The notes below the pieces were generated by a model. The model was not told the DNA's origin and did no database searches. It saw nothing but the letters and a program-made list of their open reading frames with translations. The translations under genes were made by a program, and so were the position numbers. A DNA stretch of 32,429 nucleotides from a virus: IMG/VR virus record IMGVR_UViG_3300027754_000285, positions 1 to 32,429 of that record. One strand, given 5' to 3'. Of this stretch, positions 1 through 32,429 are shown piece by piece (within the stretch, counting starts at the first letter, position 1; every line of letters begins with the position of its first letter).

Positions 1-850
1 CGCCGTCTTCCACAGCGAACGCGCTACCGGCGATCACTGTCCACGCGTGCGCGGCTTGAGTCTTGCCACGATTAGTGACCATAGCGACGACCCCCCCGCG
101 CTCTAGGAATAGTCGCGCCGCGTGGTCATCTGTGCGCTCATTCAGTGAGTATACGAGGCGGTAATTCGGCATGACGTAGCCATCGTGTGTTGCTAGCACC
201 TCTGCGTGCTTTGTGTAGTCGTAGGCGCGCATGCCGTCGCTAGCGAATAGCTCCGGCACTAGATGCCACAGAATGTCGCTATTCACGTTAAGGCGCGCTA
301 GAAATTTGCCATAGGTAGCGCTAGCTAGGTCTAGTTCGTACGCGAGTAGAACCGCGAACAATTCGGGATAGCGCACGAGTAGCCATGTACGCCAGTCGCG
401 CGCACGGATCACCGCGGGTAGGGATCCCTTGCCGTGCTTGAGTACACATAGCGCTTCGCATAGACCGGAGCTAGGACAAGTGTTCAACGTGTACACGTTG
501 AACCCATCGAGCACGGTAGCGACCGTTGCAGACTGCAACGTAAGCGATACGGTCGCTAGTTCGTTCTTGCCTATTTTGGCGTTACTGCTTGAGTCTTTAC
601 CCTTGAGAGGATCAAAAACAGAGGTAAGAGGGTACGACCCACTGCCGAGACCAAAACGTGATCGTTCATCGGCGAACATTTTGCGGATTAGCGCGGCGTA
701 AACCTTACGGTCTCGCATTGACCGCGCTCTGTCCTCTGTGATGGCCGCGCTCATAGTCGCCGCGTGATTCTTAACGATGGCGTTAACGTCAATTGTCTGC
801 CGAGTCTGCTTGAGTGACACCGGCACGGTCGCAGTAGTCGTAAAGCTCAT
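1..850 (-). CDS. GP88-like protein, C-terminus cut by window edge
   Basis: 283 codons are visible, starting at ATG 850 and running open off position 1. The protein has the landmarks I associate with the actinophage/actinobacterial-plasmid GP88 family (gene product 88): a NVYTLN strand followed by the cysteine cluster TCPSSGLCEALC, an ARLNVNSD segment, YDYTK, NYRLVYSLNE, then RGGVVAMV. It ends at AFAVEDG, just where the family normally has a V-x-D-G-D segment and a short tail, so only a few dozen residues should be missing. The start overlaps the stop of the upstream gene as ATGA. Codon use is unlike the phage genes: about 14 leucines are CTA, a codon nearly absent from genes such as terL. The biochemical role of GP88 is not known to me. 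Family assignment is from memory of motifs. Confidence 0.7.
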   Translation of the reverse strand, partial: MSFTTTATVPVSLKQTRQTIDVNAIVKNHAATMSAAITEDRARSMRDRKVYAALIRKMFADERSRFGLGSGSYPLTSVFDPLKGKDSSSNAKIGKNELATVSLTLQSATVATVLDGFNVYTLNTCPSSGLCEALCVLKHGKGSLPAVIRARDWRTWLLVRYPELFAVLLAYELDLASATYGKFLARLNVNSDILWHLVPELFASDGMRAYDYTKHAEVLATHDGYVMPNYRLVYSLNERTDDHAARLFLERGGVVAMVTNRGKTQAAHAWTVIAGSAFAVEDG

Positions 851-1086
851 CGTGTCACCGCGTTAGGCGCGAGGCGCAAAACGCCATTCTGTAAGCGGTA
901 GTCAAGGTGCGAGGCGACAATGTCAGTATCTGTCACCGCGTCAACGTACTCACCTAAGCGCGACTCACTCAAGATATCCGCGACGTATTCGGCGAGGTAC
1001 TCATCGTTGATCCCCATATCTGGCAACGTAAATTCAATCCGCACCGCGTATTGCCGGTAGTTGCGCTGTGTTCGTTCTGTGCTCAT
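847..1086 (-). CDS. Small protein upstream of the GP88-like gene
   Basis: 79 aa starting MSTERTQRNYRQYAVRIEF. I chose ATG 1086 over a longer reading back to 1155 because GAAAGAG lies a proper distance upstream of this ATG. The stop overlaps the start of the GP88-like gene (ATGA), so the two form a - strand operon pointing away from the phage genes. The protein is acidic, with alternating short strands and helices, no membrane segment and no cysteines. I do not recognise the family. Together with the GP88-like gene it forms a block whose codon use differs from everything to the right. Confidence 0.6.
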   Translation of the reverse strand: MSTERTQRNYRQYAVRIEFTLPDMGINDEYLAEYVADILSESRLGEYVDAVTDTDIVASHLDYRLQNGVLRLAPNAVTR

Positions 1087-1179
1087 TGTGACTCTTTCAG
1101 TAGTGGTGGCTATCTGCCACGAGTAGAACGATACCACAGATACGAACCGTTGCATGCATAGCTAAAAATTTTGAGTGAA

Positions 1180-1263
1180 TGCCAGGTACACGCGTACCAA
1201 AAATTTTTGGCTCATCAAGTCCCCTCTAGCTCTGCTCTGCCGTGGCTCTGTGCCGTGGCTCTG
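1180..1263. repeat. 84-bp element, left copy (abutting palindromes)
   Basis: Identical, base for base, to 32242-32325, exactly 31,062 bp away. It opens with the near-palindrome GGTACACGCGTACC (1185-1198), which shares two bases with the perfect 14-bp palindrome CCAAAAATTTTTGG (1197-1210), then runs into the first units of the GCCGTGG minisatellite. A further AT palindrome-like tract (TAAAAATTTT) lies just to the left. Paired palindromes next to tandem repeats suggest a protein-binding site for replication, partition or recombination; the function is inferred. Confidence 0.8.
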
Positions 1264-1516
1264 CCGTGGCTCATCGAGTCCCCTCTAGCTCTGCTCGGCC
1301 GTGGCTCTGCCGTGGCTCTGTGCCGTGGCTCTGGCGACTGCTCTGCCGTGGCTCTGTGCCGTGGCTCTGGCGACTGCTCTGTGCTCATCGAGTCCCCTCT
1401 AGCTCTGCTCTGTGCCGTGGCTCGGCCGTGGCTCTGTGCCGTGGCTCTGCCGTGGCTCTGTGCCGTGGCTCTGCCGTGGCTCTGGCGACTGCTCTGCCGT
1501 GGCTCTGTGCTCTGTG
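1220..1516. repeat. Mosaic GCCGTGG/CTCTG minisatellite, left array
   Basis: A tandem array built from a few short modules in irregular order: CTCTGCCGTGG (11 bp), CTCTGTGCCGTGG (13 bp), CTCGGCCGTGG (11 bp), CTCTGGCGACTG (12 bp) and a longer CTCATCGAG-CCCCTCTAGCTCTG module. I count about 15 copies of GCCGTGG and three of CCCCTCTAGCTCTG. Unit lengths are not multiples of three, so the long ORFs that cross it on both strands reflect low stop-codon content and not coding. There are no constant-length spacers, so it is not CRISPR. Its role is unknown; candidates are a partition or packaging site, or a recombination hotspot. Confidence 0.85.
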
Positions 1517-1561
1517 TATAACGTACCGCTAGGGCTCTAAACACAAAAAACGGCCGGCGGG

Positions 1562-1591
1562 TTGACAAAAGCGCAGGTCACGCCATAGATT
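1562..1591 (+). promoter_or_regulatory. Promoter candidate for the late operon
   Basis: A perfect -35 TTGACA (1562-1567) is followed after 17-18 bp by ATAGAT/TAGATT (about 1585-1591). It points toward the terminase genes, about 310 bp downstream, and a perfect palindrome lies at the expected start site. This is the best sigma70-like match in the left intergenic region; no transcription data are available. Confidence 0.5.
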
Positions 1592-1596
1592 CACAA

Positions 1597-1611
1597 TGAG
1601 AATCGTTCTCA
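1597..1611. promoter_or_regulatory. Palindromic operator TGAGAATCGTTCTCA
   Basis: A perfect 6+3+6 palindrome placed 6-10 bp downstream of the -10 candidate, exactly where a repressor would block initiation. The arrangement TGAnAAT-nTTnTCA resembles actinobacterial Zur/Fur-type boxes, but that could be coincidence. No Fur-family gene is present in the window, so a host factor or an unrecognised phage regulator would have to bind it. Confidence 0.45.
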
Positions 1612-1614
1612 AAA

Positions 1615-1663
1615 GGTCGTACGACCGAACACGCGTATGGTCGTACGACCAAACACGCGTTCG
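1615..1663. repeat. Iteron-like 24-bp repeats, left block (2 units)
   Basis: Two 24-bp direct repeats, each opening with the perfect 12-bp palindrome GGTCGTACGACC (1615-1626 and 1639-1650) followed by a degenerate GAACACGCGTTC-like palindrome. Palindrome centres step by 12 bp. The second unit runs directly into GGTTGTGGACAACC, which contains a DnaA box. The same units, in better condition, occur at 32093-32191. This is the architecture of an iteron origin or a regulatory operator array. Confidence 0.75.
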
Positions 1664-1665
1664 GT

Positions 1666-1884
1666 TGTGGACAACCCTGTGTATAACTTTTTAGTTTTCC
1701 ACAGCCCCCCGGAGACCCGCTCTCTTCTCCATTTCTATACTCAAGACCCCTGGGGGAGCATAACCGCAGGTCACAGCGTTGCGGAGTGCCGCCGGATTGA
1801 TCTTCCCTATAGAACTCGGGCGCGTTTCGGTTGCGTTTTTCTGTGGACAAGTTGTGGGTAGTGTTGAAATGTTCTTGTGGATAT
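1666..1884. promoter_or_regulatory. DnaA-box cluster, left part of putative origin
   Basis: TGTGGACAA (the actinobacterial DnaA box TTGTCCACA read on the other strand) occurs at 1666-1674 and 1842-1850. Close variants are TGTGTATAA (1679-1687), TTTTCCACA (1695-1703) and TGTGGATAT (1876-1884). CCACAGCCCCCCG follows the third box and recurs after the box at 32078, tying the two intergenic regions together. The stretch 1704-1841 otherwise shows only a second copy of CGCAGGTCAC (1765-1774, also at 1572-1581), and no gene. Confidence 0.65.
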
Positions 1885-1907
1885 CTTTTTGTGTTTAGGG
1901 TGTTGGG

Positions 1908-2162
1908 ATGGGCAAAATTGCTGATGCGGTGTCGACGGGGTCGCGTAGAGCGGCTTTGGAGGCTATGAGTGCAAAACTGGCTGACGATATGGATGCTGCG
2001 CCGCCTGCGGTCGTTGCTCAGATCGCCGGTCGGTTGTCGGCCGTCCTCGCCGAGCTTGAGGCGTTGCCGAGTGTGAAGGAGGTGTCAAAGTTTGATGAGA
2101 TCGCAAACAGACGTTCGTCTAGGCGTGCAGTTGCCGACAACAGAGTCGAAACCACCGGCTAG
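1908..2162 (+). CDS. Terminase small-subunit-like protein
   Basis: 84 aa. It has the compact helical pattern of the short proteins that precede terL in many actinophages: a GSRRAALEAM segment near the N-terminus, an alanine-rich helix, then LAELEALPSVKEVSKFDEIA and a basic RRSSRRA patch. These proteins are thought to act as the DNA-recognition subunit of terminase. Its 3' end overlaps the start of terL by about 70 bp, and its internal AAGGAGG (2076-2082) is the ribosome-binding site for terL. The gene lies directly downstream of the DnaA/iteron region. The role rests mainly on position and general resemblance. Confidence 0.55.
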   Translation: MGKIADAVSTGSRRAALEAMSAKLADDMDAAPPAVVAQIAGRLSAVLAELEALPSVKEVSKFDEIANRRSSRRAVADNRVETTG

Positions 2163-3591
2163 GTTGCTTGGTGCTTCTAAAGAGGCTGTGGAGTTTGCTG
2201 AAGCTGCAGGTTTACATCTCGATCCGTGGCAGCAGCATGTTTTGACTGAGGGTTTGGCTGAAACGGCTGATGGCAAGTGGGCTGCGTTTGAGGTTGCCAT
2301 CATCGTGGCGCGCCAGAACGGTAAAGGCTCGATTCTTGAGGCCCGCCAGTTATTTGGGCTGTTTGTGTTGCGTGAGCAGTTGGCGATCACTACAGCGCAC
2401 GAATTTAAAACGGCGTACGAGCATTTTGTTCGGATCACTCAGTTGATTGAGTCAAATCCTGATTTGGATCGCAAGGTTGCGCGTATTCGTCGTGGTGCTG
2501 GCGAGCAGGCGGTCGAGTTGAAGACTGGTGAGCGTTTGCGGTTCTTGGCGCGCTCTGGTGGCTCGGGTCGCGGTTTGTCGGGTGATGTTGTGTATTTGGA
2601 CGAGGCGTTTGATTTGTCGTCAGCGCAGATGGGCGCTTTGATCCCGACGTTGAGCGCGAAGCCGAATCCGCAGGTTTGGTACACCTCGAGTGCGCCGAGG
2701 TCGTCGTCAGAGTTTTTGTTGTCGTTGTGTAAGCGCGGCAAGGAAGGCATTTCACCAAGGTTGTATTTTGCCCAGTGGGATAATCCTCGTGGTGTTGATC
2801 CTGAGGATCGTTTGGCGTGGGCGCGTGCGAATCCTGCGATGGGGATCCGTATTTCGGAGGATCACATTGCTGCCGAGTTGGACTTGATGCGTTCGGTGCC
2901 GGACGAGTTTGCTCGTGAGCGTTTGGGTGTGCATGAACTGTCTCCGTTTGAGGCGCGTGATGTCAAAATTTCTCGTGAGGCTTGGGATTCAACTTGGGCG
3001 TATTGTCCACCTGGTTGTGTTGAGGAACATGTTCATAAAGATTTGTTTGCTGCTCCTGAGAAGAAACAGATTGTGATCGGTTTCGATGTCGACACCGATG
3101 GTGAGCGTGCAAGCATTTGTATTGCTGCGGGCAGTGTTGATTCACCTTATGTTGAGATCGTCGCTCACCATGATGGTGCTGCGTGGTTGCCGCAGCGTTT
3201 GTTTGAGCTGATTGTGCGTTGGGAACCTGTTGCTGTTGGTTGTTTTGGCGCGGGACCGGCTGGGGCGATGGTGGGTCCGATTCTTGCCCGTTTGTCTGAG
3301 GCCGGTTTGGATATAACCATTTTTAGGCAGATGGCCGGTGCGGAGTATCGGCAGGCTTGTGGCGGGTTTTATTTGGATGTTGTTGCTGGGAAGCTGCGTC
3401 GAGCTTTTGGGCAAGGTGTTTTGCAGGTCGCTGTGAATGATGCGACGGAGAAACTTGTTGGTGACTCTTGGATGTGGGATCGTCGTCGCGCTACATCTCC
3501 GCTGAGTCCTTTGTGTGCTGCTACCGTTGCACGAGGTCTTCTTCCTGTATTATCGGCAGAAGATCCAAAGCGACCTGTTTTCGCCGCCTAA
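2092..3591 (+). CDS. terL: Terminase large subunit
   Basis: 499 aa, the ATP-driven DNA-packaging motor and headful/cos nuclease. The ATPase domain has Walker A ARQNGKGS (residues 73-80) and Walker B VVYLDE (D170, E171). The C-terminal RNase H-like nuclease has its first aspartate in IGFDVDTDG (D332) and a late GDSWMWDRR motif. The middle nuclease motif, usually aspartate before a G/P-rich turn, reads GCFGAGPAG, so the expected Asp appears replaced by Phe or Cys. The start is TTG 2092 or ATG 2095; AAGGAGG at 2076-2082 suits both. It follows the small subunit and precedes a small membrane protein and the portal, the standard order. Confidence 0.93.
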   Translation: MMRSQTDVRLGVQLPTTESKPPARLLGASKEAVEFAEAAGLHLDPWQQHVLTEGLAETADGKWAAFEVAIIVARQNGKGSILEARQLFGLFVLREQLAITTAHEFKTAYEHFVRITQLIESNPDLDRKVARIRRGAGEQAVELKTGERLRFLARSGGSGRGLSGDVVYLDEAFDLSSAQMGALIPTLSAKPNPQVWYTSSAPRSSSEFLLSLCKRGKEGISPRLYFAQWDNPRGVDPEDRLAWARANPAMGIRISEDHIAAELDLMRSVPDEFARERLGVHELSPFEARDVKISREAWDSTWAYCPPGCVEEHVHKDLFAAPEKKQIVIGFDVDTDGERASICIAAGSVDSPYVEIVAHHDGAAWLPQRLFELIVRWEPVAVGCFGAGPAGAMVGPILARLSEAGLDITIFRQMAGAEYRQACGGFYLDVVAGKLRRAFGQGVLQVAVNDATEKLVGDSWMWDRRRATSPLSPLCAATVARGLLPVLSAEDPKRPVFAA

Positions 3592-3599
3592 GGAGTTTG

Positions 3600-3737
3600 A
3601 TGCGAACTTTATTGACAACTCTTTGTGAGATCGTTGGGGCTGTTGCGGTGACTATTGGTGCTGGCATGTTTTCTGGTGCTGCAGCGTTTGTTGTTGGAGG
3701 TTCTTTCCTCCTTATCGCCGGTTCTTCGTTAGCGTGA
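3600..3737 (+). CDS. Small two-helix membrane protein
   Basis: 45 aa, start ATG 3600 with AAGGAG five bases upstream; the stop overlaps the portal GTG start (GTGA). Almost the whole chain is hydrophobic: two membrane helices (roughly residues 5-22 and 25-42) separated by a short FSGA turn. Small membrane proteins of this type are often wedged between terL and portal in actinophages; their function is not established. Its good Shine-Dalgarno sequence and 4-bp overlap argue that it is translated. Confidence 0.7.
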   Translation: MRTLLTTLCEIVGAVAVTIGAGMFSGAAAFVVGGSFLLIAGSSLA

Positions 3738-4930
3738 GTATTTTTGTTCCATCTTCCCGTGTAGCGCCGCGTCGCGCCGAGGCGCGTGACATTTCGACGT
3801 ATCCGTGGATGAACGGTCAGACTGTGCCAACAAATTTGCAGTCTCCGACTGGTGGGGCGCATTTCGTGTCTGCTGATGCGTTTCGTGTTGCTGCGGTTGT
3901 TGCGTGTTTAGGTTTGCGTGCTGGTGCGTTGGCACAGTTGCCGTTGAAGGGTTACGCAAGCACTTTTGGTGGTGAGTCTGAGGTTTTGTCGCCGCAACCT
4001 GAGTTGTTGCTGTTCGATCCTCCGTCGGTGGTTGCTTCTGTGTGGAAAACGCAGATGTCGATCTCGCGTGACATTTGGGGTTATGCAGCGGGGATCATTA
4101 AGGCTTCTGATGCTGCAGGGTACGCGACGCGTGTTGAGTGGGTTTTACCTGATCGTTTGACTGCAAGAGAAACTGATTCAGCCGGCCAGCTGGTATGGCG
4201 TTACAACAATGTGATCATTGACCCACAGTTGGTGATGCATATCCCGTCAAGGTGGGTGCTGCCAGGTCGACCGTTGGGTGTTTCGCCGCTCGAGAAATCT
4301 GGTCTTGTCGATATCGCTATTCGTGCTCAAGAATTTGGGCGCGACTGGTTTATGAACGGTGCGATGCCGTCGGCGATTGTTTATTCGGATGATGTGTTGA
4401 CGACGCAGCAAGCTGATGGGATCCTTGCCCGTTTGCAGTCTCGTTGGCGTAGGCGGCAACCAGGCATGCTTGGTTCTGGTATGCGCTATGAGCAGGTGTC
4501 GGTTAATGCTGACGAGTCACAGTTTTTGCACACGATGCAGCAAACAGCTTCGGACATTGCTATTTCGTTTAACTTGCCGCCAAACAAGATTCATGCGGCT
4601 GTGTCTGGTTCGGATGTGTCGTATACGAACAATACGCAAAGCACTCAGCAATATCTGATGGATTCTATTAACCCTGATCTTGTTGTGATCCAAGAGTCTG
4701 TGTCGCGTTACATGCGTGCAGGTCAGATGTGTCGTTGGGAAACTGGTGCGTTTCTCAGGTCGGACACAAAATCTCGTTATGAGGCATATTCGATTGGTTT
4801 GTCGGCTGGTTTTTTGTCAGTTGATGAGGTGCGTGCAAAAGAAGATTTGGCACCGCTTCCCCCGTCGTCGGTGTCGGCTCCGGTCGCCTCTCCCGTCGAG
4901 CCGACACCGGCTCCTCTTACCCCTGCTTAG
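3734..4930 (+). CDS. Portal protein, HK97 family
   Basis: 398 aa, GTG start overlapping the previous stop by 4 bp. The N-terminal region carries the HK97-portal signature AFRVAAVVACLGLRAGALAQ (about residues 49-68); further on are the RWVLPGRPLGVSPL segment and a long helical region, ending in a proline-rich tail (APVASPVEPTPAPL). Twelve copies form the ring at the unique capsid vertex through which terminase pumps DNA and to which the connectors bind. Length and position between terL and protease are typical for the family. Confidence 0.92.
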   Translation: MSIFVPSSRVAPRRAEARDISTYPWMNGQTVPTNLQSPTGGAHFVSADAFRVAAVVACLGLRAGALAQLPLKGYASTFGGESEVLSPQPELLLFDPPSVVASVWKTQMSISRDIWGYAAGIIKASDAAGYATRVEWVLPDRLTARETDSAGQLVWRYNNVIIDPQLVMHIPSRWVLPGRPLGVSPLEKSGLVDIAIRAQEFGRDWFMNGAMPSAIVYSDDVLTTQQADGILARLQSRWRRRQPGMLGSGMRYEQVSVNADESQFLHTMQQTASDIAISFNLPPNKIHAAVSGSDVSYTNNTQSTQQYLMDSINPDLVVIQESVSRYMRAGQMCRWETGAFLRSDTKSRYEAYSIGLSAGFLSVDEVRAKEDLAPLPPSSVSAPVASPVEPTPAPLTPA

Positions 4931-4941
4931 AAGGAGTTTTT

Positions 4942-5859
4942 ATGTCTGCTGCGCCTCGCACGAAAGTTATTGAACGTCGCATTGTCGAAGCGAACGCTTC
5001 AATTCGTTCTAATCCTGATGGCACTGTCGGAGCCCGTGGTTACGGCGCGGTGTTTAACTCGCCGGCACATGGTGAGGTTGTGACTCGTGCAGCGTTCAAT
5101 AGGACGTTGGAGCAGGGCGACAACATCCGTTTCCTCATCAACCATGAGGGAACCCCGTTGGCTTCGACTCGATCTGGCACGATGACTGTCGGCATTGACG
5201 ATCATGGTCTGTGGTGGGACATCCCGTCACTGGATTTGTCTAATCCTCGTGCTGCAGAGTTTGTGTCGGCCACCCGCCGTGGCGACATGCACCAATGCTC
5301 GTTTGCTGGTTACTTCCGTGATTCACCAAATGTTGATGGTGTGCGCGAGCTACGCGAGGTGCAGTTGATTGATGTGTCTGGTGTGACGTTTCCTTGGTAT
5401 GAGGACACCTCGATGGGTTTGACCGGCAACCGTTCGGCAGACAAAGCGTTGTTGTCTCGTGCAACTCCTGAGGTTCGTTCAGCATTGATTATTGATCTTC
5501 AGCGTGCTGCGCCTCCAGGTAAGGAAAGCTACGGCGATTTGGCTGTTGAATTGTTGGATCAGATCATGGAACAAGTCGTAGGCCAAGGCGCTTGTATCTA
5601 CATCGAAGATTTGGGTTCTGACTGGGTTGTGTACTCAATGATGTCTATGGACGACATGGATTGGGATTGTTACCAAGTGGATTACACAATGACTGATGGT
5701 GTTGCCACGTTTGGTGTGCCGTTTGAAGTTGAAGCAATCACCGAGTACCGCCCTTGTCTTGTTGCAGAAGTTGAACCTGCTGCTGATGGAACAATGTCGC
5801 CAATGGGTGATCGGATGACATACAGTGTTGCCGAAGCCCGAGCTTTGCTCGGCTTGTAA
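4942..5859 (+). CDS. Prohead maturation protease with C-terminal extension
   Basis: 305 aa, with AAGGAG upstream of ATG 4942. The first ~190 residues are an HK97-type (S78) serine protease: GYGAVFNSPAHGE, the catalytic histidine in FLINHEG (H68) and the nucleophile in MHQCSFAGY (S120). It would cleave the capsid delta domain during maturation. Residues ~205-305 form an added domain rich in acidic and aromatic residues (for example SMMSMDDMDWDCYQVDY) that usually has no catalytic part. Such extensions are seen on other actinophage proteases and may take part in scaffolding; that role is inferred. The major capsid gene follows. Confidence 0.9.
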   Translation: MSAAPRTKVIERRIVEANASIRSNPDGTVGARGYGAVFNSPAHGEVVTRAAFNRTLEQGDNIRFLINHEGTPLASTRSGTMTVGIDDHGLWWDIPSLDLSNPRAAEFVSATRRGDMHQCSFAGYFRDSPNVDGVRELREVQLIDVSGVTFPWYEDTSMGLTGNRSADKALLSRATPEVRSALIIDLQRAAPPGKESYGDLAVELLDQIMEQVVGQGACIYIEDLGSDWVVYSMMSMDDMDWDCYQVDYTMTDGVATFGVPFEVEAITEYRPCLVAEVEPAADGTMSPMGDRMTYSVAEARALLGL

Positions 5860-5958
5860 TCTATAGCGGACTCGGAGATCGACTCGGAGCTACTTGTAGC
5901 CACCACGCGGTCCACCACGCCGTTGCAAATACCCGTACCTTCTTGTTTGGAGAAACAG

Positions 5959-7296
5959 ATGAACCAGCCCACTTCAATGCTTGATCTGGTGCGCGAACGA
6001 CGCACCGCAGATAACAAGCCCGTCAACGACATGATCGCAGCAGCAGAGGCCGAAGGCCGTGCGTTGACTGCCGACGAATTCACTCTTGTGCAGGAACGTG
6101 CTGCAGCGAACACTGAGATCGACAGCCGCATTGCTGATCTTTTGAAGATCGCTGATGGCAACGCTCTCGCTGCTCGCACCGCCCCTGTGTACGGTGGCGC
6201 AATTGTCCGTTCGGCACCTCAGACCTACTCGGAGCATGGCACCCATTCACATGTTCGTGACATGATCGCCGCGCAGTTGCGTAACGATCAGGGCGCTTGG
6301 GAACGTCTGCGCCGCCACGGTTCAGAAGTTCTTGTTGAGAAGCGTGACATCACCCGTGTTGACGGTGCCGGTGGCGAGTTCGTTCCACCATTGTGGATGG
6401 TCGACTTGTACGGCGATTTCCCTCGCGCCGGCCGCTCGATTGCGAACCTTTGCACCCAGATGTCTTTGCCAGGTGGCACCGATTCGATCAACCTTCCTCG
6501 CATCACCACTGGTCCTGCGGCGGGCATTCAGACCGCAGACAACGCTGCTGTGACTGAGACTGACATGGTGACCGCTACGGTCACGGCACCTGTGCGTACC
6601 ATCGCAGGTCAGCAAGACCTTGCTATCCAGTTGGTTGAGCAGTCACCTCTTGGTGGCGGCATGGATCAGTTGATCTACAGCCAGTTGGCAGCGGATTACG
6701 AGCGTGCGCTTGGTGCTCAGATCTGGAACGGCTCTGGCGCTTCGGGTCAGGTGCTCGGGTTCTTGCAGTTGTCGGGCATCAACTCGGTGATCTATACAAG
6801 CGCTGCGCCAACAACGTCAGAGTTGTATGTCCCAATGGCGAAGGCTGTCAGCAAGGTTCATACGACTTCGTTTGTTGCTGCAAGCGCAATCATTATGGCA
6901 CCTCGCCGTTGGAACTGGATGTTGTCAGCGCTCGACGGCAACCTTCGCCCACTGGTTGTCCCGAACGCAAACGGCCCTTACATGGCTCAGGGCGTTCAGA
7001 CGGGTCTGGACATGGCTGCTCCTGTCGGCACCATGCTCGGCCTGCCGGTGTACCTTGACGCTACCGCCCCACTGCTCCTCGGTGCTGGTACGGAAGATGC
7101 GATCATCGTCGCACGTTTCTCCGATGCGATTCTTCTGGAGGGCGGCGTGAACACCCGTGTGCTTCCAGATGTTGGCTCGGGAACTCTGACCGTGCGCTTC
7201 CAGCTGTATCGCTACGCAGCGTTCACCGCTGGTCGTCGCCCACAAAGCGTTTCGGCCATCACCGGCACTGGTCTGATCGCCCCAACGGGTTTCTGA
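5959..7296 (+). CDS. Major capsid protein, HK97 fold
   Basis: 445 aa. I chose ATG 5959 (GAGAAA just upstream) over a reading from 5923, because the charged helical delta domain (residues ~5-70, MLDLVRERR through IADLLK) begins there. The mature part starts near the GGEFVPPLWM segment and shows the usual P-domain and A-domain features (NLPRITTG, YERALGAQIWNGSG, MAPRRWNWM, GLPVYLD). The protease immediately upstream should remove the delta domain. Codon use is cleaner and more C-ending than in the neighbours, as expected for the most highly expressed gene. A strong hairpin follows the stop. The 98 bp before the gene contains two direct GACTCGGAG copies. Confidence 0.93.
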   Translation: MNQPTSMLDLVRERRTADNKPVNDMIAAAEAEGRALTADEFTLVQERAAANTEIDSRIADLLKIADGNALAARTAPVYGGAIVRSAPQTYSEHGTHSHVRDMIAAQLRNDQGAWERLRRHGSEVLVEKRDITRVDGAGGEFVPPLWMVDLYGDFPRAGRSIANLCTQMSLPGGTDSINLPRITTGPAAGIQTADNAAVTETDMVTATVTAPVRTIAGQQDLAIQLVEQSPLGGGMDQLIYSQLAADYERALGAQIWNGSGASGQVLGFLQLSGINSVIYTSAAPTTSELYVPMAKAVSKVHTTSFVAASAIIMAPRRWNWMLSALDGNLRPLVVPNANGPYMAQGVQTGLDMAAPVGTMLGLPVYLDATAPLLLGAGTEDAIIVARFSDAILLEGGVNTRVLPDVGSGTLTVRFQLYRYAAFTAGRRPQSVSAITGTGLIAPTGF

Positions 7297-7310
7297 CCTA
7301 ACTAGTTGAA

Positions 7311-7344
7311 AGGTCGGCACCTAACCTCCGTTAGGTGCCGACCT
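7311..7344 (+). terminator. Perfect 15-bp hairpin after the capsid gene
   Basis: AGGTCGGCACCTAAC (7311-7325) and its exact complement (7330-7344) enclose a CTCC tetraloop, 15 bp after the capsid stop codon. No T-run follows, so it may be a partial terminator or an mRNA-stabilising 3' structure that sets the ratio of capsid to downstream connector transcripts. The AAGGAGG of the next gene lies only 11 bp further on. Confidence 0.75.
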
Positions 7345-7367
7345 ACCCAACGCCTAAGGAGGCAACA

Positions 7368-7580
7368 ATGACACCGCAAGAAGAAGAACTGCTTGGCCTC
7401 CAAGAGCAACTTTGGATGCATCCACATGACAAGGAAGCGTTGCTTCGTCGTATTGGCGAGGTCAAAGCAGCGCTCGGCATTGCCGGCAAAGAGTCTCGAG
7501 TGAAGCCTGTGGCTGAGACTGCTGAAGCTGATCTTTCTGAGGTTGAGACTGCTGTCGTTACAACGAAGCGGAAGCGTTAA
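7368..7580 (+). CDS. Small acidic head protein of unknown function
   Basis: 70 aa, start ATG 7368 with a strong AAGGAGG eight bases upstream. The N-terminal half is a predicted helical hairpin (EEELLGLQEQLWMHPHD then EALLRRIGEVKAAL); the C-terminal half is charged and ends in KRKR. It sits between the capsid gene and the first connector, where many actinophages encode short unnamed proteins. No family is recognised; a head-assembly or decoration role is a guess from position. Confidence 0.65.
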   Translation: MTPQEEELLGLQEQLWMHPHDKEALLRRIGEVKAALGIAGKESRVKPVAETAEADLSEVETAVVTTKRKR

Positions 7581-7589
7581 TTTTTCCTG

Positions 7590-8183
7590 ATGAGCATTGT
7601 TGATATCGACACGTTCACTTCATACATTCGTGATGAAATTGGGGCGACGGGCAGACCGTTAACACTCCAAGCGTTGAATGCTGCCGAGTCATATGTTCAA
7701 GAGTATTGTCAACGAAACTTTGCGTTGGCGACTGGTACACCGTCGGCGCGTGTGTTCGGCCCAATGTCGATGCAGGAATCGTTGACTGTTTTGCGTGTTG
7801 ACGACATTGCTACGGCCACTGGTTTGGTTGTGTCAAATTATGGGACAACGATCCCGTCGACCGATTACCAGTTGGAGCCCTTGAATGGTCGTGACGCAAC
7901 AGGGTTAGCGGTGCCATACACACAGATCCGTCTGTTGTCTTCGATGTGGACTACGAACTTGATGCGTGCCACAGCGACCATCACAGCGGACTGGGGTTGG
8001 TCTGCGACCCCGTCGTTGGTGACCCAAAGCATTTTGCAGCTCGGCAAAGATTATGTTGTGCATCGCGACGCAAAGTTTGGGTATGTCGAAACATCGGTGG
8101 GTGCTGTTTCTGGTTCTCGCAACTGGTCGGTAATCAACATGCTCGCAAGGTTTCGTAGAACAGAATCGTTTGGTATCGGATGA
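7590..8183 (+). CDS. Head-tail connector (adaptor) protein
   Basis: 197 aa. The N-terminal part (residues ~1-45, DIDTFTSYIRDEIG through AAESYVQEYCQRNF) is the helical bundle characteristic of phage connector proteins that dock below the portal (HK97 gp6 / SPP1 gp15-like). A beta-rich insert and a final helix (SILQLGKDYVVHRD) follow. The stop overlaps the next start by 4 bp. Position after the capsid and before the tail terminator agrees with the assignment. Confidence 0.7.
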   Translation: MSIVDIDTFTSYIRDEIGATGRPLTLQALNAAESYVQEYCQRNFALATGTPSARVFGPMSMQESLTVLRVDDIATATGLVVSNYGTTIPSTDYQLEPLNGRDATGLAVPYTQIRLLSSMWTTNLMRATATITADWGWSATPSLVTQSILQLGKDYVVHRDAKFGYVETSVGAVSGSRNWSVINMLARFRRTESFGIG

Positions 8184-8614
8184 GCATCAATCTGCGCCTT
8201 ATCCGTGAAGCTGCTGCAGCGCAGATCGCCGCTGGTATTGGTCGGCGTACCACCGGCTACGCGTATGACAACATAACGATCACGTTGCCTGCGGTCATCA
8301 TCCGACCAGGCGCCCCCTATGTGACTTATCACGAAACTTTTGGGGATCGTTGTCTGGTCGGCATCGAATTAGAGATCGAGGTTGTCACATCATCTGCTGA
8401 CGATATTTCGGCTGCTATCGCAATGGACGACTTGTTGTCACCAGGCTTGGCGAACAACTCTTCGATTTTGGAAGCTGTTGAAGCCGACCCAACTTTGGGT
8501 GGCACCGTCGGCCACTGCTGGGTGTCCGAAGCTTCCGCTCCGCAACCTGACGGCGAAGGCCACATGTCAGTCTCGTTGTCTTTGCATATCACCGCTAACA
8601 AGTCAACTTCTTAA
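8180..8614 (+). CDS. Tail terminator / neck protein candidate
   Basis: 144 aa, ATGA overlap with the connector gene. It begins with a helix (LRLIREAAAAQIAAGIG), then alternating beta strands (ITITLPAVIIRPG, RCLVGIELEIEVVTSS), a second helix (SAAIAMDDLL) and a C-terminal strand ending MSVSLSLHITANK. That alpha-beta layout and length fit tail-terminator proteins, which cap the tail tube and join it to the head. It lies directly before the tail-tube gene, as expected. The assignment rests on fold pattern and gene order. Confidence 0.6.
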   Translation: MSINLRLIREAAAAQIAAGIGRRTTGYAYDNITITLPAVIIRPGAPYVTYHETFGDRCLVGIELEIEVVTSSADDISAAIAMDDLLSPGLANNSSILEAVEADPTLGGTVGHCWVSEASAPQPDGEGHMSVSLSLHITANKSTS

Positions 8615-8623
8615 GGAGCAGGA

Positions 8624-9352
8624 ATGGCTCAACAGGTTTTAACCAACACACAGATCATTGTCGGGTCGTTCGATATCACATCGTTTGCTGACATGATCTC
8701 GGTCACTGAAACAGACTCCACCGTTGAGCAAACCACGTTCGGTTCTGGCGGGTTTCGTGTCGTCGCTTCTTCGATCTCTGATTACTCAATCGGCATTGAA
8801 GGTTTCTCCGATTTTGCTGCAACAGGTACTGCTACAGCGTTTGGTAACACAGCGCTCGGCACACAGTATGGGTACATGATTAACGGCTCGGGTGGCACTG
8901 CTGCTGGTGATGTGTCCGAATTTGGGCGTGGCATCTTGTCGAGCTACTCACCGTTTGGTGGCAGTGTTGGCGAGTCGGCACGGTTCACTCATGCGATTAC
9001 CCCCGACTACGAACAGGTCAACGGTGTGCTCCTCGCCCCTCTTGCTTCTCGTGGTGCTTTCACAGGCTCTGTGGTGACCGCTGCGGGACCAACAGCAACA
9101 CAACGTGTGTGGGTGGCTCTCAACATCACAGCAGCCGCAGGAACGAATCTCGCGGTCACTGTGCAGTCCGCTGCAACAGTCGGTTTCACCTCACCGACAA
9201 CACGTTTCACATTCTCAACTGTTTCAGCGGTTGGTTGGCAAAACCCTGCGCCTGTTGCTGGTGCTATCACTGATGGTTTTTGGCGTGTGTCGGCCACTGT
9301 TGGTTCAGGTACTTTTACTTGGGCTGCAGCTATCGGTGTCAAGACCCTGTAA
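8624..9352 (+). CDS. Major tail (tube) protein
   Basis: 242 aa, with AAGGAG upstream of ATG 8624. The N-terminal ~160 residues are all-beta, with the motif TTFGSGGFRVVASSISDYSI followed by GFSDFAA, which recurs in the gene at 9550. A separate C-terminal beta domain (from about TQRVWVALNITAA) follows, like the Ig- or carbohydrate-binding-like decorations found on siphovirus tube proteins. This should polymerise into the tail tube around the tape measure. It is the better candidate for the principal tube subunit because it is the longer of the pair and comes directly after the terminator. Confidence 0.7.
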   Translation: MAQQVLTNTQIIVGSFDITSFADMISVTETDSTVEQTTFGSGGFRVVASSISDYSIGIEGFSDFAATGTATAFGNTALGTQYGYMINGSGGTAAGDVSEFGRGILSSYSPFGGSVGESARFTHAITPDYEQVNGVLLAPLASRGAFTGSVVTAAGPTATQRVWVALNITAAAGTNLAVTVQSAATVGFTSPTTRFTFSTVSAVGWQNPAPVAGAITDGFWRVSATVGSGTFTWAAAIGVKTL

Positions 9353-9366
9353 GAAAGGCGGTTGTC

Positions 9367-9540
9367 ATGGCTCGTTGTTGTGTAGATTTTATTCACAACC
9401 AATTTGAATTTTCTGAAGGTGACGAAGTTCCCGACGATCATCCAATGGTCGCTCTTGCGCCTCATTTGTTTGATCCGATTGTCGACAAAACTTTTCTTCC
9501 TCCAGATCCATCCAAAGCCCGTACAAAGAAAACCTCTTAA
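9367..9540 (+). CDS. Small protein between the two tail-tube genes
   Basis: 57 aa, start ATG 9367 with AAAGGCGG just upstream. Sequence highlights are CCVDFIHNQFEF, a DDHP turn and a lysine/proline-rich C-terminus. It looks like a compact single-domain protein. In some actinophages a similar short acidic protein lies next to the tail-tube gene; its role is unknown. The next gene begins 10 bp after its stop behind AAGGAG. Confidence 0.6.
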   Translation: MARCCVDFIHNQFEFSEGDEVPDDHPMVALAPHLFDPIVDKTFLPPDPSKARTKKTS

Positions 9541-9549
9541 GGAGCATCC

Positions 9550-10035
9550 ATGTCAGCGATTGTTCTCACGAACGCAACCATCACAGTCGGCGCAGCATGG
9601 ACGGGTACAGCACCTGGTCTTCCAGGCACACAGACTGTTGCCGGCACGATCACCAGCGGTTCAGATTTGTCAACGTATTGCACCTCGGTTTCGATTCCGT
9701 TGACGATCGCAACGCAGGACGCAACGAACTTTGGTTCGGGTGCTTTCCGTGTGATGCTTGGTGGCATCAAGTCAAGCGATATCGCTCTTTCGTTGAACAA
9801 CGACTTTGCTGCTTCAGCGTTGAACGACATTCTTCGTACCACCCTCGGTGGCCTCGGCTCGCTTGTCTATCTTGACATCAGGCCCTCCTCGGCGGCACGG
9901 TCGGCCACAAATCCATCGTACGTCTTCGCTGTGCTCTTGACGGAGATCCAGCCGGTTACCGGCTCCGTTGGCAACATCAACGCGATGTCGCTCACATGGC
10001 CTTCGACAGGTGCCTTCGCAACTCTCACCGCATAA
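9550..10035 (+). CDS. Second tail-tube-like protein (paralogue)
   Basis: 161 aa, AAGGAG before ATG 9550. It shares with the gene at 8624 an opening of the form LTN-x-x-I-x-VG and the block TNFGSGAFRVMLGGIKSSDI followed by NDFAA, at matching positions. It lacks the extra C-terminal beta domain. The pair looks like a tandem duplication. This shorter version could form a specialised ring at one end of the tail, a mixed tube, or a decoration layer. It follows the small protein at 9367. Confidence 0.65.
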   Translation: MSAIVLTNATITVGAAWTGTAPGLPGTQTVAGTITSGSDLSTYCTSVSIPLTIATQDATNFGSGAFRVMLGGIKSSDIALSLNNDFAASALNDILRTTLGGLGSLVYLDIRPSSAARSATNPSYVFAVLLTEIQPVTGSVGNINAMSLTWPSTGAFATLTA

Positions 10036-10038
10036 GCC

Positions 10039-10584
10039 GTGGGTGATTCTTACACCGCGCGCGAGTTGACCGGCAAGATCTACAAGACTGCCAAAAACTT
10101 GTCTGACCCTGCGGTCAAGAAGCGTTTCATGGCAAATGTCATGGTCGACATGGACAAGATCTTCGTGACTGAAGTCCATAAAGATTTGCGGGGTAAAGAT
10201 TACTTCACTAACTGGCCGCGCAAAGGCACCAAAGCTGCGATCAAGTCTCGGAACTATGTTGATGCGAACCCTGCAAAAGTGTACGAAGAGTACACGTTTT
10301 TGCCGCAATCAAGGTCGTCTGGTCCGTTGTGGGTCGCTGATTATGGTCGGCATCGTGACCCCACAACTGGGGTTGCGATGCTAGGACCCATGCAAGGTCC
10401 GCTGATTACAAAAGGCGGGCCTGGTGGCAAGAACCGTAAGATCTCAAGGAAGAAACGCAAAAAGTGGAATGGGGCAACTAAACCAATGTATACATGGCGT
10501 AAAGCGACGAACCGGATGGAACAACGGATTCCACGGCAGATCACTACCGAGTACACCAAGATTTTGATTGAGCAGTTCAAATGA
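10039..10584 (+). CDS. Tail/neck-region protein of unknown function
   Basis: 181 aa, GTG start three bases after the previous stop. The N-terminal ~55 residues are helical and lysine-rich, then NWPRKGTKAAIKSR, a WVADYGRH segment and a strongly basic stretch (GGKNRKISRKKRKK, about residues 128-142). The sequence is reminiscent of neck or tail-completion proteins, but I do not recognise a specific family. It sits between the tail-tube genes and the chaperone candidate. Confidence 0.6.
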   Translation: MGDSYTARELTGKIYKTAKNLSDPAVKKRFMANVMVDMDKIFVTEVHKDLRGKDYFTNWPRKGTKAAIKSRNYVDANPAKVYEEYTFLPQSRSSGPLWVADYGRHRDPTTGVAMLGPMQGPLITKGGPGGKNRKISRKKRKKWNGATKPMYTWRKATNRMEQRIPRQITTEYTKILIEQFK

Positions 10585-10928
10585 TCCCTTGGCGTATCTC
10601 GTTCCAAGATCAGGTGTGGACATCAGATCAGATCCCTGCTGCACACTCGATTGCTGTTGCAGCGTTGCTGCCACCTGCGATGGGTTTTGACATCGGACCT
10701 TTTGATGGTCCGCAACAGTTATGTGCTTGGCTGTCGGTTCTGATCGCGTCGTCAAGGGTTACCCCTGACAACGTGTCAGAGATCGAGTTGATGGTCGGCG
10801 ACGCAATGCAAGAAGTTTCGCAGCTTCCGTTGGATGTGTTCTTGGGGTGCTTGAGCACCCCTTGGCCTGCGCCTAGCCCAGACGAAACAGAAGAAGTAGA
10901 AGAAGACGACGACCTGGAATACGAGTAA
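10581..10928 (+). CDS. Tail assembly chaperone candidate
   Basis: 115 aa, ATGA overlap with the preceding gene. A mostly helical core is followed by a very acidic tail (TEEVEEDDDLEYE). It lies immediately before the tape measure gene, the position of tail assembly chaperones, and its size fits the first chaperone (G-like) product. No second ORF or slippery sequence for the usual programmed frameshift extension is seen before the tape measure start at 10932, so either this phage makes one form only or the assignment is wrong. Confidence 0.45.
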   Translation: MIPWRISFQDQVWTSDQIPAAHSIAVAALLPPAMGFDIGPFDGPQQLCAWLSVLIASSRVTPDNVSEIELMVGDAMQEVSQLPLDVFLGCLSTPWPAPSPDETEEVEEDDDLEYE

Positions 10929-10931
10929 CTC

Positions 10932-13900
10932 ATGGCTGGCCTTACCGCTGTTGAACGACTGAAATTTGTATTACAGGTCGACGCTTCGGGAGGCATCAAA
11001 GCATTTGAGAAGTTCGGTCATGCTGCCGACAAAGAGTTGTCTAAAGTCCAGTCGAAGCTGGATAAGCAAGCAGCGCAGATGCAGAAGTACGGTGCTGGCG
11101 CTGTGGCGTTCGCCGGCACTGCCGGTGTCGCGTTGTTTAAGTTGTCTAAAGGCTGGCAGGAAGGCGCGATTGCTGCGGGCAGGTTTGCTGAGGCTACTGG
11201 CATCTCAACTGAGGAAGCTTCTCGTTTTATTGTTGTGACTGCAGGCTATGACCTTGAGTCAGGCAAGATGGTCAAAGCAATCGGCAAGATGGAGAAAGCT
11301 CTCGGCGGCAAAGCTCAAGCGTTTAGAGATGCAGGCATCGCAACTCTTGATGCGTCAGGCAAAGAGTTGTCGGCTCAACAAATCTTTTTGAACTCGATTG
11401 ATGTCCTCAACAAAATAGAGGATCAGTCCGCCAAGTCTGTAATGGCTGCAAAACTGTTTGGTCGTGACTGGCAGAACATGGCTGTGATGATCGGTGCGGG
11501 CTCCGATGAGTTACTCAAACGGTTTGCTGCTGTGCGCGAAGATCAAGTGTTCGGCAAGGGCGAAGTCAACGATGCATACAAGTATCGTGATGCGCTTAAA
11601 GATCTTGGTAACTCTTTCAAAGCGTTGAAGAACAGTATTGGTGCTGGTGCCGCACCAATGTTTGCAGGCTTAGCTACTGGGGTCACTAAAGCTGTTGACG
11701 GACTGAACAGTGTCAACAAAGCTTCCGGTGGGGTCGTAGGCAACATTCTCGCTACTGGCACTGCGGCTATCGGTACGGCAGGCGCTTTGGCGTTTGTTGC
11801 AGGATCTGCAGTTAAGGCAAGAGACAAGTTTTCAGTAGTTGGCGCTACCGGCTTACGGTCGTTGAACAATGTTGGCAAGGCCGCTTTGGGCGCTGGTGTG
11901 CTTGTTGCCGGTTTTGCGTTGGTTACTGCCTCGATGGCTCAAGCTTCGCAAGAAGCCAAAGATCGTGTTGACGATTTTGCTGCTTCGATGACCGCTTCTG
12001 GCAGGACTGCTGAAGAACAAGCTAAGCAGACTATTGGTGTGTTTTTAGCAAAAACGCCTGAGCTTGCAGCAGCGATGACTGAAGCCGGTTTGAGTACAAA
12101 CGATTTGTACAATGCCATTCTTGAAGGTGGGAAAGCTCTTCTAGTTTTTCAGGAGAGGATTTCTGATACTAAAACATCTTTGCATGGGATGGTTGATAGA
12201 GATCCTTTCTATTTGACTCATGGGTTGATTGATACACGCGACGCTTACATTGGTGTCAACACCGAAATTGATGCCAATATTGAAGCTCAGCAACTTGCAG
12301 GCGAAACCGAACACGAAGCTGCTGATCGTATTAAAGAAACAGCAGCTGCTTTAGATCTAAAACTGCAAGCGCAGAAGAAAGTTCGTGAAGAAGCGCAGGC
12401 TGCGCGTTTAGAAGCGTTGCGTGGCATTGATGTTGAAGCAGATTTGCGTTTGGCGCAACGCAACACCATTGACGCAATGGTCGATTACAAAGATTCGTTG
12501 CATGATGGAAGTTTGTCAGCGCTTGACCGTGCAATTGCTACTGACAAGATGGTCAGCGCTATCAGAGGCGAGGCCGAAGCGTTTGCTAACAGCAAACATG
12601 ATGTTGAAGGCAGCAAAAAATCTATTGAAGATCAGATAGCGGTCATTGATCTTTGGGCTTCAAGGCTTCAACCAGACGACCCGTTGTTAAAAGGGTTGCG
12701 TGATCTTGCTGAAAAGTTGAAGGTTGCTTCGGGAAGCTATTCGCCTGGTCTTGCAAGATTGTTGAATGTGGACAGGGTCGGCTCGTACGTTGCGCCTCCC
12801 TATGTCCCGTACGTTGCCCCTAAAGCTGGGAAGCGCAGTGGCGGCGGCGGTTCTGGCGATGGTGTTATTGATACCTCAGAACTTCAAGACATCATTGAGC
12901 AGGAGATGGCTACGGGCGGTGTCGCTAAGGGCGGTGTGACGCTTGTTGGTGAGCAAGGTCCTGAGTTGGTGATGATGGCCGGTGGTGAGCATGTGCTTAC
13001 TGCTGCTCAAACCAAATCGTTGGGGTCTGATTCTGGGTCTTCGGCACAGTCGGATCAGTCGTTGTGGGCGGCGCAACTCGAGATGGGCGACATCTCAGCG
13101 AAGCAATACAAGCAGTTGCTTTCTGATCGTTTGAACAGTTTTGAAAAGTATTCGTCGGAATACATGTCGATTTGGCGTGAGATTCGCGGGATCGATCAGG
13201 ACGCTGCGAACGCTTCTAAAGCTCACGATCAAGAGATCCGCAACAATCAAGACGCAATGTTTGAGCTTGGCGAAATATCTGTTGGGTTTTACAAGCAGAT
13301 ATTGAAATCTCGTTTGAATGGTTTCCAAAAGTATTCGTCGGATTACATGTCTGTGTACGGTCAGATTCGTGGCATTGAGAAAGATGCTGCGGATAAGTCG
13401 GAAAAAGATTTGGAATCTGCACAGGCTTTTAAGGAAGCAGCAATTCAGAAGCATTTGGACAAAGTCCGTGCGTTGTATCAGCAAGCTGAGAACAAACGAA
13501 ACTACGACGAAGCAGACTTTGCTTCTAAGCGTGCTGTGCGCGACTTTGGGCAGTCTCTTTCTGAAGCTGTGCGAACTAAGAATGATCGCAGCGGCAAGGT
13601 CACAGATAAGGATCGACAAGACGCTGTTGATTCGGCGCGCGACGCTGCGGATAGCGCAGCGAAAGCTTTGTTGGATCGTGCCGGTGCTGCTGCTGTTGCG
13701 TGGGGGTTCGCTGAAGGCACCCCTGAGTATGCGAGGAGTGTACGTCGATGGTTGTTGAACGATGAGGCAACTAACCCAAATTTGAAGCCTGCTATTGACA
13801 GGGTTTTGTCTGGCATCCCACAGATGGCTATGGGCGGTTTGGTTACGTCACCTACGGTCGCAATGGTCGGCGAGGCCGGTCCTGAAGCGGTGATCCCGTT

Positions 13901-14015
13901 GTCTAAAGTTGGGCAGATGGGCGCAACGTATAACATCACGGTGAACACTGCTGCTGATCCGAACTCGGTTGTGGCTGCGATCAAAAGGTACACAAAGAAT
14001 GGTGGGGTGTTGTGA
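10932..14015 (+). CDS. Tape measure protein
   Basis: 1027 aa, by far the longest gene. It is mostly helical, with hydrophobic segments around residues 52-70 and 255-340 and coiled-coil-rich stretches. Two GE-x-GPE motifs typical of tape measures occur, in VTLVGEQGPELVMMAGGEHV (about residues 667-686) and VAMVGEAGPEAVIPLS (about 976-992). Residues ~716-764 and ~777-825 are an internal duplication (LEMGDIS...YKQLL versus FELGEIS...YKQIL). The protein sets tail length and may help DNA entry; at about 1.5 Å per residue it predicts a tail near 150 nm. Its stop overlaps the next start. Confidence 0.9.
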   Translation: MAGLTAVERLKFVLQVDASGGIKAFEKFGHAADKELSKVQSKLDKQAAQMQKYGAGAVAFAGTAGVALFKLSKGWQEGAIAAGRFAEATGISTEEASRFIVVTAGYDLESGKMVKAIGKMEKALGGKAQAFRDAGIATLDASGKELSAQQIFLNSIDVLNKIEDQSAKSVMAAKLFGRDWQNMAVMIGAGSDELLKRFAAVREDQVFGKGEVNDAYKYRDALKDLGNSFKALKNSIGAGAAPMFAGLATGVTKAVDGLNSVNKASGGVVGNILATGTAAIGTAGALAFVAGSAVKARDKFSVVGATGLRSLNNVGKAALGAGVLVAGFALVTASMAQASQEAKDRVDDFAASMTASGRTAEEQAKQTIGVFLAKTPELAAAMTEAGLSTNDLYNAILEGGKALLVFQERISDTKTSLHGMVDRDPFYLTHGLIDTRDAYIGVNTEIDANIEAQQLAGETEHEAADRIKETAAALDLKLQAQKKVREEAQAARLEALRGIDVEADLRLAQRNTIDAMVDYKDSLHDGSLSALDRAIATDKMVSAIRGEAEAFANSKHDVEGSKKSIEDQIAVIDLWASRLQPDDPLLKGLRDLAEKLKVASGSYSPGLARLLNVDRVGSYVAPPYVPYVAPKAGKRSGGGGSGDGVIDTSELQDIIEQEMATGGVAKGGVTLVGEQGPELVMMAGGEHVLTAAQTKSLGSDSGSSAQSDQSLWAAQLEMGDISAKQYKQLLSDRLNSFEKYSSEYMSIWREIRGIDQDAANASKAHDQEIRNNQDAMFELGEISVGFYKQILKSRLNGFQKYSSDYMSVYGQIRGIEKDAADKSEKDLESAQAFKEAAIQKHLDKVRALYQQAENKRNYDEADFASKRAVRDFGQSLSEAVRTKNDRSGKVTDKDRQDAVDSARDAADSAAKALLDRAGAAAVAWGFAEGTPEYARSVRRWLLNDEATNPNLKPAIDRVLSGIPQMAMGGLVTSPTVAMVGEAGPEAVIPLSKVGQMGATYNITVNTAADPNSVVAAIKRYTKNGGVL

Positions 14016-15247
14016 CCGTCCCAGATGTTGCGGTCACCTGTTGGTTTGGTAACACCACAACTGGTGCTTCGCAGTTCATTCTGAATGACTCTGTGCGTGG
14101 TGTGCTCGACAACGCCACCTACGTTTTGTCGGGCGATGCCGGCACGGATTTGACGGGGTATTGCAATTCGTTTTCGGTGCAGCGTGGCGTGACTTCGCCG
14201 TTGTTCGGCAACATTGATCCTGCTTCTGGTTCGTTCCAGTTGAACAACGAAACACGGTTGTTTGATCCGTTGTATGCGGCTGGGGCTCTGTACGGGAATT
14301 TTAAACCAGGTAAGCGTGTGACGTTACAAATACTTGGTGTCACAGTGTTTGATGGGCGTGTGAGCGACTGGACGAACTCGTATGAGGTGTCGGGGCGTTC
14401 GGTGACAACAGCGCGCGTAGAAGACCTTCTGGGGTCGTTAGGTAGGCAACTGTTTGACGAGTGGACACCAACAGATAACCAGTTGTCTGGGGCGCGTGTG
14501 ACCGAGGTGTTGAATCGTCCTGAGGTGCTCGGGTCGGCATCGAGAGATATTGCAACTGGTAGGTCGTCGTTGCAGGGGACACTGATTACTTCAAGCACAA
14601 ACGTGTTGAACTATTTGCAGACCGTCGCGAACTCGGAACAAGGGTTGTTTTTTTGTTCTCGTGATGGTGTGCTCACGTTTCGTGGGCGTGACAGTGTTGG
14701 TGCTGTGTCGGCGGCTGTGACGTTTTCTGATGCGGGACCGTTGTATTACCACGCGATCCAAGTGGAACAGACCGGCGATACCTATTACACAAAAGTCATT
14801 GTTGAAGCGTTGAACATTCCTGCGATGACGATCACCGAGGTCGCTGCGGCACAGGATGGTGTGCGAACATTTTCGATTTCAGGGTTGTTGCAAGATTCGC
14901 AGCAACAAGTGATTGACATGACCACATTTTTGGGTGCGACCTATTCGACTTCTGCCCCGTCGATCTCAGAGTTAACTGTTGAGTTGTCAACCGAGCAGTA
15001 CCCTGGTTTGTTGGCGTTGGGTGTGTTGGCGATTGAGTTGGGTACAACGATTCAGGTTTCGTTCACCCCGAATGGTATTGGGGCGGCGATTAATCAACGG
15101 TTGATTGTTGACGGGATCCGTTATGACGTTACGCCGCATTCGTGTCGGGTAACCTTCTCAGTTAGTGCTGCTGCTGGTCGAACAATGTTTACGTTGGACA
15201 GCACAGAGTTTGGTGTTTTGGATGGCAGTTCGCTGCTCGGATATTAG
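14012..15247 (+). CDS. Tail hub / distal minor tail protein
   Basis: 411 aa, GTG start overlapping the tape measure stop (GTGA). Beta-rich throughout: an N-terminal strand-rich region with LTGYCNSFSVQRGV and FDPLYAAGALYG, the LEGV-type turn TVFDGRVSDWTNSYEV, then ARVEDLLGSLGRQ, the kind of helix found in baseplate-hub proteins. Directly following the tape measure, it is the expected place for the distal tail or hub protein that closes the tube and anchors fibres. The assignment rests on position and general pattern; enzymatic motifs are not seen. Confidence 0.7.
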   Translation: MTVPDVAVTCWFGNTTTGASQFILNDSVRGVLDNATYVLSGDAGTDLTGYCNSFSVQRGVTSPLFGNIDPASGSFQLNNETRLFDPLYAAGALYGNFKPGKRVTLQILGVTVFDGRVSDWTNSYEVSGRSVTTARVEDLLGSLGRQLFDEWTPTDNQLSGARVTEVLNRPEVLGSASRDIATGRSSLQGTLITSSTNVLNYLQTVANSEQGLFFCSRDGVLTFRGRDSVGAVSAAVTFSDAGPLYYHAIQVEQTGDTYYTKVIVEALNIPAMTITEVAAAQDGVRTFSISGLLQDSQQQVIDMTTFLGATYSTSAPSISELTVELSTEQYPGLLALGVLAIELGTTIQVSFTPNGIGAAINQRLIVDGIRYDVTPHSCRVTFSVSAAAGRTMFTLDSTEFGVLDGSSLLGY

Positions 15248-15259
15248 GGAGGTTGCCGG

Positions 15260-15895
15260 ATGGCAACAGGTGACCATGATTGGATCGCAGGCGAAGTAGT
15301 CGCCGCTGCAAACATGGACGACTATTTGCAGTTGCAGGTTGTCGGCCAGTACGCAACAGGCACGGCGCGTGATACAGCGTTGTCGACGCGTAAACGCACT
15401 GGCATGGTGACCACCCAAGCTGACACCCATAACTTGACGGTGTACTCGGGTTCGGCGTGGTCGACTGTTGGTCCTGTGTACGGTGCCGGTGCAACATGGA
15501 CTCCAGCAGTGTCTTCGGGCGCTGCGTACGGTGCCACAATCAACCGTGAGAGCTACACACGAACAGGTCGCTGGGTGCAAGGCTACGCACGTTTGACGAT
15601 CTCATCGATCACTGGTGTCACAACCGGCACACAGATCGCTGTGACGTTGCCGGTTGCTGCGAACCTGAGCGCCTCGGAACTGATGACGTTAGGTACTGGT
15701 GTAATCAAAATTGCTGCTACAGGGTTCATGTATTTTGGTGAACTTGTCCTTGCGACCGCATCAAACTACTGCTATTTTCAGGTGCGAACTAACGGTGCGG
15801 TCGCATCATATTTGGGTGTTGCAGCACCAACAGTGCTTGCAGTGTCCGATCAGGTTGTGTTCAACTTCTGCTACGAAGCTGCAGCCGACGCATAA
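15260..15895 (+). CDS. Minor tail / fibre protein
   Basis: 211 aa, with GGGAGG upstream of ATG 15260. It opens with an AGEVVAAANMDDYLQLQVV segment, a short module found at the N-terminus of many phage particle proteins, then a long beta-rich region with repeated small residues (VYGAGATWTPAVSSGAAYG) that looks like a receptor-binding or fibre head domain. It lies between the tail hub and the lysis genes. The stop overlaps the next small ORF (TAATG). Confidence 0.6.
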   Translation: MATGDHDWIAGEVVAAANMDDYLQLQVVGQYATGTARDTALSTRKRTGMVTTQADTHNLTVYSGSAWSTVGPVYGAGATWTPAVSSGAAYGATINRESYTRTGRWVQGYARLTISSITGVTTGTQIAVTLPVAANLSASELMTLGTGVIKIAATGFMYFGELVLATASNYCYFQVRTNGAVASYLGVAAPTVLAVSDQVVFNFCYEAAADA

Positions 15896-15960
15896 TGGAC
15901 ATGTTCGTGGCGTTCATCATCGGTGTCATCGTTGGTGTTATCTTTGGGGTGCTCGCATGA
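15895..15960 (+). CDS. 21-residue membrane peptide (micro-ORF)
   Basis: MDMFVAFIIGVIVGVIFGVL plus a final alanine: a single hydrophobic helix with GxxxG-like spacing and almost nothing else. Its ATG overlaps the preceding stop (TAATG) and its stop overlaps the lysin start (ATGA), so it fits exactly into the operon. Such a peptide next to an endolysin could be a pinholin or a lysis regulator. The coupling on both sides supports translation, but there is no independent Shine-Dalgarno. Confidence 0.45.
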   Translation: MDMFVAFIIGVIVGVIFGVLA

Positions 15961-16880
15961 TGCAGCACACCACCCGTGTCGACGGCATCGATGTCGCCCG
16001 ATACCAGAAAGATGTGGACTGGCCGGCGGTTCGTGCGGCGTGCGCTAACCCTGACATGGTTGTTGGTGCATGGAAGGTCACTCAAGGCATCGCGTATACC
16101 GACCCGTACGCTGCAAAGAATCGTGAAGGCACCGCCCAAGCCGGTGTGCGTTGGCGGTTTGGTTACCACTGGTTGTCACCAACTTCTGATCCTGTAGCGC
16201 AAGCCAACTGGTTTTTGGCGAACTTCACACCAGGTCGAGGCGAAGGATGCCTCCTTGATGCTGAGGAGAACAGTGCTGCGGGGAACATCACCGAGGCTGC
16301 TGTGCTCGCGTTCTGTGAGCATGTGGAGGCTCGTACAGGCAAACCTGTTGCGGTGTACACAGGTGTGTATGTTTCGGGGCAATCAATTTGGCGTTCAACG
16401 AAAGTGTTTAACGGCAAACGGATCCGATGGGTCGCGGCGTACAACGCTGAGATGAAGGTTCGCAAACTGTGCGAACCGTTCGGTTTTGACGTTTGGCAAG
16501 GCGACGGTGGCGCAACAGGACGCATTAATGGTGTTGTCGGTCCTTGTGACCTGAACATGGTCGAGCATCCAATCATGTTGGATTTGGCGTGTGGTACGGC
16601 AGCACCCGTGCCAACACCTATTCAGCCACCTTCGCCTGCGCTACCGTTATCACCGATTACTGCGTCTTTCACTGGGGGAACCATGAATGTTGTTGTTGCT
16701 TGTTCGGATAACAAAGCTGACCCTCAACGGTGGATTTGGAACGGTTTTTGTCGCCATCACATCAGCAGCGAAGCCGAGTACAACAACCTTGTGACTGCAG
16801 GGATCATCTCTGCGAAATACACGTTGGTTGCACCGATGTGGATGACGTTACTGCAGCTTGCCGCTATCCCTCTGGTGTGA
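15957..16880 (+). CDS. lysA: Endolysin, GH25 muramidase with C-terminal domain
   Basis: 307 aa from ATG 15957 (15960 is equally possible). Residues ~8-210 form a GH25 lysozyme: VDGIDVARYQ near the start, WRFGYHWLSP, the catalytic acid pair in CLLDAEEN, and FDVWQGDGGATG toward the end of the barrel. It would cleave the glycan strand of peptidoglycan at lysis. A proline-rich linker (PTPIQPPSPALPLSP) leads to a ~65-residue domain with RWIWNGFCRHHISS and a final PMWMTLLQLAAIPLV; comparable short domains with W-x-W-x-G and a closing I-P-L occur on other actinophage particle and lysis proteins and may bind the wall. The downstream membrane proteins support a lysis cassette. Confidence 0.85.
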   Translation: MMQHTTRVDGIDVARYQKDVDWPAVRAACANPDMVVGAWKVTQGIAYTDPYAAKNREGTAQAGVRWRFGYHWLSPTSDPVAQANWFLANFTPGRGEGCLLDAEENSAAGNITEAAVLAFCEHVEARTGKPVAVYTGVYVSGQSIWRSTKVFNGKRIRWVAAYNAEMKVRKLCEPFGFDVWQGDGGATGRINGVVGPCDLNMVEHPIMLDLACGTAAPVPTPIQPPSPALPLSPITASFTGGTMNVVVACSDNKADPQRWIWNGFCRHHISSEAEYNNLVTAGIISAKYTLVAPMWMTLLQLAAIPLV

Positions 16881-17221
16881 GCATGTTCGCAATCACTGAC
16901 CATGCGGCGCTCATTATTGCGTCGGCCACCCCAGCGCTGATTACAGGCAGTTTGGGGTTGGTTATTTTGAAACGGCAACGCAAAGTTTCTGTTGCTGTTG
17001 CACAGATCAACACAGCGGTGAATCATCAAGAAGCTTCATCACCAACATTGATTCAGCGTGTGATCCAGTTGGAACATCATCGCAAAATTGCGGAACGTGC
17101 CACTGTGAACCATTTGGCTTGGATGGATTCGGCGTTAACGTCTATCGCGACACAAGTTGGTTGCACGATTTCTAGCCCTCCTTATCCCGATCAAAGGACG
17201 TATGCAGATGGTTCAGTTTAA
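16877..17221 (+). CDS. Membrane-anchored coiled-coil protein, DUF2746-like
   Basis: 114 aa from GTG 16877 (overlapping the lysin stop) or 112 aa from ATG 16883. One N-terminal membrane helix (about residues 8-28, ALIIASATPALITGSLGLVI) is followed by KRQRK and a long helical region. This is the pattern of the DUF2746-type proteins that sit in actinophage lysis cassettes. It may be a holin partner or antiholin; the function is not established. Confidence 0.6.
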   Translation: MSMFAITDHAALIIASATPALITGSLGLVILKRQRKVSVAVAQINTAVNHQEASSPTLIQRVIQLEHHRKIAERATVNHLAWMDSALTSIATQVGCTISSPPYPDQRTYADGSV

Positions 17222-17375
17222 AGCTTTTATTGCGCCTCGACTCAAAGCGTTCGCAGCGTTGCTTACCACCAGCGGTGCCGCCATCGCGTATGCTGTGGGG
17301 CTCCCAGCTTGGGTGTCGTTGGTTGTCGCGGCGATCATTGCACCGGCTTCGGTTTATCAGGTGACGAACCAGTGA
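17202..17375 (+). CDS. Holin candidate
   Basis: 57 aa, start ATG 17202 (or 17208) with AAAGGA at 17194-17199, overlapping the previous gene. A basic N-terminus (FKAFIAPRLK) leads into two close hydrophobic helices (FAALLTTSGAAIAYAVGL and SLVVAAIIAPASVYQV). Size, topology and position three genes after the endolysin fit a small actinophage holin, which would permeabilise the membrane to release or activate the lysin. The DUF2746-like protein and the 21-residue peptide are rival candidates for this job. Confidence 0.6.
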   Translation: MQMVQFKAFIAPRLKAFAALLTTSGAAIAYAVGLPAWVSLVVAAIIAPASVYQVTNQ

Positions 17376-17581
17376 ACGAATTTCAGGCTCGCATCGGTGT
17401 TGGGACTACGAACTATGCGTTGGGGCGCACAGGTCCAACAAGGGAACGCACTGTGACCGCTGAGGAAGGCTCACGCAAGGGTAAGACTGCTGCAGTGTTG
17501 ACAGACCACGCCTCGGGTCGTGTGGATGCTAAAGTTTTGGTTGACCCGATCAAACGGTCTATTTCTCATAAGGTGGCGTAA
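17372..17581 (+). CDS. Small basic protein of unknown function
   Basis: 69 aa, GTG 17372 overlapping the holin-candidate stop (GTGA); its own stop overlaps the next ATG. Polar and basic, with VGTTNYALGRTGPTRERTV and a VDPIKRSISHKV end; no membrane helix. It lies between lysis genes and a virion-type beta protein. No family recognised. The tight overlaps on both sides are the main support for it being real. Confidence 0.55.
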   Translation: MNEFQARIGVGTTNYALGRTGPTRERTVTAEEGSRKGKTAAVLTDHASGRVDAKVLVDPIKRSISHKVA

Positions 17582-18033
17582 TGGCATTTCCATCATCGGG
17601 GCTATTTGTCCCCACGTTTGTTTCGGCGTTGAACGGCGGCATTGTCCTTGACCTTGACCTGCTCACGCACAAAGTCGCGCTTTACACGAACAGTGTTACC
17701 GCAGCCGACCTCACCACTGACACCGCGTATGGTGTGGGCGCATGGGCATCTAACGAGGTTGTTGGCACTGGTTACACCACGGGCGGTTACACGCTCGCGA
17801 ACACCACATACGCTCACACAGCGGCTGGTGTTGTTGTTTGGGACAACACGATTGATCCGAACTGGACAACAGCCACGATCACCGCCCGAGGCGCGCTGTA
17901 TTACGCTGATGCGTTGGCCGGTAACAACGCCATTGTTGCTCAAACATTTGGAAGTGATATAACTTCGACCGCCGGAACCTTCACCATCCAGCTAGCCTCA
18001 GGTGGCATCTTTTCCATCGATTTCGTGCCATGA
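17581..18033 (+). CDS. Virion structural protein, beta-rich
   Basis: 150 aa. It starts MAFPSSGLFVPTFV and continues with HKVALYTNSVTAADLTTDTA, WASNEVVGTGYTTGGYTL and a final FTIQLASGGIFSIDF. This pattern (a strand-rich protein with an L-Y-T-N turn and a G-T-G-Y-T-x-G-G-x-x-L motif) is common among actinophage particle proteins of unknown exact location, mostly in the tail-fibre neighbourhood. It opens the post-lysis block of fibre or decoration genes. Confidence 0.65.
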   Translation: MAFPSSGLFVPTFVSALNGGIVLDLDLLTHKVALYTNSVTAADLTTDTAYGVGAWASNEVVGTGYTTGGYTLANTTYAHTAAGVVVWDNTIDPNWTTATITARGALYYADALAGNNAIVAQTFGSDITSTAGTFTIQLASGGIFSIDFVP

Positions 18034-18248
18034 GTACCCGTCACCTGTTCACGGTTGTGGTCGAGCAACTCGACGCACCAGACCCGTTTGATGACACGGC
18101 ATTGCTCGGAGCGGCACAAGCGTTCGCTGCAGCGATCGCTCACACAGCTGGTTATGAAGCGACACTTGTCTCGTGTTCGGTGCAGTTCGACAACGTGGTA
18201 ACCGTCCCCACACTCGAACATGTGGCAGACTACGACCTGAGCGTGTAG
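18030..18248 (+). CDS. Small protein in the fibre cluster
   Basis: 72 aa, ATGA overlap with the preceding structural gene. One central alanine-rich helix (ALLGAAQAFAAAIAHTAGYE) lies between two predicted strands (HLFTVVVEQLD and LVSCSVQFDNVVTV). This is the shape of a small alpha-beta protein, possibly an assembly helper for the neighbouring fibre genes. No family recognised. Confidence 0.55.
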   Translation: MSTRHLFTVVVEQLDAPDPFDDTALLGAAQAFAAAIAHTAGYEATLVSCSVQFDNVVTVPTLEHVADYDLSV

Positions 18249-18250
18249 CT

Positions 18251-18595
18251 ATGGCCGTGACCGCAGCCGGATTCAATACGCAAACCGCGACTATCGGCAC
18301 TGAACACACAGTGCATAGCGTCACAACCGCAGGCACGTTCACCTACCACGTTGACCTAAACGCTATGGCCGCAGGTGACACAGTGGAGTTGCGGATCTAT
18401 CAAAAAGTCCTCACGGCCGGCACACTTCGAGCCGCCTACTACGCAGTGTTCAGCAACGCGTGTCCTCTCGACAACATCGTGCAGATCAGCGTCCCGATCA
18501 GCAACGAACTAACCGGTGTCACTGCGCTGACGTTCACGTTGAAGCAGACCACCGGCACCGGTCGAGCGTTTCCGTGGAAGGTACTTAGCTACTAA
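18251..18595 (+). CDS. Virion structural protein
   Basis: 114 aa, start ATG 18251 two bases after the previous stop. Beta-rich: GTFTYHVDLNAMAAGDTVEL, RIYQKVL, LRAAYYAVF, then a C-terminal FTLKQTTGTGRAFPWKVL. The closing pattern F-x-L-K-Q-T-x-G-T-G-R-x-F-P-W is one I have seen in small structural proteins of many actinophages. Its exact place on the virion is unknown. The stop overlaps the next start (TAATG). Confidence 0.65.
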   Translation: MAVTAAGFNTQTATIGTEHTVHSVTTAGTFTYHVDLNAMAAGDTVELRIYQKVLTAGTLRAAYYAVFSNACPLDNIVQISVPISNELTGVTALTFTLKQTTGTGRAFPWKVLSY

Positions 18596-19185
18596 TGGGG
18601 TCGTTTCCTAGTTTGGGTATTGACCGCCCGGCAGGCCCGCAACTGGTTGGGCCGATGACATTGAACGGCGGCTCGTTAGAGGTTTCGTCGTTGGGTGGTT
18701 CAGCATGGACAACCGACAACCCCACTAGCCTCGCCGCTTCGGCTACCGCCGGTATCGCCGTGTTTCGCCAATTCACCGTTGATGCACCAACGTATATCAG
18801 CGGCACCTATTCTCAAGGCGGTAGCGGTAGCACCAACAACGCACAAATTGAAATAGCGATCTACAATGAGCAACGCCAACAGTTAGCTACAACCGGCACC
18901 ATTAGCGTGGCCGGTTTAACCTATGTGCAAGGCACTCTGTCTGTGACGTTGCAACCCGGTTGTTACTACCTTTGTTACCACAACAAAAACTTCAACGGCA
19001 ACGGTGGTGCCAACGTAACCGTCCCGTTCAGAGGTTGTCCCGCTATGGATGTGCGCAGGCATCGGGCAATGGGAACATTTGAACAAAACGTAGGGTCGGG
19101 TGCGTTACCCGCAACGGCCACGTTTGCCACGTTCGCCACGAACTCCACGCAAGGCGCACCATACATATCGTTGTTTGGGTTGTAA
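18595..19185 (+). CDS. Fibre/decoration protein A
   Basis: 196 aa. An all-beta domain with AQIEIAIYNEQRQQLATTG followed by a strand ending LQPGCYYLCYH, the layout of a jelly-roll receptor-binding or appendage domain (strand, 'IYN' strand, 'GxYYL' strand). The same pattern recurs in the next gene (MGIYSIHS, then LAPGSYYLALN), so the two look like diverged duplicates. Probably part of the adsorption apparatus; inferred from position and fold pattern. Confidence 0.6.
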   Translation: MGSFPSLGIDRPAGPQLVGPMTLNGGSLEVSSLGGSAWTTDNPTSLAASATAGIAVFRQFTVDAPTYISGTYSQGGSGSTNNAQIEIAIYNEQRQQLATTGTISVAGLTYVQGTLSVTLQPGCYYLCYHNKNFNGNGGANVTVPFRGCPAMDVRRHRAMGTFEQNVGSGALPATATFATFATNSTQGAPYISLFGL

Positions 19186-19188
19186 CCA

Positions 19189-19728
19189 ATGGACTACCCC
19201 GCCGAATTTGCGCCTACACCTGTTGTGGTTAACTCGTTCTCAAAATATTTCACACGCGCCTATGCGTTAGGTCAAGTTGGCTCAACCACGTTGAGCAACG
19301 GCAGTACAGGTTCAGCAACAACCGTATTGATGCCGTTTGTGATGCCGTCGCCGTATGTGATTAGGTCGTTTTTTTCGGCTAACGGAACATCTAACGGCAA
19401 CGTCAACATGGGGATCTATTCGATCCATTCGACAACCGGTGCGTGTGGTCTGCAAGTGTCAATCCCCGCCACCGCTATGACCGGATCAAGCACACTGCAA
19501 GTGTTCACGTTGGCAACCCCGTACCTGTTAGCACCAGGTTCGTACTACCTAGCGTTGAACGGCACAGGCTCCGGCACGTTCAATGGTGCAAACGTGACAG
19601 CAGACAACGCCAAGCTGTTGGGGTTGAGTGAGTCAACAACGGCTATGGGGTCCACGATCACGCCTAGCGCGTCGGTCCTGTTGCGTTATTTCCTTTGTGG
19701 GTTTAGTCGTTTAGATAGCGGGTACTAA
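19189..19728 (+). CDS. Fibre/decoration protein B
   Basis: 179 aa, starting three bases after the stop of its likely paralogue at 18595. Key elements are YFTRAYALGQ, VNMGIYSIHSTTG, STLQVFTLATPYLLAPG and SYYLALNGTGSG, all strand-forming. The shared I-Y-strand and P-G-x-Y-Y-L strand suggest a common jelly-roll-like domain with protein A. It precedes the repeat-rich rod protein, so these may assemble into one fibre. No catalytic motif is seen. Confidence 0.6.
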   Translation: MDYPAEFAPTPVVVNSFSKYFTRAYALGQVGSTTLSNGSTGSATTVLMPFVMPSPYVIRSFFSANGTSNGNVNMGIYSIHSTTGACGLQVSIPATAMTGSSTLQVFTLATPYLLAPGSYYLALNGTGSGTFNGANVTADNAKLLGLSESTTAMGSTITPSASVLLRYFLCGFSRLDSGY

Positions 19729-19730
19729 AC

Positions 19731-21110
19731 ATGGCGGCGATATCTGCCCGTACCCTCATTGTTGTGTTACCACCGGCTGGTGGTAATGCCACGGCGTTAC
19801 CTGCCGCTATTGATCTGGTAGCGGTAACACCGGCCGTAACGGTTACCGGAGGTGCCTCGACCACACCTGCCACGGTGGCGTTGGTTGTCACGGTTGATGC
19901 CCCGACGTTTGTGGCTGATGCCACGGTGGCACCGTTTCAAGTGGCGTTGTCCACGGCGGTGTTGCCCGCACCAGACGCGGCGGGCGATGCCCGAGCACCA
20001 CCGGCTGCTGTAGCGCTTGCTGCGGTCACGCCGGTTACGACTGCAACCGGAACATCGAGCGGCAACGCAAACGCAACCCCTGCTGCTGTGGCGCTTGTTG
20101 TGGTGACACCGGCACCAACGACCTCGGGTGCTGCGAACACTTCTCCTGCTGCCGTAGCGCTTGCTGCGGTGACACCTGCACCTACGGCTACTGGCACTGG
20201 TGGTGGGGCGGGGACAGCGACACCTGGTGCTGTGGCGCTTGTAGCGGTAACACCGGCACCGACTGCTACGGGCAACGCGTCAACCGCACCTGCTGCTGTA
20301 GCGCTCACAGCGGTAACACCGGCACCGACTGCTACGGGGAACGCGTCGACCGCACCGGCTGCTGTAGCGCTTGTAGCGGTAACACCGGCACCGACGACCT
20401 CGGGTGCTGCAAACACTTCTCCTACTGCTGTCGCCCTTGCTGCGGTAACACCGGCACCAACTGCGACTGGCACTGGTGGTGGTGGTGGAACGGCTACACC
20501 GGCTGCTGTGGCGCTCACAACGGTCACACCTGCACCGTCGGCCACGGGCAACGCGTCGACCACACCGGCTGCTGTAGCGCTTGTAGCGGTGACACCTGCA
20601 CCGACGACCACGGGATTCGCTACAACCACGCCTGCTGCTGTAGCGCTTGCAGCAGTCACACCAGCGCCTACGGCTACTGGAACTGGGGCGGGGACTGCTG
20701 CACCTGCAACGGTGGCGCTCACAACGGTCACACCGGCACCGACTGCTACGGGATCCGCTACAACCACGCCTGCTGTTGTAGCTCGCAGTGTTGTCACACC
20801 TGCACCGACGACCACGGGCTCCGCTACAACCACGCCTGCTGCTGTGGCGCTCAGCGTTGTTACGCCTGCGCCGACGGTTACGACCACATCAAGTGGGACG
20901 GCCTTGCCGGCCACTGTCGCAATTGTTGTTGTTGTTAACCCTGTTGGGGTTATCCCCGCTGTATACGGCCCGCGTTTGCGATGGTCGGAACCTCAAGCTC
21001 AAGCATTTGTGGAACCCGCTCGGCTAACATTCGTCGAGCAAACTGTTCTTGTTTTTGTTGAACCTGCCATCATCCGTTGGTCTGATCCGCAATTGTTAAC
21101 CGGAGTTTGA
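19731..21110 (+). CDS. Repeat-rich Ala/Thr/Pro/Val rod protein (fibre shaft)
   Basis: 459 aa. Residues ~30-390 are about 16 tandem repeats of 20-26 residues with consensus AAVALVAVTPAPTATG plus a variable linker (NASTA, GGGAGTA, AANTS, SATTT). At the DNA level several neighbouring units are nearly identical, so copy number may change by recombination. A different C-terminal domain carries RWSEPQ, FVEPARLTFVEQ and IIRWSDPQ. Similar VTPAPT-type proteins occur in actinophage tail-fibre clusters; a rigid beta shaft or a linker in the virion appendage is the likely role. A 325-codon antisense ORF here is a by-product of the repeats. Confidence 0.8.
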   Translation: MAAISARTLIVVLPPAGGNATALPAAIDLVAVTPAVTVTGGASTTPATVALVVTVDAPTFVADATVAPFQVALSTAVLPAPDAAGDARAPPAAVALAAVTPVTTATGTSSGNANATPAAVALVVVTPAPTTSGAANTSPAAVALAAVTPAPTATGTGGGAGTATPGAVALVAVTPAPTATGNASTAPAAVALTAVTPAPTATGNASTAPAAVALVAVTPAPTTSGAANTSPTAVALAAVTPAPTATGTGGGGGTATPAAVALTTVTPAPSATGNASTTPAAVALVAVTPAPTTTGFATTTPAAVALAAVTPAPTATGTGAGTAAPATVALTTVTPAPTATGSATTTPAVVARSVVTPAPTTTGSATTTPAAVALSVVTPAPTVTTTSSGTALPATVAIVVVVNPVGVIPAVYGPRLRWSEPQAQAFVEPARLTFVEQTVLVFVEPAIIRWSDPQLLTGV

Positions 21111-21113
21111 AAC

Positions 21114-21461
21114 ATGCAAACCATTACGATTGTCAAAAATCAGGAACTACCAGCAATGGCGTTTGAATGGCGTGACTCCAACAACACGCTGATCGACTAC
21201 TCGACGGGGTACACGTTCTTGGCGAAGATCGCACCACAAACAACGCCGACTGTGACGACGCTCACAAAGTCTTCGGGGATCACAGGTTCAGCAACCGCCC
21301 CGAATGTTGCTGTCGCATGGTCTACAGCGGATCTGACAGCGTTAACTGCGGGAGTGACCTATGTGGTGTGGTTGATCGCGACTCGTACTGCGGACAGTTT
21401 GCATCGAGTGTTTTCACCGGCTTTGTTGCCGACGATCATGGTGATCGCTGCGCCGAGCTGA
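21114..21461 (+). CDS. Last structural-operon protein, beta-rich
   Basis: 115 aa, three bases after the rod protein stop. It begins TITIVKNQELPAMAFEWRDS, then YTFLAKIAP, VAVAWSTADLTALTAG and VTYVVWLIATRTAD: an Ig-like or baseplate-upper-protein-like strand order. In other siphophages a small domain of this type attaches fibres to the tail tip. It is the last gene before the hairpin terminator. The role is inferred from order and strand pattern only. Confidence 0.55.
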   Translation: MQTITIVKNQELPAMAFEWRDSNNTLIDYSTGYTFLAKIAPQTTPTVTTLTKSSGITGSATAPNVAVAWSTADLTALTAGVTYVVWLIATRTADSLHRVFSPALLPTIMVIAAPS

Positions 21462-21504
21462 AGGTCGCCGACGGCGCGCTTGCTCATGGCGTGCTGTTGG
21501 TTGC

Positions 21505-21545
21505 GCGACGGTGTCCCCTTAACTCGGCAGAGGGGACACCGTCGC
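21505..21545 (+). terminator. Strong hairpin ending the late operon
   Basis: GCGACGGTGTCCCCT (21505-21519) pairs perfectly with 21531-21545 around an 11-nt loop. It lies 43 bp after the last structural gene and directly before the promoter candidate at 21574. A T-rich tract of only moderate quality follows (TGCTGTTCACACTGTTTCGG). It most likely separates late from early transcription. Confidence 0.8.
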
Positions 21546-21573
21546 TGCTGTTCACACTGTTTCGGTTTGATGC

Positions 21574-21602
21574 TTGACATCTGCACGCATCTCGGGCATT
21601 GT
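21574..21602 (+). promoter_or_regulatory. Early-region promoter candidate
   Basis: Perfect -35 TTGACA (21574-21579), 17-bp spacer, weak -10 CATTGT (21597-21602). It lies between the late terminator and the first gene of the second half. The weak -10 could mean activator dependence, for instance on the phage WhiB protein, which is speculative. Confidence 0.5.
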
Positions 21603-21603
21603 C

Positions 21604-21633
21604 GTGTTCTTCCCTACCGAGAAAGAAGAACAC
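21604..21633 (+). promoter_or_regulatory. Hairpin over the ribosome-binding site
   Basis: GTGTTCTTC (21604-21612) is complementary to GAAGAACAC (21625-21633), ending exactly at the ATG of the next gene and covering part of its GAAAGAAG ribosome-binding site. This could limit translation of the first early gene. Confidence 0.4.
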
Positions 21634-22005
21634 ATGAGTATCAAAGAAATGCTCACTGAGCGCCTACCAGGCATCATCATCGAATCTGTCATGGATGTTG
21701 ACGGTGCTGACAGTGCGATGGTTGCAGCCGACCCGTTTGTGTTGTTGATCTGCGACGACCTTGACATCGCCGGAACGTACCTCATTGGTTTGTACGACCA
21801 AGCCGAATGGGAAGATGGTGGCGACGCAGTGTTATGGATCGAGAATGTTGCTGTTGACGCGTTGTGTGACATGGTCGCCAAAGTGTGTGATGACCCGTCT
21901 GGTGTTTCGTTTCTGGAGCACGCTGAGAAAGAGTTGTGGCGTTACGCAACACAAGATGGTTCGGCAGGTCGTCATCCTTCGTCGCGAAGCGGGGTGCTGA
22001 ATTGA
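21634..22005 (+). CDS. Early protein of unknown function
   Basis: 123 aa, start ATG 21634 behind GAAAGAAG. Acidic alpha-beta protein: a helix (IKEMLTERLPGIIIESVMDV), strands (DPFVLLICDDLDIAGTYLIG), then a helical second half with VDALCDMVAKVCDD. It is the first gene after the early promoter candidate, and its TGA overlaps the TTG start of the next gene. First genes of early operons often counteract host functions; nothing in the sequence proves this. No family recognised. Confidence 0.65.
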   Translation: MSIKEMLTERLPGIIIESVMDVDGADSAMVAADPFVLLICDDLDIAGTYLIGLYDQAEWEDGGDAVLWIENVAVDALCDMVAKVCDDPSGVSFLEHAEKELWRYATQDGSAGRHPSSRSGVLN

Positions 22006-22214
22006 GTTGCTTACAGTGCGAGTTTCAAACGGGCTGCGACCTCCACGAAACGGTTGACAGCATCGAAGAGATCAGAAAATGTCTTGAAGAGCAGTCAGAG
22101 ATGCAAGCCGAAGCGTTGAATCGTCTTGCGGACTCTGCGGAACTCATCGCAGGCTTTGCTGAGCGTTTTGCTACCGCCATTGAGGCCTTTGTCGGTGAGC
22201 ACCTTGGCCTATGA
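22002..22214 (+). CDS. Small cysteine-containing coiled-coil protein
   Basis: 70 aa, TTG 22002 overlapping the previous stop (TTGA), which decides this start. The N-terminus has a CLQCEFQTGC cluster that could bind a metal, followed by one long heptad-like helix (SIEEIRKCLEEQSEMQAEAL continuing to the end). The C-terminus overlaps the next gene by ATGA. Probably a dimeric coiled-coil protein; function unknown. Confidence 0.6.
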   Translation: MSCLQCEFQTGCDLHETVDSIEEIRKCLEEQSEMQAEALNRLADSAELIAGFAERFATAIEAFVGEHLGL

Positions 22215-22672
22215 CAACTGATTGGGTTGCCCGTGAAGAACAACTTGTTACTATCGAAGTCGCGGCAATCCTTGCGGTTGCCGCCGACTTTGACTCAGAC
22301 TTTTGGGAAACCTTGCCGGTGCCACAGTCGCCTCGCGAATTTTGGGCGATGGTGTTTGCAGGGGTCGAGGCCGCATGCTATTTCTCTGGGCTCCTCCCAG
22401 CGAAAGAGGATGGGGTCACGTTTGGCTTAGAAGCCGGCGAACACATCAGCGTTGCCGAGCTACTTGCAATGCGAATGATTTGTGCTCGGGCGAACGGCAA
22501 CCTTGGTTTGATGGCCGACCTGTGGGCGTGTTCACCTGACGATGGGTGTCGTGAACTGGCGCACGGTCATGTCATCATTTTTGCGGCGCAACGCCTATTT
22601 GAGACTCGACCGTTAGCAGCGATGATGGTCAACACGTTCGACCCGTTGCCATCACCCGACATTGTGTTATGA
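22211..22672 (+). CDS. Early protein of unknown function
   Basis: 153 aa, ATGA overlap. Mostly helical, with tryptophan- and phenylalanine-rich segments (DFDSDFWETLPVPQSPREFW, AACYFSGLLPAKEDG), and a second helical part (AELLAMRMICARANGNLGLM). No cysteine pairs or nucleotide-binding motifs. It closes the first small early operon; a 7-bp inverted repeat overlaps its stop and a separate promoter candidate follows. No family recognised. Confidence 0.65.
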   Translation: MTTDWVAREEQLVTIEVAAILAVAADFDSDFWETLPVPQSPREFWAMVFAGVEAACYFSGLLPAKEDGVTFGLEAGEHISVAELLAMRMICARANGNLGLMADLWACSPDDGCRELAHGHVIIFAAQRLFETRPLAAMMVNTFDPLPSPDIVL

Positions 22673-22690
22673 ACTTTTCTCAGAAAGTTC
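22671..22690. promoter_or_regulatory. Inverted repeat upstream of the 22701 promoter
   Basis: GAACTTT (22671-22677) and AAAGTTC (22684-22690) flank TCTCAG. It overlaps the stop codon of the preceding gene and ends ten bases before the -35 box at 22701, so it may be an operator or a short terminator. Confidence 0.4.
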
Positions 22691-22700
22691 GGAACTATGG

Positions 22701-22729
22701 TTGCATTCTGTTCGGGACTCATGTATCGT
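22701..22729 (+). promoter_or_regulatory. Promoter giving a leaderless mRNA (candidate)
   Basis: TTGCAT (22701-22706), 17-bp spacer, TATCGT (22724-22729). The ATG of the next gene is at 22737, seven bases after the -10, where transcription should begin. No Shine-Dalgarno fits in that space, as in the leaderless transcripts common in actinobacteria. Confidence 0.5.
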
Positions 22730-22736
22730 TTCTTAC

Positions 22737-22916
22737 ATGAGCAACACAGTTCAAATCCCCAAAGGTGTTCACGAGCGGACAAGCGAAGCACGTTGCAAAG
22801 TGTTGGCTGACCTCAACGCTGACCGTGTTAGCGCTTTGGAGGCAACAAGCCTTATCAAGCGCATCAACAAAGGCGACTGGAACCTCATTTGCCAATTGTC
22901 GCAATCATTCCTATAA
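22737..22916 (+). CDS. Small regulator-like protein, probably leaderless
   Basis: 59 aa from ATG 22737. Basic N-terminal part (IPKGVHERTSEARCKVLADL) and a helical second part with ALEATSLIKRINKGDW that could form a helix-turn-helix-like pair, though it is too short to be certain. Its own promoter, an adjacent inverted repeat and the small size would suit an autoregulated DNA-binding protein; this is inference. The following gene starts 19 bp later. Confidence 0.5.
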   Translation: MSNTVQIPKGVHERTSEARCKVLADLNADRVSALEATSLIKRINKGDWNLICQLSQSFL

Positions 22917-22935
22917 ACAGAAAGCAGTTACAACC

Positions 22936-23331
22936 ATGAGCAAACCAACAATCACCCTCACCGTCCAAGACGGTTACGAACTACTTGATCTCATCAGCAG
23001 ATCGTCTGCGCTTGCAGGCGAACAGATCGCACGTTACGAACTCCACAAGCGTTTGTGGGAAGCATGTAACGACGCCACAACACCAAAAGTTGGCATTGCG
23101 TACGACGGCACACAGGTCGGTTTGGCAGCCGCCGAGATCTGCCACGATGGCAGTGCAGCAGGGAACTACGTCACGATGTTGGAAGCCGAGATCCGTATGT
23201 TGCGTGAAGCCGCTCAGAACAATGTTTTGGTCAACGTGGCAAGCATCAACCATGTTCGTGACAGCGTTGACAACGGCTCGATCATTCATACCATCACCGC
23301 CCTCGGGGCGCTTGTTGGGAAGGGCATCTGA
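22936..23331 (+). CDS. Early protein of unknown function
   Basis: 131 aa, start ATG 22936 with GAAAGCAG upstream. Begins with strand TITLTVQDGYELLDLI and helix, then AYDGTQVGLAAAEICHDG, a coiled segment (YVTMLEAEIRMLREAAQNN) and a C-terminal helix. No catalytic motif seen. The stop overlaps the next ATG (TGATG arrangement), so it belongs to the early polycistron that runs to 24376. Confidence 0.6.
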   Translation: MSKPTITLTVQDGYELLDLISRSSALAGEQIARYELHKRLWEACNDATTPKVGIAYDGTQVGLAAAEICHDGSAAGNYVTMLEAEIRMLREAAQNNVLVNVASINHVRDSVDNGSIIHTITALGALVGKGI

Positions 23332-23543
23332 TGACATCACAAACAGCTTCAGCTATTCGTGCTCGTGCATGGCGTGCGGCACGCGGTGCAAATGTGGGTG
23401 GCCGACCAGGCCCTAAGCCTTCAGCACCATGTGGGACTGTGTCCGCATACAAACGGCATGCACGCAACAACGAAACGGTTTGCGACGCTTGTCGTGAAGT
23501 GTGGAACATGGCGCAACGCGCCAGAAGGGCAGCAAACAAATGA
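23331..23543 (+). CDS. Small Cys/His protein
   Basis: 70 aa. Strongly basic N-terminus (AIRARAWRAARGANVGGRPG) and a C-G-T-x-S-A-Y-K-R-H ... C-D-A-C-R motif (about residues 34-55). That C-x-x-x-x-x-x-x-x-H...C-x-x-C arrangement is frequent in very small actinophage proteins and probably binds zinc, likely for nucleic-acid contact. Overlaps neighbours by 1-4 bp on both sides. Confidence 0.6.
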   Translation: MTSQTASAIRARAWRAARGANVGGRPGPKPSAPCGTVSAYKRHARNNETVCDACREVWNMAQRARRAANK

Positions 23544-23668
23544 CCCGTGAAGAAGCGCTCAACACCGCTCGCAACACTTACGAAACCGCTTTCGCCGATG
23601 ACGCTGGCAAAGCCTTCGACGCGTATCAAGCCGACATCCGTCGCATCAACAAGGAGTACCAGCAATGA
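23540..23668 (+). CDS. 42-residue helical protein
   Basis: Start ATG 23540 and stop 23668 both sit in ATGA overlaps with the flanking genes. The sequence (MTREEALNTARNTYETAF, then a DAGKAFDAYQADI helix) is one continuous charged helix. The double coupling argues for translation. Function unknown. Confidence 0.55.
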   Translation: MTREEALNTARNTYETAFADDAGKAFDAYQADIRRINKEYQQ

Positions 23669-23868
23669 CCAACAAACCAACACCTACAGATCCAGTCACA
23701 GCACGCGCAAAGCTTGGTGCGTTACGCATCGCCGCTGAACAAGCTGGGATCCTCAACGATCAAGAAGCTCCAGCGCTCATCGCGACGGCTTCCCCAATTT
23801 TTGCTGCAGCGTACGACTCGGTGCTTGACCGTTTGCGTGCCACCGAAGCTACGGAGGTTGCCGAATGA
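23665..23868 (+). CDS. Small early protein of unknown function
   Basis: 67 aa, ATGA overlap with the 42-residue gene; AAGGAG stands ten bases before its start. Helical, alanine-rich (ARAKLGALRIAAEQAGIL, ATASPIFAAAYDSVLDRL) with an acidic end. No family recognised. Its stop overlaps the start of the secreted transglycosylase-like gene. Confidence 0.55.
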   Translation: MTNKPTPTDPVTARAKLGALRIAAEQAGILNDQEAPALIATASPIFAAAYDSVLDRLRATEATEVAE

Positions 23869-24236
23869 TGCGCCGCATCTGTGTCCTCACCTTGTTCGCA
23901 ACATCGTTTGTTGTTGCACCGGCACCCGTCGAGGCGGCACGCCCAACGTGTGCAACACCGAACTTGGTGACTCTCGCCTATTACGCCGGTTGGCCTGCGA
24001 AGCAGATCCCGAAGGTGATGCGAACTATGTGGAAAGAGTCGCGTTGCCAGTCAAGCGCACGCAACAAATGGGCGACAGGGCTGATGCAAGTCCACAAATT
24101 GCATCTGCCACGGCTCTGCAAGCAATACAAGATCTGTACCCGCCTGCAACTCCTTGACCCGTTCAACAATCTTGTCGCAGCACACGATGTGTGGGTGCGT
24201 TCGGGGTGGTCAGCATGGACTGGTGGTGGGGCGTGA
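23865..24236 (+). CDS. Secreted lytic-transglycosylase-like protein
   Basis: 123 aa. A signal peptide is clear: MMRR, a hydrophobic core (ICVLTLFATSFVVA) and a small-residue cleavage region near APVEAA (residues 20-25). The mature part resembles an SLT/Rpf-type lysozyme fold: candidate catalytic glutamate in MWKESRCQ (E58), the ATGLMQVH motif (70-77), LLDPFNNLVAAHDVW and GWSAW. The family cleaves peptidoglycan between MurNAc and GlcNAc. It lies among early genes, far from the lysin, and would be exported by Sec, so a role in wall remodelling, entry of later phages or host fitness is as likely as lysis. The residues fit well, but no structure-level check was possible. Confidence 0.65.
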   Translation: MMRRICVLTLFATSFVVAPAPVEAARPTCATPNLVTLAYYAGWPAKQIPKVMRTMWKESRCQSSARNKWATGLMQVHKLHLPRLCKQYKICTRLQLLDPFNNLVAAHDVWVRSGWSAWTGGGA

Positions 24237-24376
24237 CGTACTCAACAGACCCGTTGGACGACATGCATCGTGAAGCAATGCAAGCGATCGAGAGGATCCG
24301 CAAAACCGTAGATATCGCACGGCAAATCGTTGCCGAGTGGGAACCAAAACCGTTACCAAAATCAGAGAGGAACTGA
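24233..24376 (+). CDS. 47-residue helical protein
   Basis: GTG 24233 overlaps the previous stop (GTGA); ATG 24215 in the same frame would overlap more and is less likely. The product is mainly one amphipathic helix (DDMHREAMQAIERIRKTVDI) and a short basic tail (PLPKSERN). It ends two bases before the nuclease gene, whose AGAGAGGAAC ribosome-binding site lies in its 3' end. Function unknown. Confidence 0.5.
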   Translation: MTYSTDPLDDMHREAMQAIERIRKTVDIARQIVAEWEPKPLPKSERN

Positions 24377-24377
24377 G

Positions 24378-26036
24378 ATGGCAAAAGCAGCGAATTCGTT
24401 CAACAACGAAACCACAACAGGGTTACGCACAGGTCGAGGCGGTTTTATGCGCGCCGCGAACGACACCCCATACGTCACCGACCCCACAGGAGCCCTCACA
24501 AAAACGGGGGAACGCAAAGGGTTACCGAAACGTATTGCGTACGGCTCACCAAGCAGTTTCGGCAAACTCATTGAGAACACCACAAACCTGCAGAAATGGG
24601 GTGAACGCCGTGTTGTGCTTGGCCTTGGCGCAGACCTGACGTTGGTTGCCGAATGTGCGGCGCTCACCAAACTTGATGTTGATTCCGACGATTACAAGCA
24701 GACCGCAGACCGCATCATTGTTGCAGCAAAACAGGCTGCTGAAGCATCGTTGGCTGCTGATCGTGGCACACACGGCCACGCGATCCTTGAAGACGACGAC
24801 GAAGGCCGACCCTGGTTAGATCGTGCAGCCAACGGTGAACTGCTCGGCATCCCTGTTGAAGCGCAACAAAACATTGTGTCGAACTGGCGTGCAATGCTCA
24901 AAGAAACAGGGTTGCAGATCTTAGAAACCGAAGCAGCGTGCGTTGACGACGTTTGGAAACTCGCCGGCACGCTCGACAACACAGCGCAACTCACCAAAGA
25001 CCTCACGTTTGTGTTAGCCGGTGGCGAACTCGTCACAATCCATGCAGACACCATTTTGGTTGTTGACAAAAAGACGGGGCAGAAACGAACCAACCAAGCT
25101 GGTGCTGTCATGTACTGGCATGGGTACGCCATCCAGGTGGCGAGCTACGCGCAATCAGTGCCATATGACACTGTGGACGAGGTGCGCGGGATCTGGGGTT
25201 ACGAGATCTCACAGCAACATGCGCTGATCGCTCACATCGATATTGCTGCAGCGATTGATGGTGCCGACACCGGCCTTGTCACACTTGTCTACGTCGACCT
25301 GAACGCCGGTCGTGAGCATGGTGGGCGTGTGTGTGCCGAAGCAAAAGACTGGGCGAAACGAAACGACCTGTTCTCCACCGAATTACACCGGATCGGCGAC
25401 CCCGAGCTTGCAAACGTGGGCGGTGTCACCCCATTGGTGGTTACGTCAGATGACGAAAGTGTGGCACCGGCACCCGTGTCAAAGCTTCGTGCAGCACAAA
25501 ACGAACGCCTCACCCAAACCAAAGCTGCTGAACGCCCCTCACCGCGTCGCCCGTTGCCGACCGAAGGTGCTGATCTGTCAGATGCACAGTACCGATCGGC
25601 GTGGGACGCACTCGCTGCACGATTCTCGAGTGGCGACATCGCTGAGATGCCAGATACCGCAAGGTGGCGTACCGAGATCGTGAGACAAGCACGCCAAGCC
25701 GGTGTGTCAATCCAAACCGATGGTGGAATGACCGCACGCCGCTTCGACCTGTATCGCGCCATTGTTGGCATCATGCACGAACAAGAACGCGACGACATCA
25801 TGCGAGCCCTCATCGAAGCAGCCACAGGTCGAGCACACGTTCTGGATCCTGTAATCCCCCTCGGCGAAGCACTCGGGCAATGTAACCACATTGAAGCAAA
25901 TATGTTGGTGCGATTCGTTGACGCATACCAGGGTGGCATGCTTGTATGTGGATTCGACCTTGACGGGCGATTCGTTGTGATGAGGATCGAAAACGACTCC
26001 AGCCTGACTTTGACCTTGCCGGAAGGTGCCAAGTGA
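24378..26036 (+). CDS. PD-(D/E)XK nuclease, Cas4/RecB-like
   Basis: 552 aa, ATG 24378 behind AGAGAGGAAC. The central part has the ordered RecB-type catalytic set: THGHAIL (H132/H134), acidic residues in LETEAACVDD, AGTLDN (D200), VVDKKTG (D230, K232) and the helix HGYAIQVASYAQ (Q253, Y257). Such enzymes degrade or resect DNA ends; in phages they act in recombination or host-DNA turnover. Residues 1-110 and ~300-552 are extra: a proline-rich linker (ERPSPRRPLPTEG) and a C-terminal acidic domain of unknown function. No four-cysteine iron-sulphur cluster is seen, so it is less like true Cas4. Its stop overlaps both downstream frames. Confidence 0.75.
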   Translation: MAKAANSFNNETTTGLRTGRGGFMRAANDTPYVTDPTGALTKTGERKGLPKRIAYGSPSSFGKLIENTTNLQKWGERRVVLGLGADLTLVAECAALTKLDVDSDDYKQTADRIIVAAKQAAEASLAADRGTHGHAILEDDDEGRPWLDRAANGELLGIPVEAQQNIVSNWRAMLKETGLQILETEAACVDDVWKLAGTLDNTAQLTKDLTFVLAGGELVTIHADTILVVDKKTGQKRTNQAGAVMYWHGYAIQVASYAQSVPYDTVDEVRGIWGYEISQQHALIAHIDIAAAIDGADTGLVTLVYVDLNAGREHGGRVCAEAKDWAKRNDLFSTELHRIGDPELANVGGVTPLVVTSDDESVAPAPVSKLRAAQNERLTQTKAAERPSPRRPLPTEGADLSDAQYRSAWDALAARFSSGDIAEMPDTARWRTEIVRQARQAGVSIQTDGGMTARRFDLYRAIVGIMHEQERDDIMRALIEAATGRAHVLDPVIPLGEALGQCNHIEANMLVRFVDAYQGGMLVCGFDLDGRFVVMRIENDSSLTLTLPEGAK

Positions 26037-27342
26037 CATGGTTACATATCCCACCGCAATACATTTGTGCTCCGGTTACGGAGGATTTGAACTCGCCCTC
26101 AGACCGTGGAACGTACGCACCGTATGTCACGTTGAGCGGGACGCATACGCGGCGGCCATCCTCATGGAGCGGATGGAACAAAAGAGATTGGATCAAGCCC
26201 CTATTTGGGACGACATCGACACCTTCGACGGCGAACCTTGGTGCGGAAAAGTGGATCTCATCACTGCCGGTTTCCCATGCCAACCGTTCTCTGCTGCCGG
26301 AGCGCACCGTGGACTTGACGATGACCGTTGGCTCTGGCCTTCAATCGCAAGAATTATCGCTGAGATACGACCCCGTTTCGTTGTGTTGGAAAACGTGCCA
26401 CCAGTTATTCGACACGGATTACCCGCTGTCCTCGCAGACCTTACCCAACTCGGCTTCGATGCGGAATGGGGATTGTACTCCGCAGCCGATGTTGGAGCCC
26501 CTCACAGACGGCAACGATGGTGGTGTGTGGCCTACGCCAACAGCGTTCGACGCGTCGACACCGGCGAATATTTCGCCGGAAGCGAGGGAACGCCAGTTAC
26601 GTCGAGGCGACCCGAACGGTTCGCGCAGAACCTCATCGGGATCGTTGGCGAAAGAAGTGTTATGGCCGACTCCGGTAGCGAACGACACACAACGATCACC
26701 GCAAGCAGCATTGGAAGCGAAACTGCGGATGGGTGGAAACCGGACAGAGATCACCTCGTTGAACGTGATATCGAAGCTGTGGCCGACCCCAGCAGCACAC
26801 GACGCAAAGATGACAGGGCAGATAGAGAACAATCGGCACTCGGCGATGCTGCCCGAAGCGGCAGTTCTGTGGCCGACACCAACAGCGGGGATAGCGCACC
26901 GTGGGACGGATCCCGAGAGAACCAACGATCGCGCCGGCGCACCAACATTCAAAGCGGTAGCGATGATGTGGCCGACACCGAGAGCGATGGAATCGGTGAG
27001 ATCATCACCGAAGGGGACAGCGGGACCAACATTGATAGCAGCAGCAGTTGGACGCGACCCGCTCGACCCGCTGCCGTGGCCTCCGCAACCAAAAGAGGAA
27101 TCGGAAAAGATGACATACGCGCAGGAACTGGAAGAGTTTTCCCGCCGACAAGAGATGACACCGAAGGCTGGCAACAGTGGATCAACGAAGGTCGACCTGA
27201 ACCCGTGGTTTGTCGCAGCACTGATGGGCCTCCCAGCGGACTGGCTGACTCACTCCACCTCGGCGGTAACGGACTCGTGCCGCAATGCGCTACAGAAGCA
27301 ATCAGACAACTACTTAACAGAGCAGGATGGGAAATAACATGA
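26026..27342 (+). CDS. C5 cytosine DNA methyltransferase (frame A)
   Basis: 438 aa from GTG 26026; ATG 26038 is an alternative start (434 aa). Motif I HLCSGYGGFE (13-22), motif IV GFPCQPFSAAG with catalytic Cys85, motif VI LENV (121-124) and motif VIII APHRRQRWW (158-166) are all in order. Motif IX/X follows at the end (FPPTRDDTEGW, then LGGNGLVPQCATEAIRQLL). The ~200-residue region between, where target recognition lies, is unusually polar with repeated VAD(T/P/S)-type segments. Rare codons AGA, CGA, GGA and AGC are frequent here, unlike neighbours. That is explained by a second ORF in the +1 frame along almost the whole gene. It probably protects phage DNA from restriction. The target is not readable. 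Confidence 0.85.
   Translation: MPSDMVTYPTAIHLCSGYGGFELALRPWNVRTVCHVERDAYAAAILMERMEQKRLDQAPIWDDIDTFDGEPWCGKVDLITAGFPCQPFSAAGAHRGLDDDRWLWPSIARIIAEIRPRFVVLENVPPVIRHGLPAVLADLTQLGFDAEWGLYSAADVGAPHRRQRWWCVAYANSVRRVDTGEYFAGSEGTPVTSRRPERFAQNLIGIVGERSVMADSGSERHTTITASSIGSETADGWKPDRDHLVERDIEAVADPSSTRRKDDRADREQSALGDAARSGSSVADTNSGDSAPWDGSRENQRSRRRTNIQSGSDDVADTESDGIGEIITEGDSGTNIDSSSSWTRPARPAAVASATKRGIGKDDIRAGTGRVFPPTRDDTEGWQQWINEGRPEPVVCRSTDGPPSGLADSLHLGGNGLVPQCATEAIRQLLNRAGWEIT
26033..27337 (+). CDS. WPTP-repeat protein fully overlapping the methyltransferase (frame B)
   Basis: 434 aa in the frame one base ahead of the methyltransferase. GTG 26033 forms the usual GTGA overlap with the nuclease stop, and GGAAGG lies 7 bases upstream. 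It has five W-P-T-P motifs (Trp codons at 26528, 26663, 26780, 26870, 26969), preceded by LPVSHANRS, RYDPVSLCWKT and SMRNGD, and followed by DLNPWFVAALMGLPADWLT. I remember many phage and bacterial database proteins with just this series. Shifted by one base the motifs become methyltransferase motifs: SHANRS/PCQPFS, CWKT/VLEN, MRNG/DAEW, WPTPTA/VAYANS. So this is either a true dual-coded protein, the partner of a frameshift product, or a shadow of conserved methylase codons. Translation is unproven. Confidence 0.5.
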   Translation: MTWLHIPPQYICAPVTEDLNSPSDRGTYAPYVTLSGTHTRRPSSWSGWNKRDWIKPLFGTTSTPSTANLGAEKWISSLPVSHANRSLLPERTVDLTMTVGSGLQSQELSLRYDPVSLCWKTCHQLFDTDYPLSSQTLPNSASMRNGDCTPQPMLEPLTDGNDGGVWPTPTAFDASTPANISPEARERQLRRGDPNGSRRTSSGSLAKEVLWPTPVANDTQRSPQAALEAKLRMGGNRTEITSLNVISKLWPTPAAHDAKMTGQIENNRHSAMLPEAAVLWPTPTAGIAHRGTDPERTNDRAGAPTFKAVAMMWPTPRAMESVRSSPKGTAGPTLIAAAVGRDPLDPLPWPPQPKEESEKMTYAQELEEFSRRQEMTPKAGNSGSTKVDLNPWFVAALMGLPADWLTHSTSAVTDSCRNALQKQSDNYLTEQDGK

Positions 27343-27731
27343 GCGAACACAAATACCAGTACCGAGCACAATGCACCAACGTCGTTGACGGTGACACCAT
27401 CGATGTCACACTCGACCTCGGGTTACACCTCACCAGCACACAACGTGTACGGATCCTTGGTGTGAACTGTTCTGAGCTACACGCCAAAGACCCTGTGGTG
27501 CGTTACGCAGCGTTAGCCGCAAAAGAATACACACAAGAGATCCTGACAGAACTGCACGAAGTCGCACACGACACAGGTAACGACTGGCCGCTGATCATCA
27601 CCACAACAAAATCTGATTCGTTCGGCAGATACTTGGCGACCGTGAGCAGTGTTGATTTCCCTGAATGGGATCTTGGTGCAGCACTCATCCTCAACGGTCA
27701 CGCCGTCCCATTCATGGTTGGTAAGCCATGA
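27339..27731 (+). CDS. Staphylococcal-nuclease-like (SNase) protein
   Basis: 130 aa, ATG 27339 overlapping the methyltransferase stop. The OB-fold nuclease pattern is visible: VVDGDTIDVTLDLG (D17, D19), RVRILGVNCSEL (R38, E46) and DSFGRYLATV with the third catalytic arginine. These match the Arg-Glu-Arg set of thermonuclease. There is no signal peptide, so it acts inside the cell, perhaps on host DNA or RNA or in DNA-end processing. Overlaps the next gene by ATGA. Confidence 0.75.
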   Translation: MSEHKYQYRAQCTNVVDGDTIDVTLDLGLHLTSTQRVRILGVNCSELHAKDPVVRYAALAAKEYTQEILTELHEVAHDTGNDWPLIITTTKSDSFGRYLATVSSVDFPEWDLGAALILNGHAVPFMVGKP

Positions 27732-27943
27732 CCAGGCCATACAAGTACGACCGACCATACCAATCTTGGTACACAACGATCTGTGTGAAATGCCGAGGCT
27801 ACGCAACACAACGATCCGACCTCCCATCAAACGGCAGCATCTGCGCCGAATGCCGCAAAAAAGATTTCCCCAACAGGAACACAACCTCATTAGAGGACAA
27901 CACAACGACCCTTACGGTCACAACAGAAAGCAGTGAGCACTAA
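27728..27943 (+). CDS. Small zinc-ribbon protein
   Basis: 71 aa, ATGA overlap. Two CxxC pairs, CVKC (about residues 19-22) and CAEC (about 39-42), make a zinc ribbon, framed by a basic tyrosine-rich N-terminus (TRPYKYDRPYQSWY) and a threonine-rich, disordered-looking tail. Such proteins usually contact nucleic acid or RNA polymerase. The stop codon overlaps the start of the SSB-like gene (TAATG). Confidence 0.65.
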   Translation: MTRPYKYDRPYQSWYTTICVKCRGYATQRSDLPSNGSICAECRKKDFPNRNTTSLEDNTTTLTVTTESSEH

Positions 27944-28617
27944 TGGCAAGAGCAATAGAACAGGCATCCGGTAGCGGAGCCCCATTCGCAAGGTTCCTAG
28001 AACTCGGCGACAAACTTGTTGGAGCGTTCGCCGGTGGCAAAAACCGGCAACAACTCGACTTCAACAAAAAAACCCGCAAGTTCAAAGACAACGGCAAGCC
28101 GATGCTCGAAGAAATCATCCACATCATCGCGATGCCAGAAACAACCGCAAAAACTGGTTCACCAGAACAACCAGAACCCATCAACGACGGCGACCACATC
28201 CGACACGCCTTCTCAGGGTTCAAATGGGGACAAATCATTGAGGCACGCAAACACCTACCGGCACACGCCGGATTCAAAACAGGACAATCATGCTCCGGCG
28301 ATATCTACACCATCGAACTGGTCGGCTGGTCCGCTGAAACAGACAACCCAAGCGCAGCCGTAAAAGCAGGGTTCGATGTTCACGATGGGCGCATCATACT
28401 GCGCTCACAAGAAGACAAAGACCGCTACATCCTCGCCCAATCCAAAAAAGGTGGGAACACAAACCCTGCCAAAGATTTTGAGGTGAGCGTACGTCGACCA
28501 GGTGCGAACGAAAAACGGTGGGAACAAGCCGCCGACGAACTGTTCGACAGCAAACCGTGGGAAACAATGATGCCAGAAACAGTGACCGCATCACCGTTTG
28601 ATGAGGAACCGTTCTGA
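27943..28617 (+). CDS. Single-stranded DNA-binding-like protein
   Basis: 224 aa. The body has strand-rich segments compatible with an OB fold (MLEEIIHIIAM, DIYTIELVGWSAE, GRIILRS) and a basic region around NPAKDFEVSVRRPGANEKRW. The last residues, SPFDEEPF, resemble the acidic C-terminal tip (D-D-x-P-F type) by which SSB proteins recruit replication and repair partners. Neighbouring RusA, nuclease and DUF3987 genes support a role in DNA replication or recombination. The sequence is not a close match to bacterial SSB, so this is a functional guess. Confidence 0.5.
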   Translation: MARAIEQASGSGAPFARFLELGDKLVGAFAGGKNRQQLDFNKKTRKFKDNGKPMLEEIIHIIAMPETTAKTGSPEQPEPINDGDHIRHAFSGFKWGQIIEARKHLPAHAGFKTGQSCSGDIYTIELVGWSAETDNPSAAVKAGFDVHDGRIILRSQEDKDRYILAQSKKGGNTNPAKDFEVSVRRPGANEKRWEQAADELFDSKPWETMMPETVTASPFDEEPF

Positions 28618-28961
28618 TACGCGGCACAGCGGGCCTCGGGGGATTCCCCGAGGTTCGCTACGTCGTCCACCTCCCCCAAGCCGCATGCCGAGGATGCAAC
28701 CCAAACTTGTTCTACCCCGAACAAGGATGCGACGCAGCGATGGCACGATCCATATGCAGCACCTGCCCTGAGAAAGCACCATGCCTCGAGATGGCGTTAC
28801 GCAACCAAGAGCAACTAGGGATCTGGGGTGGCACCAACGGACGCGAACGCCGACGCATCCGACAACAACAAGAACAACAAACAGCATCCGACAAGTTTCA
28901 TCAACACATCCTTGAAAGAAGAACCACCCATGAGCACACACAAACACCTCCACAAATTTGA
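28614..28961 (+). CDS. WhiB-family regulator with unusual start codon
   Basis: 115 aa if read from CTG 28614. The four iron-sulphur ligands are in place: AACRG (C25), SICSTCPEKAPC (C48, C51, C57), followed by the signature GIWGG (69-73) and the basic GRERRRIRQ. WhiB proteins bind sigma factor and DNA and are limited to actinobacteria and their phages. No ATG, GTG or TTG exists between the frame's last stop (28602) and codon 28707, which is past the first cysteine. GAGGAA (28603-28608) points to CTG 28614, overlapping the SSB stop as CTGA, or to ATA 28617, where ATG would give the common TGATG overlap. Start assignment is therefore uncertain; the family is not. Confidence 0.8.
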   Translation: MIRGTAGLGGFPEVRYVVHLPQAACRGCNPNLFYPEQGCDAAMARSICSTCPEKAPCLEMALRNQEQLGIWGGTNGRERRRIRQQQEQQTASDKFHQHILERRTTHEHTQTPPQI

Positions 28962-29400
28962 TGTACTTGGCATCCCAAAACCGCAAGGCTCCAAAAAAGC
29001 TTTCAGCGCGAACGGTCGAGCCATGCTCAAAGAATCAGGTGGGCTATCACACGCCGCGTGGCGCAACGCTGTAGCCGAAGCAGCACAACGAGAAGCCGAC
29101 ACCCACCTTGACACACCACATGAAGGTCCGCTCGTTGTCCAAATTTTGTACAGGTTCCCGATGCCGATGTCACGCCCCAAACTGATACGCCAACTCGGTA
29201 TCGCATGGAAAACCACATCACCCGACATCGACAAACTTGATCGTTGCATCAACGACGGCCTCATGGCAGGTGGCCTCATCAAAGACGACGCAACGATCTG
29301 TGTCATGTACTCACGCAAAGTCGAGATCGCCAACGGCTGGGCAGGCGCAACAATCATCATCAGCACCCCGTGGACAGCACAAGAAGCTGTGAACCTATGA
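28930..29400 (+). CDS. rusA: RusA-like Holliday-junction resolvase
   Basis: 156 aa, ATG 28930 inside the end of the WhiB gene (32-bp overlap) behind GAAAGAAG. Family features are the opening GIPKPQGSKKAF, then the metal-binding region SPDIDKLDRCINDGL (D99, D101), GLIKDDATI (D119, D120) and a closing SRK (K130). RusA dimers cut four-way junctions symmetrically and would resolve replication or recombination intermediates before packaging. Length is slightly above the usual 120-140 aa. Confidence 0.85.
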   Translation: MSTHKHLHKFDVLGIPKPQGSKKAFSANGRAMLKESGGLSHAAWRNAVAEAAQREADTHLDTPHEGPLVVQILYRFPMPMSRPKLIRQLGIAWKTTSPDIDKLDRCINDGLMAGGLIKDDATICVMYSRKVEIANGWAGATIIISTPWTAQEAVNL

Positions 29401-29843
29401 GCGAACTATGGGACTGCCACAAATGCGCCGGCACAGGCGTACGCAACGTCGGCGCACAAGGCTACTGCGGCACACACCTCGGTGAGCTACACAACAAGTT
29501 CAACAAAAACGTGTTCGCATTCAACGGTGTTGGAACACAAACAGGTGTGATGCGCCCCGACTTCGGAACAACACACTCACAACTTCAATGCAACGCCTGC
29601 GAAGCAACATGGGTCGGGATCGCAGGTGAACACTGCGACTGGTGCAAAACCTCACACCACCAACTCATTAGCCACCAAGCCGAACTTGTTACCCGACCAC
29701 CCGATGTGTCACCAGACAACGCACGCTTTGAACACACCATCCAAGCATGGGCGCAACGCCTCAGCACAGCAGTGCAAGCAGGACTCATCGACGCAACGAT
29801 CGCCGAGCGGCTCATCAAAAAGGAGTTGCAACGTGCCATCTGA
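29397..29843 (+). CDS. Zinc-finger protein of the replication cluster
   Basis: 148 aa, ATGA overlap with rusA. Cysteine pairs CHKC (7-10), CNAC and CDWC (about residues 65-82) plus CGTH suggest one or two zinc-binding modules. The C-terminal third is helical (EHTIQAWAQRLSTAVQAGLI, IAERLIKKELQRA). Its 3' end carries the AAGGAG of the next gene. It may be a primase- or helicase-accessory protein of the DUF3987 gene that follows, but that is inferred from order only. Confidence 0.6.
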   Translation: MSELWDCHKCAGTGVRNVGAQGYCGTHLGELHNKFNKNVFAFNGVGTQTGVMRPDFGTTHSQLQCNACEATWVGIAGEHCDWCKTSHHQLISHQAELVTRPPDVSPDNARFEHTIQAWAQRLSTAVQAGLIDATIAERLIKKELQRAI

Positions 29844-31338
29844 CATGTTCGCGCACCTGTTCAACAACACAAACAACGGCCACCAATGGGACACACCAAT
29901 CCCCGTGTCAGGATCCACCACCACACCACCAACATTCCCCGCGCACACACTCCCCCAATGGATGACCGAACAAGCCGAACAAGTCGCCAAAGAACTCCAA
30001 GTCGCAGTCGACCTACCCGCAACACTCGGCCTTGTCGCACTATCAATCATCTTCTCAGGCAAATACCACATCCAAGTACGCAACACATGGAAAGAATCCT
30101 GCAACTTGTACCTCGTTGTAGCGCTACCACCAGGTGCAGGTAAGTCGCCGGCATTCACACAAATGCTGTCACCGATCCGCAAATACGATTTGGAACAAGC
30201 CGAAGAAGCACGCACACGCATCGAACATGTCGCACAGAAACGGCGCATGATCGAGAAAGCAATGAAACGAGCAGAAGAAAAAGGTGACCACATGGAAGCC
30301 TCACAACTCTTATACGACCTTGAGAAACACCCCGAAGTTGTCATCCCACGCCTCATCGCCGACGACGCAACACCCGAAGCGCTCGTCGAGATGATGTCCA
30401 AACAAGGCGGCAGGCTCGCACTTATCTCCACCGAAGGCGGGCCGTTTGAACTCATGGCCGGCCGATACTCCGACCGTGCCAACCTCGATGTGTACCTCAA
30501 AGCATTCTCAGGTGACACCATCATCGTTGACCGAGTCGGCCGAGGCGCAACCTCCGTCGCGAACCCGCACCTAACCGTCGGCCTCACCGTCCAACCAGAC
30601 GTAGTGCGATCCCTCGCCGATCACCCCGAACTCGCCGGTCGTGGCTTAACAGCACGATTCATGTACGCAATTCCAGTTGACCTCGTAGGGCGACGAGACA
30701 TGATGCTGGAATACGACACCGACCAAAACATCATCGACCTGTACGACCACCGGCTACGAACCTTCCTGCACGCCCACAACGCCCACACAGACACACAACC
30801 AATCACCGTAGACAAAGACGCATTACACCTCTATGCGAGCACCAGGCAAGCACTGGAGAACCAACGCGGTGAAGATGGGGCGCTCAAAGTGATCGCCGAA
30901 TGGACAACCAAGCTGGAGTCATCCATCATGCGCGTCGCAGGGCTCCTCGCACTCGCCGACAACAAACACAACATCGACCTGCCGATCATGCGTCGCGCCG
31001 TCGAGATCGGCGAATACTGGTTGGCGCACGCACACATTGTTCACGACATGTGGGGAGCGAACGAGGTGCTGCGCGACGCACGCGCCGTACTGAAATGGCT
31101 CGCCCAAAAAGACGACGACAACTTCAGTGTGCGCGACCTACATAGGGCGATGAGCCGACGGTTCGTAGGGGTCGAAGAATGCAAACCTGTACTTGAGTTG
31201 CTCACTGAGCGTGGTTGGATCCGACCACTGTTTGAAGGGGCTTTGATCGTAAACAAACGTGGAGTCGAATCACCACGCTATGTGGTAAATCCGGCCAACA
31301 AAACACAAACGATACCCTTATTGCGGACAAACCCCTGA
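29833..31338 (+). CDS. DUF3987-family P-loop protein (replication)
   Basis: 501 aa from GTG 29833 with AAGGAG about 8 bases upstream; ATG 29845 is possible. A P-loop GAGKS (101-105) follows strand LYLVVALPP; then comes a charged coiled-coil (EEARTRIEHVAQKRRMIEKA), DATPEALVEMM, and a RecA-like part with LALISTEGGPFELM and HLTVGLTVQPDV. DUF3987 proteins occur in phage and plasmid replication modules, sometimes joined to a primase. No primase or polymerase domain is seen here. The C-terminal ~100 residues look like a winged-helix domain (FSVRDLHRAMSRR). It is probably an ATPase/helicase or initiator-like protein, the best candidate for recognising the nearby repeat regions. Confidence 0.7.
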   Translation: MPSDMFAHLFNNTNNGHQWDTPIPVSGSTTTPPTFPAHTLPQWMTEQAEQVAKELQVAVDLPATLGLVALSIIFSGKYHIQVRNTWKESCNLYLVVALPPGAGKSPAFTQMLSPIRKYDLEQAEEARTRIEHVAQKRRMIEKAMKRAEEKGDHMEASQLLYDLEKHPEVVIPRLIADDATPEALVEMMSKQGGRLALISTEGGPFELMAGRYSDRANLDVYLKAFSGDTIIVDRVGRGATSVANPHLTVGLTVQPDVVRSLADHPELAGRGLTARFMYAIPVDLVGRRDMMLEYDTDQNIIDLYDHRLRTFLHAHNAHTDTQPITVDKDALHLYASTRQALENQRGEDGALKVIAEWTTKLESSIMRVAGLLALADNKHNIDLPIMRRAVEIGEYWLAHAHIVHDMWGANEVLRDARAVLKWLAQKDDDNFSVRDLHRAMSRRFVGVEECKPVLELLTERGWIRPLFEGALIVNKRGVESPRYVVNPANKTQTIPLLRTNP

Positions 31339-31350
31339 TAAATGAGTCCA

Positions 31351-31466
31351 GTTGTCAGCCATGTCAACGTGTCACTAAAGATATAAAAAAAGTTACTCTC
31401 TCTCTCTCTATTTTTCTGTATATAAGAACGAAGCACTGCGTTGACATGACTGACATGGCTGACAAC
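31351..31466. repeat. Mirror-repeat AT-rich region after the DUF3987 gene
   Basis: GTTGTCAGCCATGTCA (31351-31366) returns as its exact complement at 31451-31466. Three TGTCA sites (31353, 31362, 31370) on the left face three TGACA sites (31442, 31451, 31460) on the right, at 8-9 bp spacing. The core holds an A-rich run, seven CT repeats (31396-31409) and TGTATATAAG. The region up to the HNH gene contains no ORF. This could be a second origin, with initiator sites around a DNA-unwinding element, or an operator array over a promoter. Confidence 0.65.
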
Positions 31467-31563
31467 TCCCCCCACCCCTCCCAAATCCACTCGGCCACTC
31501 ACAGCAAGCGTTTACGATGTGAACACGTTCGCCGCGACCAGGCACCTCTCAGAAAGGCTCAGA

Positions 31564-31851
31564 ATGAAACCAGCGCACCGTCGAGGCACCTACAGCGCCA
31601 GAGCTTCACAAGTCACCCAAGCCGCTTACAACGACCCTGAGACACGCTGTGGGATGTGCGGACAAACCTTGGCCGATCATCCACCCACCAAAACAGGGAA
31701 ACCTCAAACATGGGACGCAGACCACCTGCGCTCAGGCGACCCGCTTTCACCATTGCGACCCGTTGCAGCTTCATGCAACCGTGCTGCTGGAGGTGCGCTC
31801 GGAGCGGAACGCCAACGCTTAGGGATCATGCGCCCAACAAACCCTTGGTGA
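31564..31851 (+). CDS. HNH endonuclease
   Basis: 95 aa, ATG 31564 with AGAAAGG upstream; a GTG at 31519 would add 15 residues and has no better ribosome site. Zinc pair CGMC (29-32), the HNH core WDADHLRSGDP with H54, and CNRAAGG near the end make the assignment firm. In HK97-like phages HNH proteins encoded just before the terminase genes stimulate cos cleavage. Here the HNH gene is the last gene on the right while the terminase genes open the left, which supports a circular order HNH - TerS - TerL. Confidence 0.85.
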   Translation: MKPAHRRGTYSARASQVTQAAYNDPETRCGMCGQTLADHPPTKTGKPQTWDADHLRSGDPLSPLRPVAASCNRAAGGALGAERQRLGIMRPTNPW

Positions 31852-31897
31852 CCTCGATGCCCAACAAAACCTGAGGCAACAAAAACCGTTTGCCCCC

Positions 31898-32000
31898 AAC
31901 TTTTCAGAGCAATTTCGGCGAAACCCGTTTCCAACAACAACATTTTCCGAAAACTTTTCAGAGCGATCTCGGCGAAACCCGTTGCCAACAAGAAAATTTT
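31898..32000. repeat. Two 49-bp direct repeats
   Basis: 31898-31946 and 31952-32000 match at 44 of 49 positions by my count; both run from AACTTTTCAGAGC through CGGCGAAACCCGTT to ATTTT. They lie in the A-rich strand between the HNH gene and the iterons. No credible ORF crosses them. Possible unwinding region or packaging-protein binding site. Confidence 0.7.
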
Positions 32001-32024
32001 CAACAAAAAGTTTCAAAAAAGTTT

Positions 32025-32045
32025 TGGGAAAACCCTATTTTCCCA
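32025..32045. terminator. Hairpin TGGGAAAA/TTTTCCCA
   Basis: An 8-bp perfect stem (32025-32032 with 32038-32045) around CCCTA. It could end transcription from the HNH gene or be a structural element of the origin region; no T-run follows. Confidence 0.45.
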
Positions 32046-32077
32046 CCGAAAAGGAGCTTTTAAAACCGAAAAAAGCG

Positions 32078-32225
32078 ATATCCACAGCCCCCCGAACACC
32101 TGTTCGGTCGTACGACCTATGGCCTAGGTCTTAGGTCGTAGTGGTCGTACGACCGAACATGTGTTCGGTCGTACGACCGTACGCGTGTTCGATATGTGGA
32201 CAAGCTGTGGACAAGCTGTGGACAA
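32078..32225. promoter_or_regulatory. DnaA boxes flanking the right iteron block
   Basis: ATATCCACA at 32078-32086 on one side, and three perfect TGTGGACAA boxes at 32195-32203, 32206-32214 and 32217-32225 on the other, spaced exactly 11 bp so that they lie on the same DNA face. TTGTCCACA is the preferred DnaA box of high-GC Gram-positives. The box at 32078 is followed by the same CCACAGCCCCCCG as the box at 1695. Confidence 0.75.
32093..32191. repeat. Iteron-like palindrome array, right block
   Basis: GGTCGTACGACC occurs perfectly at 32106-32117, 32143-32154 and 32167-32178. Between and beside these are CGAAC-N4-GTTCG palindromes at 32093-32106 and 32154-32167, and a degenerate one at 32178-32191. 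From 32143 on, palindrome centres advance by exactly 12 bp and adjacent palindromes share one base pair. CGAAC-N4-GTTCG is the general form of Gram-positive LexA (SOS) boxes. The array therefore looks like an iteron origin interwoven with possible SOS operators. Confidence 0.75.
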
Positions 32226-32241
32226 CCTATTATGCCGGCGC

Positions 32242-32325
32242 TGCCAGGTACACGCGTACCAAAAATTTTTGGCTCATCAAGTCCCCTCTAGCTCTGCTCT
32301 GCCGTGGCTCTGTGCCGTGGCTCTG
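32242..32325. repeat. 84-bp element, right copy
   Basis: Exact copy of 1180-1263. It includes GGTACACGCGTACC (32247-32260) and CCAAAAATTTTTGG (32259-32272). After base 32325 the two copies part company because the following minisatellite modules come in a different order. Confidence 0.85.
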
Positions 32326-32429
32326 TGCTCATCGAGTCCCCTCTAGCTCTGCTCTGTGCCGTGGCTCTGGCGACTGCTCGGCCGTGGCTCTGTGCCGTGG
32401 CTCTGGCGACTGCTCTGCCGTGGCTCTGT
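32285..32429. repeat. Mosaic GCCGTGG/CTCTG minisatellite, right array (runs off the window)
   Basis: The same modules as the left array, with about six GCCGTGG copies and two CCCCTCTAGCTCTG copies, in a different order, continuing to the last base of the window. It contains no gene. Confidence 0.85.

Follow-up and report, generated by a model that had tools for sequence, protein, structure and literature searches.

The window, i.e. the whole stretch of 32,429 nucleotides analysed from the virus record IMGVR_UViG_3300027754_000285, contains a locus that is interpreted as specifying one C5-cytosine DNA methyltransferase whose two predicted subunits are read from different frames of one shared stretch of sequence; we assign a probability of roughly 0.85 to this reading. 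In agreement with the original prediction, translation of the sequence revealed that frame A (26026-27342) and frame B (26033-27337) share the same DNA and are both open for about 434 codons. Frame A matched the Pfam family PF00145 with an E value of 5.5e-36, the match ending at profile position 169 of 324, as well as PHROG 363 (phrog_363; E 1e-59). Frame B matched PHROG 1008 (phrog_1008; E 3.7e-33), which is annotated as 'DNA methyltransferase', with the best stretch at positions 81-265 of frame B. The profile searches yielded no Pfam match for the frame B protein, and none of the NCBIfam models matched it either. The virus record additionally contains genes for a terminase large subunit (2092-3591) and a tape measure protein (10932-14015). 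The methyltransferase locus is flanked by an exonuclease gene directly upstream and a small endonuclease gene directly downstream, with RusA and helicase genes located further on. The deduced protein of frame A is referred to as alpha and that of frame B as beta, and the features of the locus are as follows:

26021..26026, + strand: Shine-Dalgarno-like sequence GGAAGG, 6 nt upstream of the frame B GTG (26033) and 11 nt upstream of the frame A ATG (26038)
26033..27337, + strand: frame B, beta, a WPTP-repeat protein of 434 aa in the +1 frame, with the motif-IX-like LNPWFVAALMGLPADW close to its end (phrog_1008, homologue alignment)
26038..27342, + strand: frame A, alpha, a C5-cytosine methyltransferase of 434 aa from the ATG at 26038 or 438 aa from the GTG at 26026; motifs I-VIII and X without motif IX, and a low-complexity middle with VADT-type repeats (homologue alignment)
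26062..26544, + strand: alpha catalytic core, motifs I-VIII (core profile match)
26275..26283, + strand: alpha motif IV PCQ with the catalytic Cys; the +1 reading around motif IV is the SHANRS stretch of beta
26384..26395, + strand: beta CWKT, produced when alpha motif VI (LENV; ENV at 26389-26397) is read in the +1 frame, with synonymous constraint in the region
26528..26980, + strand: five beta WPTP repeats, the first at 26528-26539 and the last at 26969-26980, with silent sites constrained at the repeats
26528..26980, + strand: alpha reading of the five WPTP repeats, VAYA/MADS/VADP/VADT/VADT (from the sequence)
27197..27244, + strand: beta LNPWFVAALMGLPADW (LNPWFVAALMG from 27197), the predicted motif IX equivalent; the alpha reading is the EPVVCRSTDGPPSGLA stretch
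27265..27282, + strand: alpha motif X GNGLVP in frame A, 68 nt past the start of beta motif IX (65 nt in most relatives)

Motifs IV (PCQ) and VI (ENV) as well as motifs I and VIII of C5 methyltransferases were recognised in frame A and are invariant in the homologue alignment. The frame A chain of the window also contains motif X, and motif IX was not found in frame A of the window or of nearly all relatives. Since motif IX is absent from frame A, this chain is regarded as the catalytic subunit and not as a complete C5 methyltransferase. The LNPxWVEWLMGFPxGW motif of frame B is similar to motif IX, and motif X lies downstream of it in frame A, with a step of 65 nt in most loci. The notion that the frame B motifs represent one-base shifts of methylase motifs was right, as CWKT indeed results from LEN(V) when the sequence is read in the +1 frame, and LNPWFVAALMG is located at 27197. 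The initial view of two distinct proteins has to be modified: both frames are coding, but frame B is not an unrelated protein, as it appears to supply the motif IX that is absent from frame A.

With respect to translation initiation, frame A is open from 26026 as originally annotated, but the ATG at 26038 is more likely to be the start codon than the GTG at 26026, because the Shine-Dalgarno-like GGAAGG sequence overlaps the latter. When the ATG is used, both proteins comprise exactly 434 aa, and frame B begins and ends 5 nt before frame A. The GGAAGG sequence could thereby serve the starts of both frames. The starts of 48 of the 119 loci with a long beta read NTGAATGA[G/T], providing an NTG codon for alpha and an ATG codon for beta 4 nt further on, and a Shine-Dalgarno-like sequence was present in 38 of these 48 loci. 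Of the 27 loci with a short beta, 21 have such a sequence upstream of the earliest possible start of beta within alpha. Two separate starts are favoured over programmed frameshifting, since beta possesses start and Shine-Dalgarno patterns of its own and motif X returns to frame A.

The generality of this arrangement was deduced from loci that were gathered by means of frame B profiles from viral contigs and bacterial genomes and, separately, by means of frame A only. Frame B of the window alone retrieved nothing when used as a query against viral contigs, so that a frame B alignment was required for retrieval. The loci were sampled by pattern scans, and the resulting counts apply to the matches listed and are not population frequencies; related loci were counted individually, with identical or near-identical ones excluded from the main tests. 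Among the matches listed, 101 viral loci were classified, and 100 of them contain the frame B motif LNPx(W/F)VEWLMGxP in the +1 frame relative to the C5 methyltransferase core. The same was found for 72 of 73 classified loci from bacterial genomes, a set that, judging by the record titles, includes Proteobacteria, Actinomycetota, Bacillota, Treponema, Verrucomicrobiales, Bacteroidetes and others. In the census based on frame A only, 98 of the 100 complete and distinct genes listed carry the motif one base out of frame, with a median overlap of about 280 codons. This set of 100 genes can be divided into 85 with motif X in frame A and the IX-like motif in frame B, seven with both motifs in frame B, six with motif IX in frame B and no recognised motif X, one encoding a single chain (L029) and one that was left unassigned; a IX-like motif within frame A was seen in only one of the 100 complete relatives. 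Ascertainment on the LNP motif as a cause of the observed pattern was checked by this census and by a constraint test on the loci collected by frame A only. The three sets of loci bear out the original prediction: as a rule, the coding sequences of WPTP proteins lie within methyltransferase genes.

Shuffling of synonymous codons with the frame A protein held fixed introduced 8.5 +/- 1.8 stop codons into frame B of the window, and a stop-free frame B did not occur once in 20,000 trials. The true frame B scored 265 bits against a frame-B profile from which the window and its four closest relatives had been excluded, whereas the shuffles scored 111 +/- 12 bits with a maximum of 158. As the shuffles still reach 111 of 265 bits, about 40% of this score can be attributed to the frame A amino acids and the remainder cannot. 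In 158 loci, 562 frame B stops were expected and none was observed, whereas the third frame contained 1854 stops compared with 1795 expected; in the reverse test with frame B shuffled, 1154 frame A stops were expected and none was observed, the tested stretch having been picked as the open one in both analyses. In loci chosen by frame A and examined over the fixed stretch from motif VI to motif IX, no frame B stop was present in 82 of 86 loci, compared with 18.1 loci expected, and these 86 loci contained eight frame B stops in total versus 161 expected, and 632 in the third frame. Frequent frame B stops in relatives, which had been named as evidence against coding, were thus not encountered. 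Chance or composition as the cause of the open frame B was rejected by the synonymous shuffles in both directions along with the third-frame control. In the GC-rich relative L006 the openness of frame B is by itself unremarkable (P 0.19), and the same applies to a few other GC-rich relatives.

The suppression of synonymous changes, which had been proposed as a check, was also detected. The silent third positions of frame A, which correspond to the second positions of the frame B codons, showed a mean z of 4.8 versus a null of 1.2 in the loci collected by frame A only, the expectation at silent sites being derived from the codon usage of each genome. The most strongly constrained columns coincided with motif IX, the WPTP repeats, CW(R/K)T and MRNG, with z values of up to 24 at beta motif IX in a set of loci that was partly chosen on motif IX. 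In 26 loci with a late-opening frame B, z amounted to 1.33 before the opening (null 1.16, none above 4) and to 2.80 after it, with 21% of the columns above 4. Because these loci show constraint only after the opening, the silent-site constraint is ascribed to frame B. In pairs of related loci, which are non-independent, changes were distributed over the frame A codon positions 1, 2 and 3 as 33/20/47% inside the overlap and as 19/7/74% outside. Both frames are accordingly under purifying selection, since the shuffles were never stop-free, the frame B motif is present in 98 of 100 relatives and silent sites are constrained where frame B is open.

The equivalence of the frame B motif with motif IX is supported by a single-chain relative whose model aligns with M.HhaI from end to end. 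Of 27 loci of the mycobacteriophage type, 20 encode motifs I-VIII, PTP repeats and the sequence EWMMGWP along with motif X in one frame, and in four the module, together with motif X, lies in another frame. The protein L302, a single chain, gave matches to phrog_363 as well as to phrog_1008, and its AlphaFold model was aligned with M.HhaI over positions 1-391, covering 250 residues with a Z score of 23.6 and an rmsd of 3.3. The mean pLDDT of this model was 72.6, with values of about 87-97 over motifs IX and X and low values over the PTP stretch. Frame B modelled alone reached a mean pLDDT of 57, which was too low for a fold search. Splicing of beta into alpha followed by a Pfam scan of four loci extended the match over the whole profile only in L013, with a small gain, and not in the other three, and beta fragments that were aligned to a single-chain protein were misplaced. 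C5 methyltransferases carry their target-recognition region between motifs VIII and IX, and the WPTP region of beta, which occupies this place in the single-chain relatives, is probably involved in target recognition. An out-of-frame homing endonuclease of the ShiLan-like type was rejected as the identity of frame B, with no match to an HNH family. Some betas of Bacillota contain an N-terminal QLTLF sequence that resembles a sliding-clamp motif.

An untranslated frame B, open as a by-product of codon usage and of a conserved frame A protein, would agree with the 111 bits retained by the shuffles, since part of the similarity is inherited from frame A, and with the unremarkable openness of L006 and a few other GC-rich relatives; the 8.5 stops expected in the window with none seen, the 82 of 86 open loci against 18 expected, the confinement of silent-site constraint to regions with an open frame B, and the start codons and Shine-Dalgarno-like sequences in place render this reading extremely improbable. 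Frame B might be translated and yet specify a separate protein with a job of its own, e.g. as a regulator or in association with replication, and beta alone indeed gave no confident fold and carries the clamp-like QLTLF sequence in some Bacillota. This is considered unlikely, as motif IX is absent from alpha and present in beta in 98 of 100 relatives, 20 mycobacteriophage loci encode the module as an in-frame fusion with motifs I-VIII and X, and the module and motif X form the C-terminal half in seven split loci.

Programmed ribosomal frameshifting, finally, would join the frames into one polypeptide with motifs I-VIII from frame A and motif IX from frame B, and the domain order and the single-chain relatives would suit such a fused product. 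It is nevertheless regarded as a rather improbable solution: beta has starts of its own, as seen from NTGAATGA in 48 of 119 long-beta loci and from the Shine-Dalgarno-like sequences that precede 21 of 27 starts of short betas, the return of motif X to frame A would require a pair of opposite shifts, and M.EcoHK31I works as two polypeptides.

According to the preferred reading of one methyltransferase encoded in two frames, alpha would provide the AdoMet-binding and catalytic motifs I-VIII along with motif X, and beta would contribute the motif IX helix and probably, with its WPTP stretch, the target-recognition region. Both subunits would be translated from their own start codons located 5 nt apart behind one Shine-Dalgarno-like sequence and would bind each other to form an M.HhaI-like enzyme, which may methylate phage or host DNA, e.g. 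as a protection against host restriction.

Among the known systems, M.EcoHK31I, to which M.EaeI is related, has a beta polypeptide of about 176 aa that is reportedly, in work by Lee et al. from 1995, encoded inside the gene of the large polypeptide in another frame. M.EcoHK31I (YGGCCR) is a C5 methyltransferase consisting of two polypeptides, with motifs I-VIII and X in the large and motif IX alone in the small one, and its target-recognition domain (TRD) has been located in the large subunit (PMC3404938). The window resembles this enzyme in the split of the motifs, with motifs I-VIII and X in one polypeptide and motif IX in the other, and in the nesting of beta within the alpha gene in another frame, as reported for M.EcoHK31I. 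The likeness concerns the motif layout, and the window differs in that its beta comprises 434 aa, contains WPTP repeats and spans the whole alpha gene, and in that the TRD is proposed to reside in beta instead of the large subunit. A search of plasmids and E. coli genomes detected homologues of the nested arrangement and not the named M.EcoHK31I gene. In the naturally split M.AquI (CYCGRG), a C5 methyltransferase of two polypeptides, motifs IX and X are both part of the small subunit (PMC3404938). The window retains motif X in alpha and thus deviates from the AquI type, whereas seven of 100 relatives show the AquI-like distribution of motifs IX and X, yet in overlapping frames.

The mycobacteriophage methylases of the DLane type (DLane gp65, loci L282-L307) share the catalytic core, the PTP repeats, the EWMMGWP sequence and motif X with the window locus, but 20 of the 27 loci specify all of them as a single chain in a single frame, with four having the module and motif X in another frame. 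The genes gp55 and gp56 of Paenibacillus phage Shelly exhibit the nested arrangement, gp56 being annotated as 'g55 internal gene'; it differs in that beta is short and has an internal start within alpha, preceded by a separate Shine-Dalgarno-like sequence, and the overlap is not discussed in the paper searched. Out-of-frame HNH insertions of the ShiLan type in phage methylases likewise represent a second coding frame inside a methylase gene, but they are mobile endonuclease insertions and not part of the enzyme (PMC11855218), and the window is devoid of an HNH match. No paper on family-wide dual coding was found in the literature searched, with subscription papers and REBASE lying outside the search. 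Because M.EcoHK31I is a precedent, the two-polypeptide kind is already known, and the original suggestion of an undescribed dual-coding system has to be amended accordingly; as far as the literature was searched, the generality, the near-complete overlap and the series of nested, split and single-chain forms are new.

A wider proposal, for and against which we see the balance as about even, is that near-complete dual coding on the same strand is both the rule and of ancient origin in a very large family of C5 methyltransferases from phages and prophages distributed over many bacterial phyla. Alpha and beta would then be mutually overprinted, with starts 4-5 nt apart behind one ribosome-binding site, and would be made together, and lineages would switch, through changes of frame, between being nested, split or single-chain. 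Some betas of Bacillota would have gained the sliding-clamp-like motif, which could tether the enzyme to replication.

Long overlapping genes on the same strand are regarded as rare in prokaryotes and as hard to prove. The family described here offers well over a hundred examples of such overlaps, with strong selection on both frames and a clear reason for the overlap, as the second frame is predicted to complete the enzyme. This reading would explain the many WPTP/LNPxWVEWLMG proteins in the databases, and it draws attention to a second protein that is usually overlooked by standard annotation. Many annotated phage 'DNA cytosine methyltransferase' genes would accordingly miss part of the enzyme when they are cloned or recoded from frame A alone. 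Moreover, the nested, split and single-chain forms allow the question of how overlapping genes arise and disappear to be tested directly in this family.

In the split form of the locus (L214, L216, L242, L011, L233, L251 and L021), alpha, the frame encoding the C5-cytosine methyltransferase, stops shortly past motif VIII and motifs IX and X are both located on beta, the WPTP-repeat protein of the +1 frame. The overlap of beta with alpha persists at these loci.

The beta N-terminus carries the motif (E/D)QLTLF at the homologous loci L144, L146, L147, L159, L160, L161, L167, L173, L176, L177, L183, L187 and L188, and additionally at L022 and L024. This motif resembles the sliding-clamp binding motif QL(S/D)LF. 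The pattern QLxLF was observed at 17 loci versus 0.22 expected from synonymous shuffling of alpha, the loci having been selected for possession of the motif.

The dual-coding gene of the window is flanked by nuclease genes on both sides:

24330-26036, phage exonuclease (phrog_466), the stop of which overlaps the beta start
27327-27731, small endonuclease (phrog_452), the open reading frame of which starts within the end of alpha

One assembled chromosome of an uncultured Roseovarius (OX638333.1) contains five apparently identical copies of a two-frame methyltransferase locus (L161, L162, L163, L165 and L166). The methyltransferase of Escherichia coli PCP07014 (L310, positions 801-1562) is annotated in RefSeq as a pseudogene on account of an internal stop; it could be a two-frame locus of the split type.

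Some single-chain methyltransferases of the mycobacteriophage type, in which all motifs and the PTP repeats lie in one frame, contain an extra insert with PGLCQHCAAALRR...CCPDPN (L287, L293 and relatives), which resembles a small zinc-binding segment. The single-chain forms among the loci L282-L307 retain a +1 open reading frame, approximately 90-190 codons long and containing one to three PTP motifs, which is perhaps the relic of a two-frame ancestor.
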